From: Gammaproteobacteria bacterium
GTDB taxonomy: Bacteria > Pseudomonadota > Gammaproteobacteria > Steroidobacterales > Steroidobacteraceae
Direction: 5' to 3'
NCBI GenBank assembly: GCA_003164785.1
Contig: PLUE01000032.1
Span: 84,393 to 148,392, forward strand
Length of the DNA stretch: 64,000 bases
The notes beneath the pieces are model-generated. The model worked only from the letters and a program-made list of their open reading frames with translations, was not told where the DNA came from and searched no databases. The first letter of the stretch is position 1. Each line of letters starts with the position of its first letter. The translations under genes and the position numbers were made by a program. Positions 1 through 64,000 of this stretch are shown here, in pieces.

Positions 1-615
1 ATCGGCTCCCCGCCGTGCGAAAAGTCCGACCGTAACCACGCCGGCAATCTGATTGACCGCGGTCTCGAAGGCCACCGGGTCCGGAATCCTCAGGTGCACG
101 TCGAGAACGACGTTGCCGTTGTCCGTCACGACCCCCTGCCGCAGCACGGGCAGGCCGCCCAGTTTCACGAGTTCGCGAGCCACGTAGGACCTCGCCATCG
201 GTATCACCTCGACGGGCAAAGCGAAGGTGGAACCCAAGACCTCGACCAGTTTGCTGTCATCGATGATGCAGACGAACTTGGCGGACGCCGCCGCGACCAC
301 CTTCTCGCGTGTCAGGGCAGCCCCGCCCCCCTTGATGAGCATGCCATCGGCCGTCGCCTCGTCGGCACCGTCGATGTAGAGGCTAAGGTCGCCTTCCGAG
401 TTCAGATCCAGCTCCGGAATCCGCGCAATGCGCAGCGCGGCGGCGGTCTGATTGGAACTGGAGACCGCGCCTTTGAGCTGGATTTTACGGTCCTTCAGCA
501 CCTCGATGAGCTGATTGACCGTGGAGCCGGTGCCGATTCCCAGCACCATGCCTTCCTCGATGTAGACCATCGCGGCTTCTGCTGCGCGGCGCTTTTTCTC
601 GATTGATGATGAAAT
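1..615 (-). CDS. rpiA: Ribose-5-phosphate isomerase A (3' end cut by window edge)
   Basis: Interconverts ribose-5-phosphate and ribulose-5-phosphate in the cytoplasmic pentose phosphate pathway. Reading the minus strand gives GIGTGSTVN (phosphate loop), DGADE and [11 protein letters not shown], followed by a stretch ending [13 protein letters not shown], which aligns almost without gaps to E. coli RpiA. The last ~15 residues lie outside the window. The frame has no ATG, GTG or TTG between its upstream TAA and the first motif except an internal ATG at 570-568, which would remove the first helix. An ATT at 615-613, seven bases after AAGGGG (628-623), would give 25 residues before GIGTGS; E. coli has 24 before GVGTGS. 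I therefore favour the ATT start. The gene lies just after the terminator of the small basic peptide gene. Confidence 0.9.
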
Positions 616-627
616 TTTCCGACCCCT

Positions 628-661
628 TAAAACAACTGTGCCCGCTTACGCGGGCACAGTT
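628..661 (-). terminator. Rho-independent terminator of the small basic peptide gene
   Basis: A perfect 12-bp stem (AACTGTGCCCGC paired with GCGGGCACAGTT) with a 4-base loop spans 634-661 and is followed on the minus strand by GTTTTA. It sits 16 bases after the stop codon of the 21-codon gene. It probably ends most transcripts there, with some read-through into rpiA. The perfect stem would also fold when transcribed from the plus strand. Confidence 0.75.
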
Positions 662-677
662 GATTACTTTCGAAGGC

Positions 678-743
678 TTACTTTTTCTTAGCGGCCTTTT
701 TCTTTGCTACCTTCTTCTTCGCCTTCTTTGCTTTCGCTGCCAT
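678..743 (-). CDS. 21-residue Lys/Ala-rich basic peptide (histone-H1-tail-like)
   Basis: ATG at 743-741 opens a 21-codon frame made only of Met, Ala, Lys and one Val, with 12 Lys (starts MAAKAKKAKKK, ends in KKK, TAA stop). A GGAG ribosome binding site lies 8 bases upstream, a strong promoter-like pair lies ~40 bases upstream, and a perfect terminator hairpin follows directly, so it looks like a complete single-gene transcription unit. The composition resembles bacterial histone-H1-like tails that bind nucleic acids. It also resembles the tail of the SET-domain protein at 28.5-29.2 kb. No enzyme motif is possible at this size. Function is unknown: nucleic-acid binding or a ribosome/RNA-associated role is an inference from charge alone. 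Confidence 0.65.
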   Translation of the reverse strand: MAAKAKKAKKKVAKKKAAKKK

Positions 744-779
744 GATAGAAACTCCGTTATCGGGTTAGTCCGGGGTCCG

Positions 780-811
780 AGTATATACACGAAAAACAAA
801 TATACAAGCAA
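780..811 (-). promoter_or_regulatory. Sigma-70-type promoter of the small basic peptide gene
   Basis: On the minus strand TTGTAT (807-802), a 16-bp AT-rich spacer and TATACT (785-780) form a near-consensus promoter. An overlapping alternative is TTGCTT (811-806), 18 bp and TATATA (787-782). Either gives a leader of roughly 30 bases before the ATG at 743. The AT content stands out from the GC-rich surroundings. Confidence 0.6.
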
Positions 812-857
812 TACGTCGCGCCGCGACCATCACAATGTGTTAGCGATGTCAGCGAAG

Positions 858-1322
858 TCACTCCAGCGTGAGAATGAAATCCCAATTCGTCTTCGTCACC
901 GGCGTCACCGACAATCGATTGCCGCGCTTCAGTACGATCAAGTCTTCGAGTGCCGTGGCCGCGTATTTGCGCAGCTCATCGAGTGTGATGATGCGCGAGA
1001 ACTTGCGCTGCAACTTCACGTCGACCACATACCAACGCGGGTCATCCGCCTTCGATTCCGCATCGAAGTGATCATGCGCCGGGTCGAAGGCGGTGGCATC
1101 CGGGTACCCGCTCCTGACCACGCTGACGATGCCGGCTATCCCCGGCACGGCGCAGCTCGAATGATAAAAGAACGCGGTATCGCCTTTTTTCATGGAGTCG
1201 CGAAGCATGTTCCGCGCCTGGTAATTGCGCACTCCGTCCCATGCGGTCGTGTGTTTGGGCCGGGCGGCGAGGTCATCGATGCTGAAGGTGGTCGGTTCGG
1301 ATTTCAGAAGCCAGTGATTCAT
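858..1322 (-). CDS. EVE (PUA-like) domain protein
   Basis: A 154-residue protein opening with MNHWLLKSEPTTFSIDDL, the hallmark N-terminus of EVE/thymocyte-nuclear-protein-1-like domains, followed by WDGVRNYQARNMLR, GDTAFFYHS, DPRWYVVDVKL and LVLKRGNRLSVTPVT. EVE domains are PUA-fold modules thought to bind modified bases in DNA or RNA; no enzyme activity is expected. The start at 1322 is chosen because it sits at the conserved MNHWLLKSEP; the frame extends further but with unrelated sequence. Its ATG overlaps the stop of the upstream 5-FCL gene (ATGA), so the two are translationally coupled. EVE next to 5-FCL is common in gammaproteobacteria. Confidence 0.9.
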   Translation of the reverse strand: MNHWLLKSEPTTFSIDDLAARPKHTTAWDGVRNYQARNMLRDSMKKGDTAFFYHSSCAVPGIAGIVSVVRSGYPDATAFDPAHDHFDAESKADDPRWYVVDVKLQRKFSRIITLDELRKYAATALEDLIVLKRGNRLSVTPVTKTNWDFILTLE

Positions 1323-1906
1323 TGCGTACCTTGGAGAAATTGATGAAGCCCGGATTCCGTTGCCAGTGAATCCAAACGGATGTCCCACGGGTCGGCGAAG
1401 ACGTTGTCGGCGCGCTGGCAGTCGAATGCGAGTCCAACCAGCCGCGGCCCGCGCCAGTGCAGGCGATTCCGGCGAAATGAAAGCGCCCGGTCATAGAACC
1501 CACCACCCATGCCGAGTCGACGTCCCCGTCCATCGACTCCCACCAGCGGAACGACGATCAAGTCGAACCAGCGCGGCGCGGTCGCAGTGCCGCTGCGATG
1601 AGGGACGGAAATGCCGAAGACCCCGGGGCGGGTCCTGCCCGACAGAGGGTAGAAGCGCAGGCGGCGGTGGCGCAGATCGCTGACGACCGGCACGAACAGA
1701 CGGATGCCGCGTCGTCTCGCGGCGACCAGCAGAGCAGCGGTGTTGGTTTCCCGATCGAAGGGCAGATAGATCGCCACGCGGGACCCGCACTTGAAGGCGC
1801 TCAAGCGCGTGATCGCGGACGCCGCCAGATTCGAGCGGAGGGAGTGATCGGCGGCGCTCAACGAGCGCCGGGCGATTCGAAGTTGTTTGCGAAGCTTGGA
1901 TTTCAT
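1319..1906 (-). CDS. 5-formyltetrahydrofolate cyclo-ligase
   Basis: A 195-residue member of the 5-FCL/YgfA family, which uses ATP to convert 5-formyl-THF to 5,10-methenyl-THF. Visible marks are the basic N-terminal helix (KSKLRKQLRIARRSL), YLPFDRETNT and the signature GRGRRLGMGGGFYDRAL. It lies directly downstream of the 6S RNA gene on the same strand, the widespread ssrS-ygfA arrangement, so co-transcription from the ssrS promoter is likely. The C-terminus overlaps the EVE gene start by four bases. Confidence 0.92.
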   Translation of the reverse strand: MKSKLRKQLRIARRSLSAADHSLRSNLAASAITRLSAFKCGSRVAIYLPFDRETNTAALLVAARRRGIRLFVPVVSDLRHRRLRFYPLSGRTRPGVFGISVPHRSGTATAPRWFDLIVVPLVGVDGRGRRLGMGGGFYDRALSFRRNRLHWRGPRLVGLAFDCQRADNVFADPWDIRLDSLATESGLHQFLQGTQ

Positions 1907-1918
1907 CGAAGAGGGGAT

Positions 1919-2107
1919 GGCGCTACCCGCAAATGCCGTCTTGGACCGATGCTCCCGACCTGAGCATCAGGTGGGGCTAACTGCGGCAATTAAGGCTTTC
2001 CGCTCGGGGCGGACTTGCACAATGTTGCCGGCAAGCATAGGCCCCTGGGGTTTACAAATTAGGGTCAGGAGGTAATCCGATCCGCATCGCACACCGCAGG
2101 CAGCGCC
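1919..2107 (-). ncRNA. ssrS: 6S RNA
   Basis: A 189-nt candidate between zapA and 5-FCL, the standard location of ssrS. Its ends form a 12-bp closing stem (GGCGCTGCCTGC at 2107-2096 with GCGGGTAGCGCC at 1930-1919, G-U pairs allowed). The 5' region reads CCTGCGGTGTGCGA and CCTGACCC, as in Pseudomonas-type 6S RNA, and the 3' half carries GAGCGGAAAGCCTTAA, close to the E. coli GAGAAGCCTTAAAACTGC segment. 6S RNA mimics an open promoter and sequesters sigma-70 RNA polymerase in stationary phase. Exact ends are inferred from the stem. Confidence 0.87.
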
Positions 2108-2135
2108 AAATTTAATCTCGAGAAGGGCGATAGCT

Positions 2136-2450
2136 CTACAGTTCGAGCTGCTGACCCTTCTCCAAAGTCGACTCTACGCGCTCACGCAGGATACGCAAGC
2201 GGCCACCCACGTCCGATTCGAGATTGCTGTCACGGTTGCGGAGACGCAGCAATTCGTTCGCCATGTTGAGGGCGGCAATGACCGCGATACGATCCAATCC
2301 GACGACTTTTCCGCCGTCGCGAATCTCGCGCATCTTGGCGTTCAAAAACTCAGCCGAATCAAGCAGGTCGGATCGTTCCTCGATGGGGCACGTGATGTGG
2401 TATTCCTTCTCCAGGATCCGCACGCTCACTCTTGCATGTGTTTCCGTCAT
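2136..2450 (-). CDS. zapA: Cell division protein ZapA
   Basis: A 104-residue ZapA family protein, which binds FtsZ and bundles protofilaments at the Z-ring. It has the N-terminal beta segment (VSVRILEKEYHITCPIEE), the conserved DRIAVIAALNMANELL helix and a C-terminal coiled coil with heptad Leu/Arg. Length is usual. It starts inside the last codons of the upstream ZapB-like gene (4-base overlap) and is followed by 6S RNA, the conserved order. Confidence 0.93.
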   Translation of the reverse strand: MTETHARVSVRILEKEYHITCPIEERSDLLDSAEFLNAKMREIRDGGKVVGLDRIAVIAALNMANELLRLRNRDSNLESDVGGRLRILRERVESTLEKGQQLEL

Positions 2451-2677
2451 GCTTGCTCCATCGATTTCAGCCGGCCGATCATTGCTTCGACCCTGCCGCG
2501 GACCTGTTCGTTCTTTTGGAGCAAACTGGCGCGTTCGGTCGTCAGCGTTTCCTGACGCTGACGCAACGCCCGGTTTTCGTCCTTGATCTGGCCCACAGTG
2601 ACAATGAGGTCTTCGAGGCGCTTTTCCAAGCGCCTAAGTTCAATTTCAACTGCAGACCTGGGGTTTTGCTCGTTCAT
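2447..2677 (-). CDS. ZapB-like small coiled-coil protein (TIGR02449 type)
   Basis: A 76-residue protein predicted to be one long coiled coil (EIELRRLEKRLEDLIVTVGQIKDEN with leucines at heptad positions) and no enzyme motif. Small coiled-coil proteins of this type sit directly upstream of zapA in Pseudomonas and Xanthomonas relatives and are annotated as TIGR02449 or ZapB-like. A role with ZapA at the division ring is inferred from the overlap and family; it has not been seen directly. Confidence 0.8.
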   Translation of the reverse strand: MNEQNPRSAVEIELRRLEKRLEDLIVTVGQIKDENRALRQRQETLTTERASLLQKNEQVRGRVEAMIGRLKSMEQA

Positions 2678-2765
2678 GGTTTGCCAATATAGAGCGACGC
2701 ATTACGCAATGCAAAGGCGATACGACATTACCCGGGACGGCCCGTGCGGTATTATCCGCCCCACT

Positions 2766-3332
2766 ATGATGTCGGAAATTCGATTCAAGGACTTCGAGGA
2801 TGTATTGGCCGCCGCCGGCAGCATGGCCGACGCGGCGGAGGCGCATGGTTCGTTGTGCGGCGCCCTATGTTCCATGGCTCCCTACCGGATGCAGGACTGG
2901 CTCAATGAGATTCTGCCGGACGGCACGGCGTTGTCCGACGAGTCGGCGGCGATGATCGAGCGGGTCTTCAGCGCAACTGCCACGTCGTTCGGCGAACAGG
3001 GCATGGAGTTCGAGCCGCTGTTGCCGGATGACGAAGAGCCCCTCAATGGACGGGCGAATGCCCTTGCGTTGTGGTGCACCGGCTTTCTTTACGGGTTGGG
3101 TACCGGCCAAGTCTCCGATCTCGAAGGGCTGAATGGCGAGGTTGGCGAGATCGTCCGCGACTTCACGGAGATTTCCCGGGCAACGGGCGACGAAGCGGAG
3201 GCCGACGAATCCAACGAGCAGGCCTATGCGGAACTCGTGGAATTCATCCGGGTCGCCGCCCAGGTGGTGTTCGAAGAGTTGCTTCCCTTGCGCAGACAGG
3301 TGCATCCCGCCGCTCAGCAACGGCTGCACTGA
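2766..3332 (+). CDS. ygfB: YecA/YgfB (UPF0149) family protein
   Basis: A 188-residue UPF0149 protein: FEDVLAAAGSMADAAEAHGSLCGALC is the family's signature N-terminal helix-turn-helix, followed by FLYGLGTGQ and EIVRDFTEIS. YgfB homologues are all-helical; in Pseudomonas aeruginosa YgfB affects AmpDh3 expression and beta-lactam resistance. The start is one of two adjacent ATGs (2766 or 2769), chosen because the signature begins there; the open frame upstream is non-homologous. It is divergent from zapA and opens the plus-strand unit with pepP, ubiH and ubiI. Confidence 0.88.
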   Translation: MMSEIRFKDFEDVLAAAGSMADAAEAHGSLCGALCSMAPYRMQDWLNEILPDGTALSDESAAMIERVFSATATSFGEQGMEFEPLLPDDEEPLNGRANALALWCTGFLYGLGTGQVSDLEGLNGEVGEIVRDFTEISRATGDEAEADESNEQAYAELVEFIRVAAQVVFEELLPLRRQVHPAAQQRLH

Positions 3333-3337
3333 GCGAC

Positions 3338-4603
3338 ATGGACAGCAAGGAGTTCGTACGCCGGCGCCGGCAATTCATGCGCATGATCGGCAAGGATGCC
3401 ATCGCGATCATCCCCGCCTCGCCGGTCCGCCACCGAAATGGCGAAATCGAGTACGCCTACCGTCAGGACAGTCATTTCCATTATTTGACCGGATTTCCCG
3501 AGCCCGAGGCCGTCGCGGTGCTGGTACCCGGCCGGGCGCACGCGGAGTATGTGCTTTTCGTCCGGGAGCGCGATGCAGTCCGCGAGTCCTGGGACGGTCC
3601 GCGCTCCGGCACCGACGGCGCCGTGGAGCGTTACGGTGCGGACGATGCGTTTCCCATCGCGGACATCGACGAAATCTTGCCGGGACTGATCGAGCAGCGG
3701 TCGCAGATTTTCTACGCCATGGGGACGCACCACGACTTCGACCCGCACATCGTGGGGTGGGGCGCGGAGCGCGAGTTCGTCGCCTTGAATCATGTGCTGG
3801 ACGACATGCGTCTGTACAAGAGCCGTGCCGAGCAGTCCACGCTGCGCCGCGCCGCCGAAATCGCCATTGGGGCGCATCGGCGCGCCATGCGATTCGCGCG
3901 CCCGGGCCGAATGGAATACGAAGTCATGGCGGAGGTGCAGCACGAGTTCAGATCGCACAATGCCGAGCTGTCCTACACGCCGATCGTCGCCGGCGGCGCG
4001 AACGCCTGCGTGATGCACTACCGCAGCAACGATCAACGCCTGGCCGAGGGCGATTTGTTGCTGCTCGATGCGGGCTGCGAGCACGACTACTATGCGTCGG
4101 ACATCACGCGCACGTTTCCGGTGGGCGGCCGCTTTTCGCCGGCGCAGCGTGCCGTATACCAGGTGGTGCTGGACGCTCAGGCGGCGGCAATCGACAAGGT
4201 GCGCCCCGGCAATCATTGGAACGAGCCCCACGAGGCGGCCGTCCGGGCGATCACGCAGGGACTCGTCAAATTGGGCTTGTTGAAGGGTGCGCTGACACAC
4301 CTCATCAAGACGCGGGCCTACCTGCCTTTTTTTCCGCATCGTACCGGACACTGGCTGGGTATCGACGTCCATGACGTCGGCGACTACAAGGTGGGCGGCG
4401 AATGGCGCGTCCTCGAGGCAGGAATGGCATTGACGGTCGAGCCGGGAATCTACATCCGCCCCGCGCGCGGCGTGCCGAAGGAATTTTGGAACATCGGCAT
4501 TCGCATCGAGGATGATGTGCTGGTCACCAAAGGGGACCCCAATGTGTTGACCGCAGCCCTCGAAAAGACGGCCGAGGCCGTCGAAGGATTGGCCGCAGAA
4601 TGA
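3338..4603 (+). CDS. pepP: Xaa-Pro aminopeptidase P
   Basis: A 421-residue metallo-aminopeptidase releasing N-terminal residues before proline. The N-terminal creatinase-like domain (to ~160) is followed by the pita-bread M24 domain with all five metal ligands: D244 and D255 (LLLDAGCEHDYYASDITRTF), H338 (HRTGHWLG), E368 (VEPGIYI) and E391 (IRIEDDVLVT). It starts five bases after the ygfB stop, and its last codon overlaps the start of ubiH. The ygfB-pepP-ubiH-ubiI order is as in E. coli. Confidence 0.95.
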   Translation: MDSKEFVRRRRQFMRMIGKDAIAIIPASPVRHRNGEIEYAYRQDSHFHYLTGFPEPEAVAVLVPGRAHAEYVLFVRERDAVRESWDGPRSGTDGAVERYGADDAFPIADIDEILPGLIEQRSQIFYAMGTHHDFDPHIVGWGAEREFVALNHVLDDMRLYKSRAEQSTLRRAAEIAIGAHRRAMRFARPGRMEYEVMAEVQHEFRSHNAELSYTPIVAGGANACVMHYRSNDQRLAEGDLLLLDAGCEHDYYASDITRTFPVGGRFSPAQRAVYQVVLDAQAAAIDKVRPGNHWNEPHEAAVRAITQGLVKLGLLKGALTHLIKTRAYLPFFPHRTGHWLGIDVHDVGDYKVGGEWRVLEAGMALTVEPGIYIRPARGVPKEFWNIGIRIEDDVLVTKGDPNVLTAALEKTAEAVEGLAAE

Positions 4604-5871
4604 CCGACACGTTCGACATCGCGATCGTGGGCGGCGGCATGGTGGGTGCGAGTCTCGCTGCCGCGCTCGACGGTTTGGGGCTACGACTCGCGCTGATCGA
4701 GGCCGTGCCGCATGATTCGCAGGCCAGTCCGAGTTTCGACGAGCGCACCACGGCGTTGTCGAACGGCAGCCGCCGCATACTCGAAACCGTGGGCGTGTGG
4801 GGCGCGCTCGCATCCGCCGCCACCCCGATTCGGAAGATTCACGTGTCGGATCAGGGGCATTTTGGATTCGCGCGCGTCGATGCCGCCGAGCAGGGCTTAA
4901 GCGCCATGGGATTCGTCGTGCCGAATCGCGCGATGGGCGCGGCGCTGTGGGGACGCATTGCAGGGATGCCCGACTTGCGCGTGTTTTGTCCCGCGGAGGT
5001 GCTGCGCGTCACCGCCAACGACCGGTCGGTCGAGTTGGATGTCGTCGAGCGCGGGATCGCAAGCACCATCCGCACGCGTCTCGTGGTTGCCGCGGACGGC
5101 ATCCACTCCGCCGTGCGCAGCGCCTTCGGCGTCGACGCCGATGTCCGCGATTATGAGCAGACGGCCGTCATCACGACCGTTCTCCCACAGAAATTTCACG
5201 ACCATGTTGCATACGAGCGCTTCACGGCGAGCGGGCCATTGGCGCTCCTGCCCCTCGCCGATGGTCGGTGCACTCTGGTGTTGACGCTGAAGCCCGCCAT
5301 GGCGGAAACGGCGCTGACGTGGTCCGATGCCGAGTTTCTCGCGGAGGTGCAGCGCCGCTTCGGGTTTCGGTTGGGGCGGTTTCTCAAGGTGGGACGGCGC
5401 GTACCCTATCCGTTGTCGTTGTCGCGCTCGCACAAGACCAGCACGGGTCGTTGCGTCATCATCGGCAACGCGGCGCAGAGCCTGCACCCGGTCGCCGGCA
5501 TGGGTTTCAATCTGGGCCTGCGCGATGTCGCGAGCCTTGCCGAATTAATTGCCGAACACCGCGGGGCGGGCCACGCCTATGCTGGCCACGCCTATGCCGG
5601 CCGCGCCTATGCCGGCCGCGCCGATTCCGGCGATGCCGGCATGCTCGCCGAATACGACGCGTGGCGTGCCGCGGACCGCGGCGGCATCATCGGATTCACC
5701 GACGGACTCGTGCGTGTGTTCTCCAACCCGCTGGGCTTGGTTCAGCGCCTCAGAAATGTCGGGTTGTTGGCCTTCGACATGCTGCCGCCGGCAAAGGCGG
5801 CGCTGTCGCGCCTCAGCACGGGCGCGGCGGGGCGGGTCCCGAAACTGGCGCGCGGGGTGCCGCTGCGATGA
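4600..5871 (+). CDS. ubiH: Ubiquinone biosynthesis FAD hydroxylase UbiH, with tandem-repeat insert
   Basis: A 423-residue class A flavin monooxygenase for a ring hydroxylation of ubiquinone. FAD motifs: GGGMVGASL at the N-terminus, the DG motif in VVAADGIHSAVRS, and GNAAQSLHPVAGMGFNLGLRD. Residues 324-343 consist of four 5-residue repeats (GHAYA, GHAYA, GRAYA, GRADS) encoded by 15-bp DNA repeats. They are placed just after the conserved GFNLGLRDV helix, where family members normally have a short loop. The frame stays open through the repeats, so the gene is probably functional. It overlaps pepP and ubiI by four bases at each end. Confidence 0.92.
   Translation: MTDTFDIAIVGGGMVGASLAAALDGLGLRLALIEAVPHDSQASPSFDERTTALSNGSRRILETVGVWGALASAATPIRKIHVSDQGHFGFARVDAAEQGLSAMGFVVPNRAMGAALWGRIAGMPDLRVFCPAEVLRVTANDRSVELDVVERGIASTIRTRLVVAADGIHSAVRSAFGVDADVRDYEQTAVITTVLPQKFHDHVAYERFTASGPLALLPLADGRCTLVLTLKPAMAETALTWSDAEFLAEVQRRFGFRLGRFLKVGRRVPYPLSLSRSHKTSTGRCVIIGNAAQSLHPVAGMGFNLGLRDVASLAELIAEHRGAGHAYAGHAYAGRAYAGRADSGDAGMLAEYDAWRAADRGGIIGFTDGLVRVFSNPLGLVQRLRNVGLLAFDMLPPAKAALSRLSTGAAGRVPKLARGVPLR
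5569..5628 (+). repeat. 15-bp tandem repeat, four copies, inside ubiH
   Basis: Four consecutive 15-bp units begin at 5569, 5584, 5599 and 5614. The first three differ by one base from one to the next; the fourth is more diverged. Unit length is a multiple of three, so copy-number change keeps ubiH in frame. The array looks like slipped-strand expansion within a surface loop. Confidence 0.9.
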
Positions 5872-7118
5872 GGACCGTGGGCCGCGACTTCGACGTACTG
5901 ATCGTCGGCGCCGGCGTCATCGGCACGAGCATGGCGAGTTTGCTGGTGGCGCGTCGACTGGTGGCGCCTGAGCGGATCGCGGTGATCGCGGAACGACTGT
6001 CGCCCGCGTCCACGGTACCGCAGTCCGAATGGGACCTGCGCGTCCTGGCATTGAGCCGCGCCTCGCAGCGCGTGCTCGGTTGGTGTGGCACGTGGGCCGC
6101 GCTGCCGCCCGGTAAAATGTGCGCCTATGAGCGCATGTGCGTGTGGGATTCGCGCGGCGAACCAGGCGGCGCCGGCTCGCTGATCTTCGATAGCGCGGAG
6201 TTCGGTGAATCCAACCTGGGGTTCATCGTCGAGAGCCGTGCGCTGCAGGCGCAGTCCCTGCGCATGGCCGGCTCGGCCGGCGTGGTGTTCATCGAGGCCG
6301 CCGTCGATGCCGTTCAAGTCGACGATGGCGGCGTGCGGATGCGGCTCAGCGATGGCAGAGATCTCGGCGGCCGGTTGTTGATCGGCGCCGACGGCGCACA
6401 ATCCAGGACGCGTGAGCTGCTTGGCATCGAAACTGCCGGCCATGCCTACAGTCAGGATGCGCTCGTCGCGCACGTGCGCACGGCCAAGCCGCACGCTGCC
6501 ACTGCGTGGCAACGCTTCCTACCCACCGGCCCCCTGGCGTTCCTACCCTTGCCTGACGGCCGCTCGTCGATCGTCTGGAGCACGGCCCGGGGCGAAGCCG
6601 CGCGGTTGCGCTCCCTCGATGCTGCAGCCTTCGGCGAGGAACTCACCCGGGCGAGCGGCGGCGCGCTGGGGGAATGCGAACTGACCACACCGGTCGTGAG
6701 CTTTCCGCTGAAGCTGCAGTACGCGATCGACTACGTGCGCTTGCGTGCGGTGCTGTTGGGCGATGCTGCGCACGTCGTGCATCCGCTGGCGGGGCAGGGA
6801 CTGAACATGGGGCTGCTGGATTGTGCCTCGCTCGCCGACGTGCTGGCCGTCACCGGTAACGGCGGTTTCTTGGGGGAGCAGAAACTGCTGCGACGCTACG
6901 AGCGATGGCGCCGCAGCGAGAATCTGTTGACGGCGGCGGTGACCGACGGGTTGGAGCGGGTGTTCGCGAGCGGCAACCCGGCGCTGTCACGGCTGCGCGT
7001 GTTGGGATTGGGCGCCGTCGGACGGGCGTCATTCATCAAAAGAGAGTTCGCACAGCGGGCGATGGGCCTCGGCGGGGATGTGCCGACATTCTTGAAGACC
7101 GCTGCGCCCTCGACTTAA
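5868..7118 (+). CDS. ubiI: UbiI/VisC-like FAD-dependent ubiquinone hydroxylase
   Basis: A 416-residue paralogue of UbiH. It carries the N-terminal dinucleotide fold VLIVGAGVIGTSMASLL, the DG motif in LIGADGAQSRTREL, and GDAAHVVHPLAGQGLNMGLLD. The family hydroxylates C5 or C6 of the ubiquinone ring; position in the conserved ubiH-ubiI pair favours UbiI, but UbiF cannot be excluded from sequence alone. Start ATG 5868 overlaps the ubiH stop. Its 3' end overlaps the convergent phhB gene by four bases. Confidence 0.88.
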   Translation: MRTVGRDFDVLIVGAGVIGTSMASLLVARRLVAPERIAVIAERLSPASTVPQSEWDLRVLALSRASQRVLGWCGTWAALPPGKMCAYERMCVWDSRGEPGGAGSLIFDSAEFGESNLGFIVESRALQAQSLRMAGSAGVVFIEAAVDAVQVDDGGVRMRLSDGRDLGGRLLIGADGAQSRTRELLGIETAGHAYSQDALVAHVRTAKPHAATAWQRFLPTGPLAFLPLPDGRSSIVWSTARGEAARLRSLDAAAFGEELTRASGGALGECELTTPVVSFPLKLQYAIDYVRLRAVLLGDAAHVVHPLAGQGLNMGLLDCASLADVLAVTGNGGFLGEQKLLRRYERWRRSENLLTAAVTDGLERVFASGNPALSRLRVLGLGAVGRASFIKREFAQRAMGLGGDVPTFLKTAAPST

Positions 7119-7444
7119 AGCAGGTCGACCTTGGCGGCGCATATGAAGTCGTTCTCCGACAATCCGCCGATCGAGTGCGTCGCGAAGGTGACGTGGCAGT
7201 AGTCATATCCCACCTTCAAGTCCGGGTGGTGGTCCTCGAGGTTTGCGATGTACGCCACCGCGTTGACGAAGCTCATCGTGCGGTAGAAGTCCTTGAACCT
7301 GAACGATCGGCTCACGCTTTTCGCGTCGTCGGCAATCGCCCAGTCGGCATGCAGCTGCCCGCGCAGTGCGCCAGCCGCAGCCGCCGTCAGTGCCGGCACT
7401 CCGCCCTCGCAAGGCACGCATTTCTTGGCGGCCAGCTCGCTCAT
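7115..7444 (-). CDS. phhB: Pterin-4a-carbinolamine dehydratase
   Basis: A 109-residue PCD/DCoH family enzyme that dehydrates 4a-hydroxytetrahydropterin. Motif [21 protein letters not shown] holds the catalytic histidines, followed by GGLSENDF. N-terminal [11 protein letters not shown] is typical of bacterial PhhB. No phenylalanine hydroxylase lies beside it. Instead it overlaps the end of ispG by four bases (ATGA), implying co-transcription with the isoprenoid gene. Confidence 0.93.
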
Positions 7445-8715
7445 GATGCCATCGGCTCAGGGGCGGCCGGCGTCGCGATCGCCGCTGCGGCCGAAATCGG
7501 CGCGTAGGTGCGCTCGATATAGCGTTCGACCATTTCCTGGAATTCTTCGGCGATACGACCTCCCTTGAGGGTCACCGTCTTCTCGCCGTCCTCGTACACC
7601 GGCGCCACCGGATGCTCCCCGGTGCCGGGCAGGCTGATCCCGATGTTCGCATGCTTGCTCTCGCCCGGGCCGTTGACCACGCAGCCCATCACGGCAACCG
7701 TCATGTCCTCGACACCCTGACGCTGCTTGCGCCACTCCGGCATTCGATGGCGAATGTGTCCCTGAATTTTCTGGGCGAGTTCCTGAAAGTAAGTGCTGGT
7801 CGTGCGGCCGCAGCCGGGGCAGGCGATCACCATCGGAATGAAGGCGCGCAAACCCATCGTCTGCAGAATCTCCTGAGCCACGATGACTTCCTGGGTCCGA
7901 TCGCCGTTCGGTTCCGGAGTCAAGGACACGCGGATGGTATCGCCGATGCCTTGCTGCAACAGAACGCCCATGGCGGCGGTGGATGCCACGATGCCCTTGC
8001 TGCCCATGCCGGCCTCCGTGAGGCCAAGATGGAGCGGAAAACTGCACCGCGCCGCGAGATTCGAATACACGGCGATCAAATCCTGCACGCCGCTGACCTT
8101 GGCGCTGATCACGATCTTGTCGGCCCCAAGACCGAGCTCCACGGCGCGCTCGGCGCTGGCAAGCGCCGAGATGACGATGGCCTCGCGCATGACCTCGATC
8201 GCCGGCAGCGGCTCCGCCAGCTTGGAGTTCGAGTCCATCATGCGCGTGAGCAGGTCCGAGTCGAGGCTGCCCCAGTTCACGCCGATTCGCACCGGCTTGT
8301 CATACCGACAGGCAGTTTCGATCATCTCCGCAAACTGAGGATCGCGCTTGCTGCCCCGTCCGACATTACCCGGATTGATCCGCAGCTTGCCGAGCGCCTG
8401 GGCACAGGCTGGATGTTCCTTGAGCAGTTTGTGGCCGTTGAAATGGAAGTCGCCAACGATCGGCGTGCGAATGCCCGCACGGTCCAAGCGCTCGCGAATG
8501 TGCGGCACGGCGGCGGCGGACTCGTCGTTGTTGACCGTCACCCGCACCAGCTCGGAGCCGGCCCGCGCCAGGGCCTTGATTTGGGCGACCGTGCCATCGA
8601 TGTCGGCCGTGTCGGTGTTGGTCATCGATTGGACGACGATGGGCGCGGTGCCGCCGATCGTGACGTTGCCCACCGTGACGCTGAGAGACTTTCTACGTGG
8701 ATTCATGGTGGCCAT
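7441..8715 (-). CDS. ispG: 4-hydroxy-3-methylbut-2-enyl diphosphate synthase (IspG/GcpE)
   Basis: An iron-sulfur enzyme of the MEP isoprenoid pathway making HMBPP from MEcPP. It shows [16 protein letters not shown] and [19 protein letters not shown] at the N-terminus, RINPGNVG, the Cys pair in ACPGCGRTT and the third Cys with the conserved GCVVNGPGE. At ~424 residues it is the longer gammaproteobacterial-type form. The start is uncertain: ATG 8715, ATG 8706 or an upstream GTG at 8733 are in frame; 8715 gives the usual short leader before RRKS. Divergent from yciH with only 35 bp between them. Confidence 0.93.
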
Positions 8716-8750
8716 TCTACCTGGATCGCTCACTTGGGCATAATGGCGCG

Positions 8751-9098
8751 ATGGCAGCGCGCATCGTTTATTCCACCGGTATCGGCAGCTTATGCCCGAA
8801 CTGCCGCCGTGCGGTCAGGGAGTGCGTTTGCCCCAAGGGGGCGCCTGGTGCGGCGAAATTGGGCGCCATCCGGGTCGGTCGGGAGGTGAAAGGGCGCGCG
8901 GGGAAAGGGGTTACCACGGTCACCGGGCTGCCCTTGAGCCTGGCGGAAATCGACGCCCTGGCAACCCGCCTGAAGAAGCGGTGCGGGTCCGGCGGTACCG
9001 TGCGCGACGGCGTCATCGAGATCCAGGGTGATCATCGGGACGTCATCGTCGGCGAACTCCTCAAAGCGGGCTGGCAGGCCAAGAAATCGGGCGGCTAG
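8751..9098 (+). CDS. yciH: SUI1/eIF1-like translation factor YciH
   Basis: A 115-residue protein of the SUI1 family. An N-terminal Cys-rich segment ([13 protein letters not shown]) is followed by the SUI1 fold with [34 protein letters not shown] and [11 protein letters not shown]. The E. coli homologue YciH influences initiation fidelity but is not essential. Start ATG 8751 matches the family N-terminus; an out-of-frame ATG occurs at 8743. Confidence 0.92.
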
Positions 9099-9259
9099 CG
9101 GCGCGGCGCGGCGCCGCAGTGGCCGGGGCAGCACCAAGCCCACGGCCGATGGCGAGGCTCATCCCGGGCTGCGGCGGCCAATCGGTTCATTCGGCGAATT
9201 CTAGCCTGCAGCGGGTGGGGTCCGCATACAATGCGGCTCCGAAACCAGCCCGAGCTTGC

Positions 9260-9631
9260 GTGGACAGAGACAAACCAACAGGATGGACGCGGGTGGTGCG
9301 CGCGTTCGGTTATTCTTTTCAGGGCTTCCGACACGCCTGGCGGGAAGAAGCGGCGTTCCGCCAGGAAGCCATCCTGGCCGCAGTGCTGATACCCGTTGGC
9401 ATCTACTTGGGGCGTTCGGGGGTGGAGCGGGCGATCCTCGTGTGCCCCGTGCTGCTGATCCTGGTGATCGAGATCTTGAACAGCGCCGTCGAGGCCGTGG
9501 TGGATCGATCCGGCACCGAACGTCATCCGCTGGCCGGGATGGCGAAGGACATGGGATCGGCGGCCGTCATGCTGAGTTTCGTGCTGTTAGGAACCGTATG
9601 GCTGCTCGTCTTGTCCGATCACCGACACTGA
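9260..9631 (+). CDS. dgkA: Diacylglycerol kinase (DgkA)
   Basis: An integral inner-membrane kinase phosphorylating diacylglycerol, recycling the by-product of membrane-derived glucan synthesis. From the GTG at 9260 it is 123 residues (E. coli: 122). It has the amphipathic N-terminal helix (WTRVVRAFGYSFQGFRHAW), EAAFRQE, three membrane spans and the active-site motif EILNSAVEAVVDR plus AKDMGSAAV. The upstream open frame is not conserved, hence the GTG. TACAAT at 9227-9232 could be its -10 element; I saw no good -35. Confidence 0.92.
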   Translation: MDRDKPTGWTRVVRAFGYSFQGFRHAWREEAAFRQEAILAAVLIPVGIYLGRSGVERAILVCPVLLILVIEILNSAVEAVVDRSGTERHPLAGMAKDMGSAAVMLSFVLLGTVWLLVLSDHRH

Positions 9632-9653
9632 ATAAACCACCCATAGGATCTGC

Positions 9654-12506
9654 ATGTCGCGAATCGCGTTCGTTCTGACTCTATTCATCGCTTTTTTCAC
9701 CGATGTCCTGGCCGCTCCGGCCCCCGCGCCCGGCATACCGAGCAATCCCGCGAACTGGGCGCAGACGCTGGAGCGCATCGCGAGCGGCGTGGTGACCATT
9801 CAGATCGACAGCACGCGAGCCTTCGATACGGAGTGGAACACCAGCGCGCAGGCCACCGGCTTCGTCATCGATGCGAAACGCGGCTTGATCCTGACCAATC
9901 GACACGTCGTCACCCCCGGTCCGGTGACGGCCCAGGCCACCTTCTTGAATCGTGAGGAGGTCTCGCTGTTTCCCGTGTATCGGGACCCGGTGCATGACTT
10001 CGGCATCTATCACTACGATCCCGCCAAGCTCAGGTTCATCCAGCCGGCGGAGCTGCCTCTGTATCCTGCGGGAGCCGTCATCGGCCGCGAGATCCGGGTC
10101 GTCGGCAACGACGCCGGCGAGCAGCTGTCGATTCTTGCGGGCACGCTCGCCAGACTCGATCGCGAGGCACCGGATTATGGTTACGGCAAATACAACGACT
10201 TCAACACCTTCTATTATCAGGCTGCGTCGGGCACATCGGGCGGCTCATCGGGATCGCCGGTCATCGATATCGACGGTCGTGTGGTGGCGCTCAATGCCGG
10301 GGGCGCCACCGGCGCCGCGTCCAGTTTCTACCTGCCGTTGACGGCCGTGGTGCGTGCCCTCAAGTTCATCGATGCCGGCAAACCGGTGCCGCGCGGCACG
10401 CTCGAGACGGTGTTCAAATACACGCCCTTCGACGAGTTGCGGCGTCTCGGCCTGAACGCCGATACCGAGGCGCGGATGCGCGCCGCCTATCCTAAACTCA
10501 CCGGCATGCTGGTGGTCGATGACGTGCAGCCCGGATCGTCCGCCGACGGCATGCTGTCGCCGGGCGACATTCTGGTGACCATCGACGGCAAGCCGGTGCC
10601 CGAATTCTTCACGCTGGAAGATGTGATGGACAACCACGTGGGACAGCGCGTCGACGTGGAGGTGCAGCGCGGCAGTGCGACCTTGAAGCATGCGCTCGAG
10701 GTCGAATCATTGAGCGCGATCACGGCCGACGAGTACCTCGAGTTCGGCGAGGCCGTGGTGCACACGCTGTCATACGAGCAGGCGCGGCACTATCACCTGC
10801 CCATCGCGGGCGTGTACGTCGCGAATCCCGGGTATGTCTTCGGCAGCGCCGGCATTCCCCATGGCGCGTTGATCAGCTGGTTCAACGGCAGGAAGATGAC
10901 GACGCTGGCCGATTTCGAGGCGGCGCTCGCGGGACTCGCGGACGGCGCCAGAGCCCCGGTGCGTTTCGTGACCCTGGAGGATCCGCACGCCGTTCAGCTC
11001 AAGGTGATCCGCATGGATCGACGCTGGTTTCCGGCCCGTAAATGCAAGCGTGATGACGCGCTCGGCACATGGCCGTGCGTCGGCATCAGTGGCGGACCGC
11101 CGCCGCAGCCGTTGGCGCCGGCCGCGACCCAGATTTCGAAAACCGGCGATCCGCGCATCGATCGCCTGGCGCCTTCATTGGTCCAGGTGACGTTCGACAT
11201 GCCTTACTCGACCTCCGGCGTCACCGAGAAGAACTACCACGGCACCGGCGTCATCGTCGACGCAAAGCGCGGCCTGGTGGTCGTCGATCGCAACACCGTG
11301 CCGCTGGCGATGGGCGATGTGCGCGTCACCTTCAACGGCACGGTCGAGGTGCCCGGCAAGGTGGAGTACATCCATCCGCTGCACAACCTCGCCATGGTGT
11401 CGTACGACCCGAAGTCCATCGGCGACACCCCGGTCCATGCGGCCACGTTTCTGCCCAAGGACCTGAACCCGGGCGATGATGTGTGGGTGGTGGGAGAGCG
11501 CGGGGATTCAAAAATCCTGTCGCAGAAGACCGAGGTCGCGGGCGTCGATCCCGTGGCGTTTCCGTTGTCGCGCACCTTGCGATTCCGCGACAGCAATCTC
11601 GAGGCCATCAGCCTGGTCAATCCTCCCGGCGACGTGGATGGCGTGCTGGCCGATGACAAGGGCGATGTGGTCGCGCTATGGTCGAGCTTTGCATTCGAGA
11701 CCCAGCGGGATTTGGAACAGATGAACCGCGGCATTCCCGCCGACCTGGTGATGGAAATGCTCGCGGTGGTCGAGAACGCCAAGCCGCTCTATTCGTTGGA
11801 AGCCGAGTTCGATGTGGAGTCGCTGGCCAGCGCCCGGAAACTCGGTCTGCCCGACGAGTGGGTGCGGCGCTTCGAGAACCACAACCAACAACGTCGTCAG
11901 GTGCTGAGCATCGATCGTCTCGTGGCCGGATCATCCGCGGCGACGTCGCTCGAGCCCGGTGATCTGCTGCTCGCCATCGACGGCAAGATCGTCAACCGAT
12001 TCCGCGAGGTCGAGGGCGCCGTGCAGAAGCCCGGTGTGTCGGTCACCGTCTGGCGTGATGGAGCCGAGAAAGTGCTGTCCATGCAGACCGTGGCGCTCAA
12101 CGGTCGCGACATCGACCGGGTGCTCATCTGGGCCGGCGCGACGCTGCAGGCGCCGCACCGGGCGATGGCCGCACAGCGCGGCATCGCGCCCTACGGCGTA
12201 TTCGTGTCGTTTTTCTTCTATGGCTCGCCGGCCACGCATTACGGCCTCTATGCAGGGCGCCGCATCGTGGAAGTCGACGGACAGCCGACGCCGGACCTGG
12301 ATGCATTCATCAAGGTGGTTCGAGGCAAATCGGATCGGGCGTCATTGCGCCTGACGACGATCAGCTGGAACGGTCAAACCGATGTCATCACCTTGAAGCT
12401 CGACAAGCATTACTGGCCGGCCTACGAACTCGATCGGCAGAGCGATGGCACGTGGACGCGCACGGCGCTGGACCCCCCGGAAACGGCGATTGCGAAGACG
12501 CCTTGA
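9654..12506 (+). CDS. Exported tandem trypsin-like protease / PDZ protein (Nma111-like layout)
   Basis: A 950-residue protein with a cleavable signal peptide (residues 1-20, cleavage near VLA-AP) and two protease-PDZ halves, as in yeast Nma111p. The first half has a full triad: H84 (TNRHVV), D115 (DPVHDFGIYHYD) and S199 (GTSGGSSGSPV), then PDZ-like domains from ~270 on (GMLVVDDVQPGSSADGMLSPGD). The second half (from ~505) keeps the fold (GTGVIVDAKRGLVVVDRN) but His is replaced (DRNTVP) and the Ser loop reads PPGDVDGVLAD, so it should be inactive. It then has further PDZ-like modules. Predicted periplasmic quality-control protease. No neighbour suggests a substrate. Confidence 0.85.
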   Translation: MSRIAFVLTLFIAFFTDVLAAPAPAPGIPSNPANWAQTLERIASGVVTIQIDSTRAFDTEWNTSAQATGFVIDAKRGLILTNRHVVTPGPVTAQATFLNREEVSLFPVYRDPVHDFGIYHYDPAKLRFIQPAELPLYPAGAVIGREIRVVGNDAGEQLSILAGTLARLDREAPDYGYGKYNDFNTFYYQAASGTSGGSSGSPVIDIDGRVVALNAGGATGAASSFYLPLTAVVRALKFIDAGKPVPRGTLETVFKYTPFDELRRLGLNADTEARMRAAYPKLTGMLVVDDVQPGSSADGMLSPGDILVTIDGKPVPEFFTLEDVMDNHVGQRVDVEVQRGSATLKHALEVESLSAITADEYLEFGEAVVHTLSYEQARHYHLPIAGVYVANPGYVFGSAGIPHGALISWFNGRKMTTLADFEAALAGLADGARAPVRFVTLEDPHAVQLKVIRMDRRWFPARKCKRDDALGTWPCVGISGGPPPQPLAPAATQISKTGDPRIDRLAPSLVQVTFDMPYSTSGVTEKNYHGTGVIVDAKRGLVVVDRNTVPLAMGDVRVTFNGTVEVPGKVEYIHPLHNLAMVSYDPKSIGDTPVHAATFLPKDLNPGDDVWVVGERGDSKILSQKTEVAGVDPVAFPLSRTLRFRDSNLEAISLVNPPGDVDGVLADDKGDVVALWSSFAFETQRDLEQMNRGIPADLVMEMLAVVENAKPLYSLEAEFDVESLASARKLGLPDEWVRRFENHNQQRRQVLSIDRLVAGSSAATSLEPGDLLLAIDGKIVNRFREVEGAVQKPGVSVTVWRDGAEKVLSMQTVALNGRDIDRVLIWAGATLQAPHRAMAAQRGIAPYGVFVSFFFYGSPATHYGLYAGRRIVEVDGQPTPDLDAFIKVVRGKSDRASLRLTTISWNGQTDVITLKLDKHYWPAYELDRQSDGTWTRTALDPPETAIAKTP

Positions 12507-12520
12507 ATGCGGGAGCGGCC

Positions 12521-13015
12521 ATGAATATCGCGATATCACCTGCAGCGCCGTCCGATCTGCCCCAGATACTGGCGATTTACAACGAAGTGATCCGCAACTC
12601 CACCGCGGTGTATTCGGAGGCGGAATTCACGGCCGAACGGGGTGAAACATGGCTCGCATCGAAGACCGAGCATGGGTTCCCCTTCGTCGTGGCGCGCGAT
12701 GCGTCGGGAATCGTGGGGTTCGGCACCTTCGGCGATTTTCGGGCGTGGCCTTGCTATCAATACAGCGTCGAACATAGCGTGCACGTGCGGGCCGACCGCC
12801 GAGGTGCGGGGATCGGCAGGATGCTGTTGCTCGAGCTCATGCAGCGCGCCAAGGACATGCGTAAACATGTGATGATCGCCGGGATCGATGCGGACAACGT
12901 GGTCTCGATCGGGTTGCACGAGAGCCTGGGCTTCGCGGTGGTGGGCCATTTCCATGAGGTGGGGTTCAAATTCGGGCGCTGGCTCGACCTCGTTTTCATG
13001 GAACGATCCATCTGA
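12521..13015 (+). CDS. GNAT N-acetyltransferase, phosphinothricin/methionine-sulfoximine type
   Basis: A 164-residue acetyltransferase of the Pat/MddA/YncA group: start of fold LPQILAIYNEVIRNSTAVY, acetyl-CoA loop VRADRRGAGIGRMLL, then GIDADNVVSIGLHESLGF and GFKFGRWLDLVFM. Family members acetylate phosphinothricin, methionine sulfone/sulfoximine or amino-acid analogues. Start ATG 12521 follows GGGAG at six bases' distance. It begins 14 bases after the protease gene, so likely the same transcript. Confidence 0.88.
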   Translation: MNIAISPAAPSDLPQILAIYNEVIRNSTAVYSEAEFTAERGETWLASKTEHGFPFVVARDASGIVGFGTFGDFRAWPCYQYSVEHSVHVRADRRGAGIGRMLLLELMQRAKDMRKHVMIAGIDADNVVSIGLHESLGFAVVGHFHEVGFKFGRWLDLVFMERSI

Positions 13016-13121
13016 GGCGCGGTCGGCCGCCCCTAAAGCCGCGGGAAAAGCGGCACTGGGGCACAGTTGCTTCCACTGGTGCGAGATGCGGCGTTTGCTC
13101 CCAACGCAAGCTTGATATCAT

Positions 13122-14114
13122 GTGGCCGTGGTAAGAGCTACACAAACTGAAATCGCAGAGGCCGTTGCGGCGCTGCGGGCGGGCGAGCTGGTCGTGTTTC
13201 CGACGGAAACCGTCTACGGTCTGGGGGCCAATGCCTCCGATCCGGACGCGGTCAGGAAAATATTCGAGGTCAAGGGCAGACCGGCGGATCATCCGGTCAT
13301 CGTGCATTTGGACAACCCGCGTTATCTGCACCGCTGGGTCTCCGACGTGCCGCCGGTGGCCGAGCGGTTGGCGGCCGAATTCTGGCCCGGTCCGCTGACG
13401 CTGATCCTCCCCAAGGCCGGCAGCGTCAACGATATCGTGACCGGCGGCCAGGACAGCATCGGGATCCGCGTGCCCTCGCATCCCATCGCCCAGCAATTGC
13501 TGACCGCTTTCGGCGGCGGTATTGCGGCGCCGTCGGCCAACCGCTTTGGCCGTCTGAGCCCGACCAAACCCGAGCACGTGCGCGACGAGCTGGGCGATGC
13601 GGTGCGCGTCATTCTGGATGGCGGCGAGTCGCCGCTCGGCCTCGAATCGACCATCGTGTCATGCCTTGGAAACGAAGCGCGTCTGTTACGTCCGGGATCG
13701 ATCACGCGCTCCCAGCTCGAGGCCGTGGTCACGCTGTCCAGCGGTGGTCCCGTACCGCGCGCTTCCGGTGACCGGCTCCTGCATTACGCTCCCTCGACGC
13801 CGCTGGCCATCGTCTCATCCGACAATCTGGAGAAATACGCCGGTGAATTCGTTGCGCGGCACGAAAAGGTCGCGGTCATGGCGATGCGGCCGCCGCTGCA
13901 GACTCACCGCCAAATGACCTGGATCAATGCCGGTAAAAAGCCTGAAGCGTACGCGCACAATCTTTATAATCATCTGCGCACGCTGGACAGCGCGGGCTGC
14001 GAGAGAATTTTGGTGCAGGAACTGCCGCACGACGAGCGCTGGGCGGCGATCCTCGATCGACTGCAACGCGCCAGTGGTATGGATGGCGATCCGCTCGAAT
14101 TGAGCGCGGGTTAA
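13122..14114 (+). CDS. L-threonylcarbamoyladenylate synthase, Sua5 type
   Basis: Makes threonylcarbamoyl-AMP for the t6A37 modification of ANN-decoding tRNAs. At 330 residues it is the long form: YrdC domain to ~200 (GELVVFPTETVYGLGANA, VKGRPADHPVIVHL, SIGIRVPSHP, APSANRFGRLSPT), a linker with HYAPSTPLAIVSS, and a C-terminal Sua5 domain. Start is GTG 13122 (another in-frame GTG lies at 13128); the ATG at 13120 is out of frame and hits a stop. It is preceded by 106 bp of intergenic DNA and followed 12 bases later by the decarboxylase gene. Confidence 0.93.
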   Translation: MAVVRATQTEIAEAVAALRAGELVVFPTETVYGLGANASDPDAVRKIFEVKGRPADHPVIVHLDNPRYLHRWVSDVPPVAERLAAEFWPGPLTLILPKAGSVNDIVTGGQDSIGIRVPSHPIAQQLLTAFGGGIAAPSANRFGRLSPTKPEHVRDELGDAVRVILDGGESPLGLESTIVSCLGNEARLLRPGSITRSQLEAVVTLSSGGPVPRASGDRLLHYAPSTPLAIVSSDNLEKYAGEFVARHEKVAVMAMRPPLQTHRQMTWINAGKKPEAYAHNLYNHLRTLDSAGCERILVQELPHDERWAAILDRLQRASGMDGDPLELSAG

Positions 14115-14126
14115 ACGGAGAACGGT

Positions 14127-15335
14127 TTGGCCAAAGCGGTTGGAATTCGCAGGCTTCCTGCGGGCGATGTATTGGAACTCGAACCGGGTCAGGACCCGTT
14201 CGCCCACGATTCCATCAAGCACCTTGCCGGGCGCTACGGCTCGCCATTGTTCATCATCGATGCGCAGCGGATTCGCGCGCAGTACCGCCGGCTGGCTGCC
14301 GCTTTGCCCAATGTCGATCTGCATTACGCGTTGAAGCCCCTGCCGCACGCCTCGGTCATACAGACGCTGATGGCGGAGGGCGCCTATTTCGATCTCGCGA
14401 CCAATGGTGAAGTGGATCTCGTCCAGCGGCTGGGTGTCGATGCGGGTCGGTGCATTCATACTCATCCGATCAAGCGTGACAGCGATATCCGCACGGCCTT
14501 GGATTACGGGGTGACGCGGTTCGTGGTCGATAATCCGGACGAATTGCGAAAATTCGTGAAATTCCGCAAGCAGGCCTCGGTGCTGATTCGCGTGTCCTTT
14601 CGCAGCCCGGATGCGGTCTGCGATCTGTCGAAGAAATTTGGTTGTGCACCGGAGTCGGTTGCGGGTCTGCTCGAACTCGCGACGGAATTACACGTCAAGG
14701 TCGACGGTCTTTCCTTCCATGTCGGATCTCAGTCCGCCGGTTCCGGGATGCACGTTCATGCCATCAACGTGTGCCGGGAGCTCATGCGAAGCGCCGCGGC
14801 CAGCGGTCAGGAACTGACGACGCTCGACATCGGCGGCGGTTTTCCCGTGGACTATTGCCAGCGCTCGCTGACGATCGAAGAGTTTTGCGCCCCCATTCGC
14901 GAGGCATTGGGATTGCTCGATGGCGCGGTGCGGGTGATCGGCGAGCCGGGGCGTTACATCGCCGCGCCCGCCGCGGTCGCCGTTTCCTCCGTCATGGGCC
15001 GTGCGATGCGCGACGGCCGCTGGTGGTATTACCTCGACGATGGTCTTTACGGCAGCTATAGTGGGCAGATGTATGACCACGCGAAGTATCCGATCGATGC
15101 GTTGGTCGCCCCCGGAATGACGTACCCCTCGGTGTTGGCGGGCCCAACCTGCGACAGCATCGACGTCATCGCCGACAATATCGATTTGCCGGTGCTCGAG
15201 ATGGGCGATCTGGTGGTCGGTCACGTCATGGGCGCCTATACCTGGGCGTCGGCATCCGAGTTCAATTTCTTTCCCCGTGCCACGGTCCTGGCGTTGGATC
15301 GCGGGCTTCTCTTGACCGGCCGAGATCCGCAATGA
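14127..15335 (+). CDS. Fold-type III PLP-dependent decarboxylase (ornithine/lysine decarboxylase-like)
   Basis: A 402-residue alanine-racemase-fold decarboxylase. PLP lysine K70 in LHYALKPLPH, then SFHVGSQS, DIGGGFPV, GEPGRYIAAPA and the active-site cysteine in GPTCDSIDVI. These fit eukaryotic-type ornithine decarboxylase and the bacterial ODC/LDC group rather than LysA, so a polyamine role (putrescine or cadaverine) is most likely; substrate cannot be fixed here. TTG start at 14127 is supported by ACGGAG six bases before it. Its stop overlaps the start of the next gene by four bases. Confidence 0.85.
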   Translation: MAKAVGIRRLPAGDVLELEPGQDPFAHDSIKHLAGRYGSPLFIIDAQRIRAQYRRLAAALPNVDLHYALKPLPHASVIQTLMAEGAYFDLATNGEVDLVQRLGVDAGRCIHTHPIKRDSDIRTALDYGVTRFVVDNPDELRKFVKFRKQASVLIRVSFRSPDAVCDLSKKFGCAPESVAGLLELATELHVKVDGLSFHVGSQSAGSGMHVHAINVCRELMRSAAASGQELTTLDIGGGFPVDYCQRSLTIEEFCAPIREALGLLDGAVRVIGEPGRYIAAPAAVAVSSVMGRAMRDGRWWYYLDDGLYGSYSGQMYDHAKYPIDALVAPGMTYPSVLAGPTCDSIDVIADNIDLPVLEMGDLVVGHVMGAYTWASASEFNFFPRATVLALDRGLLLTGRDPQ

Positions 15336-15907
15336 TCTGGACCCGCCGACGCGTGCTGCAAGCGGGGGGGGCTCTCGCCGGGGCTTCGGCCGCCGCCGTG
15401 TTTTCGCGGCCGGCCGCCGCGGTGGACAAGACCGATCGTCGTGCGCCCACTCCGGCTTCCGCGAAACGCGTCTCGCTGCTCAATCTGCATACGAACGAAA
15501 GGTTGGAGCTGGAGTTCTTCCGGGGTGACAGCTACGTGAAGGATTCGCTGTCGGCGATCCAGGTCCTGCTGCGTGATTTTCGCAACGGTGAGCAGCACCC
15601 CATCGATCCTCTTGTGATGGATTATCTCTTCGATGTGGCGCGGACTGCGGGCGTCGATCCGGTATTCAGCGTGATCTCCGGGTACCGGTCGCCGCAGACC
15701 AACGAGCAATTGCGCGAGCGCAGCAACGGCGTCGCACGCCACAGCCTGCACATGGAGGGGCGTGCCATCGACGTGAGGCTCGCCGGCGTGGATTGCGCGA
15801 GGCTTGCCGATCATGCGCGGACGATGAGCCGCGGCGGCGTCGGGTACTACCAGAAATCGGATTTCGTTCATCTGGACACGGGTGCCTATAGGACTTGGAA
15901 GGGCTGA
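15332..15907 (+). CDS. Tat-exported DUF882/MepK-like peptidase (M15 family)
   Basis: A 191-residue protein with a twin-arginine signal (TRRRVLQAGGALAGAS, cleavage after ~30). The peptidase M15A_3/DUF882 domain has SGYRSPQTNEQLR, the metal motif HSLHMEGRAIDVRL (HxxxxxxD) and FVHLDTG. The E. coli homologue MepK (YcbK) cleaves L-Dap-D-Dap cross-links in murein. Translational coupling (ATGA) to a polyamine-type decarboxylase is curious and has no obvious functional logic. Confidence 0.9.
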   Translation: MIWTRRRVLQAGGALAGASAAAVFSRPAAAVDKTDRRAPTPASAKRVSLLNLHTNERLELEFFRGDSYVKDSLSAIQVLLRDFRNGEQHPIDPLVMDYLFDVARTAGVDPVFSVISGYRSPQTNEQLRERSNGVARHSLHMEGRAIDVRLAGVDCARLADHARTMSRGGVGYYQKSDFVHLDTGAYRTWKG

Positions 15908-15972
15908 GTTCCGGCGCACGCTGAAAAGCGATGTGCTGCGTAGCGGCAATGTGCGGTGTAGCGGCCGCGGGT

Positions 15973-16992
15973 CTAGGTGAGGCCTCCCGACCGCCACAAC
16001 ACCCAGATGCCGACGGCGAATATCCCATAGAACGAGCCGAACCAGGCAAGCCGTATCGGCGTCAACGCATTGCGTTTCAGCAGCAGCAGCAACCCCACGA
16101 TGGCCAGTGCGGTGATCGCCGCGGCCAGCGTGAGTGCGTGATCGAAGAGCCACGGTGTGAAGAAGAGTCCCAGCGCGGTGGGAATGGTGGCTTGAATCAT
16201 CATGGCGCCGCTGATGTTGGCGAGCGCAAGACGATGTTTGCCCTGTCGGATCCAGATGATGGCGTTCATGGTTTCCGGCAGTTCCGTGGCGACGGGGCTC
16301 AAGAGCAGCGCGACCACCGCGGAAGGCATGCCGAGCCAGGGGCCGACCACGGCCAGTTGACCGACGAAAACATGGGACGCGCCAAAAATGACCACCAGAG
16401 CGAGTGCGGTCTGGATGCCGGCGATGGCGGTGTGAGGAATCGCCTTTTTTGGCTGAAATTTGAGCGGTTCCATCTTGCCCTCGGCGGCGTCGCCGTCGGT
16501 GCGCATTTCCATCCAGGTATAGGCGGCGTAGGCCAGTAGAAACAGCCAGCCTAGCCAAGGCTTGATCGCGAACGCCATGAAGCCGAGGATGATCTTGCAG
16601 AGGAAGATCATCAGGAACCATCCTTGATCGCGGCTGAGCCGGCGGCAATTCAGGTCGATGGGTTGGCGCGCCAACTGGATTCGAGTGATCCACAACATGA
16701 CGCCCACCACCGGATACGCGACCGTGGCGAGCACGAGCGGACCGCCGAGGGCTGCTCCGACACCGATGTTCCTCGCGGCAGCATCGGAGCCGAACACGAC
16801 CGCGACGAACGTGACGACGCTTTCCGGCAGTGCCGTTCCGAACGCGGCAAGTACGGTGCCGACCGCGTTTTGGGAGACCCCCGCCTTGCGGCCGACCCAC
16901 TCGACTCCGTTGACGAAATACTCGCAGGCCCAGTAGATGCAGCCCGCGGCGAGGAGCAGGTCGGCGAATGCGACGATGATGGTCGAGTTCAA
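15973..16992 (-). CDS. Sodium/calcium exchanger family membrane protein (CaCA)
   Basis: A ~339-residue protein with about ten membrane spans and the two alpha repeats typical of cation/Ca2+ exchangers: VLAAFGTALPESVVTFVAV in the first half and LLLSPVATELPETMNAIIW in the second, each with the G/P-T-x-x-P-E core. Start TTG 16992 follows GAAGGA by six bases; a longer frame starting with TTG 17028 exists. Probably exports Ca2+ or another cation against H+ or Na+. It stands alone and faces the plus-strand MepK-like gene. Confidence 0.85.
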   Translation of the reverse strand: MNSTIIVAFADLLLAAGCIYWACEYFVNGVEWVGRKAGVSQNAVGTVLAAFGTALPESVVTFVAVVFGSDAAARNIGVGAALGGPLVLATVAYPVVGVMLWITRIQLARQPIDLNCRRLSRDQGWFLMIFLCKIILGFMAFAIKPWLGWLFLLAYAAYTWMEMRTDGDAAEGKMEPLKFQPKKAIPHTAIAGIQTALALVVIFGASHVFVGQLAVVGPWLGMPSAVVALLLSPVATELPETMNAIIWIRQGKHRLALANISGAMMIQATIPTALGLFFTPWLFDHALTLAAAITALAIVGLLLLLKRNALTPIRLAWFGSFYGIFAVGIWVLWRSGGLT

Positions 16993-17530
16993 GCGGAATC
17001 CTTCGGGGGCCGGACAGCGTGCAACCAATGACAGGATGCCTCGTCCGGCCCGGATGAGGATCGTGTCAATGGTCTCGCCAGGCCTTGCGGCTGATGCACC
17101 ATGGCCATGAGGGCCAAGTATGTTGATGCATCGACTCTCGAGTCCGAGAGGCGGCTACTCCCCAAAGAGGGTTGCAGGATATAACAGGGACGGGGACACG
17201 GGAAGCCGATTCCGCGGTCGCAAGGTGGGCTGTAATGTCCGCACGGCAGGACCGGTCTCATTGCATACAAGCCCGCCCAAGGAGTTCCCCTGTCCCGTCC
17301 AAAGACACAATGGTCGATAGACCGATCGTCCCTGCCCTGCCGGGGGCGTGATTCCCGCGACCGCCGTCTTCGCGGCGCTGCACATCCGGGTCTGGCAGGA
17401 GCATTCGCCGAAATTGGGAGATGCGCACATCCCAGGAGGCCGATTTGACGCAAAGCTGTGGCCTGACCCAAGGCAACCGGCCCGGTGCGCAGTTGCCGCC
17501 TGCCCGAGTTACCGCGCGAGAGGTTTTCCG
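16993..17530 (+). other. Gene-free stretch between exchanger and ParD-like gene
   Basis: No convincing coding sequence in 538 bp; the open frames here have no recognisable family and weak ribosome sites. It contains a perfect 6-bp hairpin (CTCTCG AGTC CGAGAG, 17135-17150) and a long imperfect palindrome (17187-17300, listed separately). The 3' end holds the leader of the ParD-like gene. The sequence looks like intergenic or decayed mobile DNA. Confidence 0.6.
17187..17300. repeat. Long imperfect palindrome (possible REP/MITE-like element)
   Basis: The left arm GGACGGGGACACGGGAA (17188-17204) matches the reverse complement of the right arm TTCCCCTGTCCCGTCC (17285-17300) with one gap and one mismatch. 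Further in, GGTGGGCT and TAATG on the left pair with CATTG and AGCCCGCC on the right. The whole 114 nt could fold into one branched hairpin. Such G/C-rich arms resemble REP/REPIN or MITE elements, but only one copy is in this window, so mobility is unproven. Confidence 0.45.
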
Positions 17531-17803
17531 ATGCAAATTGCCGTGACAGAGGCCCAGACCAAGTTCCTACAGGAACTCGTGCGCAGCGGTCGCTATGCGT
17601 CGCTCGCCGATGCCGTGGCGGGCGCGCTCAAGTTATTGGACGAGGCGCTGGCCACCGAACGTCGATTCGATCCCATTGGAGCGCATGTGGCCGCGCGCCT
17701 GCAACTCGGTGATGGACGCCCCAACGAACTCCGACGTGCGTCGGATCGAGTCAATCGCCACGGGCGCGAAGCGCTGCAGCCGCAACAGACGAGGAAGCGG
17801 TAG
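17531..17803 (+). CDS. ParD-like ribbon-helix-helix antitoxin, no toxin partner
   Basis: A 90-residue protein whose first ~55 residues fit the ParD/CC2985 family (QTKFLQELVRSGRYASLADAVAGALKLLDE, ending in an acidic/charged helix). ParD antitoxins bind DNA through the ribbon-helix-helix and neutralise ParE. The start at ATG 17531 has GAGAGG eight bases upstream. The C-terminal ~35 residues are basic and unlike normal ParD tails. No ParE-type frame follows; the next gene is on the other strand. It may be an orphan antitoxin or a stand-alone regulator. Confidence 0.65.
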   Translation: MQIAVTEAQTKFLQELVRSGRYASLADAVAGALKLLDEALATERRFDPIGAHVAARLQLGDGRPNELRRASDRVNRHGREALQPQQTRKR

Positions 17804-17846
17804 TCCGGTCTAGTGCGGGTCTGCGTCGCAGCCGCCCCGCGAACCC

Positions 17847-18677
17847 TCAACTGAGACGGGAAAATGCGTCTTTGCAGGCGCGGCATGACAGGTGTGTGAA
17901 CTCGAAGGGCTGAGCCGTCCAGGGTCCATCGACGGCGCCGCATAGCGGCTGGACGGTCGATTCGGCGAGCCGTCGAGCGTGAATCAACGGGTGGGCGTCG
18001 CTGGGATGCGCTGCCGATGCCTCCAAGCAGCCAAACAGCCGTGCCTCGTGACGCGCGAAGAAGTGATTGAGCGCCTCGGCGAGAAGGTCGTCCCGCTCTC
18101 GTCCGAGGCGCTTCACCAATGCGCCCAATCGCTCCTGATGTTCGTCACCTTGGGACAGGTGCAATTGGGGCACGATACCGGATCGATCGACCCACTGTCC
18201 GAGCTGGGCGCAGCCACCGGCCAGGTGCGTGTGCACTTCCGCCTGACCGAGTCGGTCGTAGTTCAAATAGTCGATGCAGGCCTGGGCCAGGTCGCAATCC
18301 AAAGCGCGCAAATTGCCCAGATCGAATGCAAATTCATGGCCGTTGTACAGGCCCGCCAGGAAATGAGTCAAACGTCGGCTTTGGCCGGTCCCAGGATGGT
18401 CAGCGATCGCCTTGGCGATCTTCACCAGCGCCAGCCGTGCACGCTCCATGATCTCCTCGAGGTCCACCGCGGCAGCCGTCGACCGCTCGCGCCGGCCCGA
18501 TACGATTTTCTCCCAGGCATCATTCAACTCGAGTGCTTGCTCATCGCCGGTAACGTTGAAGGTCATCCGAATTGCCTTGTCGTTCGAGGGAGCGCTGCCA
18601 TTCATGGGAGTTTGTCCGAGCGGAGGGTGTGCAGCGGATCTTGGGCCCATTGCGGACGCCGCGTCAAACTCACTCAT
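17847..18677 (-). CDS. Uncharacterised protein with DUF7673-like domain
   Basis: A 276-residue cytoplasmic protein without signal or membrane segments. Residues ~80-150 (ALVKIAKAIADHPGTGQSRR, then HFLAGLYNGHEFAFDLGNL) resemble the DUF7673 module found in many plasmid and integrative-element proteins (usual form: GQSRRVADFLLAWWNA...). The N-terminal 40 residues are low-complexity and the C-terminus ends with a CxxC pair (SCRACKD). No function is known. The resemblance is from memory of the family pattern, so moderate confidence. Its neighbours (orphan ParD, GNAT) fit a small accessory patch. Confidence 0.6.
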   Translation of the reverse strand: MSEFDAASAMGPRSAAHPPLGQTPMNGSAPSNDKAIRMTFNVTGDEQALELNDAWEKIVSGRRERSTAAAVDLEEIMERARLALVKIAKAIADHPGTGQSRRLTHFLAGLYNGHEFAFDLGNLRALDCDLAQACIDYLNYDRLGQAEVHTHLAGGCAQLGQWVDRSGIVPQLHLSQGDEHQERLGALVKRLGRERDDLLAEALNHFFARHEARLFGCLEASAAHPSDAHPLIHARRLAESTVQPLCGAVDGPWTAQPFEFTHLSCRACKDAFSRLS

Positions 18678-18703
18678 GGGGCGTGCCGTGGGGCCCGTGC
18701 GGC

Positions 18704-19153
18704 TCAGGGTTTTGGGTCTACGTAGATGTATTGGATGAAGCCGTGATTCTTTCCGAGCCGATCGTAGAGCTGTCGGGCGGTGACATTGCTGTCGTGCGTC
18801 AACCAGTAGGGGTTCTGCGCTCCGGCCGACTGCGCGGCCACCGCGACGGCCTGGATCAGCGTGCGGCCGTAACCGGCGCCGCGGGCGGCCGGGTCAACGT
18901 AAAGGTCCTGTAGGTAGCAGGCGGGGGACTTCGACCAGGTGTCGTCATGCAGGAGGTAGTGGACGATGCCGACGAGTTCCTTCGTGGCGTCGCGAATGCC
19001 CATTCCATGAATGCGTCCCGATTGAATCCTGGACCAGGTGCTGCTGGTCACCTCCGGCGGCAGGTCGACGCCATAGAAGCGTAGATACGCGGACCACAGC
19101 TGCTCCCAGCGAGCGTGGTCGGCTACGCGCAGAGGCGCGACGTCAGCGACCAT
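18704..19153 (-). CDS. GNAT family N-acetyltransferase
   Basis: A ~149-residue acetyltransferase: VADHARWEQLWSAYLRFYG at the start, then LQDLYVDPAARGAGYGRTLI (acetyl-CoA loop), and WLTHDSNVTARQLYDRLGKN. This is the pattern of a common proteobacterial GNAT group of unknown substrate. Start ATG 19153 is the best match to the family N-terminus; upstream in-frame ATGs at 19174 or further would add unrelated residues. Same strand as the DUF7673-like gene, 26 bases apart. Confidence 0.82.
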   Translation of the reverse strand: MVADVAPLRVADHARWEQLWSAYLRFYGVDLPPEVTSSTWSRIQSGRIHGMGIRDATKELVGIVHYLLHDDTWSKSPACYLQDLYVDPAARGAGYGRTLIQAVAVAAQSAGAQNPYWLTHDSNVTARQLYDRLGKNHGFIQYIYVDPKP

Positions 19154-19220
19154 GAGGTATTCGCTTCCACGCATATTGACTACGCATAATGATCTCATCT
19201 TAACCGCGGAGATCGCAAAA

Positions 19221-19430
19221 GTGGATTCGATTGCTGAAGCGTTGCTCGACGCGCAGAACAAGGCGGCGGCATTGTTCGCGCCCGTGGTGTCGACAGGGCT
19301 CGCGCGGCACTGGATCCTCGAGATTCATTTCGTGGATCGAGCGCGGGAAATCGGGGGGGTTCTTCGAGCAATTGTTGACGATTTGAGGGCCGTGGGGCTG
19401 GATTTGGCGATGCGGTCGCCGCGGGAGTAA
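19221..19430 (+). CDS. Small ORF or gene remnant upstream of aldehyde dehydrogenase
   Basis: A possible 69-residue frame starting at GTG 19221 with GGAG nine bases upstream (DSIAEALLDAQNKAAALFAP...). The first 25 residues vaguely recall the N-terminal helix of M24-type metallopeptidases (LLDAQxKAxALF), but no catalytic part follows, so it could be a decayed fragment. It could equally be non-coding leader DNA. Low confidence. Confidence 0.3.
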   Translation: MDSIAEALLDAQNKAAALFAPVVSTGLARHWILEIHFVDRAREIGGVLRAIVDDLRAVGLDLAMRSPRE

Positions 19431-19544
19431 AATGAGCGGCTGGCGTCGACGTTCGCCACCGTATTTTGATGGATTCCTTCGGCATGTGTGAGGACGGCTG
19501 GCACGTAAGGCCTCGCGTGTGCGGGCAATTACAACGGAGACAAT

Positions 19545-21065
19545 ATGATTTATGCAGCTCCTGGCACCGATGGTGCCAAAGTCAAATTCAAGGCCAAGTA
19601 CGACAATTTCATCGGCGGTAAATGGGTCGCCCCGGTCAAGGGCGGCTACTTCGACGTCATCACGCCGGCGACCGGCAAGGTATTCACGAAGGCTGCCCGG
19701 TCGACCGCCGAAGACGTCGAGGCGGCACTCGACGCGGCGCATGCGGCCGCCGACAAGTGGGGCCGCACGGCGCCCGCCGACCGTGCCAACGTGTTGCTGA
19801 AGATTGCCGATCGCATCGAGCAGAATCTCGAACTGCTGGCGTATGCCGAAACGGTCGATAACGGCAAACCAATCCGGGAAACGCTGAACGCCGACCTGCC
19901 GTTGACGGTCGATCATTTCCGGTATTTTGCCGGTTGCATCCGAGCCCAGGAGGGTTCGCTCAGCGATCTCGACGAGACCACCGTCGCCTATCACTTCCAC
20001 GAGCCGTTGGGCGTCGTGGGCCAGATCATTCCGTGGAACTTCCCGATCCTCATGGCTGCCTGGAAGTTGGCGCCCGCGCTCGCCGCGGGCAATTGCGTCG
20101 TGTTGAAGCCCGCCGAACAGACGCCGATCAGCATTCTCGTGTTGGTCGAGCTGATCGCGGACCTGCTGCCGCCGGGTGTCCTGAACATCATCAATGGCTT
20201 TGGTCGGGAGGCGGGTCTGCCGCTCGCCACCAGCCGGCGAATCGCAAAGATCGCATTCACCGGGTCGACCACGACGGGCCGCGTCATCGCCCAAGCCGCC
20301 GCCAACAACTTGATACCGACCACCCTCGAATTGGGCGGCAAGTCGCCGAACATCTTCTTTGCCGATGTGGCGGAAGCCGACGACGATTTCTTCGACAAGG
20401 CCATCGAGGGCCTGGTGATGTTCGCCTTCAATCAGGGCGAGGTATGCACGTGTCCGTCGCGTGCCTTGATTCAAGAATCGATTTACGACAAGTTCATGAA
20501 GCGCGCGCTCGAGAGGGTCGCCGCGATCAAGCAGGGCAATCCTCTGGATACGGAGACCATGCTGGGCGCACAGGCATCGAAGGAGCAGCTCACCAAGATC
20601 CTGACGTACTTGGAGCTTGGCAAGCAGGAGGGTGCGGAATTGCTGGCGGGGGGTGCGCAGGCGAAGCTGCCGGGCGATCTGGAAGGCGGTTACTACGTGC
20701 AACCGACGATGTTCAAGGGTCGCAATAAAATGCGCCTGTTCCAGGAGGAAATCTTCGGACCCGTGCTTGCGGTGACCACGTTCAAGACCGAAGCAGAAGC
20801 GTTGGAGATCGCCAACGACACGCTCTACGGTCTGGGGGCCGGCGTGTGGTCGCGCGACGGCAGCACGTGCTACCGCATGGGACGCGCGATCAAGGCGGGC
20901 CGGGTGTGGACGAATTGCTACCATGCCTATCCTGCGCATGCCGCCTTCGGTGGCTACAAAGAGTCCGGGATCGGCCGTGAGAACCACAAGATGATGCTCG
21001 ACCATTACCAGCAGACCAAGAACCTGCTGGTGAGCTACAGTCCAAAGAAGCTCGGCTTCTTCTAG
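19545..21065 (+). CDS. NAD-dependent aldehyde dehydrogenase (ExaC/AcoD type)
   Basis: A 506-residue ALDH oxidising acetaldehyde or related aldehydes. Key parts: [15 protein letters not shown] near the N-terminus, [21 protein letters not shown], general base E262 in LELGGKSPN, catalytic C301 in [11 protein letters not shown] (a second Cys at 303), and [15 protein letters not shown] at the C-terminus. These match the AcoD/ExaC branch, known to act with alcohol dehydrogenases. GGAG lies six bases before ATG 19545. Downstream is its usual partner, a DUF779 protein. Confidence 0.93.
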
Positions 21066-21080
21066 TTCCGGTTTGAATCA

Positions 21081-21100
21081 CGGGGCGGAGAGCCGCCCCG
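21081..21100 (+). other. Intercistronic hairpin between ALDH and DUF779
   Basis: A perfect 8-bp GC stem (CGGGGCGG / CCGCCCCG) with an AGAG loop lies 16 bases after the ALDH stop. There is no U-tract, so it is more likely an mRNA-stabilising or attenuating structure than a full terminator. Confidence 0.65.
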
Positions 21101-21118
21101 TGTCGATTGGAGAATTCC

Positions 21119-21487
21119 ATGGTTGAAAAAGTCATCGCCACGGACGCGGCCGTCGAGTTGATCGAGATGCTGAAGGCGAAGCATGGTCCGGTCATGTTTC
21201 ACCAATCGGGCGGATGCTGCGACAACAGTGCGGCCAACTGCTACCTGCCCGGAGAGATCACGACGGGCGCCGGCGACGTGTTGCTGGGTGAGATCGGCGG
21301 GAGCCCGTTTTACATCAGCAAGTCCCAGTACGAGTACTGGAAGCACACGCAGCTCATCATCGACGTCATCGACGGGCATGGGGGCACTTTCTCCCTGGAA
21401 GGGCCGGAGGGCAAGGCGTTCCATACGCGATCGCGATTGTTCACGGAGGCGGAATGGGCCGAGCTACGGGCGTGTGGCGCAGCTTGA
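21119..21487 (+). CDS. DUF779 family protein
   Basis: A 122-residue DUF779 protein. Conserved features: MFHQSGGCCDNSAANCYLPG with three Cys, then GEIGGSPFYISKSQYEYWKHTQLIIDV and FHTRSRLFTEAEW. DUF779 genes are typically linked to acetaldehyde dehydrogenase genes as here, but the biochemical role is not established; the Cys cluster suggests metal binding. ATG 21119 has GGAG six bases upstream. Confidence 0.9.
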   Translation: MVEKVIATDAAVELIEMLKAKHGPVMFHQSGGCCDNSAANCYLPGEITTGAGDVLLGEIGGSPFYISKSQYEYWKHTQLIIDVIDGHGGTFSLEGPEGKAFHTRSRLFTEAEWAELRACGAA

Positions 21488-21498
21488 TCGGAAAGCGA

Positions 21499-22599
21499 TC
21501 AGACCCGGCGCAGGAACGAGTTCATGCGCGCCAGCTCCGCATCGAGGCCGTCCCGGAATTCCGCGTCGGCAGGCGGTTCGCCGACCACATATCCGAAGGT
21601 GCTGCTGACGAGGCCCGCGGTCGTCGTCAGATTGCCCCAGCCGATGACTCGATCGCGCCATAGCAGAGGCAGGGCGTAGTAGCCCAATTTGCGCTTCGGC
21701 GCCGGCATATAGGCTTCGAAGCGATATGCCCAATCCCAAAAAATCGTGAAACGGCGGCGATCCCAAACGATCGGATCGAACGGGGTGAGCAGCCGTACCT
21801 GGTCGTCCAGCCGCCATCGCGACGACGTCGGCGATTCATCGGCAGGCCAAAACCAGTCGACTCCCTGAACTCTGGCGTGAGCGAGACGTTGTTTGGCTCG
21901 GGCGAGGGCGGATGCGCGGTGGGCAATCCATTGCGGGGCGCCGCCGCCCAACAGGCTCACGAGGTGACCCAGGCTTGCCGCAGGCAGCGGTGCGTACGTT
22001 TGCACGATCACATCGATCAGCGTGTCGAAGCGCGCGTTCGCGGCGGCCGCATCCGGGGCGGGAGCGCCGGCCTCGCGGACCGCATAGATCCGCGTACCGC
22101 TTTCGCGCCGGGCGATACGCAGCAGTCCCCGGTAATGCATGTCATCGAGCAGATGGGTGGTCGCGTTCGACGAACCGCCGAACCAATTGATCACCTTGCC
22201 GTGGGCGAAGTACAGATCCACCGCGCGCGGGTGGACGGCGCCGCCATCGCGTATGAACTCGAGCATCGCCCGCGCCTGTTTCGTCCTGGCCGTCGTCCAC
22301 GTCGTCTTCGGCACGCGAGGATGCATCAACGCGTGATGCGCCCTTGGCAGAAATCCGTAGTTGACGAAAAAGTCTTCCTCGATGGGCAGTCTCGAATAGC
22401 GTCGCTCGAGGTCGCCCGCACGATAATCGATGACCCGGTGACGCAGCGTCAAATCCTGCGCACGAGCAGGGGCACGAATCGGATCGGCCTGGACAAAACC
22501 GAGTTTCACGATGGCCCGTCCCAGCGTGGTGGGCTTGAACAGGGAGCGCGCCACGGCGTAGCGGCGCAGGTGGTCCAACGTGAGGTGCATGGTATTCAT
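21499..22599 (-). CDS. Winged-helix DNA glycosylase of the AlkX/YcaQ (HTH_42) family
   Basis: A 366-residue HTH_42 protein: LTLDHLRRYAVARSLF, then KLGFVQADPIRAPARAQDLTLRHR with the catalytic-type QxD motif (Gln-Ala-Asp), EEDFFVNYGFLPRAHHALMHPR, and C-terminal LLTPFDPIVWDRRR and YALPLLWRDRVIGW. The E. coli homologue YcaQ/AlkX with a QxD motif unhooks interstrand crosslinks, whereas AlkZ has QxQ, so a crosslink or alkylation-repair glycosylase is likely. Start ATG 22599 (or 22590) matches the family; the frame opens earlier. It is divergent from the cytochrome c gene. Confidence 0.82.
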   Translation of the reverse strand: MNTMHLTLDHLRRYAVARSLFKPTTLGRAIVKLGFVQADPIRAPARAQDLTLRHRVIDYRAGDLERRYSRLPIEEDFFVNYGFLPRAHHALMHPRVPKTTWTTARTKQARAMLEFIRDGGAVHPRAVDLYFAHGKVINWFGGSSNATTHLLDDMHYRGLLRIARRESGTRIYAVREAGAPAPDAAAANARFDTLIDVIVQTYAPLPAASLGHLVSLLGGGAPQWIAHRASALARAKQRLAHARVQGVDWFWPADESPTSSRWRLDDQVRLLTPFDPIVWDRRRFTIFWDWAYRFEAYMPAPKRKLGYYALPLLWRDRVIGWGNLTTTAGLVSSTFGYVVGEPPADAEFRDGLDAELARMNSFLRRV

Positions 22600-22646
22600 C
22601 CGAGAGACTAAACTCCTTCGCCGGTCCATTTGGTAGGATTTCGCCC

Positions 22647-23066
22647 ATGCTCAGATACGCTGGTTGGCTTGCGCTCGCATCGCTCGGCGGCGCGGCCGGT
22701 TGTTCGCGACATGCGGATCCGACGCCGACCGCTGCGAAACCGGCCATCGCGGACACCGGCGCGCGGCTGTTCAACGGAAACTGCATTGCGTGCCACCAGG
22801 AAGGCGCACGCGGCCTTCCGGGAGTGTATCCGAGCCTGGTCAGTTCGCCAGTGCTGCTGGGCGATCCGAAGGATCTGGCGAGGTGGGTCGTCCGAGGGCA
22901 GAGGCCGGTGTCCATGCCGGCAGGTCGCTACCCGACACTGATGCCGGCGTTTGGCTGGATGAAACCGGGAGACGTGGCCGCGCTGCTTACGTACCTGCGA
23001 TCACATTTTGGCAACGAGGCATCCGCGGTGGATGCGGCAACCGTAACGGAGGCCCTCGATGAGTGA
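22647..23066 (+). CDS. Lipoprotein c-type cytochrome
   Basis: A 139-residue protein with a lipobox (LGGAAGCS, lipidated Cys 19), so probably anchored on the periplasmic side. One haem site, NCIACHQEGARGLPGVYPSL, and a distal Met ligand candidate in TLMPAFGWM, in a class I cytochrome c fold. It is a small electron carrier with no oxidase partner nearby. It overlaps the HIT gene by eight bases. Confidence 0.88.
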   Translation: MLRYAGWLALASLGGAAGCSRHADPTPTAAKPAIADTGARLFNGNCIACHQEGARGLPGVYPSLVSSPVLLGDPKDLARWVVRGQRPVSMPAGRYPTLMPAFGWMKPGDVAALLTYLRSHFGNEASAVDAATVTEALDE

Positions 23067-23532
23067 GCAAGAATCGGATGCAACGGGCCACATCACGTCG
23101 ATCCATCGGATGGTCGACCGGTGTCGCGCCGCGGATTATCCCGCGCTGGTCGCGAAGGTGCCGGCCGGCTGGGTCGTCATGGGCGAACGCCAGGTGTTTC
23201 CTGGCTACTGCCTGCTGCTGCCGGATCCCGTTGCGCCGCATTTGAACGACATGCCGGTGGCAAGCCGAAGCCAATTCCTGCTGGACATGGCGCGCATCGG
23301 GGATGCGGTGCTGGCCGCCACTTCCGCCCTGCGCATCAACTACGCCATGTTCGGCAATGTGGAGCCGGCGTTGCACGCGCATATTTTCCCGCGCCATGCG
23401 GACGAGCCCGCGGCGACGCGCTCCGCCCAACCTTGGGCATTCGACTGGAGCCTGGCGCCGGAATATTCGCAAGCACTATACGGAGAGCTGCGCGCGCGAA
23501 TCGCGGCGCAGCTCACGAGGCGAACTGTGTGA
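23059..23532 (+). CDS. HIT-like nucleotide-binding protein
   Basis: A 157-residue HIT-superfamily protein: [43 protein letters not shown]. The histidine triad is in the variant form H106-x-H108-xxxx-H113 rather than HxHxH, as in some HIT-like hydrolases. Substrate is probably a nucleotide or dinucleotide. It overlaps the cytochrome gene and, tail to tail, the last 20 bases of the SPATA20-like gene. Confidence 0.78.
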
Positions 23533-25570
23533 GCCCGCGGGCGAGGATTCGAAGATCCGTTACCGGTGCCGAGCACGTCATGCCGGTGCAAACATAGGCT
23601 GTCGTGCCCGATCCCGCCGGCTTCCCGGCCAGTGCCAAAGGAAGGTCCGCGGCATCCCCGGGAATCGCGAAGATCATCCGCGTCGGTGCGTATAGCCCAC
23701 CCAGTTCCCGGCACCAGATCTGCGCTTCCGCAGCGCTGCCGCGGATGATGACGATCTGCATCGACGCCAGAAAATCCGCCAAGGCGTTCAAGGAACTCAT
23801 GTGCGCCTGCGGATACTCGAGCATCATCGCCGCCGCAGCCTTCAGCGTGCGCTCGGCCGCCTCCAAATAGCCTGGTTCGCCGAGAAGATATCCCATCCGG
23901 ATCAGAGCGGACGCCGCCACGGCGTTCCCCGCCGGAACCGAATCGTCGCCGAAGGTCTTGCTGCGATGGATCAAGCGTTCGTGGTCGGATGCCGTGAAAT
24001 AGAATCCCCCGGCGTCCGCGTCCTCGAACTGGGACAACAGAACGTCGAGCAGCGCTCGTGCGAGCAGCAGATCGCTGCTGCGCCAGCGGGTCTGCAGGAG
24101 TTCGAGCAGCGCATCGGCGAGGAAGGCATAGTCGTCGAGGTAGGCGGCCAGGTGCGCCCGCCCGTCCTTGTACGAGGCGAGCAGACGGCCGTCGCGCCAG
24201 AGCTTGTGGCGCAAGAAGTCGACGGCGGCCGTGGCGGCGTCCGTGAGATCCGGGCGGTTCAACACCCTGCCAGCCGTCGCGAGTCCTTTGATCATCAACG
24301 CGTTCCACGACGTGAGGATCTTTTCATCGCGCGCCGGCCAGATGCGTAGATTGCGGGCCGCGAGAAGCTTGGCGCGCGCCGAATCGATTTCCGCGGTCGC
24401 CGAAACGCCGGCCGGTGCCGCGATGGATTCCACGGCTTCGCAGCCATGCAAGTGCCAGAAGCCTTCGAAGTTCGCGGGCTTGTCGAGGCCGAAGCGGGGC
24501 GCGACGAGGGAATATTCCAGTGGCGTGAGCAGCGACCGCACCTCGGCAAGGCTCCAGACGTAAAATTTTCCCTCATGCCCCTCCGAATCGGCGTCGAGGC
24601 TCGAGTAAAATCCGCCCTCCGGTGATCGCATGTCGCGCAGGGCCCAATCCGCCATGTCGCCGGCAATCCGCGCGAACAAGACTTCGCCGCTCGCCAATGC
24701 CGCCTGGGCGTACACGAAGAGCAGCTGGCCGTTGTCGTAAAGCATCTTCTCGAAGTGCGGGATCATCCAATAACCATCGACCGAATAGCGTGAAAAGCCT
24801 CCGCCGAGCTGGTCGTACACGCCGCCTTCCGCCATTCGTGTGAGCGTCAGCGTGGCCATGTACAGCGCTTTCAGGTCGGGGCTGGTGTCCTTCGATGTGG
24901 CATGCCAGTGGCGCAGGGCGCGTTCGATGCTGCCCGGGTGCGGAAACTTCGGCGCCGCGCCGAATCCGCCGAAACGCGGGTCGAACGAACGCTCCAGTGC
25001 CTCGCGGGCGCCCGGCAGCGCCGTCCCATCGAGGATGAGGTCGTCAGGCGCCTTCCCGGGCACGAGCCGCTCGAGCGCAAGCGCGAGTTCGGCATTCTGC
25101 TCCTCGATTTCCTGGTTGTGGCCGCCGAAGTAATCCGCCACGCGCCGCAGGATCTCGCTGAATGCCGGCATGCCGTGGCCCTGCGCCCTGGGGAAGTACG
25201 TGCCGCCGAAGAAGGGTTTCTGGTCCTGCGGCGCCAGAAATAGGGTCAGGGGCCAGCCTCCGGGACGCTGTGTGATGAGTTGCTGGGCCAGCTGGTAGAT
25301 CTTGTCCAAATCCGGCCGCTCTTCACGATCGACCTTGATGTTGATGAACAATCGGTTCATCAGTGCCGCGGTGGCCGGATCTTCGAAGGACTCGTGCGCC
25401 ATTACGTGACACCAATGGCAGGCCGAGTAGCCGATCGACAGCAGAATCGGCTTGTTTTCCCTTTTGGCGGCGTGCAAGGCTTCCTCGCCCCATGGGTACC
25501 AATCGACGGGATTCTCCGCGTGTTGCAGCAAATAGGGGCTGGTTTCCGCTGCAAGACGATTGCGGTGCAT
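23513..25570 (-). CDS. SPATA20/YyaL family protein (thioredoxin + glycosidase-like domains)
   Basis: A 685-residue member of the DUF255/YyaL family. N-terminal thioredoxin-like domain with [21 protein letters not shown] and CHWC at 51-54 ([16 protein letters not shown]), followed by the (alpha/alpha)6-barrel region: [61 protein letters not shown]. The family spans bacteria to human SPATA20 and its function is not settled. Start ATG 25570 matches the family. Divergent from rlmI. Confidence 0.9.
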
Positions 25571-25623
25571 GTTGGGCGTCTGCGTCGGTTAGAATGCGGC
25601 CCACTATAACTGAAGTACTTTCC

Positions 25624-26835
25624 ATGTCTGAATCCGGTATCGCGGCAGAACTGCCAGCGCTGCGCTTGAAGCGCAATGAGGATCGTCGCTTGCACGCGGG
25701 CCACCTCTGGGTCTTCAGCAACGAAGTTGAAACCTCGCAGACGGCCTTGACCAAGTTCAAGCCGGGGGAACTCGTGCGTGTGTTGACGCACAACGACAAA
25801 GCGTTGGGGCTGGCCTATGTCAACCCGAAATCGCTGATCAGCGCCCGCATGCTGGGCACCTGGAAGATGCCGGATACGGCATGGTTCGCCGCCCGCATCA
25901 AGGTGGCGCTGGCGCTGCGGGAGCGGCTCTATCCGGATCCCTATTACCGCGTGGTGTACGGGGAGTCCGACGGACTGCCGGGTCTCGTCATCGACCGCTA
26001 CGGCGCCCAGTGCGTCGTGCAAATCGGCACGGCCGGCATGGAGTTGCTCAAGCCGCATATCCAGGCGGCCGTGCTGCAGGTGCTCAAGTGCGAATCGTTG
26101 CTGTTCAAGAACGACAGCGGTGCGCGCGAGATGGAAGGTCTGACGAGCTATGTCGAAGCCGCGCAAGGCTCGTTCGACGAGATGGGGCTGGTCATCGAGG
26201 ACGGCCTGAAGTTCGGCGCACCCCTTGCCGAGGGCCAGAAAACGGGCTGGTTCTTCGATCAGGCGTCCAATCGGCGCGCCTTGTCCAAATACGTGCGCAA
26301 GGGCGCCCGGGTGCTGGATGTGTTCAGCTACGTCGGTGCGTGGGGCATCCGAGCGGCGCGAAGCGGCGCGTCCGAGGTCATCTGCGTCGATTCGTCGGCG
26401 AGCGCCCTCGAGTTGGCGGCCAAGAACGGCGAACGCAACGGTCTGAAGCTGTCCACGCGCAAGGGCGATGCGTTCGACGTGCTCGAGGCGCTCGTCAAGG
26501 AGAAGGCCCGCTTCGACGTGGTCATCGTCGACCCGCCAGCGTTTGCGAAACGCCGCAAGGACCTGCCGAAGGCATTGGCCGCGTACAAGCGCTTGAACCA
26601 GCTCGCCATGCAGGTGCTCGCGAACGATGGAATCCTGGTTTCCTGTTCGTGCTCGTATCACGTGAGCGCGGACGATCTGCAGGACGCGATCGCCAAGGCC
26701 GCCCGCGCGACCGACAGGCATGTGCAAATTCTCGAACTCGGTGGCCAGGCCCCCGACCATCCCGTGCATCCGGCGATTCCCGAGACCCGATACTTGAAGG
26801 CCTATTTCTGTCACGTGAGCGACGGGCTAAAGTAG
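25624..26835 (+). CDS. rlmI: 23S rRNA (cytosine-1962-C5)-methyltransferase RlmI-like
   Basis: A 403-residue methyltransferase (E. coli RlmI: 396). N-terminal PUA domain (LRLKRNEDRRLHAGHLWVFSNEV), central EEHUP domain, then the Rossmann methyltransferase: VLDVFSYVGAWGIRAARSGA (SAM motif I), VIVDPPAFAKRRKDL, and ILVSCSCSYHVS with the catalytic Cys. Ends TRYLKAYFCH. It starts at ATG 25624, 53 bp from the divergent SPATA20-like gene, and is followed five bases later by lgt. Confidence 0.9.
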   Translation: MSESGIAAELPALRLKRNEDRRLHAGHLWVFSNEVETSQTALTKFKPGELVRVLTHNDKALGLAYVNPKSLISARMLGTWKMPDTAWFAARIKVALALRERLYPDPYYRVVYGESDGLPGLVIDRYGAQCVVQIGTAGMELLKPHIQAAVLQVLKCESLLFKNDSGAREMEGLTSYVEAAQGSFDEMGLVIEDGLKFGAPLAEGQKTGWFFDQASNRRALSKYVRKGARVLDVFSYVGAWGIRAARSGASEVICVDSSASALELAAKNGERNGLKLSTRKGDAFDVLEALVKEKARFDVVIVDPPAFAKRRKDLPKALAAYKRLNQLAMQVLANDGILVSCSCSYHVSADDLQDAIAKAARATDRHVQILELGGQAPDHPVHPAIPETRYLKAYFCHVSDGLK

Positions 26836-26840
26836 CAGCC

Positions 26841-27677
26841 ATGCTGGTCTATCCCCACATCGATCCCGTCGCGATTTCCATCGGGCCCGTGTTCGGCCTG
26901 GGGCCGTTGCGCGTGCACTGGTACGGCATCATGTACCTCATCGGCTTCTTCGCGGCCTGGGCATTGGCTCGCCACCGGGCACGGCAACCGGGATCGACGT
27001 GGACGGCGATCGATATCGATGACCTCATCTTCTACTGCGCGATGGGCGTCATTCTCGGGGGGCGCATCGGGTGGTGCATTTTTTACGGCCACGACGTCAT
27101 CGCCGAGAGTTGGTTGAACGTGTTTCACATCTGGGATGGCGGCATGTCATTCCATGGCGGACTCACCGGTGTGCTGGTGGCCGCGGTCATATTCGCGCGC
27201 GTCAAATCGAAGACGATCGCCGACGTGTGCGACTTCGTGTCGCCCCTGCCGGAGATCGGCCTGATGACCGGGCGACTCGGCAATTTCATCAATGGCGAGT
27301 TGTGGGGCAAACCGACGGACGTGCCGTGGGCCTTCGGCGTGCCGAACGCCGAAGGCGTGCTGATCGCACGACATCCGTCGCAGCTCTATGAGGCCGGACT
27401 CGAGGGGCTGCTGCTTTTCATCATCATGTGGTGGTTTACCAGCAGCCCTCGGCCCCGACTTGCGCCAACCGGCCTGTTCTTGTTGCTGTACGGATGCGCC
27501 CGGTTTACGGTGGAATGGGTTCGATTGCCCGACGCCAACATCGGGTACCTCGTCGGCGGCTGGCTGACCATGGGCATGTCGTTGACGACCCCCATGATCC
27601 TGATCGGCGCGTGTTTGATGGTCTACGCTTATCGGCGCGACCACCCCAGCGGTAATTCGAGCGTTGCAAGGGCCTGA
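26841..27677 (+). CDS. lgt: Prolipoprotein diacylglyceryl transferase
   Basis: A 278-residue inner-membrane enzyme moving diacylglycerol from phosphatidylglycerol to the lipobox Cys. Seven membrane segments; motifs [35 protein letters not shown] with the essential His, the Lgt signature [17 protein letters not shown], and [12 protein letters not shown]. Lies between rlmI and thyA; lgt-thyA pairing is widespread in proteobacteria. Confidence 0.95.
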
Positions 27678-27679
27678 CG

Positions 27680-28474
27680 GTGCGGCAGTATCTCGACTTC
27701 CTGAAGCACATCCGGCAGTCCGGGGCGCCCAAGTCGGACCGTACCGGCACCGGCACGTTGAGCGTATTCGGCCATCAGATGCGGTTCGACCTGGCGGCTG
27801 GATTTCCGCTGGTCACGACGAAGAAGCTGCATCTGCGATCCATCGTTCATGAACTGCTGTGGTTCCTCCGGGGCGACACCAACGTCAAGTACCTGCGGGA
27901 CAACGACGTCACCATCTGGGATGAGTGGGCCGACGATGAGGGCAACCTCGGCCCCGTGTACGGCAAGCAATGGCGCAGCTGGCCTACCGCCGACGGCGGC
28001 AGCATCGACCAGCTGTCGCGACTCCTCGAGCAGTTGAAGAGCAATCCCGACTCGCGCCGCCTCGTCGTGAGTGCATGGAACGTCGGTGAGTTGGATCAGA
28101 TGGCTCTTCTTCCCTGCCATGCGCTGTTCCAGTTCTACGTGGCGCAGGGGCGGCTGTCATGCCAGCTCTACCAGCGCAGCGCCGATGCCCTGCTCGGCGT
28201 GCCGTTCAACATCGCCTCCTACGCATTGCTCACGCACATGGTGGCGCAGCAGTGCAGCCTCGACGTCGGCGACTTCGTCTGGACCGGCGGGGATTGCCAT
28301 CTGTACCTGAACCATCTGGATCAGGTCGACCTGCAGCTGTCGCGCACCCCGTACCCGCTTCCGCGGCTCGTGCTGCGGCGCAAACCGTCCAGTCTGTACG
28401 ATTATTCGTTTGACGATTTCGATTTCCAGAATTATCAATATCACCCGGCCATCAAAGCTCCGATCGCCGTCTGA
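27680..28474 (+). CDS. thyA: Thymidylate synthase
   Basis: Converts dUMP to dTMP using methylene-THF. At 264 residues it is the same length as E. coli ThyA and collinear with it: [54 protein letters not shown], catalytic C146 in [13 protein letters not shown], and [22 protein letters not shown] start at 27680, two bases after the lgt stop, so coupled. Confidence 0.96.
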
Positions 28475-28494
28475 GGCTCAACTCCAAGGATCCT

Positions 28495-29178
28495 ATGAAG
28501 AAGCGCGTGCGCGAACCCATGATCGAAGTCCGACACTCCCCCATCCACGGTTACGGAGTGTTTGCGCTGCGACGAATTCGCAAGGGCACGACGATCATGG
28601 AATATGTCGGCGATCGCGTGAGCCACGAGGAGGCCGACGCTCGCTACGAGAACAAGGATCCCAACGACAACCATACCTTCCTGTTCACGGTCGATTCGAA
28701 GACGGTGATCGACGGTGGCGTCGGCGGCAACGACGCACGCTATATCAATCACGGCTGCGATCCGAATTGCGAGAGCGCCTCCCAGAACAAGCGCATCTAT
28801 GTCGAAGCGGTGAAGACGATCGAGGCCGGCGAAGAGCTTGCTTACGATTACCAGATTCAACGCGATCCGGAAGATCCGCCCAATGTGGACGAAATCTTCG
28901 CCTGCCGCTGCGGCGCGGAGAAGTGCCGCGGCAGCATGCTGGTCCCGCGCAAGAAGCCGCGCAAGAAAAAGTCGGCCGCGGCGGCAGGGAAGCCGGCGAA
29001 GAAAGCCGCGAAAAAAACGCGCAAAAAGGTGGTGAAAAAGACGGCCAGGAAGAAGTCCGCGTCGGCGGCGCGCAAAGCGCCGGCCCGGACGGCGGTGTCG
29101 GCCGCCGCGTCCCGCAGGCATCGTGAGGTCAAACGACGCGGCGACAAGCGTTCCGCGTCGCGGCGCCGTGGTCGCTGA
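28495..29178 (+). CDS. SET-domain lysine methyltransferase with histone-H1-like tail
   Basis: A 227-residue protein. Residues ~9-125 form a SET domain: SPIHGYGVFALRRIRKG, RYINHGCDPNCE (85-93, SAM/zinc motif) and GEELAYDY with the catalytic tyrosine. A post-SET zinc site follows (C137, C139, C144 in CRCGAEKCRG). From ~150 the rest is a Lys/Ala/Arg-rich tail (AKKAAKKTRKKVVKK, then SRRHREVKRRGDKR) like histone H1. The SET domain should methylate a protein lysine; the tail could tether it to DNA/RNA or be its own substrate. It follows thyA after 20 bp, and its end is overlapped by the hydroxylase gene. Confidence 0.9.
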   Translation: MKKRVREPMIEVRHSPIHGYGVFALRRIRKGTTIMEYVGDRVSHEEADARYENKDPNDNHTFLFTVDSKTVIDGGVGGNDARYINHGCDPNCESASQNKRIYVEAVKTIEAGEELAYDYQIQRDPEDPPNVDEIFACRCGAEKCRGSMLVPRKKPRKKKSAAAAGKPAKKAAKKTRKKVVKKTARKKSASAARKAPARTAVSAAASRRHREVKRRGDKRSASRRRGR

Positions 29179-29779
29179 CGCGGGATCGTTGCCCGGCGTT
29201 TTGCACGCCGATCTATTGACGGAAGGCCTGGCGGTCCGCGACGGCTTTCTGTCGCCGCCGCGGGTTCTTGGATTGCACGAGTGCGCCGCACGGCGACGCG
29301 TCCGCGGGGATTTTTCGCCCGCCAGAGTCGGGGCGGAGAGCCGCCTCCAGACTCGCCGCGAGATTCGTGGGGACTCCACGTGTTGGCTGGCGGAACCGCT
29401 CTTCGCCGAAGAGCGAGCGCTGCTCGACGATCTCGAGCGTCTGCGCCTCGAATTCAATCGCGAGGGATATCTCGGCTTGTTCGATCTCGAGTTGCATTAC
29501 GCACGTTATCCGAGCGGCGCGGGGTACGCGCGCCATCTCGACCAGCCCCTCGGGCGCGATCAAAGACGCGTGTCGGTCATCTTGTATTTGAACCCCGAGT
29601 GGCCGGCGGCGGCCGGCGGCGAACTCCGGGTGTTCGATGGCGCCCAGGGTCACCGCGACATCGAACCGATCGGCGGCCGGCTGGTATGTTTTCTGACGGC
29701 GGGACGGGAACACGAGGTTCTGCCGGCACGCCGGGATCGACTGAGCGTCAGCGGATGGTTTCGCAGCCGCGAACGCTAG
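29168..29779 (+). CDS. 2OG/Fe(II) prolyl 4-hydroxylase, PHD2/EF-Tu hydroxylase-like
   Basis: A ~203-residue oxygenase from GTG 29168. C-terminal double-stranded beta-helix with Fe ligands H123, D125 (YARHLDQ) and H182 (REHEVLPARR) and the 2-oxoglutarate Arg at 191 (DRLSVSGWF). The text LFDLELHYARYPSGAGYARHLDQ closely resembles the Pseudomonas prolyl hydroxylase PPHD, which hydroxylates EF-Tu switch I and is ancestral to human PHD2. The start is ambiguous: GTG 29123 would lengthen the overlap with the SET gene to 56 bp; GTG 29168 gives 11 bp. Its 3' end overlaps the MFS remnant on the other strand. Confidence 0.84.
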   Translation: MVADAGSLPGVLHADLLTEGLAVRDGFLSPPRVLGLHECAARRRVRGDFSPARVGAESRLQTRREIRGDSTCWLAEPLFAEERALLDDLERLRLEFNREGYLGLFDLELHYARYPSGAGYARHLDQPLGRDQRRVSVILYLNPEWPAAAGGELRVFDGAQGHRDIEPIGGRLVCFLTAGREHEVLPARRDRLSVSGWFRSRER

Positions 29780-29930
29780 GGACCCGCGAACGCAAGGCCG
29801 CGAAACTGATGTTGATCCGATCCACATAGGCGATGGCATAGCCAAGGCCGAGCAGGGGAAGGAGCCGCCAGGATATCTTGCGGAGCGTGGTGCGACCGAT
29901 GCTCTGGTCGTGGTCGCCGTCGGTTGTCAT
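29748..29930 (-). pseudogene. 5' remnant of an MFS transporter gene
   Basis: From ATG 29930 the minus strand encodes TLRKISWRLLPLLGLGYAIA followed by YVDRINISFAAL, the unmistakable N-terminus and first membrane helix of anion/sugar-type MFS transporters. After about 48 residues the homology ends and the frame runs out in RSRVPSVRG... to a stop at 29748. About 90% of a normal ~430-residue transporter is missing, deleted up to the prolyl hydroxylase end. The ATG overlaps the stop codon of the hybrid kinase (ATGA), so the intact ancestor was coupled to it. Confidence 0.75.
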
Positions 29931-32900
29931 CCGCCGGAGTTTAGCCGCGAGTGCGCGCGTGGTTCCTCGGCGGTGGCCATATTGATGGAGGCGACATGGG
30001 ATCGCACCGCGTTGTGTTGACGGGTCTCCTGCCACGCGAGCCGCACCGCCGCCACGTCGTTCACGATGTAGGTGCCCTGGCGGGCCGCCTTCTCGAGCGT
30101 TGCAGCGGCCGCCGCCAACGCATGGGCGTCCACGTTGGCGGCCGCTCCCTTGATCGCGTGGGCCTCGGTGGCGATGCAGCCGGGATCGCCGCGGTTCACG
30201 GCCGACATCAAGGCGATGATCCGCTCCTCCATGCTCGTCACGAAGACACCGACCAGTTCGCGGAGAAACTGCTCGTCGCCCCCCAGGCGTTGGAGCAGCG
30301 CCCCGATATCGAAAATGGCCGATTGGCGATGCTTGTCCTCGGCCGTTCTCGGTTCGCGCTCTTCCGCCGGAGTGGCCTTGAGGAGATCCTCGAGCAGACA
30401 TCGCAGTGCAATCGGGTCGATGGGCTTCGTCAGGTATTCATTCATGCCTGCGGCCAGGCAGCGCTGGCGGTCGCCGCTCAGGGCGTGCGCGGTCAGCGCA
30501 ATGATGGGAATCGTGCGGGCCGACTCGCCGGCCGCGCCTGCCCGAATGCGCTGCGTCGCTTCATAACCGTCGAGCACGGGCATCTGGCAGTCCATCAAGA
30601 CCATATCGAAGAGGTTGGCACGGAGCAGTTCGATCGCCGCCTCGCCCGTATCGGCCAAGGTGACCACGGCCCCCATGTTTTCCAGCAATCGGCGCGCGAG
30701 CATCTGATTCACGACGTTGTCTTCGGCCACCAGCACGTGCCTGCCCTGCAGTACATGGTCCTTGGCGACGAATCGCACGGTGGATTCCCGCGCCGCTCCG
30801 ATTTCGTCCTGCAGGCAACCGATGAGGACGGCCTTCTTCACCGGTTTGGTGAGCGTCCGGTCGATGTAAGCCGCCTGGCTCGCGTCCAACGTGCCGCTGC
30901 CGAGCGAGGTCATCATGATGATGGAGACCCTGCCGTCCGCATGAACATTGCGCAGGCGGTCGGCCAGCCAGGGCCCCGGGTGATCTGGCAGGTTGTGGTC
31001 GAGCAGCACCACATCGGGCGCACGGCCTTCGGCCGCCAGGGCGATCCAGGCGGTCTCACCGTCCTGCGCCGTCGCCGCATGCGTCACGCGACAGCCCATC
31101 GATTCCAGCTGCCGCGTCACGATGCGTTGATTGATGACATGGTCCTCGACCAGAAGAATCTCGCAGCTTGCGAGGTCGATGCTTTCGACCGGAACCTGTT
31201 GCGACTCCGCAATCGTCAAGGTCAGTTCGAACCAAAAAGTGGATCCTGACATGGGCGTGCTGACCACGCCGATGGTCCCACCCATGAGTTCCACCAGGCG
31301 TCGGCAAATCGACAACCCCAGTCCCGTGCCGCCGAAGCGGCGCGTGGTGGAGGCATCGACCTGGGCGAACGGCGTAAAGAGCTTGGTCTGCTGCTCATCG
31401 GTGATGCCCATGCCGGAGTCGCTCACTTCGATGCGCAACTTTACCGTGCCATCCGAGATGTCCCCGACGCGGGCGACCAGTTGAATTTCACCCTTCTCGG
31501 TGAACTTCACGGCGTTGCTCAAGAGATTGAGCACGACCTGGCGCAGCCGGCTCGGGTCGCCCCGAACGCGATCGGGGAGCGACGGATCGACGTCGATCAG
31601 CAGTTCCAGGCCTTTTTCCGCGGCGCGCAGGGCCACCGATTCGACGGATTGGTCGAAAATCGCGGCAAAATCGAATTCGATGGACTCGAGACTTAGATGG
31701 CCGGCCTCGATCTTGGAAAAATCCAGAATGTCGTTGAGCACGGAGAGCAGCGATTCACCGCTCGACCGCGCTATCTCGGCATACTCCCGCTGGTCCGCGC
31801 GCAACGGGGTGTCGAGCAGCAGTCCCGTCATGCCGATCACGCCGTTGAGCGGGGTTCGGATTTCATGACTCATGTTGGCGAGGAATGCGCTCTTGGCGCG
31901 ATTGGCCGATTCTGCGGCCTCCTTGGCGCGAATCGTCTCGATGGCGGTCGTCTTGACATCGGTCAGGTCGAACACGATTCCCTGGATTTCAGTCGCCGTT
32001 CCGTCGTTGCCGCGCCGCGCGGTGATGGCGGCGCGCACGTATTTGATGGTTCCATCCACGAGAAATCGATGATCGAAGGTTCGCGAGCGGACGTTGCAGC
32101 ACACCGTGTCGAACGACTCCTGGACGAGAGGCCGGTCGTCGGTATGCGTCGCCGCCAGATACGTCTCCATCGGAGTGTGGTTCCCGGAGGAATCGGCCAC
32201 CAGCCGACTCATGCTGTCGGACATGGAGCCCGCCCGCGTCTTCAGATCGGCATGCCACGTCCCTAGATTGGCCAGTTCGTGGGCGCGATCCAGATGCTCG
32301 CGTGTCAGCAATTCTGCGGCGATGGCCTTTTGCCGGCCTCGTTGCACGCGCCAAATCGCCAGGCCGGTCATGAGGGCGAGAAGGCCGGCGATCAAAATGC
32401 CGGTCAGTGCGGAGACGTCGACGCGCCGTATCAGATGCTGGTATCGGTCCGCCCGCATGGTGATGCCCACGTAGGCGACCATGCGGCCATCGCGGCCAAA
32501 TATCGGCGCATGCGCCCGGATGCCCAATCCCCACGCGGAACTGTTCGGTTCGCGTTCGATGCTCAGCCGCTGCGTCAGAGAGACCTCCTTTTCGCCGGCG
32601 GTCGGCGCATCGCTTTCCATCGGCGGGGAATGGAGCAATTGCCCGGTCGAGGGATCGCGCTTGCCGATCGGCGTGCCGTCGAGCACGAAGTGCATCGTGG
32701 CCCCGTCGGTGACGCCAACATAGGCAAAGCGGATGTCGGGATTTTTGGCGAGCAGCGCCTGGAGCGGTTTTGCGGCGCGGTTATATTCCGGGGACCCATC
32801 TTGATCGGCCCGATCGAATCGGGCGATCTCTTGCGGATCGATCAGACTGGCCGTGACGGCCGCGGTCCGCCCCAGATTCGTGCGCAAGTCTTCCAGCAGG

Positions 32901-33076
32901 ATCTGGCGGACGATCTCATCGACGACGCCAATGCCGGCAATGGCGGTGCCCCACGCGATGAGGCCTCCGAATGCGGCAGTCAGCCAGGGTCGTCCGCCGA
33001 TGTTCGACGTGGGGGCTGCGACAGCCCTGCCCAAGCCCAACTTCGACGCACGATGCCGTCTTGAAATTATTCCCAT
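29927..33076 (-). CDS. Hybrid sensor histidine kinase with two receivers and Hpt
   Basis: A ~1049-residue inner-membrane phosphorelay protein. Order: short cytoplasmic N-tail, membrane helix (~35-55), periplasmic sensor domain (~55-215), second helix (~222-243), PAS-like region (~270-375), HisKA with H404 ([15 protein letters not shown]), HATPase ([27 protein letters not shown]), receiver 1 with D693 ([10 protein letters not shown]), receiver 2 with D829 ([16 protein letters not shown]), and Hpt with H973 ([17 protein letters not shown]). Start ATG 33076; the frame extends to a GTG at 33109. No separate response regulator is nearby. An imperfect operator-like palindrome CACGTTTGTGACGTG lies at 33180-33194. 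Confidence 0.9.
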
Positions 33077-33306
33077 CACTGATCTCACTGGGCCTCCGAG
33101 AGGCAGCACGGCATGTTCGTCCTGGGCGGCGTCTTTGCCGGACCTAAAACAATCTCACCTGCGCGGCGTTGCGATCTTTCACGTTTGTGACGTGATCGAA
33201 CTTTCGCGGGGCAGTGTAAAGGGCGCTTACCGAAGCTTCCGCGACAGAATCCGTAGAATGGATGCACCAGAGTGTGGATTGGCGCACTTCCTGGCCAAGT
33301 CATCCT

Positions 33307-34329
33307 TCATGCCCGCGGAACGCGCGGCGCGAGAGCGGCATCACGCAACATGCCGCGCCATGCATCGAGAAAATCCTCGGTGGGCTCGTCATTCAGCACG
33401 ATCTCGACGCGGCTGTCGCGGCGGTGGGCGCTGTCCTCGCCGGATAATCCGCTGCCATGACTCTGCACCAGCCACGAGGGCCCGGGGCCGGTGCGGAATA
33501 CGGCTTTGAAACGCCGAACCCACGCTTGATAGGCGTCGAGCAGCCAATGGAGCCGAGGTTCGATCACGACACGGGAGAACGTGAGTTCGCGCGGCAGAGT
33601 CCAGCTGACCGCCCACATCCCCAGTTGCGCGAGTTGCGTTTCGCTTCCCCGCAGTCCGTGCACCATGAAGGCGGAGGTTGTCGGCGCCGCCGCGGTTTCC
33701 GCGGGCCGCACGAGGGAGAATCCGGGCTCCCTTCCATAGGCTTGCATGGCTTCCGGCGGAAGTTCGCCGCCGCGGCAGCTGCCGACGTGGGGTTTCACGG
33801 GGTACTGCGCCGCCGCGATCTGGTCGAAGCATTCGCGGTCGGCCTGGCTCGCCACGTCCGACTTCGACATCAACAGGACGTCGGCCGACTGGATCTGCGA
33901 CCATTCGTTCGCGTCGCGGGCTCGCAGGATGCGATTCGCATCGAGCGGGTCGACCAGACAGATCACGCTGTCGAGCGTCAGCGCGTTTTGAGCTTCGTAC
34001 GTCGCCAATTCATCGACGATGTCAGCCGCATGCCCGGCGCCGCTCGGCTCGATGAGCAATCGCGTGGGCTTCAAGTTTCTGAGGATATCGCGCAGTTGCT
34101 TTCCGAATTCGAGCTCTCCCACGCAGCACAGGCAGCCGCCCGCAACCAGGCGCACATCGAAGCTGCCCTGCGCCGATTGGGCCACGCTCAGCGCATCGAG
34201 ACCGGCATCGGTGAATTCGTTGAGGACCACCACCCAAAGCTCGTCAGGCGGCTTACGCGACATGAGCCAGCGGATGGCGGTGGTTTTGCCGGAGCCGAAG
34301 CTGCCGGTGATGACGTGTGCGTGTGTCAC
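33307..34329 (-). CDS. CobW/COG0523 family GTPase (metal chaperone)
   Basis: A 340-residue G3E GTPase. P-loop GSFGSGKTTA (9-18), the metal-binding CxCC in GGCLCCVGELEF (66-69), EPSGAGHAADIVDEL, and SKSD in place of the usual NKxD base-recognition motif. The C-terminal CobW_C part contains DSRVEIVLNDEP. The family delivers Zn, Co or other metals to client enzymes, often under zinc shortage. No Zur-regulated partner or cobalamin gene is adjacent, so the metal is open. Divergent from a LysR gene. Confidence 0.87.
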   Translation of the reverse strand: MTHAHVITGSFGSGKTTAIRWLMSRKPPDELWVVVLNEFTDAGLDALSVAQSAQGSFDVRLVAGGCLCCVGELEFGKQLRDILRNLKPTRLLIEPSGAGHAADIVDELATYEAQNALTLDSVICLVDPLDANRILRARDANEWSQIQSADVLLMSKSDVASQADRECFDQIAAAQYPVKPHVGSCRGGELPPEAMQAYGREPGFSLVRPAETAAAPTTSAFMVHGLRGSETQLAQLGMWAVSWTLPRELTFSRVVIEPRLHWLLDAYQAWVRRFKAVFRTGPGPSWLVQSHGSGLSGEDSAHRRDSRVEIVLNDEPTEDFLDAWRGMLRDAALAPRVPRA

Positions 34330-34591
34330 GGAATGTTCTTCATATAGGCGTCATATAGGCGTCGGTTCCTTGAGGCGCGGGGTCCTTGCGCCAGATTCGT
34401 GCACCGCGGCAGGGCCACGCTCGCGAACATGGCAGCGTGTCCACGCGGGATGGCCAACACCCGCAAATTACGGCGTTCACACGCCTGGCACGAATGTTGC
34501 TTGGCCAGGATAGTGTATTATAGGTCGGATATGCCGTGAGGGGCCCGAACGGTAATAAACGCCCCACATTTTCCAAGTATTGGTTGTAACT

Positions 34592-35473
34592 ATGCGCTTG
34601 CCGTCGCTCAAGTTTCTCAAGACCTTCCAGGTCGCGGCTAAGCTCCAGAGCTTCAAAGCGGCGGCCGAGGAGCTTTTCGTCACTCCGTCGGCTGTGAGTC
34701 ATCAAATCAAAGCCCTCGAGGAGCAGCTGGGCGTTGCACTCTTCGAGCGCGGCGTGCGAACTCTGACGCTGACCGATGCGGGTGCACATTACCTCGAACA
34801 CATCAATGATGTGTTCGCGAAGCTCGAAAAGGTGACGGAACAACTGCAGGTTCGTTACGGCCGCACCATCATCCGCTTGAACGTGCCGCCGTTCTTCGCG
34901 AACGAATTGTTGCTGCCGCGATTGTCGTCCTTTTCCCAGGCGCGGGAAGAGACCGACATCCGCATCGAGACCACGTTCGCCGCGCCCAAGACGCATCCGC
35001 CGGAAGCGGACTTGTCCATCGTGGTCGGCACCGGTCCGTGGGATGGGCTGACCGTGCATGAGCTGTTCGCGCAAAGCTTCATCGCCGCCTGTTCGCCGGA
35101 CTTCCTGCTCGAGAATCCGATCGACACTTATGCCGACTTGAACGGCAAGACGCTGCTGTTGCACGAGGAGCGGCGCGATGCCTGGGAGCGCTGGGCCGTT
35201 GCGGTCGGTATCCCGGCGATCAAGCCCAATCGGCTGGTCCGCCTCGACACCATGTCGGCCGTGGTGCTGGCGGCCGAGCAGGGCGTCGGCGTCGCATTGG
35301 TGCCGTCGCGCCTCAGCGCCGATCGTTTCGTCGCGGGCGGACTGGTGAAGTTATTCGACGCGGAGCTGACGACGAACGAGAACTACGTCCTGTTGCACCG
35401 GCCGGAGGACAGGGCGCGCGAGGACCTGCAGGAGCTGACGCAGTGGATTTTGCGCAGTTGCCGTGTTGCGTGA
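34592..35473 (+). CDS. LysR-family regulator, GcvA-like
   Basis: A 293-residue LysR regulator. N-terminal winged helix: LPSLKFLKTFQVAAKLQSFK, then ELFVTPSAVSHQIKALEEQLGVALFER, typical of the GcvA branch (GcvA controls glycine cleavage in E. coli). The C-terminal substrate-binding domain ends LLHRPEDRAREDLQELTQWI. Start ATG 34592; an in-frame TTG at 34580 would add four residues. The upstream 262 bp hold an AT-rich patch and an 11-bp direct duplication (ATATAGGCGTC, near 34338-34360). The target is unknown: the divergent CobW gene or itself. Confidence 0.87.
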   Translation: MRLPSLKFLKTFQVAAKLQSFKAAAEELFVTPSAVSHQIKALEEQLGVALFERGVRTLTLTDAGAHYLEHINDVFAKLEKVTEQLQVRYGRTIIRLNVPPFFANELLLPRLSSFSQAREETDIRIETTFAAPKTHPPEADLSIVVGTGPWDGLTVHELFAQSFIAACSPDFLLENPIDTYADLNGKTLLLHEERRDAWERWAVAVGIPAIKPNRLVRLDTMSAVVLAAEQGVGVALVPSRLSADRFVAGGLVKLFDAELTTNENYVLLHRPEDRAREDLQELTQWILRSCRVA

Positions 35474-35527
35474 TGCCGCTTCTGCGGACACATGAGATAA
35501 ATCTCGTCTAGTGTAAAAATTTCTCGT

Positions 35528-35556
35528 TTGTGGATCGATTGGCCGCACTCTATCGT
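35528..35556 (+). promoter_or_regulatory. Candidate promoter of the small secreted protein
   Basis: TTGTGG (35528-35533), a 17-bp spacer and TATCGT (35551-35556) stand 44 bp before the start codon. Both boxes are partial matches to the sigma-70 consensus, so this is tentative. Confidence 0.35.
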
Positions 35557-35599
35557 GCATTCCGGGGCGTTGGTATTTTCGACATCAAGGAATACCACC

Positions 35600-35950
35600 A
35601 TGAATATTCGTAAAATCGTTCTCGCGGTCGCCACGATCGCCGCCTTGTCCCCCGCCATTTCCAATGCATCGCCGGAGCGGGAGTCCCTCAAAGCGTGTGC
35701 CAACGCCTTTGCGACCAGCATTGCCACGCCTGGCGCCGCCACGCCCGGTTACAAACTTGCTTATCACGGCGACGTCAGCAGCCCGTTGATGGAATATCCG
35801 TCGGACTATACTTTCATGCTCGAAGCGCATGATGCGAAGGGCTCGGCCATCGCACGTGCGCGCTGCTCCACGAATGCGCGTGGCGAAGTCACCGCGATTT
35901 CAGCCGTGCCGTTGAATTCCAAGCCGAGCGCCCTGGCCGCGTCGTTCTAA
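35600..35950 (+). CDS. Small exported protein of unknown function
   Basis: A 116-residue protein with a clear Sec signal (KIVLAVATIAALSPAISNA, cleavage before SPER). The mature part is ~92 residues with two Cys (KACANAF and RARCSTNARG) that could form a disulfide, and a likely small beta-sandwich (YTFMLEAHDAKGSAIARARC). No known family recognised. AAGGA lies nine bases before ATG 35600. It sits alone between a LysR gene and folA. Confidence 0.75.
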   Translation: MNIRKIVLAVATIAALSPAISNASPERESLKACANAFATSIATPGAATPGYKLAYHGDVSSPLMEYPSDYTFMLEAHDAKGSAIARARCSTNARGEVTAISAVPLNSKPSALAASF

Positions 35951-35970
35951 GAGTTCGCGAACCCCTTAAG

Positions 35971-35990
35971 GCCGTCGAACGAGGGACGGC
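35971..35990 (+). other. Hairpin after the small exported protein gene
   Basis: GCCGTC and GACGGC form a 6-bp stem around an 8-base loop 21 bases after the stop codon, with no U-tract. It could be a weak terminator or RNA-end stabiliser ahead of folA. Confidence 0.4.
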
Positions 35991-36024
35991 TGGCGGACAG
36001 GATGCCGGCGGCGTATAAGGCCTG

Positions 36025-36591
36025 ATGTTAGGTCAAACTACGGCGGCGGCCCATCCGCAGGAGCAAGTGGTCGGCGCCGCGGCCCTCGAGCTGGTCGTGG
36101 CGGTCGCCGACAACGACGTCATCGGTCGCGGCAATGGGCTGCCGTGGCGTCTGCCGGCTGACCTGCGTCATTTCAAGGCATTGACGTTGGGTAGACCCAT
36201 CCTGATGGGACGCAAGACCTATGAGTCCATCGGCAAGGCGCTGCCCGGACGCAGCAATCTCGTGTTGACGCGATCCGCGGATTTCAATCCCGGCGATTGC
36301 CAGGTATTCGGCACGCTCGATGACGCGCGCCGGGCCGTCAGCGCAGAGCCCGCTCTCATGGTGATCGGGGGGGCCGAGATCTACCGGCTATGCCTGCCGG
36401 ACGCCGCGCGCATCCATCTGACGTTGGTGCACACCCGGATCGACGATGGCGACACCTTCTTTCAGGGCTGGCGCGGCGCGGAATGGCGCGAATCGCAGCG
36501 TGAGGATCACGCAGCCGATGAACGGAACGCGTTCGCCCACAGCTTCATCACGCTGGAGCGGTATCCGCCGCCAGCGGCGGCATCGAGCTGA
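36025..36591 (+). CDS. folA: Dihydrofolate reductase
   Basis: A 188-residue DHFR: ELVVAVADNDVIGRGNGLPWRLPADLRHFKALT (substrate/NADPH site), PILMGRKTYESIG, LPGRSNLVLTR, LMVIGGAEIYRLCL. It is ~20 residues longer at the N-terminus than the standard protein if ATG 36025 is used; no nearer ATG exists. The 3' 44 bases overlap, tail to tail, the end of kmo. It is not next to thyA, which is 8 kb away on the same strand. Confidence 0.93.
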   Translation: MLGQTTAAAHPQEQVVGAAALELVVAVADNDVIGRGNGLPWRLPADLRHFKALTLGRPILMGRKTYESIGKALPGRSNLVLTRSADFNPGDCQVFGTLDDARRAVSAEPALMVIGGAEIYRLCLPDAARIHLTLVHTRIDDGDTFFQGWRGAEWRESQREDHAADERNAFAHSFITLERYPPPAAASS

Positions 36592-37927
36592 TCGCGCGAT
36601 CGGCGCGTGCATAGTCGACCTGTGCCAACGTCGCAGCGTTGGCGGTGAGGTCGGACAATAGTCGTGTCTGGAGCAACCCGCGCTGCCGCGCCAGCTGATA
36701 GGGGATTTCGTGGTGGAACATCACCATGGAATAGCGGGGAATGAAGCGGGTCGGGTGCCGTCTTTCGAGTTCCATCGCCAATGTCTGTTGCAGCTGGAAC
36801 TTGGGGTCCGCCACGCGTTCCCGCATCTCGAGATAGTTCTCGAGCGCCATGTCGGCGATGGCGTCGGTGTTGGGCTTGCGAGTCATGAAGAAATCGTCGA
36901 ACACGGCCTCCCACGTGGCATTGCGCCCGACGCAGGCCGCGAATTCAACGCAGTCCTCGAAGCAGCAGTTCATGCCCTGACCATGAAACGGCACGATGGC
37001 GTGCGCGGCGTCGCCGACCAACGCCGCCATGCCCCGCACGGACCATGTGTCGGCGTAGACGGTGCCGAGAAAGCCCGTGGGATGCGCTTGAAATTCGCGC
37101 ACGCAGTCCGGCATCAGCGCGAACGCGTCCGGGAAGTTCGTCGACAGAAACTGTCGAATGGCCGTGGGTGAATCCAGTGCCTCGAAACTGGCCGCGCCGC
37201 GCTTCGCCAGAAACAAGGTGGCGGTGAAGCTGCCGTCGGCGTTCGGCAAGGCGATCAGCATGAAGTTTCCGCGCGGCCAGATGTGCAGCGCATCGCGCGC
37301 CATCGCGTAGCCGCCGGCCCGGCTCGGGATCGACAACTCCTTGTACCCGTGTTCGAGATCGGCTTCGGTGACGTCGATCAATCCCGACGCGCTCATGCGT
37401 CGGCGGGTGAGCGACCCTGCGCCGTCGGTGGCGAGCAAGGGCGCCATGGGAATGCCGAGAAGGGTGTTCCGTCGCAGGTCGCGAACCTGCGCGCTGCCTG
37501 CGGCAAAGTCCGTCTCTTCGAGGCGGTGTTCGAACTCGAGGCAGACGCCGTTGCGGGCGGCGACCTCCAGCAACGCTTGATTGAGGACATGGCGGGAAAC
37601 GGAATAGATGACTTCGCTCGGCCGTTGGCCATAAAGATGCAGCGACTGCGTTCCGTCCAACGGATGAATCATCCGTCCCCGCATCGGCACCAAGGTGTCC
37701 GCGATGGCATCATGGACGCCCGCCAATTTCAGGGCATGGATGCCGCGATCGGCCAGCGCCAGATTGATGGATCGGCCGGATTCGCCGGCATTGCCGCGCG
37801 GATCGGGCCTACTTTCATACAGCGTGACGGTCATGCCGAGTCGCTGCAGCAGGATGGCGAGCAAGGCGCCGGTTGGTCCGGCGCCGATGATGTTCACCGC
37901 GCCCTTGGTCATGCCCTGTTGTTTCAT
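36548..37927 (-). CDS. kmo: Kynurenine 3-monooxygenase
   Basis: A 459-residue FAD monooxygenase making 3-hydroxykynurenine from kynurenine. FAD site NIIGAGPTGALLAILLQRLG, then SGRSINLALADRGIHALKLAG (Kmo signature), and LVGDAAHAIVPFHGQGMNCCFEDC. Length and these motifs fit Kmo rather than PHBH. Start ATG 37927 overlaps the kynU stop by four bases; last gene of the haaO-kynU-kmo operon. Confidence 0.94.
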   Translation of the reverse strand: MKQQGMTKGAVNIIGAGPTGALLAILLQRLGMTVTLYESRPDPRGNAGESGRSINLALADRGIHALKLAGVHDAIADTLVPMRGRMIHPLDGTQSLHLYGQRPSEVIYSVSRHVLNQALLEVAARNGVCLEFEHRLEETDFAAGSAQVRDLRRNTLLGIPMAPLLATDGAGSLTRRRMSASGLIDVTEADLEHGYKELSIPSRAGGYAMARDALHIWPRGNFMLIALPNADGSFTATLFLAKRGAASFEALDSPTAIRQFLSTNFPDAFALMPDCVREFQAHPTGFLGTVYADTWSVRGMAALVGDAAHAIVPFHGQGMNCCFEDCVEFAACVGRNATWEAVFDDFFMTRKPNTDAIADMALENYLEMRERVADPKFQLQQTLAMELERRHPTRFIPRYSMVMFHHEIPYQLARQRGLLQTRLLSDLTANAATLAQVDYARADRAISSMPPLAADTAPA

Positions 37928-39237
37928 GGTTCGGATCGAATCGCGACACTCAACGTGTCGACGGCGGTGAACACGTCGCTGAAGGAGTTGTAGAGCGGGG
38001 TGGGCGCCAGCCGAAGAATGTCGGGCTCGCGCCAGTCGCCGATCACGCCCGCGGCGCTCAACCGTTCGTGGCAGCGCCTGGCTTCGCCCGGCGATCTTTT
38101 GATGCGCAGGCTCAACTGGCAGCCGCGCTCGTCACTTTTCCGGGGCGTGATGACCTCCACCTTGTCCGGTACCAGTGCGTCGATCAACAGCTGCAGGAAT
38201 TGCGTCAGGTGAATCGATTTTTCACGCAGCCGCCGCATGTCCGCGCGCCTGAAAATGTCGAGCGAGGCCAGCAGCGGGGCGGTGGACAGAATGGGCGGAT
38301 TGCTGATCTGCCAGCCCTCGGCGCCGTCGATGGGCGAGAAATCAGGTCCCATGTCGAAGCGCGTGGCTTTGCGCTGTCCCCACCAGCCGGCAAAGCGCGG
38401 CAGGCGCGGGTCGCGCGCGTGACGCTCGTGTACGAAGCAGCCGCCAACGGCTCCCGGTCCCGCGTTGAGATATTTGTAGCTGCACCAGACGGCGAAATCC
38501 GCATTCCAGTCATGCAGACTCAACAGGGTGTTGCCGATCGCATGGGCGAGATCCAGGCCGACGGCGGCGCCGACGGCGCGCGCCGCGCCGATGAGCGGCG
38601 GCAGGTTCCAGCGCTGGCCGGTCAGATATTGGACGCCCGGCAGCAACACCAAGGCAAGCCGCGCGCCTTCGCGTTCGATGATCTCGACGACGTCCTCGGT
38701 TCTCACGGCGCGCTCGCCGGCCCGCGGGCCGATCTCGATCAAGTGTTGCGCGGCGTTCAGACCATGGAACTCCAATTGCGACACGATGGCATAGCGATCC
38801 GACGGAAAGGCGGATTGTTCGATCAACACGCGATTGCGCTGCGAGTCAGGCCTGAAGAAGCTCACCAGCATCAGGTGAAGATTCACGGTCAGTGAATTCA
38901 TGGCCACCACCTCGGTCGCGGCCGCGCCCACGAGACCGGCCAGGGGCGCCGCCGCCAGCTCGTGGTAACCGATCCAAGGACGCGTCGCGTCGTGGTGCCC
39001 TCGAACCCCGAGGCGCCGCCAATCCGCCAACTCCTGCTCGATGTAGCCGGGCGTCGACCTGGGCTGCAATCCCAGGGAATGCCCGCAGAGGTATACCAGC
39101 TTGCGGCCGGTGGGATCGAACGGCTGGTGAAATTCCGCGGCGAACGGGGCCAACGGATCGCGGGCGTCATGCGCCAGCGCGGCCCCGGCGGTGAGCTCGG
39201 GGTATTTCAGGCCGGCGGCACCATCACCGCCCCGCAT
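37924..39237 (-). CDS. kynU: Kynureninase
   Basis: A 437-residue PLP hydrolase cleaving (3-hydroxy)kynurenine to (3-hydroxy)anthranilate and alanine. YLCGHSLGLQPRSTPGYIEQEL, AMNSLTVNLHLML, DLAHAIGN, the PLP lysine in WCSYKYLNAGPG, and GWWGQRKATRFDM are visible. Start ATG 39237 lies inside the 3' end of haaO (31-base overlap), which implies coupling. Confidence 0.94.
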   Translation of the reverse strand: MRGGDGAAGLKYPELTAGAALAHDARDPLAPFAAEFHQPFDPTGRKLVYLCGHSLGLQPRSTPGYIEQELADWRRLGVRGHHDATRPWIGYHELAAAPLAGLVGAAATEVVAMNSLTVNLHLMLVSFFRPDSQRNRVLIEQSAFPSDRYAIVSQLEFHGLNAAQHLIEIGPRAGERAVRTEDVVEIIEREGARLALVLLPGVQYLTGQRWNLPPLIGAARAVGAAVGLDLAHAIGNTLLSLHDWNADFAVWCSYKYLNAGPGAVGGCFVHERHARDPRLPRFAGWWGQRKATRFDMGPDFSPIDGAEGWQISNPPILSTAPLLASLDIFRRADMRRLREKSIHLTQFLQLLIDALVPDKVEVITPRKSDERGCQLSLRIKRSPGEARRCHERLSAAGVIGDWREPDILRLAPTPLYNSFSDVFTAVDTLSVAIRSEP

Positions 39238-39722
39238 GCGTCGCAGGTACGGTGTTCGACGCTGGAATAGAAACGCGTAAAGATCGCCGGCAACTCGGTT
39301 TCGATGTTGGCGACGGGAACGCGTTCCAGGTACAAACGATTGCCGCAGCTGTCGCAATACCATGAGAAGCCATCCAGTTCCGTCGGCGCGCGACGGCGCT
39401 CCACGACGATGCCGACGCTGCCCGCCGGACGCTGCGGCGAGTGGGGCACTTCGGGCGGCAACAGAAACACCTCGCCCTCGTGAATCGGAATGTCGGTGGG
39501 CCGGCCGTCTTGAACCACCCGCAGCACCATATTGCCCTCGATCTGATAGAAAAACTCTTCGCCCGGATCGTGGTGAAAGTCCTTGCGTGAATTCGGGCCG
39601 CCCACGGCCATCACGATGAGCTCAGTGTCTTGAAACAGCAGTTTATTGCCCACGGGAGGTTTCAGTAGATGGCGGTTCTGATCTATCCACAGCCGCAGGT
39701 TGAAAGGCGTCGATATTCGCAT
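39207..39722 (-). CDS. haaO: 3-hydroxyanthranilate 3,4-dioxygenase
   Basis: A 171-residue cupin that opens the ring of 3-hydroxyanthranilate, leading to quinolinate and NAD. Iron ligands in KDFHHDPGEEFFYQIEGNM and PPEVPHSPQRP; a C-terminal rubredoxin-like iron site has two CxxC pairs (CDSCG and CDACG), typical of bacterial 3-HAO. Start ATG 39722 fits the family length of ~174; the longer frame is not conserved. First gene of its operon. Confidence 0.94.
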   Translation of the reverse strand: MRISTPFNLRLWIDQNRHLLKPPVGNKLLFQDTELIVMAVGGPNSRKDFHHDPGEEFFYQIEGNMVLRVVQDGRPTDIPIHEGEVFLLPPEVPHSPQRPAGSVGIVVERRRAPTELDGFSWYCDSCGNRLYLERVPVANIETELPAIFTRFYSSVEHRTCDACGAVMVPPA

Positions 39723-39780
39723 TGCGCCATTATATGGGCGGCGAAACTTCACCGCCATTGACACGGTCCCAAGCTCCAGC

Positions 39781-40608
39781 TCAGGGCTCCCTAGAAGCCC
39801 GGCAATCCACTTGAACGGGGGCGGCGGCGCGCTCGTCGAGGCGCAGCGCCGTTAGGCTGCCGCCCCACACGCATCCGGTGTCCAAGCTGGTTACTTCCGA
39901 ATTGCTGAAAAATCCCAACGTCGACCAGTGACCGAACACCACGCGCGGACCATGCCATCGAGCGTTCACGGCGTCGAACCACGGGATGAGCGACTTCTTG
40001 TGCGCCTTCTCCGGCGAGCCCTTGGCGCGCAACGCCAACCGCCCCTCGGCGTCGACGTAGCGCAGTCGCGTGAAACAGTTGGCGATGAAACGCAGTCGAT
40101 TTGCGCCGGTCAGGCCGGCATCCCAGCGATCGGGTTCGTCGCCGTACATCTGTCCGAACACCCGTTCCGGATCCTGTCGCAAGGCGTGCTCGAATTCCCG
40201 CGCACATCCTCGCGCGGTGGCCATGTCCCATTGCGGCGGGAGGCCCGCGTGCAGCACGCAGAGGTTGAGCGACGCATCTTCGTGCAGCAACGGCTGGTTG
40301 ATGAGCCACTCCAGCAGCGCTTCGCGGTCTGGAGCGGCCAGAATTTCGTCGAGCGTGTCATCGCTGCGGATCCTGGCGACGCCGAAGGCAACGGCGAGCA
40401 GATGCAGGTCGTGATTGCCAAGGGTGACCGTCGCCGCGTCGCCCAAGGCGCGTATGCGCCTCAATGCTTGAAGAGATTCCGGTCCGCGGTTGACGAGATC
40501 GCCGACGAAGCATATGCGGTCACGATCCGGGGAAAATTTGATGGTCTCGAGCAGGGCGCCGAGCTCGGCGTCGCAGCCTTGGATGTCGCCGATGGCGTAA
40601 AGCGGCAT
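39781..40608 (-). CDS. apaH: Diadenosine tetraphosphatase (symmetrical)
   Basis: A 275-residue calcineurin-type phosphoesterase splitting Ap4A to two ADP. Motifs MPLYAIGDIQGCDAEL, GDLVNRGPES, GNHDLHLLAV, and the C-terminal FGHWSTLGFF with LDTGCVWGGSLTALRL. ATG 40608 is preceded by GGAGGG at six bases, which decides it over the longer frame. Last gene of the lptD-to-apaH series. Confidence 0.95.
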   Translation of the reverse strand: MPLYAIGDIQGCDAELGALLETIKFSPDRDRICFVGDLVNRGPESLQALRRIRALGDAATVTLGNHDLHLLAVAFGVARIRSDDTLDEILAAPDREALLEWLINQPLLHEDASLNLCVLHAGLPPQWDMATARGCAREFEHALRQDPERVFGQMYGDEPDRWDAGLTGANRLRFIANCFTRLRYVDAEGRLALRAKGSPEKAHKKSLIPWFDAVNARWHGPRVVFGHWSTLGFFSNSEVTSLDTGCVWGGSLTALRLDERAAAPVQVDCRASREP

Positions 40609-40624
40609 CAGCCGCCCTCCGCCT

Positions 40625-41032
40625 TCAGTGCAGGACTCCGGGCATCGCCAGACGAAATGGGGCGATGGGTGCGTCGAATTGCTGCCCGTCATCGCCCACC
40701 ATCTGATAGCTTCCCTGCATGGTGCCGACCGGCGTCTCGATCACGGCGCCGCTGGAATAGCGGAATCCCTGTCCCGGCTTCAAGTACGGCTGCTCTCCCA
40801 CGACGCCGTCGCCCCGCGTTTCCTTCACGTTGCCATTGGCGTCCGTGATGATCCAGTGGCGCGTCAGCAGGCGCGCAGGCACCTGGCCTTCGTTGCGAAT
40901 GGTGATGGTGTAGGAGAAGACGAAACGTTTGTCGCGCGGATCGGATTGTTCCTCGATGTACGAAGTTTCAACCTCGACACGGATCCTCAGCGCAGCGGGT
41001 CCAGGTGTCGCAGTGGGGTCAGGTGTCTCCAT
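40625..41032 (-). CDS. apaG: ApaG (DUF525) protein
   Basis: A 135-residue Apa[73 protein letters not shown]. The fold is a fibronectin-III-like beta-sandwich; phenotypes relate to metal and DNA damage but the function is unclear. It stands between usp and apaH, 16 bases from the latter. Confidence 0.94.
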
Positions 41033-41039
41033 GGGTCAA

Positions 41040-41471
41040 TTACCTCAGGCGTACTGCCAGCACGTCGCAGTGGGCCCCATGCAATATCGTGTCTTCGGTG
41101 AAATTGACCAGGATCGCCAGACCGTGACGTTCGCGGCTGCCGACCACGATCAGGTCCGCGCCTTCCTCGTCCGCCACCCGCAGAATCTCCGCCTTGGTGT
41201 TGCCGGCTTCCACGCGAAGTTTTGCCTCGCGAAGACCGAGCCGCATCGCCAGGCCGCTCAGTTTTTCGCGCGACCGTTCGATGAGTTCCTCCTCGATCTG
41301 CACGGTCGGCATCAGCGACTCGCCCATGGGCTCCACCGGCACGAATTCGACCACATGCAGCGCCACGATCGCAGCATTGGTGTAGGCCGCCTGCGTCCGC
41401 GCCGTGATCATGACCTGTTCGCTGTCATCCGACAGGTCGAGCAGCACCAAGAGTTTTTGATATCCGGCCAT
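41040..41471 (-). CDS. Universal stress protein (UspA family)
   Basis: A 143-residue single-domain Usp: YQKLLVLLDLSDDSEQV at the start, and the ATP-loop signature GADLIVVGSRERHGLAILVNFTEDTILHGAHCDVLAV. The GxxG-type loop is retained, so ATP binding is plausible. Start ATG 41471; the frame continues upstream without conservation. It is inserted between rsmA and apaG, which are direct neighbours in E. coli. Confidence 0.9.
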   Translation of the reverse strand: MAGYQKLLVLLDLSDDSEQVMITARTQAAYTNAAIVALHVVEFVPVEPMGESLMPTVQIEEELIERSREKLSGLAMRLGLREAKLRVEAGNTKAEILRVADEEGADLIVVGSRERHGLAILVNFTEDTILHGAHCDVLAVRLR

Positions 41472-41503
41472 CAGTGCCCGAGTATAACGGACTGTGGCGC
41501 CGC

Positions 41504-42304
41504 TCAACCGGTTTGTCGCTCATCCTGGTGCAGGCGGCAGTAACGGGATGCGAGGAGACCGAATTGCGCCGGCGCGAGGGTTTCCGGCCGCAACTGCGGG
41601 TCGATGCCGCAGGCTTCGATGTCCTCGCCCGTCAGCAGGGTTTTCAATCCGTTGCGCAGGGTCTTGCGCCGGTGCGAAAACGCCGCGGTCACCAGCATGC
41701 GAAGCACGGTCTCGCTCCCGATCTCGAAGCGGGGCTCGAGCGCCGGACGCAGACGCACAATGGCGGACCACACCTTGGGCTTCGGCCGAAACGCGCCCGG
41801 TCCGACGTCGAACAGGGCCTCGACCTCGGCATAGGCGGCGATCATGACCGTCAGCCGTCCATATTCCTTGCCGCCGGGCGGGGCGGCCATGCGATCCACG
41901 ACTTCCTTTTGCAGCATGAAGAACATGTCGCCAAGTGCGGCGCGCTGCTTCAGCAGCTGAAACAACAGCGGGGTCGAAATATTGTAGGGGAGATTGCCGA
42001 CGATCTTGAGCGGCGGCCCGGCGCCGCGCAGGCGTACGAAATCGGTGTCGAGAACGTTCTCGACGTGGACACGCAGGTGGCCCTTCGCCCGCGGATCATC
42101 AACGAGTATCTTGGCGAGATCGCGGTCGATCTCGATCACGTCCATGTTCTTGGCGCGCGCCAACAAGCTCCATGTCAGCGCACCGCGCCCCGGCCCGATC
42201 TCGACGAGACGTTCGCCGTCGCCCGGGGCCACGGCGTCTACGATGCGGCGGATGATTGCCGGGTCGTGCAGGAAGTGCTGACCAAACCGCTTACGTACTT
42301 GCAT
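41504..42304 (-). CDS. rsmA: 16S rRNA dimethyladenosine transferase
   Basis: KsgA/RsmA dimethylates A1518 and A1519 of 16S rRNA. 266 residues with KRFGQHFLHDPAIIRRIV, SAM motif VEIGPGRGALT, and catalytic NLPYNISTPLLF. The start overlaps the pdxA stop by 14 bases. Confidence 0.95.
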   Translation of the reverse strand: MQVRKRFGQHFLHDPAIIRRIVDAVAPGDGERLVEIGPGRGALTWSLLARAKNMDVIEIDRDLAKILVDDPRAKGHLRVHVENVLDTDFVRLRGAGPPLKIVGNLPYNISTPLLFQLLKQRAALGDMFFMLQKEVVDRMAAPPGGKEYGRLTVMIAAYAEVEALFDVGPGAFRPKPKVWSAIVRLRPALEPRFEIGSETVLRMLVTAAFSHRRKTLRNGLKTLLTGEDIEACGIDPQLRPETLAPAQFGLLASRYCRLHQDERQTG

Positions 42305-43292
42305 CGTGGGTGCTCGTGCTCGCCAGGTCCACGGCCAGCGTCAATGCCGCCCGCAGGCTTCCCACGTCGGCCTTCCCGGTGCGCGCCAGGGAGAGCGCGG
42401 TGCCGTGGTCCACGCTGGTCCGAAGAATCGGCAGGCCCAACGTGACGTTGACGGCATTGCCGAAGCCTACGTGCTTGATGACCGGCAGACCCTGATCGTG
42501 GTACATGGCCACCACGACGTCCGCGTCGGCGAGAAATCGAGGGGCAAAGGCGGTGTCGGCCGGGAGCGGTCCGCGGACGTTCATTCCCTCGCTGCGCAGG
42601 CGGCGCAACACCGGTTCGATCACGTCGATTTCTTCGCGGCCCAGATGGCCGGACTCACCGGCGTGAGGATTCAATCCCAGTACGGTGATGCGTGGCTCGT
42701 CCAAACCGAAATGCCGCTCGAGATCCATGTTCACGATGCGCAAGGTGGCCAGGAGTCGCTCCTGCGTGATGGCTGCAGGCACGTCGGCGAGCGCCAGGTG
42801 CGTGGTAACCAGGGCGACGCGCAAATCCCCGCTCAACAGCATCATGACCGGCAGCGCCGCGCGGGTTCGGTTGGCGAGGTATTCGGTATGTCCGGAAAAT
42901 GCGAAGCCGGCATCCATGATGGTGCTCTTCTGCACCGGCGCGGTGACCATGGCGGCGAACTCGCCGTTCATGCAGCCGTCGCAGGCGCGGTCGAGCATGT
43001 TCAGGACATAGGCGGCATTGCGCGGATCCAATGCGCCGGCGACCACCGGTTGCGCCAGCGGAACATGAAGCACCCGGAGCGTTCCGGCCGAATGCGCGGC
43101 GACGGGCTTCGATGCGTCATAGGACGTGATGCGCAGCGGCAGACGCAGGTCTGCCGCCGTCGCCGCCAACAGATCGGCATCGCCGGCAACGACGAGGTCG
43201 GCCGGCCAATCCGTCTGTGCAAGCACGACGCAGGCGTCGGGTCCTATTCCAGCCGGCTCGCCCGAGGTAACGATGATCCGCGGTACGTACAC
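42291..43292 (-). CDS. pdxA: 4-hydroxythreonine-4-phosphate dehydrogenase
   Basis: Vitamin B6 (DXP-dependent) pathway dehydrogenase, 333 residues. IIVTSGEPAGIGPDAC, MVTAPVQKSTIMDAGFAFSGHTEYLA with a metal His, LGLNPHAGESGHLGREE and AMYHDQGLPVIKHVGFG. GTG start at 43292, whose G is shared with the surA TAG; the longer frame upstream lies inside surA. Confidence 0.95.
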   Translation of the reverse strand: MYVPRIIVTSGEPAGIGPDACVVLAQTDWPADLVVAGDADLLAATAADLRLPLRITSYDASKPVAAHSAGTLRVLHVPLAQPVVAGALDPRNAAYVLNMLDRACDGCMNGEFAAMVTAPVQKSTIMDAGFAFSGHTEYLANRTRAALPVMMLLSGDLRVALVTTHLALADVPAAITQERLLATLRIVNMDLERHFGLDEPRITVLGLNPHAGESGHLGREEIDVIEPVLRRLRSEGMNVRGPLPADTAFAPRFLADADVVVAMYHDQGLPVIKHVGFGNAVNVTLGLPILRTSVDHGTALSLARTGKADVGSLRAALTLAVDLASTSTHDAST

Positions 43293-44599
43293 TACATCTT
43301 GATTTCGACGAAGGCCTCGTCGCGTAATCGCCGCAGCCAAAGCTCGGTCTCTTCATCCGCCTTGCTCTCGCGGATGGCTGCGAAAGCCCGCTGCCGCCGC
43401 ACGTCATCCGTGCTGTCGTACGTGCGGGTGCCCAACATCTGCACGATGTGCCAACCGTACCGGCTCTTGAACGGTTCGCTGATCTCGTTCGGTTTCAAGT
43501 CCGCGATGGCCTTGTCGAACTCCGGCACGAACGTGCCCGGCCCGCTCCAGCCCAAATCTCCGCCATCCGGCGCCGAGCCAGGATCCTCCGAAGTCGCGGA
43601 GGCGATGCCCGCGAAATCCTCGCCTTTCAGAATGCGGTCGCGCAGCTTGGCGAGCTTCTGGCGAACCGTTTCGTCGTCGTCCAATTCGTTGGGCTTCAGC
43701 AGAATGTGGCGCACGTGGATCTGATTGACGATCACCTGGGCCTCGCCGCCGCGGCGCTCGTTGAGTTTGACGATGTGAAAGCCGCTGGGCGTCCGCACCG
43801 GCTCGCTGACGTCGCCGGGCTTCATCTTGGTCACCAACTGCAGGATGAATTCGGGAAGCTGGGAGCCCTTGCGCCACCCGAGCTGGCCGCCGTCCAGCGC
43901 GGTCTGGCTGTTGGAGTTGGCAATCGCGAGTTGATTGAAGTCTTCGCCCTTCGTGGCCCGGGTGGCGAGATCCTGGGCCTTTTTGGTGATTTCCTCGAGT
44001 TGCTGGGGTGTGGCGGCCTCCGGCAGGGACAGCAGGATATGGGATACGTTGAACTCATCGTTCGCCGCCGCGGTCTGCTGGCGCGTGAGGTACTGGTCCA
44101 GTTCATGCGGGGTGACGTTGATATGGGCAATGACGTCGCGCTGCCTGAGGGTGCTCAGGGTCAGCTCCTTGCGCATGGACTCGCGGTACTGCTTGTAGTT
44201 CACGCCCTGGGCCTCGAGGGCGGTCGGCAGCTGGTCGAACGGGATCTTGTTGCGCTGCGCAATCTCCTGCAGCGCACCGTTCAGCTGCTCGTCGGAGATG
44301 GTGAGGCCGACGCGCTTCGCACGCTGGGCCTGAATCTCCTGCAAAATCAAGCGGTCCAGCACCTGCTGCTTGAGCACGCTCTGGGACGGCAACTCGACTT
44401 TCTGCTCCTGAAGGCGCTTGGTCACCGCCTCTATTTGGGTGTCCAGTTCGGTTTTGAGGACGAGGCCCTCGTTCACGATGGCCGCGATACGATCCAGCAT
44501 TTCACCATGGACGCCGATGTCCCGGGTCTGGGCTCTGAGCGCCGATGCGGACAGAACCGAAACGGTCAAAAACGTGCAAACGGCAGCAATTTTGCGCAT
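43292..44599 (-). CDS. surA: Periplasmic chaperone and prolyl isomerase SurA
   Basis: A 435-residue chaperone for outer-membrane proteins. Signal peptide cleaved near ASALRA-QT; N-terminal chaperone part (RIAAIVNEGLVLKTELD), two PpiC/parvulin domains (~170-275: SHILLSLPEAATPQQL, then GFHIVKLNERR; and ~285-385: VRHILLKPNEL, then GWHIVQMLGTR), and a short C-helix. Follows lptD, its client, in the conserved order. Confidence 0.95.
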   Translation of the reverse strand: MRKIAAVCTFLTVSVLSASALRAQTRDIGVHGEMLDRIAAIVNEGLVLKTELDTQIEAVTKRLQEQKVELPSQSVLKQQVLDRLILQEIQAQRAKRVGLTISDEQLNGALQEIAQRNKIPFDQLPTALEAQGVNYKQYRESMRKELTLSTLRQRDVIAHINVTPHELDQYLTRQQTAAANDEFNVSHILLSLPEAATPQQLEEITKKAQDLATRATKGEDFNQLAIANSNSQTALDGGQLGWRKGSQLPEFILQLVTKMKPGDVSEPVRTPSGFHIVKLNERRGGEAQVIVNQIHVRHILLKPNELDDDETVRQKLAKLRDRILKGEDFAGIASATSEDPGSAPDGGDLGWSGPGTFVPEFDKAIADLKPNEISEPFKSRYGWHIVQMLGTRTYDSTDDVRRQRAFAAIRESKADEETELWLRRLRDEAFVEIKM

Positions 44600-44629
44600 A
44601 GGACGGTCAATTCTCTGATTCAGTGGGCT

Positions 44630-47044
44630 TTACGGGGCACTTGAGTCGCGCGGGTCGCGCGGCGTGTAACCGCGGATCTCCTTCGCCAAGGAAGCATCTG
44701 CTGGTTTTCCGACCGAACTCAAGCCCGTCAGTTCCAATTGTAATGCAAACGAGGTGTCTAGTCCCTGGGTACCAAGGGCCGTACGCGCCGAGAGGTAGCG
44801 GCGCTGCACGACCTGGATGCGGTAACAGCAGCTCTTGTACTCAAAACCCGCCAATTGCTCGATGGTTTGATGGTGACCTTCGAGCGAGTACACCCACCGC
44901 CCGACGGCGTTCCAATGGCTGGCGATGGGCCAGGCGAAGGAATTGTCATATTCCTTGAGAATTCCATCCTGGAAGCGGTAACCCACGTTCACGACCTTGT
45001 TCGGCGCGGGGTGGTATTGCAGCAAAATCTCGGTTTTATCGGTCTGCCAGGTATAAGGGTTGACCTGGTAATCCAGATTGATGTTGAGATTCTTGTACGC
45101 GGTCAGGGAAACCTCGGTGATGATGTCCGAGGCGGGGAAATTCTCGGAGACCTGGCCCGACAACAGGGAATCGGCTTTTCGCTGCGGGACGATGCTGTAT
45201 TGCCCGGGCAAGCCCAGCGAATACTGCTGCGGCATGCCGGGCAGGATCTGGCCCGGGACGCCTAAGGGATTGACGGGCTGCATCACCGCCAGCGGCTGCT
45301 GACCTGTCAGCGTCTGTAGATACCACTCGGGCAGCGTCACCTGGGGGATGGAAAAATAGCGTATCTGGCCGATGGTGGCGGACAGATATTGCGCGCCGGA
45401 AACCTGGTCGAACAGCCGCGTCGTCACTGCGGTCGCGAGCTGGTTGGCGTCGCCGATGCGGTCGCCGCCCACGTACCGATTGGTGCGAAACAATTCGGTG
45501 AGATTCATATCCGGCAGGCCCGAATCGAACAGCGGCAGTTCGTCCTGATTGCGGTACGGCACGTAGCTGTAGACCATTCGTGGTTCGAGCGTCTGGCTGC
45601 GCTGGCCGGATGACCCGGAATCGCGTTCGAACAGCAATCCGGTGTCGATCCGCCCGTAAGGCAGCGCGCGGGTCGGTGTGCTCGGCTCGCGCTGCGGGTT
45701 CAGCGGGTCGAGCGCGTCGGCATTCTCCAGGTCGTATTGCGTGAAGTAATAGCCGATGGCTGGTTCGAAGAAATAGCCTGGTCCGCGGGTGGACCAACGA
45801 AGTTCCGGCTGCAGGGTCGCCCGGACGCCCGTCGGTCCGACTTCGCGCAGGAAATTGGTGACCTCGGCATCCAGCGCGAATTCGAGCGGGCTGTTGGCGA
45901 TCGGAATCAGCCCTTCTGCCTCGACGCGCGGGACTCGCGAATACGGGCGGCTGTAATTGACGACGTCGAAATCGATTGTCTGGAAGTTCTGCAACTGGCC
46001 GCGAATGCGCCAGATATCGTCGTGATAAAGCATCTCCATCCGGCGTTCCAGATAGGTCACGCTGGTGGCCTCGGAGCCCACGGCGAAGTCGGAAAAATAG
46101 TTGATGTCGCTGACGCTGGTGATGTCGGCGTCGAAGCGCAGTCCGCGGGTCAAATCGGTGGTGTCCGTGACGTGGAAGTAGCCGCGATCGAAGTGCGTCT
46201 GCTTGTCGTCCGGCAGAAAATTGGCCTCGATCTGACCATGCGAGCTGGCCGTCAAAAAGCGGAATTCCGCGCCCAGCTGGACGCCCCGGGCGCTCAATTC
46301 GCCGGGCGTGAGCGTGAGGTCGTAGTTCGGCGCCAAATTGAAGTAATAGGGCACCTCCAGTTCGTAGCCATTGCTCGACGAATGCCCGAAGCTCGGAAAG
46401 AGCAACCCGCTCTTGCGCTCGTCTCCCAACGGGAACGAGATGTAGGGGGTATAGAAGACCGGGACGTCCTTGAATCGCATGACCACGTGGCGCGCGACGC
46501 CGTCATCTTTGTCCGTGTCGAGATTGATCGCGGAGGCCTGCAGCATCCAATCCTCGTTGCCCACCGGGCAGGTGGTATAGCGCACCTGGGCAAGTTGCAC
46601 CTTGCCGTCGGGCTGCACCGCCATCGAGCGCGCGAAACCGCGCCCGTTGCGGTCGAGGATCTGAAAATTGGCCTGGTCGAACGTGGCGCCGCCCAACGCG
46701 TCGTATGTGCCGTCATCGCTCTTGATGCGCACCTTCGGGTCCTCGAAGTCCACGGCGCCCTTGGCCAGCAGTTTGCCGGTGTTTCGATCGTAGTCCATCG
46801 AATCCGCCGTGACCGTGCGCCCGTCCTGGGCCACCTTCACGTTGCCGGTGAGGCTGGTGCGTCCGTCGGCATCCGCCTCGGCGCCGTCGCTCTCGATGTG
46901 AATGAGGTGATCGTCCGTCGCGAGCGGCGTCGCCGGCGCCTTGGAATGTTTGGGTGGGGCGGGGCACATGTCCCCGGCGTGAACCACAGATACCGCAACC
47001 ACGCACGACAAAACAGCCAGTGCGGCTCGAACTTGAAAAGCCAT
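44630..47044 (-). CDS. lptD: LPS-assembly outer-membrane protein LptD
   Basis: A 804-residue beta-barrel that inserts LPS into the outer leaflet together with LptE. Signal peptide (to ~VVHA), periplasmic OstA domain (DHLIHIESDGAEADADGRTS, DGRTVTADSMDYDRNTGKLLAKG), then the barrel, with EVPYYFNLAPNYDLTLTPG and C-terminal GFEYKSCCYRIQVVQRRY holding the paired Cys used for the inter-domain disulfides. ATG 47044 is used; a TTG two codons upstream is less likely. Divergent from amgK with 67 bp between. Confidence 0.94.
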   Translation of the reverse strand: MAFQVRAALAVLSCVVAVSVVHAGDMCPAPPKHSKAPATPLATDDHLIHIESDGAEADADGRTSLTGNVKVAQDGRTVTADSMDYDRNTGKLLAKGAVDFEDPKVRIKSDDGTYDALGGATFDQANFQILDRNGRGFARSMAVQPDGKVQLAQVRYTTCPVGNEDWMLQASAINLDTDKDDGVARHVVMRFKDVPVFYTPYISFPLGDERKSGLLFPSFGHSSSNGYELEVPYYFNLAPNYDLTLTPGELSARGVQLGAEFRFLTASSHGQIEANFLPDDKQTHFDRGYFHVTDTTDLTRGLRFDADITSVSDINYFSDFAVGSEATSVTYLERRMEMLYHDDIWRIRGQLQNFQTIDFDVVNYSRPYSRVPRVEAEGLIPIANSPLEFALDAEVTNFLREVGPTGVRATLQPELRWSTRGPGYFFEPAIGYYFTQYDLENADALDPLNPQREPSTPTRALPYGRIDTGLLFERDSGSSGQRSQTLEPRMVYSYVPYRNQDELPLFDSGLPDMNLTELFRTNRYVGGDRIGDANQLATAVTTRLFDQVSGAQYLSATIGQIRYFSIPQVTLPEWYLQTLTGQQPLAVMQPVNPLGVPGQILPGMPQQYSLGLPGQYSIVPQRKADSLLSGQVSENFPASDIITEVSLTAYKNLNINLDYQVNPYTWQTDKTEILLQYHPAPNKVVNVGYRFQDGILKEYDNSFAWPIASHWNAVGRWVYSLEGHHQTIEQLAGFEYKSCCYRIQVVQRRYLSARTALGTQGLDTSFALQLELTGLSSVGKPADASLAKEIRGYTPRDPRDSSAP

Positions 47045-47111
47045 GGGCAAAGTGAATCGCCTTAATCGGTATACTTAAGCCGCCGCATGTGCGGTGTGTG
47101 AATGGTCAAGC

Positions 47112-48155
47112 ATGGGTCTACCGGATGCAAGCGATTCCCGCCTGGCGGCATTGACGCGCTGGGTCGTCGATTCGCTGGGATTTGCCGACAGCCGCATCGA
47201 ACCGGCGTCCGCGGATGCGAGCTTTCGCCGCTATTTTCGTGTCACGCGCGGCGTCGACACCTACATCGTCATGGATGCACCGCCGGACAAGGAGAACGTT
47301 GTCCCCTTCGTCAGCGTGGCGCGAACCCTGGCCGGCATGGGCCTGAACGTGCCCATCGTGCTCGCGCGCGACGAGGCGCAGGGCTTTTTGCTGCTGTCGG
47401 ATCTCGGCACACGGCAATATCTCGACGAATTGAACGCCGGCCGGGACGTCGACCGACTCTATGCGGATGCCCTCGCGGCGTTGGTGACCATGCAAATGTC
47501 GGGCGACGTGGCGGCGCGCGATCTTCCCCAGTACGACCGGGATTTGCTGCTTCGCGAGAGCGAGCTGTTCCCGGCGTGGTTCCTCGGAAAGCATCTCGGC
47601 CTCACGGTCAGCGACGACGAGCGCGTCATGTTGGATCGATTGTTCGATGCGTTGGTGATCGGCGCCTTGGCCCAGCCGGCAGCCTTCGTGCACCGTGACT
47701 ATCATTCACGCAATCTGCTGCTCTGCGCCGGAAGCAATCCCGGCATCCTGGACTTCCAGGACGCCGTACATGGGCCGGTGACCTACGACGCCGTGTCCTT
47801 GCTGAAGGATTGCTACATCGCCTGGCCCGCGGAGCGGGTACGGAGCTGGCTCCTGGAGTATCGCGGCCGGCTCGAGAGCGCGGGATTCTCCCTGTACGGG
47901 GATGAGCAGGATTTCGTTCGCTGGTTCGACCTCATGGGTTTGCAGCGGCACATCAAGGTCCTGGGCATCTTCGCACGCCTGTTTTATCGCGACGGCAAGT
48001 CCGGCTATTTGAAGGATCTACCGCGGGTGCTCGATTACGTCCGTACCGCGGCAAGGGCCTATCCGGAGACCGCCGCATTTGCCGACTTTGTGACCGGGCG
48101 CATCGACCCGGCGTTCGCCGCCGCGCAGGCGCGAGTGGGCGCCATTCCGGCATGA
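47112..48155 (+). CDS. amgK: N-acetylmuramate/N-acetylglucosamine kinase AmgK
   Basis: A 347-residue aminoglycoside-phosphotransferase-fold kinase that phosphorylates MurNAc (and GlcNAc) at C1 for cell-wall recycling. SADASFRRYFRVTRG at the nucleotide site, catalytic loop FVHRDYHSRNLLL, and GILDFQDAVHGPVTYDAVSLLKDCY. Start ATG 47112. It overlaps murU by four bases, the diagnostic pair first shown in Pseudomonas, also next to lptD there. Confidence 0.92.
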   Translation: MGLPDASDSRLAALTRWVVDSLGFADSRIEPASADASFRRYFRVTRGVDTYIVMDAPPDKENVVPFVSVARTLAGMGLNVPIVLARDEAQGFLLLSDLGTRQYLDELNAGRDVDRLYADALAALVTMQMSGDVAARDLPQYDRDLLLRESELFPAWFLGKHLGLTVSDDERVMLDRLFDALVIGALAQPAAFVHRDYHSRNLLLCAGSNPGILDFQDAVHGPVTYDAVSLLKDCYIAWPAERVRSWLLEYRGRLESAGFSLYGDEQDFVRWFDLMGLQRHIKVLGIFARLFYRDGKSGYLKDLPRVLDYVRTAARAYPETAAFADFVTGRIDPAFAAAQARVGAIPA

Positions 48156-48814
48156 GGCGACCGGAGGTGGCGATGATCCTGGCGGCCGGCCGCGGGGAAC
48201 GCATGCGGCCGTTGACGGACGCGCTTCCCAAGCCGTTGCTGCGGGTTCGCGGCAAGCCGCTGATCGAACGTCATGTCGAAGCCCTGGCCGACGCGGGGAT
48301 CACGCGCATCGTCATCAATCTGGCGTGGCTCGGATCCCTGATCCGGGCGTTTCTCGGCGACGGCTCACGCTATGGTGTGTCCATCCAGTACAGCGAGGAG
48401 TCCCCCGCGGCGCTGGAGACCGCGGGGGGGATCTTTCACGCCTTGCCGCTGTTGCAGCCGGGCCCGTTCCTGGTCGTGAACGGCGACGTGCTGACCGACT
48501 ATCCCTTCGGCCACCTGATGCTCGCGGACGGCCACGATGCGCATCTGGTGCTGGTGAGCAACCCGCCGCAGCATGCTCACGGCGATTTTGGGCTGGATCG
48601 GGGCCTTGCGGTCGACGCCGGCGTCGATCGCTACACGTTTTCGGGTATTGCCGCCTATGATCCGGCCTTCTTTGCGGGCTGTACGGAGGGGCCGGCGCCC
48701 TTGTTGCCGCTTTTATTACGTTCCATGGCGACACGGCGCTGCGCCGCCGAACTGTATCGCGGTCTGTGGGAGGACGTGGGAACGCCGGCGCGCCTCGAGG
48801 CTTTGAACACGTAG
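48152..48814 (+). CDS. murU: N-acetylmuramate-1-phosphate uridylyltransferase MurU
   Basis: A 220-residue nucleotidyltransferase turning MurNAc-1-P into UDP-MurNAc, bypassing the fosfomycin target MurA. Signature AMILAAGRGERMRPLTDALPK, then ITRIVINLAWLG, FLVVNGDVLTDYPF, and GLWEDVGTPARLEAL. Start overlaps the amgK stop (ATGA). Confidence 0.93.
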   Translation: MRRPEVAMILAAGRGERMRPLTDALPKPLLRVRGKPLIERHVEALADAGITRIVINLAWLGSLIRAFLGDGSRYGVSIQYSEESPAALETAGGIFHALPLLQPGPFLVVNGDVLTDYPFGHLMLADGHDAHLVLVSNPPQHAHGDFGLDRGLAVDAGVDRYTFSGIAAYDPAFFAGCTEGPAPLLPLLLRSMATRRCAAELYRGLWEDVGTPARLEALNT

Positions 48815-48832
48815 CTGGAGTACAATATTAAT

Positions 48833-49873
48833 ATGGCTGAATTCAAAGGCATCCCGATCGCCCAGGAGCCGCGGGCCGCCCGCAGCGGGGAGAAATACAC
48901 GACCGCGCAGGGCTTCACCGCCATCAAGGACGGCATTAAACACTCCGGGTCCGCCCAGACCACACTGCAAAAACCGGCGTGGCTGCGCGCCCCTCTGGCG
49001 ACCGGGGCGGAATTCTCCGCGGTCAAGAGCATCGTTCGCGAACACCGCTTGAGCACCGTCTGCGAGGAGGCAAAATGCCCCAACATCGGTGAATGTTGGA
49101 ACGCGGGAACCGCCACCATCATGTTGATGGGCGCCGTGTGCACCAGGGCGTGCCGTTTCTGCGCCGTGGACACCGGCAATCCACGCGGCTGGCTCGACCT
49201 CGAGGAGCCTGACAACGTGGCGCGTTCCGTCGAACTCATGGGCCTCAAATACGTCGTGCTCACGTCGGTCAACCGGGACGACTTGCCGGATGGGGGAGCC
49301 GCACACTATGCAGCGGCCATCCGGGCGATCAAGCGCCGCAATCCCGGTACGGCCGTCGAGGCGTTGACGCCGGACTTCGAGGGTGTGCTCCGGGACGTGG
49401 AAACCGTCGTCGAGTCGGGTCTGGACGTGTTTGCGCAAAACGTGGAGACGGTCGAGCGCCTGACCCATCCGGTGCGCGATCCGCGCGCGGGTTACCGCCA
49501 GACCCTCGACGTGCTGCAACACGCGAAGAGCCAGCGGCCGCTCGTGCTCACCAAGACCAGCCTGATGTTGGGGCTCGGGGAGGCCGACGACGAGATCCTT
49601 CAGGCCATGGTGGATTTGCGCGGGGTGGGCGTCGATATCCTGACTCTGGGGCAGTACCTACGCCCGACCCTCAATCATTTGAACATCGAGCGCTTCGTGT
49701 CGCCCGACGAGTTCGACGCCTATCGGGATAGGGCCCTCGGTCTCGGCTTTCTCGAGTGCGTGTCGGGCCCCTTGGTGCGATCGAGCTACCGGGCGGAGCA
49801 GGCGCTTGCCCGCAACAACGCCGGCTTGGACAACGGCAAGCTCGCGGGAGCGAGGCCGGCCATGGATCGATGA
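48833..49873 (+). CDS. lipA: Lipoyl synthase
   Basis: A 346-residue radical-SAM enzyme inserting two sulfurs into octanoyl groups. Auxiliary cluster Cys C77, C82, C88 ([16 protein letters not shown]), radical-SAM Cys C103, C107, C110 ([16 protein letters not shown]), and the C-terminal [24 protein letters not shown] run precedes the start; GGAG is 13 bases upstream. Its stop overlaps lipB. Confidence 0.96.
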
Positions 49874-50526
49874 ACGCGGAGCCCCGCATCAAACAGTTGG
49901 GGCTCGTGGAGTACGAGCCAACCTGGCGGGCGATGCAGAAGTTTACCGACGAACGCGACGCCTCCACACCCGACGAAATCTGGATGGCCGAGCATCCCCC
50001 GGTGTTCACCTTGGGGCTCAACGCGAGCCGCGAGCATCTGCTCGCGCCGGGCGACATCCCCGTGATCCAGATCGACCGGGGCGGTCAGGTGACCTACCAC
50101 GCACCCGGCCAGCTCTTGATCTATCCGCTCCTCGATGTGCGGCGCCACGTGTTGAGCGTGCGGCAATTGGTGGTGGCTCTGGAGAACGCCGTGATCGCGT
50201 ACGTTGCCGAATTCGGGATCGCGGCCAGCGGCAGGCGCGACGCCCCGGGCGTGTACGTCGACGGCGCGAAACTGGCCAGCATCGGCCTGCGTATTCGCCG
50301 GGGAGCGAGTTACCACGGCATGGCGCTCAACGTATCGCTCGATCTGCAGCCGTTCGATCGAATCAACGTGTGCGGCTACCAGGGGCTCGCCGTGACGCGG
50401 CTCGCCGATCTTGGCGGCCCATCGGCTGTGCCGGCCGCCGCCTCAGGGTTGGCGCGGCACCTGCTGCGGGAGCTCGGTTTTCACAGCGCCATCAACACCG
50501 ATTTGCAGGCCGTCAGTTCGCGGTAG
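49870..50526 (+). CDS. lipB: Lipoyl(octanoyl) transferase
   Basis: A 218-residue LipB moving octanoate from ACP to apo-proteins. [20 protein letters not shown] with the RGG motif, then [24 protein letters not shown] with the active-site Lys, and the acyl-thioester Cys in [13 protein letters not shown]. Start ATG 49870 overlaps the lipA stop. The last 46 bases overlap the convergent ybeD gene. Confidence 0.95.
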
Positions 50527-50744
50527 ATGTTGTCGAGCTGTTCGCGGCTCGATGCGACCACCGTGTACGTGAGCGCCAGAAAGTTGCCATCCGCGCTGGT
50601 GCGCGTCCGCACGCTCGAATCGGCCATCGGTCCCGCGTGGCGCTCGATGATGAGCTGGGTCAGCGCGCGCAAGTCGCTGTCGTGGCGGCCCATGACCTTG
50701 ATCGGGAATTCGCTGGGAAACTCTTGAATCAGTGTCTCGGTCAT
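50481..50744 (-). CDS. ybeD: YbeD/DUF493 family protein
   Basis: A 87-residue DUF493 protein: [62 protein letters not shown]. coli YbeD has an ACT-like fold and is of uncertain, possibly lipoate-linked regulatory, role. Start ATG 50744 overlaps the upstream dat stop (ATGA). Its 3' end overlaps lipB tail to tail. Confidence 0.92.
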   Translation of the reverse strand: MTETLIQEFPSEFPIKVMGRHDSDLRALTQLIIERHAGPMADSSVRTRTSADGNFLALTYTVVASSREQLDNIYRELTACKSVLMAL

Positions 50745-51610
50745 AGTGCGGGTGTCCCAGCCAGTTCGTGCGTGTAATCGATGAACGCGGCATGCATGCG
50801 CTTGAACATCGGTCCTGGCCTGCCGGTGCCGACCGGCACGCCGTCGAGCAATGTCACGGGCAACACGCCGCGAGTGGCAAAAGCGAGCCATATCTCATCG
50901 GCCGACCGCAACAGCGACTCGGGCACCCGGCTATTGTTGCAACTCATGTTCAGGCGTACGGCGAGTTCGGTCACCACATCGCGGGTGGTGCCCGGCAGGA
51001 TGTGAGTGCCATTCGGCGGGGTGTGGATCACGCCTCCTGAGATGACGTGAACCGTGGTGGACGAGCCCTCGGTGAGCTCGCCATTTTCGATCATGATGGT
51101 CTCGAAGGCGCCCGCATCGGCGCCGAGCTTCTTGAGCAGGATGTTCGCGAGCAGCGCGGTCGATTTTATGTCGCGTCGCGCCCAGCGGATCTCGTCCGCG
51201 GTGACGGCCGCGATACCTTGTTCCAGGAATCTCGCGGGAGTCGGTTCGAGCGTCGTGACGTACGCAAACAGCGTCGGCGCCATCCCTTCCGGCCACGCGT
51301 GATTGCGCCCGAGCTCGGCGCCGCGGCTCACCTGAATGTAGATGTAGGAGTCTTGGGGGCCGCGCTGCCCGAGGAGCTGCGAGCAGATGGTTGCCCATTC
51401 GGGATGCGATCTGGGGGCTTGCATGCCAATCGCGGCAAGGCTGCGGTTCAGCCGGTCGAGATGTTCTCGCAGCCGGAACGGGCGGCCGCCATAGACCGGG
51501 ATCACTTCATAGACCGCATCCCCGAACAGAAAACCGCGATCGAGCGGCGATATCCTGGCCTCGGCCAACGGCAGATACGCGCCGCTCAAATAGCAGATCG
51601 GCAGGAGCAC
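50741..51610 (-). CDS. dat: D-amino-acid aminotransferase (class IV)
   Basis: A ~289-residue fold-IV aminotransferase: YLSGAYLPLAEARISPLDRGFLFGDAVYE, PLP lysine in RRDIKSTALLANILLKK, ENGELTEGSSTTVHVI, and HILPGTTRDVV. The pattern fits D-alanine/D-glutamate transaminase rather than IlvE, suiting a murein-linked operon (D-Glu or D-Ala supply or salvage). Start GTG 51610, three bases after the dacA TGA. Stop overlaps ybeD. Confidence 0.87.
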   Translation of the reverse strand: MLLPICYLSGAYLPLAEARISPLDRGFLFGDAVYEVIPVYGGRPFRLREHLDRLNRSLAAIGMQAPRSHPEWATICSQLLGQRGPQDSYIYIQVSRGAELGRNHAWPEGMAPTLFAYVTTLEPTPARFLEQGIAAVTADEIRWARRDIKSTALLANILLKKLGADAGAFETIMIENGELTEGSSTTVHVISGGVIHTPPNGTHILPGTTRDVVTELAVRLNMSCNNSRVPESLLRSADEIWLAFATRGVLPVTLLDGVPVGTGRPGPMFKRMHAAFIDYTHELAGTPAL

Positions 51611-51612
51611 GT

Positions 51613-52749
51613 TCAGGCGAACCAGAGCCGGATGGTATCGATCAGCCGCCGCCACCAACCGCCGGACGCGATGGTCTTCAGCGGATGCACCGGCACCTCC
51701 GTGAGGGTGCCCGCGGCGGTGAACACGCGCAGCGTGCCAACATCCGAATCGAGCTGGAGCGGCGCGATCAGACGCGGCTTGAGGTCCACGGCTGTCTTGA
51801 TGTCGTTCGCCTGGCCGCGCGGCAGGGTGATGTATAGATCCTCCTTGACGCCGACGTCCACCGGTGATTCGGCCGCCTTCCATACCTTGGCGGAGGCGAG
51901 CTGCGCGCCGCCCTTGGCCACCAGCTTGGTGTCGTAGAACGTGAAGCCGTAATTGAGCAGGGCGGTGCTGGCAGTCTCGCGGCCGCTCATGCTGCCCGAG
52001 CCCAACACGACGGAGACGATGCGCATGCCGTCACGCAGCGCCGACGTGACCAGGCAGAAGCCGGCCGAGTCGGTGTGGCCCGTCTTCAAGCCGTCGACGC
52101 TCGGATCACGGCCGAGCAATCCGTTGCGGTTCTGTTGCTTGATGCCGTTGTGCTCGAACTCGCGCACCGAATAGTATTTATAGAACTGGGGGAAATCGCG
52201 GATCATGGCCACCGCGAGCAATGACATGTCACGGGCGGTTGTGTAGTGCTCGGGCGCGGGCAAGCCGGAGCTGTTCTCGAAATGCGTGCCGACCATGCCG
52301 AGGCGCTTCGCGTTGGTGTTCATCATCTGCACGAAGGTTTCCTCGGTTCCGGCGATCCGCTCCGCCAGCGCGATCGTCGCATCGTTGCCCGACTGCACGA
52401 TCATCCCTAAGATCAGGAGTTCGACCGACACCGGCTTGCCGAGCTCGATGAAGGTGCGGGACCCTTCGGAGCGCCACGCGTGTTCGCTGACCACGACCGG
52501 TTCATCGAGCTTCAGCTTGCCCGTGCTCAATTCGGTGAACACCAGGTACGCGGTCATGAGTTTCGTGAGGCTGGCCGGCTCCATTCTTGCCACCGCTTCC
52601 TTGGAGGCGAGGACCTTGCCCGTGCGGTAGTCCACCACGATGTAGGCGCGCGCATCGACGGTCGGCGCGGTGGGGATGGGGGTATCGGCAAAACTCGGGA
52701 CCGCCGCGAACACCATCAATAGAAACAAACTCAGCAAGGGGCGAAACAT
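51613..52749 (-). CDS. dacA: D-alanyl-D-alanine carboxypeptidase (PBP5/6 family)
   Basis: A 378-residue periplasmic, membrane-anchored DD-carboxypeptidase. Signal peptide to ~SFA; active sites S60-x-x-K63 (ASLTKLM), S120-G-N122 (VQSGNDATIA) and K222-T-G (GLKTGHTDSAG). A PBP5_C beta domain follows, and the last ~20 residues (WWRRLIDTIRLWFA) form an amphipathic membrane anchor, as in E. coli PBP5. Confidence 0.95.
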   Translation of the reverse strand: MFRPLLSLFLLMVFAAVPSFADTPIPTAPTVDARAYIVVDYRTGKVLASKEAVARMEPASLTKLMTAYLVFTELSTGKLKLDEPVVVSEHAWRSEGSRTFIELGKPVSVELLILGMIVQSGNDATIALAERIAGTEETFVQMMNTNAKRLGMVGTHFENSSGLPAPEHYTTARDMSLLAVAMIRDFPQFYKYYSVREFEHNGIKQQNRNGLLGRDPSVDGLKTGHTDSAGFCLVTSALRDGMRIVSVVLGSGSMSGRETASTALLNYGFTFYDTKLVAKGGAQLASAKVWKAAESPVDVGVKEDLYITLPRGQANDIKTAVDLKPRLIAPLQLDSDVGTLRVFTAAGTLTEVPVHPLKTIASGGWWRRLIDTIRLWFA

Positions 52750-52818
52750 AGGGAGGAATACCTTGAATGTAGGACTGTTTAGTTTACCGGCGATTGGGGC
52801 GCGACAAAAGTTGGCCGC

Positions 52819-53739
52819 TCATTCCAACGCGAGATGCGCGTCGTGAACGCCCGCTCGTTCCAATGCCGCGGCGATGCGATCGAACTCCGGAACGTTGGGT
52901 ACCGGGCCGATTCGCACGCGATACATCCGGCGACCGGCGATGACGTCGTCGCGTACGAAGATCGTGCCGTAGGCGCCGTTGCGCAATTTCGCGGCGAGGC
53001 GTTCGGCGTTTGCCGGGTCGGAAAAGGCGCCCGCCTGGACGAAGAGAGGCGCGCGGGTCCCGGAGGGCGACGCAGGGCTCGGCGCGAAACTCGCCGGGGG
53101 CAGGGCAGCGGGATCGGACACCGGCGCCGCGACGATCGGCGCAGCAACGACCGGTGCGGTGCCGGCGAGCAGCGGCGAGGCCTGCCCTTGCGGCGCGCCC
53201 GGGTCGATGGCGCGCACCTCGACCATCGCGGTGCCGTTGCGCAACATATCCAGTTTGGCGGCTGCGGCATAAGATAAGTCGATGATTCGATTGCCGACGA
53301 AGGGGCCCCGATCGTTCACGCGCACCACCACGCTGCGACCGTTCTGGAGATTGGTGACGCGGACGTAGGCTGGCAGAGGCAGCGTTCTGTGGGCTGCCGT
53401 CATGCGGTACATGTCGTAGGGTTCGCCGGTCGAAGTCCTTATTTCATGGAAGCCGGGCCCGTACCACGACGCCACGCCGCGCTCGACATAGGCGACGCTG
53501 GAGGACAGCACGTAGTAGCGCTTGCCGAACACATCGTAAAACGGCGGATTGCCGTAGCGCGCGCGTGGTTCGAGCCGCGGCACGGCATCCTCGGTCTGGG
53601 GAACGGGCGTGATCAGCGGTGGTTCGATGGGTGTGGCGGGTGGCGCCAGCGAAACCGGGGGCCGTGCCGTGAAGCAACCGGCGAGCCCTGCGATGGCAGC
53701 GATTCCGAGCGGCGCGGCCAGTGCGCGCGCGATCCTCAC
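52819..53739 (-). CDS. rlpA: Septal-ring lytic transglycosylase RlpA with SPOR domain
   Basis: A 306-residue lipoprotein (lipobox LAGC, lipidated C22). Double-psi beta-barrel domain: [22 protein letters not shown] with the catalytic Glu/Asp-type residues, [43 protein letters not shown]; then a Pro/Ala linker and a C-terminal SPOR domain ([36 protein letters not shown]) that binds denuded septal glycan. Four-base overlap with mltB. Confidence 0.93.
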
Positions 53740-54797
53740 GGCTCGATCTTGAGGCGGGGAGCCTGGTCCGGCGGCGCCTCGTTGGCCGACGCATCGTGCA
53801 GCAGGATGCGCTGCTTCACGGCGGCGGCGAGTTCGTAGACTGCCATGGCATACAGCGCGCTATGGTTATAGCGCGTGATGACGTAGAAATTGTTGTAGCC
53901 CACGCGCCAGCGAATGCCCGCGGCCTCATCGGCGGCAATGAGCATGACCGGCGCATCCGCCGGCACGGAGCTGTCGAAATTGACACCCTTGGCCTTCAGC
54001 GCGTCGACCGTGTCGGCCAGCGCGAGCTTGTGACCGTCCAGATCGGCGATCTTGTCCGCTTCCACCGTGGCCTCGCTGAGCACGGGCTCGCCCGCGTTCC
54101 AACCATGCTCCTTCAGGTAGTTTCCGACGCTGGCGCAGACGTCCCACCAGCTGTTCCACAGGTCGATATGGCCGTCGGCGTTCGCATCGACCGCAAAGCG
54201 GCGATAGTTCGAGGGCATGAACTGCGGAGCACCCATGGCGCCGGCGTAGGAGCCCTTCACCGCGAGCGGATCGAGTCCGGTATCGCGCGCCAGCAGGATG
54301 AATTGCTCGAGCTCGTCGCGAAAGAACTTGGCGCGGGGCGGATAATCGAACGCGAGCGTAGCGAGCGCGTCCAGCACGCGATACGATCCGGTCATCCGAC
54401 CGTAATAGGTCTCGACGCCCACGATGGCGGCGATGTATTCGGGCGCGACGCCGGACTTGACGCTGGCCTGGTCCAGTTCCTGACGGTGCGCGAGCCAAAA
54501 ATCGGTGCCCTCTTTGATGCGCCGTTCCGTCAGAAAAATCGGGCGATACTCGAACCAGGGTTTGGCTTTCTCGGCCGGCCGATCCATGGCCTCGATGATG
54601 GCCGGCTGGGTTCTCGCCGCTTCCAGCAGTTTCTTCAGTTGTCTTTTTGGAATCGAATCCTTTTCCGATATCTCGTCGATGAAGCCTTTGACGTCGTCCC
54701 GTCGGATATCGATCGCGACGGCCGTGCGGGCCGCCACACCCAGGCACAGGAACATCGCCAGGAGCGCGGGTCGGCAACGCCGTGCGGAGGTCGTCAT
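53736..54797 (-). CDS. mltB: Membrane-bound lytic transglycosylase B
   Basis: A 353-residue GH103 transglycosylase. Signal peptide MLAMFLCLG-type to ~VAID (a free Cys at 18 is not in a good lipobox, so probably soluble periplasmic). Catalytic Glu at 129 in [15 protein letters not shown]; further [28 protein letters not shown] and the C-terminal [14 protein letters not shown]. Start ATG 54797 directly abuts the rodA stop. Confidence 0.93.
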
Positions 54798-55937
54798 CTA
54801 CGAGCCAATCAACTTGCGGTGGGAGTGTAGCGACATCAAAATTCCGAAGCCCGCCAACAAGGTGACCATGGAGGTGCCTCCATAGCTGATCAAGGGGAGC
54901 GGTACGCCCACCACGGGAAGAATGCCGCTCACCATCCCCGAGTTGACGAATGCATACACGAAAAAACTCAGCGCGATGGCGCCGCCGGTGAGGCGGGCGA
55001 AGGTGTCCTGGCCCTGGTTTGCCAGATACAGTGCGCGGCCGATCACGATGCCGTACAGGGTCAGAATCAGAAGCTGCCCGAGCAAGCCGAACTCCTCGCC
55101 GATGACCGCGAATATGAAATCCGTCGAGCGCTCGGGAAGGAATTCCAGCTGCGCCTGGCTGCCGTTCATGTAGCCCTTGCCGAAGACGCCGCCGGAGCCG
55201 ATGGCAATCTGGGACTGGATGATGTGGTAGCCGGCCCCCAGAGGGTCGTTCTCAGGATTCAAGAACATGAGCACGCGCTGGCGTTGGTACTCGTGAATGA
55301 AGTGCCAGCCACCCCAGGCGCCGCAGACCAGCAGCGGGATGGAAACCAGAATGATCTGAAACTGTAGTCCGGCCAGCAGCAGCACGATGAGACCGGATGC
55401 GGCGATCAGCAGCGCGGTTCCCAGATCGGGCTGCATGACGATCATGGCCGTGGGAATGCCGATCATGATGCCCATGACGATCAGGTCCTTGAAGGAGGGA
55501 GGCAGTGGCCGCTCGTGCATGTACCAGGCGCACATCATCGGTACGGCCAGCTTCATGATCTCGGAGGGCTGGAACCGCATGAAGCCGACATCGAGCCAGC
55601 GCTGCGCGCCCTTGCCGATGTGGCCCGTCACGGCAACGACGATCAACAGCAGCACCCCGAGCGTATAGGCAATGGGGGCAAACAGGCGCAGGTACTGTGG
55701 GCTGGCGAGACGTGCCAGGGCGAGCATCGCGGTGACCGCGATGGCGATGTTCGCCAGGTGGTGTTCGACCATTTTGATGTTCTGGCCGGAGGCGCTGTAG
55801 ACCACGAGGACGCCGATGCACACGATGAGCGTAAGCACGCCCGTGAGGGGGCCGTCCAAGCCCAACGCGCGCAGCGTGCGGCCGCCCGCGGTGAGGGTGC
55901 GGCGCGTGCGGGAGGGCGAGAATTCGTCAAATATCAT
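54798..55937 (-). CDS. rodA: Peptidoglycan glycosyltransferase RodA
   Basis: A 379-residue SEDS polymerase with ten membrane spans for lateral wall synthesis. GAQRWLDVGFMRFQPSEIMKL, QPDLGTALLIAASGL (catalytic Asp of SEDS enzymes), PENDPLGAGYHIIQSQIAIGSGG, TDFIFAVIGEEFGLLG, and VPLPLISYGGTSM. It follows mreD by 18 bp; the usual mrdA (PBP2) gene between them is missing. Confidence 0.95.
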   Translation of the reverse strand: MIFDEFSPSRTRRTLTAGGRTLRALGLDGPLTGVLTLIVCIGVLVVYSASGQNIKMVEHHLANIAIAVTAMLALARLASPQYLRLFAPIAYTLGVLLLIVVAVTGHIGKGAQRWLDVGFMRFQPSEIMKLAVPMMCAWYMHERPLPPSFKDLIVMGIMIGIPTAMIVMQPDLGTALLIAASGLIVLLLAGLQFQIILVSIPLLVCGAWGGWHFIHEYQRQRVLMFLNPENDPLGAGYHIIQSQIAIGSGGVFGKGYMNGSQAQLEFLPERSTDFIFAVIGEEFGLLGQLLILTLYGIVIGRALYLANQGQDTFARLTGGAIALSFFVYAFVNSGMVSGILPVVGVPLPLISYGGTSMVTLLAGFGILMSLHSHRKLIGS

Positions 55938-55955
55938 CGTATCTCCTGCATGCGT

Positions 55956-56432
55956 TCAACGGTCATGTGCCCGACTCAGCAGGCCGGCCATGAGCGGCCA
56001 AATCAGGCCGCCGACGACCGGTGCGGCCCAGCGGCTGAACGTCGTCACGGGATTGCCGGTGGCGCCATCGACCCAAAACAGCACGAATTGATAACCCGTC
56101 AACAGGGCGAAAATGGTCAGCGATTGCGAGACGACGGAAAACACGCGCAGCCTCAACCGCAGATGCGTGGCCCACGCGGCCATCAGGGTCAATGCCAGCG
56201 CGTGCTGACCCAGAACGACCCCACGAATCACATCGAGCGCGAGGCCGGAGAAAAAGGCCAAAGCCAGGCCGCCGGCACGCGGCGATTCGATCGACCAATA
56301 GAATACGACAAGAACCAGCAGATCGGGTCGAAAGGGGTCGAGGACCGTGGGCAGCGGCATGACTGCGAACGCCAGCGCAACCAGTGCGGACAACGCCATG
56401 GGCAGGCGCCGGACTCGGTGGTCGCGCATCAT
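55956..56432 (-). CDS. mreD: Rod shape-determining protein MreD
   Basis: A ~158-residue inner-membrane protein with five or six hydrophobic segments. PLPTVLDPFRPDLLVLVVFYWSIE (MreD signature), FFSGLALDVIRGVVLGQHALA. Two adjacent ATGs (56432, 56429) overlap the mreC stop; the first is used. Confidence 0.9.
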   Translation of the reverse strand: MMRDHRVRRLPMALSALVALAFAVMPLPTVLDPFRPDLLVLVVFYWSIESPRAGGLALAFFSGLALDVIRGVVLGQHALALTLMAAWATHLRLRLRVFSVVSQSLTIFALLTGYQFVLFWVDGATGNPVTTFSRWAAPVVGGLIWPLMAGLLSRAHDR

Positions 56433-57427
56433 TTGGGGGGCGCCGCCGGATGCTGTGCTGCTGGCGCGGGGGCCGCCTTCGGCGGGGGTATCTTGGCCGG
56501 TGGCGCCGTCTTCGGCGGCGGCTTCGGTGTGGGGGTCGCAGCAGGCGCCACGGACGCGGCGGCCGATGGCGGGGGGGGCGCGGGCGCTGCGTCGGGCTTC
56601 AGCCACACGAACATCAATTCGCGCGAGCGGTCGAGCGCCGCGGCGGGCCGTACATCGATGTCGGCCAGCGATTGCGCCGGGTCGCGCTTAACCTCCGCGA
56701 CCGTGCCGACGGGATAGCCGGCGGGGAAGCCACCGCCCAGCCCCGACGTCACCAGCAGGTCGCCCACGATCACATCGGCGCTGGTCGATAGATAAGGCAG
56801 TTTGAGGCGGCTCATGTCGCCGGTGCCGACGGCAATGGTGCGCAGGCCGTTGCGGTTGATCTGTACCGGGATGGCGTGGGTGGCGTCGCTGATGAGGATG
56901 ACTTCGCTCGTCAGTTGCTCGACGCGTGCGACTTGTCCGAAGACCCCGCCGGAGTCGAGGACGGCCTGGCCCACGAAGACGCCGTCGCGGGCGCCTTTGT
57001 CGACGAGCACGCGCTCGCGGAAGGCGTCCAGATCCAAGTCCATGATGTCGCCGATCACGAAGCGGTTTGCGACATCCGCCGTGTTGTCGCGCAGCGCGCG
57101 CAGGCGCTGGCCCTCGGCCTCGAGGGCTTCGTAGCGCTGCAGGCGGAAGTTCGCCAGGCGCAGCGCCTCCTCCAGCTTGGCTTTGTCGACCCGCAAGGCA
57201 TCACGCGAGGACACGCTCTCGCGAAACCAGTCCCAGCCCTCGAAGGGACTGGCCACGACGATTTGCACGGGATACGCGATGACGGAGAGAAACCTGCGGA
57301 CCCTCCCCAGTTGGTCGTAGCGCTTGTCGAAAATGATCAATCCCAACGCCAGCAAGGAGTACAGAACGCAGCGGATCAGCAGACCCGACGTTCGACCGGA
57401 AGTGTCGGAATTACTGAATGCGACCAT
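56429..57427 (-). CDS. mreC: Rod shape-determining protein MreC
   Basis: A 332-residue elongasome scaffold. One membrane helix (~17-33), coiled coil (~75-115), then two beta domains (ANRFVIGDIMDLDLDAFRERVLVDKGARDGV, GGVFGQVARVEQLTSEVILISD, LLVTSGLGGGFPAGYPVG). The last ~60 residues are Pro/Ala/Lys low-complexity (PKPPPKTAPPAK), longer than in E. coli. It binds MreD and PBP2. Confidence 0.93.
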   Translation of the reverse strand: MVAFSNSDTSGRTSGLLIRCVLYSLLALGLIIFDKRYDQLGRVRRFLSVIAYPVQIVVASPFEGWDWFRESVSSRDALRVDKAKLEEALRLANFRLQRYEALEAEGQRLRALRDNTADVANRFVIGDIMDLDLDAFRERVLVDKGARDGVFVGQAVLDSGGVFGQVARVEQLTSEVILISDATHAIPVQINRNGLRTIAVGTGDMSRLKLPYLSTSADVIVGDLLVTSGLGGGFPAGYPVGTVAEVKRDPAQSLADIDVRPAAALDRSRELMFVWLKPDAAPAPPPPSAAASVAPAATPTPKPPPKTAPPAKIPPPKAAPAPAAQHPAAPPK

Positions 57428-57454
57428 GGGCTGAGCCTTCCCTAGTCGCTTGCA

Positions 57455-58504
<1,050 letters not shown>

Positions 58505-58628
58505 TTATCTAGTGCAAAAGGGGTTAAAAAAGTTGCGCTAATGTAACAATCGATGCGACATACTACAAGGCAACGTGTATCATGAATGCGAGCTTATTTT
58601 GCGCACTCGCGCGCACTTTCCCCACTAT

Positions 58629-58919
58629 ATGAGCCTGACCCGTCAAGACGTCGAAAAGATCGCGCACCTCGCACGATTGTCGATTACCGAACAAGAGATG
58701 CCGGTCTACGTGACCAGCTTGTCGAGCATCGTCAATTTCGTGGATGAGTTGTCGAGCGTGGATACCGGACCCGTGGAGCCGATGGCGCACCCATTGGACG
58801 GACAGCACCAGCGGCTGCGAGCCGACGTGGTGTCGGAGACCGACAACCACGAGAAGTACCAACTGAACGCGCCGAGCGTGCAGGCTGGCTTGTACGTGGT
58901 GCCACGGGTCATCGAATAG
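58629..58919 (+). CDS. gatC: Aspartyl/glutamyl-tRNA amidotransferase subunit C
   Basis: A 96-residue Gat[52 protein letters not shown]. It wraps around GatA and stabilises the GatCAB complex. Start ATG 58629 fits the family. Confidence 0.94.
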
Positions 58920-58929
58920 GCTGTTTCCG

Positions 58930-60384
58930 ATGCTGCACACACTCTCAATCGGTGAACTCGCCGAGCAACTGGCTTCCAGGCGGATTTCGAGCGTGGAGCT
59001 CACGCGGCATTTCCTGGCGCGAATCGAGCGCTTGAACCCGTCGCTCAATGCGCTAATCACGCTGACCGCCGACGGCGCGCTGGCTTCGGCAAGCGCCGCG
59101 GATGCCCGGCTCGCAGCCGGCGAGCGTGCGCCTCTGCTGGGCATCCCGCTCATCCATAAAGATATTTTCTGCACCGACGGCGTGCGCACCAGTTGCGGAT
59201 CGCGGATGCTGGACAACTTCGTGGCGCCGTACGATGCGACCGTCGTCACGCGCCTCAAGGCCGCGGGCGCGGTCATGCTGGGCAAGGCCAACATGGACGA
59301 ATTCGCCATGGGCTCTTCCAACGAGACGAGCTTTTACGGTCCGGTGAAGAATCCATGGAACACGGCGAAGGTGCCGGGCGGCTCCTCCGGCGGCTCGGCC
59401 GCGGCCATGGCGGCGCGTTTCGCTCCGTATACGACCGGCACGGATACCGGCGGCTCGATTCGTCAACCCGCGGCGCTGACCGGTGTGACTGGCATCAAGC
59501 CGACCTACGGGAGGGTGTCCCGCTACGGTCTGATCGCGTTCGCATCCAGCCTCGATCAGGCGGGTGTGTTTGCCCGCAGTGCAGCGGATGCGGCCCCGGT
59601 GCTGCAGGCCATGGCGGGTTTCGATCCGCGCGACTCGACCAGCGTGGACACGCCGGTACCCGACTATGGCGCGATGCTGGACGCGCCGCTGCGCGGGCTT
59701 AAAATCGGCCTGCTGCGCGAGTTTTTCGAAGGCCTCGAGCCGCGCAATGCCGCGCTGATCCATGATGCCTTGAAGGTCTACACCGCGCTCGGCGCCGTCA
59801 CGGTGGAGGTCAGCCTGCCGCATCTGCCCTTGTCGGTGCCGACCTACTATGTGGTTGCGCCTGCCGAGGCGTCCTCGAATCTATCCCGCTTCGACGGTGT
59901 ACGCTTCGGCTATCGCTGCGAGCAGCCGAAGGACCTCGCGGATCTGTACAAGCGGTCGCGCGGCGAAGGTTTCGGTCCAGAGGTCAAGCGTCGCATCATG
60001 ACCGGCACCTATGTATTGTCGGCCGGTTACTTCGATGCGTATTATCTGAAGGCGCAACGAGTTCGGCGCCTCATCACCGACGACTTTCGTGCGGCGTTCG
60101 CCAAAGTGGATCTGTTGATCGGGCCCACCACGCCCACGCCGGCGTTCGATATCGGCGCCAAGATCGACGATCCGGTGACCATGTACCTGAACGACATCTA
60201 CACCATCGGCGCGAATCTGGCCGGCCTGCCGGGGCTGTCGCTGCCCTGCGGCTTCGTCGATGCGCTCCCCATGGGCCTGCAGCTGATGGGGCCGCATTTT
60301 TCCGAGGGCAAATTGCTCGGCGCCGCGCATAGGTACCAGCTCGAAACCGACTGGCACATGCGCACGCCGCAGGGGTACGAGTAA
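58930..60384 (+). CDS. gatA: Aspartyl/glutamyl-tRNA amidotransferase subunit A
   Basis: A 484-residue amidase subunit supplying ammonia from glutamine. Ser-cisSer-Lys triad region: [73 protein letters not shown]. GatCAB presence implies indirect Asn-tRNA and/or Gln-tRNA synthesis in this organism. It overlaps gatB by one base (TAATG). Confidence 0.96.
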
Positions 60385-61832
60385 TGGCCGACTGGGAAGT
60401 TGTCATCGGTCTCGAGATCCACGCGCAGCTCGCCACGCGGACAAAAATTTTCTCGGGGTCGGCGACGGCCTATGGCGCGCCGCCCAACACCCAGGCGAGC
60501 TTGGTGGACCTTGCCTACCCGGGAGTGCTGCCCGTGCTCAACGCGGAGGCGGTGCGGATGGCGGTCAAGTTCGGTCTCGCCATCGGAGCCGCGGTGGCGC
60601 CGAGGTCGGTGTTCGCGCGCAAGAACTATTTTTATCCCGATCTGCCGAAGGGCTACCAGATCAGCCAGTTCGAGCATCCGGTGGTTCAGCGCGGCACGCT
60701 CACCATCATGCTCGACGACGGGGTCACGAAGACGATCGGTGTGACGCGCGCGCATCTCGAGGAGGATGCCGGCAAATCGCTGCACGAGGGGCTGGCCAAC
60801 GCCAGCGGCATCGACTTGAATCGAGCGGGCACGCCGCTGCTCGAGATCGTCTCCGAGCCGGACATGCGATCCGCCAAAGAGGCGGTCGCCTACATGAAGA
60901 AGATCCATACGCTCGTGCGCTACCTCGAGATCTGCGACGGCAACATGCAGGAAGGCTCGTTTCGTTGCGACGCCAACGTCTCGGTGCGGCCGCGGGGCCA
61001 GGAGAAATTCGGCACGCGCGCCGAGATCAAGAATCTGAATTCCTTTCGCTTCGTGGAAAAGGCGATCCATTTCGAGGTCGCCCGCCAAGTGGAGCTGATC
61101 GAGAGCGGCGGCAAGGTGATCCAGGAAACGCGCCTCTACGATTCCGACAAGGACGAGACGCGGTCGATGCGCTCCAAGGAAGAGGCCAACGATTACCGCT
61201 ACTTCCCGGACCCCGACCTGCTGCCGCTCGAGATCGGTGCAGCGTTCATCGAAACGGTGCGTGCCACGTTGCCGGAGCTGCCGGACGAGAAGGCCGCGCG
61301 ATTTGCGGCGGAGTTGGGATTGTCCGTCTACGACGCCGGGGTGCTCAGCGCGAGCCGCGAACTCGGCGCTTATTTCGAAGCGGTCGTGGCGGAGCTGGGT
61401 GCGCCTCATGCCAAGCTGGCGGCGAACTGGGTCATGGGCGAGCTGTCGAGCGCGCTCAATCGCGACAATCTCGAGATCACCGCATCACGGGTGTCGCCTT
61501 CCGCGTTGAGCGGCATGCTGGAGCGCATCGTCGATGCGACGATCTCGGGCAAGATCGCAAAGGACGTGTTCGAGGCCATGTGGTCCGACGGGCGCGCTGC
61601 GGACGACATCATCGAAGCTCAGGGTCTGAAGCAGATCACCGACGCCGGAGCCATCGAGGGCGTCATCGACTCGGTGATCGCCGCGAATCCGAAACAGCTG
61701 GCCGACTATCGGGCCGGCAAGGACAAGCTGTTCGGTTTCTTCGTCGGGCAGGTGATGAAGGCCACCGGCGGCAAGGCGAACCCTGCGCAGTTGAACGATC
61801 TGTTGAAGGCCAAGTTGGGTGCAGCCTCCTAA
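60384..61832 (+). CDS. gatB: Aspartyl/glutamyl-tRNA amidotransferase subunit B
   Basis: A 482-residue subunit carrying the kinase/transamidation site and tRNA-binding tail. [67 protein letters not shown], and the C-terminal YqeY-like helical domain ([41 protein letters not shown]). ATG 60384. Confidence 0.96.
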
Positions 61833-61833
61833 G

Positions 61834-62769
61834 ATGCACGACCGCGATACGCTGCATCGGTTCATGTTCGAGCACTATCCGATTCGTGGGCACCTCGTGC
61901 ACCTGGACGCCTCATGGCGCGCGCTGGTCGAACATCGGGAGTACGCGGAAGTCATCCGCAACACGCTGGGCGAGGCGGCGGCGGCATCGTTGCTGCTGGC
62001 GGCGACGATCAAGTTCGACGGAGTCCTCTCGTTACAACTGCAAGGGGCGGGCCCCATCCATCTGATGTTGGCGCAATGTACCAGCGGTCTGGGCATCCGC
62101 GGACTCGCCCGCTATACCGATAATGTCGAGCATCCAGGGACCTTTCCGACCCGCGTCGCCGACTTGATCGGCCCGGGTAATCTGACCGTTACCCTGGAAA
62201 CCGACGATGGCGCGCAGCGCTACCAGGGAATCGTGCCGATCACCGGCGAGCGGCTGGCCGAGTCGCTGCAAATCTATTTCGAGAACTCCGAGCAGCTGCC
62301 GACGCGGCTGTGGCTGCATGCGGACGCGCATGGGGCGTCCGGCATGCTGTTGCAGCGGTTGCCGGGCCAATTCGGCGTCGGCGCCGCGGGCACGGACGCG
62401 GCGATGCCGGTGGACGTTGCGGCGATCGACGACGCCTGGCGACGAGTGCAGCTCATCGGAGCCACCTTGACGCCGGCGGAGCTGCACAGCCTGTCGGACG
62501 CGGAGATTTTGCGCCGGCTCTTCAATGAAGACGACGTGCGGCTGTATGAGCCGTCGCCGGTCTATTTTCGTTGCCGCTGTTCGCGCGAGCGGGTCAGCGG
62601 CATGCTCCAGGGCCTGGGTGAGAAGGAAACACGTTCGGTTCTGGCCGAGCGCGGGGAAGTCGAAGTTCGCTGCGATTTCTGCAACCGAGCGTACGTGTTC
62701 GATGCGGTGGACGTGGAGCAACTGTTCAATCCCGGCGTTGCCAGCGACGCCGGCGGCTCCGTTCACTGA
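61834..62769 (+). CDS. hslO: Redox-regulated chaperone Hsp33
   Basis: A 311-residue holdase activated by oxidation. N-terminal substrate domain (LHRFMFEHYPIRGHLVHLD, LAQCTSGLGIRGLARY) and the redox-switch zinc site with C247, C249 (YFRCRCSRERV) and C280, C283 (RCDFCNRAYVFD). Start ATG 61834 lies one base after the gatB stop; a GTG at 61819 is less likely. Confidence 0.94.
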   Translation: MHDRDTLHRFMFEHYPIRGHLVHLDASWRALVEHREYAEVIRNTLGEAAAASLLLAATIKFDGVLSLQLQGAGPIHLMLAQCTSGLGIRGLARYTDNVEHPGTFPTRVADLIGPGNLTVTLETDDGAQRYQGIVPITGERLAESLQIYFENSEQLPTRLWLHADAHGASGMLLQRLPGQFGVGAAGTDAAMPVDVAAIDDAWRRVQLIGATLTPAELHSLSDAEILRRLFNEDDVRLYEPSPVYFRCRCSRERVSGMLQGLGEKETRSVLAERGEVEVRCDFCNRAYVFDAVDVEQLFNPGVASDAGGSVH

Positions 62770-62904
62770 CAACCCCCTGCGGGGGAACCCTGAGCGGCAG
62801 CGGCCGCGCGGCAAACGGCGCGATCCGTTCTTCGAGCAGGTCGCTGCGGATGGCCGCGCGCACCGCCAGAGCGCGCGGCCATCTCGTGTTGCGGTGTCAC
62901 GCGC

Positions 62905-64000
62905 TCAGTGGTCGGGCCTTCGCACCGCGCCAGGCGCGAGGCTCGAGGATTTTGCACTTTCGCTTTCGTAGCGCTTGCCGAGGAGGAAAGCGATCGGGAA
63001 CCAGACTGCCGAGGTGATGGCGCCAAAAATCGCCAATCCCGCGACCCCGTGCGGAAGTATCAGCGCGCTCACCCAGGCCGAGCTGAAATCTCCGAATCGA
63101 TAAACCACCGTATCGATGACGTTCTTGGCCTTGTAGCGGCTTTCCTGATCGACCACCGTAAAGAGCATTTCGCGTGTGGGCTTCGCCACGGCGTACTCCG
63201 CCACCCGGCGTACGATTTGGATGCCGCCGAGAATCAGCAAAACCGGGGAGAATGCGATGGCAAGGAAGGCGATCACCATGATGACCGGATTCAAAAGCAA
63301 TCCGAACTTGACACCGAACCGTTTGATGATGCGGCCCGTGCCGAAGAGCTGGATGAGCACCGCGACGCTGTTGACGGCAAGGTCGATCATGCCGTAGGCC
63401 TGAGTGCGCGCTTCGCGGCTGCTGAAGGCTTTCGTTATCAAATCTCCAAGCTGGAAGTACACGATGGTCGAGATCCAGGTCATCACCAGCAGAAACAGCG
63501 CCAGCAACAATAGATAGCGCGACTGCAGCAGGAGCCGGAAGCCGTCGAAGGGATTGCCTTTGAGCCGATGATCCAAGCTCGTGCGTTGGACTTCGTTGCC
63601 GGCCACCGCGAGCAGCTTTTGCTTTTCGACGGCCAACATGCGAACCAATGCCGCGGTAATCCCGAAACCGGCGGCCGAAATCAGGATGAGATTGTTATTG
63701 CCCAACTTGGTCGCCAGAAATGTCGCGATCGCCGGGCCAACGATGCCGCCGAGCGTTCCGCCTGCGGCGACGAAGCCGAACAAGCGCTTGGCCTGGACCG
63801 ACGAAAAAATATCGGCCATGAAGGTCCAGAACACTGAAATGATGAGCAGATTGAAGGTGCTCACCCACACATAAAAGCCGGCCGCGATCCATCGATCCTG
63901 AAAATGGCCGCCGACGAACAGGGCATAAAAGATCAATATCGTGACTGCCACGAAGCCATAGACCCAAGGCAGGAAGGTGGAGAGTTTGATCCGGGATGCC
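62905..64000 (-). CDS. Npt/Tlc-like ATP:ADP antiporter-type MFS transporter (5' end outside window)
   Basis: At least 365 residues, open to the right edge (SRIKLSTFLPWVYGFVAVTI continues upstream of an internal GTG at 63951). Ten or more membrane helices; VWVSTFNLLIISVFWTFMADIFSSVQAKRLFGF and GGTLGGIVGPAIATFLA resemble the free-living-bacterial Npt1/Npt2-type transporters related to chlamydial/rickettsial ATP/ADP translocases. The substrate in non-parasites is not established. It faces hslO; between them is a short CCCCC-TGC-GGGGG hairpin (62773-62785). Confidence 0.8.
   Translation of the reverse strand, partial: ASRIKLSTFLPWVYGFVAVTILIFYALFVGGHFQDRWIAAGFYVWVSTFNLLIISVFWTFMADIFSSVQAKRLFGFVAAGGTLGGIVGPAIATFLATKLGNNNLILISAAGFGITAALVRMLAVEKQKLLAVAGNEVQRTSLDHRLKGNPFDGFRLLLQSRYLLLLALFLLVMTWISTIVYFQLGDLITKAFSSREARTQAYGMIDLAVNSVAVLIQLFGTGRIIKRFGVKFGLLLNPVIMVIAFLAIAFSPVLLILGGIQIVRRVAEYAVAKPTREMLFTVVDQESRYKAKNVIDTVVYRFGDFSSAWVSALILPHGVAGLAIFGAITSAVWFPIAFLLGKRYESESAKSSSLAPGAVRRPDH

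Follow-up and report, generated by a model that had tools for sequence, protein, structure and literature searches.

The window, i.e., the whole stretch of 64,000 nucleotides that was analyzed, carries on its minus strand, in this order, a 6S RNA, an ORF of 195 residues which we take to encode 5-formyl-THF cyclo-ligase, an EVE-domain gene, a small unit encoding a Lys/Ala peptide, and rpiA (Table 1). The peptide ORF is placed between the EVE-domain gene and rpiA. At the rpiA start used by relatives, neither ATG, GTG nor TTG is found in 4 of 17 sequences of the genus (the window's own, L001, as well as L002, L009 and L013), where ATT or ATC stands instead. These four may use a non-canonical start codon (in the window ATT at 613-615, minus strand) or, in the window, an internal ATG at position 570. 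Elsewhere in the window, a yybP-ykoY manganese riboswitch (RF00080; 17009-17175, minus strand) heads an ORF for a membrane protein of 351 residues (15973-17028, minus strand), which presumably resembles a relative of sodium/calcium exchangers and whose listed start is a TTG within the 3' end of the riboswitch.

Table 1 Features of the peptide unit and its neighbors in the window.
Feature	Position	Strand	Remarks
6S RNA	1920..2105	-	RF00013; farther upstream of the peptide unit
EVE-domain protein gene	858..1322	-	PF01878, E 8e-52; upstream neighbor of the peptide unit, synteny anchor
Upstream conserved element TTGCTTGTAT	802..811	-	Possible -35 region
-10-like hexamer TATACT	780..785	-	ATACT invariant across 42 aligned sequences
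Conserved mRNA leader	744..779	-	CGGACCCCGGACTAACCCGATAACGGAG... in the window; 95% mean pairwise identity at -37..-14 among 17 genus sequences
Shine-Dalgarno GGAG	752..755	-	8 nt 5' of the ATG; invariant across 42 aligned sequences
Lys/Ala peptide ORF	678..743	-	21 codons, MAAKAKKAKKKVAKKKAAKKK; position kept in relatives; synonymous-only allele differences among 17 identical peptides
Perfect 13-bp hairpin with GUAA loop (633-662), then UUUU (629-632)	629..662	-	Probable intrinsic terminator; covariation in 48 sequences
rpiA (ribose-5-phosphate isomerase A)	1..615	-	NF001924, TIGR00021, PF06026; continues beyond the window edge

The peptide consists of 12 Lys, 7 Ala, 1 Val and 1 Met and contains neither proline nor any acidic residue, i.e., it has the Lys/Ala-rich, low-complexity make-up of H1-like tails. 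The ORF of 21 codons with 12 Lys and the GGAG site in front of it are both present as claimed in a preliminary description of this DNA. The same description called the promoter near-consensus, which is overstated, as a sigma-70 scan of positions 400-1600 found no promoter. The high expression suggested there is hypothetical, given a promoter that departs from the sigma-70 consensus. The element is conserved nonetheless (the promoter/leader alignment holds 42 of 50 distinct short units), and by this conservation we count promoter and leader as real despite the lack of a sigma-70 consensus. Candidates for the -35 hexamer are TTGCTT at 806-811, 20 bp from TATACT, and TTGTAT at 802-807, 16 bp from it; our guess for the transcript start is about 772-774 (minus strand). 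A sequence model restricted to promoter and leader, without any ORF column (R2), built from loci with short ORFs and having the window sequence in its training set, matches the window at 747-810 (minus strand, E 3e-19) and nothing further in the window's genome at E<=10. Downstream of the ORF, a perfect 12-bp terminator had been proposed. The perfect hairpin is indeed present and covaries, with a stem of 13 pairs instead of 12. It has a folding energy of -26.9 kcal/mol (z -7.4), its U tract is short, and a terminator scan lists it for the plus strand only.

To assess conservation, the EVE-domain gene was used as an anchor and detected in 51 of 60 genomes, among them that of the window. Within the window's genus there are 20 EVE loci (own genome included), and 18 of them have a complete ORF in place; the other two are incomplete, with L003 ending at a contig edge and L012 being interrupted by a run of N. 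The peptide is 21 residues long in all 18 complete copies, 17 of which encode the identical 21-mer, while L020 encodes a diverged variant. Among the 17 identical copies, allele differences, scored relative to the majority codon and not along a tree, were 15 synonymous versus 0 non-synonymous, and the 13 variable sites are all third positions, with AAA and AAG exchanging freely in the Lys codons. The chance of such a synonymous-only pattern lies between 3e-11 and 2e-9, depending on the transition bias assumed. L020 adds 11 non-synonymous and 1 synonymous difference (in total 16 synonymous versus 11) and keeps length and composition. The purely synonymous change among the 17 copies argues that the peptide is under selection. 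An ORF arising by chance in a conserved intergenic region would fit a peptide this short and of such low complexity, but its conserved place, frame and length together with the synonymous-only change rule this explanation out, and we assign it practically no probability. Judged by conservation, the tiny gene is real. The preliminary description had made its case for a self-contained gene dependent on conservation of frame, promoter and terminator in relatives. All three are conserved, as are leader and Shine-Dalgarno site.

The hairpin was examined in an alignment of 48 of the 56 hairpins found; seven with other loop lengths (L024, L029, L061, L064, L067, L075 and L092) and the near-identical L005 were omitted. 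In this set 98.8% of cells are paired, and 33 cells have both sides changed, versus 7.6 in shuffles, with 0 of 500 shuffles reaching as high a value. Double changes are seen in 5 pairs, a number that 20 of 500 shuffles reached as well. Since the search pattern for the hairpins prescribes the inner six pairs, only the outer six pairs provide free evidence. In at least 7 of the 50 short units (e.g., L024, L027, L029, L056, L067, L076 and L092), an additional, distinct inverted repeat follows the stop codon and precedes the terminator hairpin.

Mean pairwise identity was determined for the parts of the unit at 17 of the 20 genus loci, with L003, L004 and L012 omitted as cut or broken. It amounts to 0.87 for the promoter, 0.95 for the leader, 0.85 from the Shine-Dalgarno site to the ATG, 0.915 for the ORF, 0.74 after the stop codon and 0.926 for the hairpin, with 0.749 for the EVE end and 0.495 and 0.564 for the flanking spacers. 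No part of the unit is conserved as strongly as the leader, and both leader and hairpin exceed the ORF. This might reflect a scenario in which leader and hairpin act as RNA, i.e., as a small regulatory RNA, either alone or, in a dual-function RNA, together with a peptide. However, the synonymous-only change in the 17 copies indicates selection on the peptide, the fold of the window's leader is no more stable than that of shuffled sequences (z 0.81), and no Rfam family covers the unit at gathering score. We regard a regulatory RNA as unlikely, although RNA and peptide may both have a role.

The spread of the unit was followed with a sequence model, R1, which covers promoter, leader and ORF and whose training genomes are among the genomes searched. 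Within the family, R1 has a match in 197 of 217 genomes and in 112 of the 114 with at least 90% completeness and at most 5% contamination. When genomes were drawn evenly from the order, family members included, 269 of 296 matched. The weakest matches (e.g., G125, E 0.002) may reflect Lys-rich stretches only, and a second match in the window's genome (E 2e-4) is such a Lys-rich stretch and nothing more. At 40 out-of-family loci, taken from the higher-scoring among the R1 matches listed, TATA[CT] occurs within 75 nt in 40 of 40 (8.3% of random stretches), a count which is not independent, as the choice of start favored an upstream TATA; GGAG is present in 38 of them, and 38 have closed ORFs, of 20-164 residues. 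Twenty additional loci within the family all encode 14-30 residues, the shortest form being the 14-mer MAKKKAKKKAAKKK at L245. Over the order, the ORF at the EVE-rpiA place ranges from 14 to 195 residues with a repeat-like expansion. EVE-anchored loci carry short forms in the window's family and forms of 55-195 residues in most other families. Five of the loci with short forms (L054, L063, L067, L069 and L102) are from Steroidobacteraceae, which is presumably the window's family. KKK forms the C-terminus of all 50 distinct short peptides, which are free of Asp and Glu; Ala is swapped for Thr, Ser, Gly, Val or Pro in relatives. What is conserved is a run of positive charge, i.e., KKK blocks separated by Ala or one of these residues.

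Most other families of the order that were sampled have a long K/A/T/R-rich "histone-H1-like" ORF at the EVE-rpiA place. These long ORFs of sister families (e.g., L031, L044 and L046) share place, strand and a similar make-up with the window gene, but exceed it in length about 3- to 9-fold and also contain Thr and Arg. When R2 was run on 32 loci located via EVE, 10 of the 22 long-form loci gave a match 0-31 nt upstream of the Lys-rich ORF (E values from 4e-8 to 3e-3), versus 0 of 10 negatives, at which rpiA but no Lys-rich ORF had been detected. No R2 match was obtained at the other 12 long-form loci, including all five without nearby rpiA; two of the 22 (L023 and L032) leave their contig, so that their full length is not visible. 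Based on the matches at 10 of 22 loci and none among the negatives, some long forms appear to share their promoter and leader with the short forms by descent, while others agree in place and make-up alone. For the ORF residues themselves, homology between short and long forms is unprovable at such low complexity, and the evidence consists of synteny and the R2 matches. The label "histone-H1-like" of the preliminary description holds in this sense, given the composition and the synteny with long Lys-rich ORFs, and the conserved place beside rpiA noted there is kept within the family, being more exactly the EVE-rpiA interval.

To trace the length change, an rpiA tree was used, in which 134 rows were reduced to 125 (75 short, 40 long and 10 without the ORF) by counting identical proteins once and dropping L012, whose ORF is broken by N. 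The short forms of one further family (f15) lie within a starred clade (97/90) that holds long forms, apart from the short forms of the window's family. This nesting among long forms implies that the length class changed more than once. The number of changes for the short class (11, at least 5 of them on starred branches) is inflated by L031, which sits on a very long branch and is probably misplaced. A change from long to short is favored, as long forms are spread over many families. Length also differs within one genus (107 residues at L037, 150 at L041), and L232, with 37 residues and a sister form of 141, may be a frameshifted or shortened copy. A protein search with one long form of 109 residues hit 13 of 60 genomes and missed most long forms at the place, which makes this search uninformative. 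The window's genome contains a second Lys-rich ORF (L254:1334-1684, plus strand, contig C69) of 116 residues, MAKKKSKAKRPG..., with an acidic P/S/E-rich tail; the R2 search of this genome found no mini-gene promoter/leader there.

A short ORF that is rich in codons for a single amino acid and stands just ahead of rpiA, with a terminator-like hairpin behind it, has the layout of a leader peptide, in which translation through the Lys codons would control the hairpin and hence rpiA transcription. The long forms speak against such an attenuator, as sister families have ORFs of up to 195 residues there, some behind a homologous promoter and leader. Likewise, the free exchange of AAA and AAG does not fit, and no competing antiterminator appears in the minimum-energy fold of one sequence. 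At five distant loci (L073, L081, L094, L105 and L108) EVE has a long Lys-rich gene downstream and rpiA is absent within 2.7 kb, although R2 matches none of the five, so that they are only putatively the same gene. One of them, in Thiohalophilus thiocyanatoxydans DSM 16326 (L105), is a K/A/T-rich ORF of 120 residues on the same strand as EVE, as at similar loci; it differs in lying 805 nt from EVE with no rpiA within 3 kb, and its kinship with the window gene is putative. Moreover, we know of no lysine link of rpiA. Taken as a whole, we consider attenuation of rpiA highly improbable.

Searches against known systems were negative. Pfam and NCBIfam profiles gave no match at E<=1 for the 21-mer, for two relatives of 24 and 27 residues or for one 109-residue long form. 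In the PDB, a phmmer search with the 21-mer returned no chain of any kind at E<=1, which is a weak test for a low-complexity peptide of this length. Tiny, highly basic ribosomal proteins such as bL37 and bS22 are site-specific chains of the ribosome. Size and charge of the window peptide, its near-universality in the family and its fixed length in the genus would agree with a ribosome-associated protein of this sort (a small ribosomal or assembly protein like bL37, bS22 or THX at a defined rRNA site), but the length range and repeat-like expansion at the locus over the order, a make-up of almost only Lys and Ala, and the lack of a PDB match argue against it. We regard a ribosomal role as unlikely.

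In open-access literature, the titles and opening lines of abstracts among the matches listed do not describe the unit, and concern AlgP, Hc2 and further proteins that are either long or unrelated. The algP gene is located at a different locus. In AlgP (AlgR3) of Pseudomonas aeruginosa, the C-terminal domain is, like the window peptide, a Lys/Ala-rich H1-like tail, which is predicted to be disordered; fragments of this tail and KPAA peptides bind DNA, and AlgP localizes to polyphosphate granules (PMC9239181). Unlike the window peptide, AlgP has a helical N-terminal part of 124 residues and proline-containing KPAA repeats (PMC9239181), neither of which occurs in an ORF of 21 codons without proline. 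The chlamydial DNA-binding protein Hc2 (hctB) is likewise Lys-rich and has a variable length of 165-237 residues, differing by lysine-rich pentamers (PMC2848022); it is about ten times longer than the window peptide, which has no profile match. We regard the window gene as a miniature form of H1-like proteins.

In our assessment, the unit is probably a monocistronic small-protein gene with its own promoter/leader and terminator, encoding a miniaturized form of the histone-H1-like Lys/Ala proteins that are specific to this locus. Its product would be a 21-residue polycation, presumably disordered, which most likely binds loosely and electrostatically to nucleoid DNA, RNA or a different polyanion, e.g., polyphosphate, in a mode likened to the Lys-rich tails of H1 and AlgP. 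Here we infer that the gene is expressed and how strongly, that the peptide is disordered, what it binds and that shortening left its activity the same. Several observations weigh against this polycation reading. In the absence of any Pfam, NCBIfam or PDB match, the term "H1-like" would rest on composition and synteny. The mini peptide is not the sole such protein of the genome, given the 116-residue Lys-rich ORF; the ORF-free model misses 12 of 22 long-form loci, and L020 has 11 non-synonymous differences. The conservation of the leader above that of the ORF is hinting at a regulatory or RNA role beyond an H1-like protein.

More tentatively, the whole family could have cut an H1-like chromatin/RNA polycation down to a free-standing peptide of 14-30 residues, among the smallest such proteins known to us, and a second family could have done so separately. 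The strict leader might then mark a special control of polycation dose, perhaps post-transcriptional (CsrA-like) or dual-function.

Genes this short fall under the usual gene-calling limits, and low-complexity filters tend to hide such peptides. If translated, the ORF would be a near-universal gene of a bacterial family. The natural length series from 14 to 195 residues at one place also poses the question of how little of an H1-like tail suffices for cellular function, and why some clades keep its length constant while it drifts in others.
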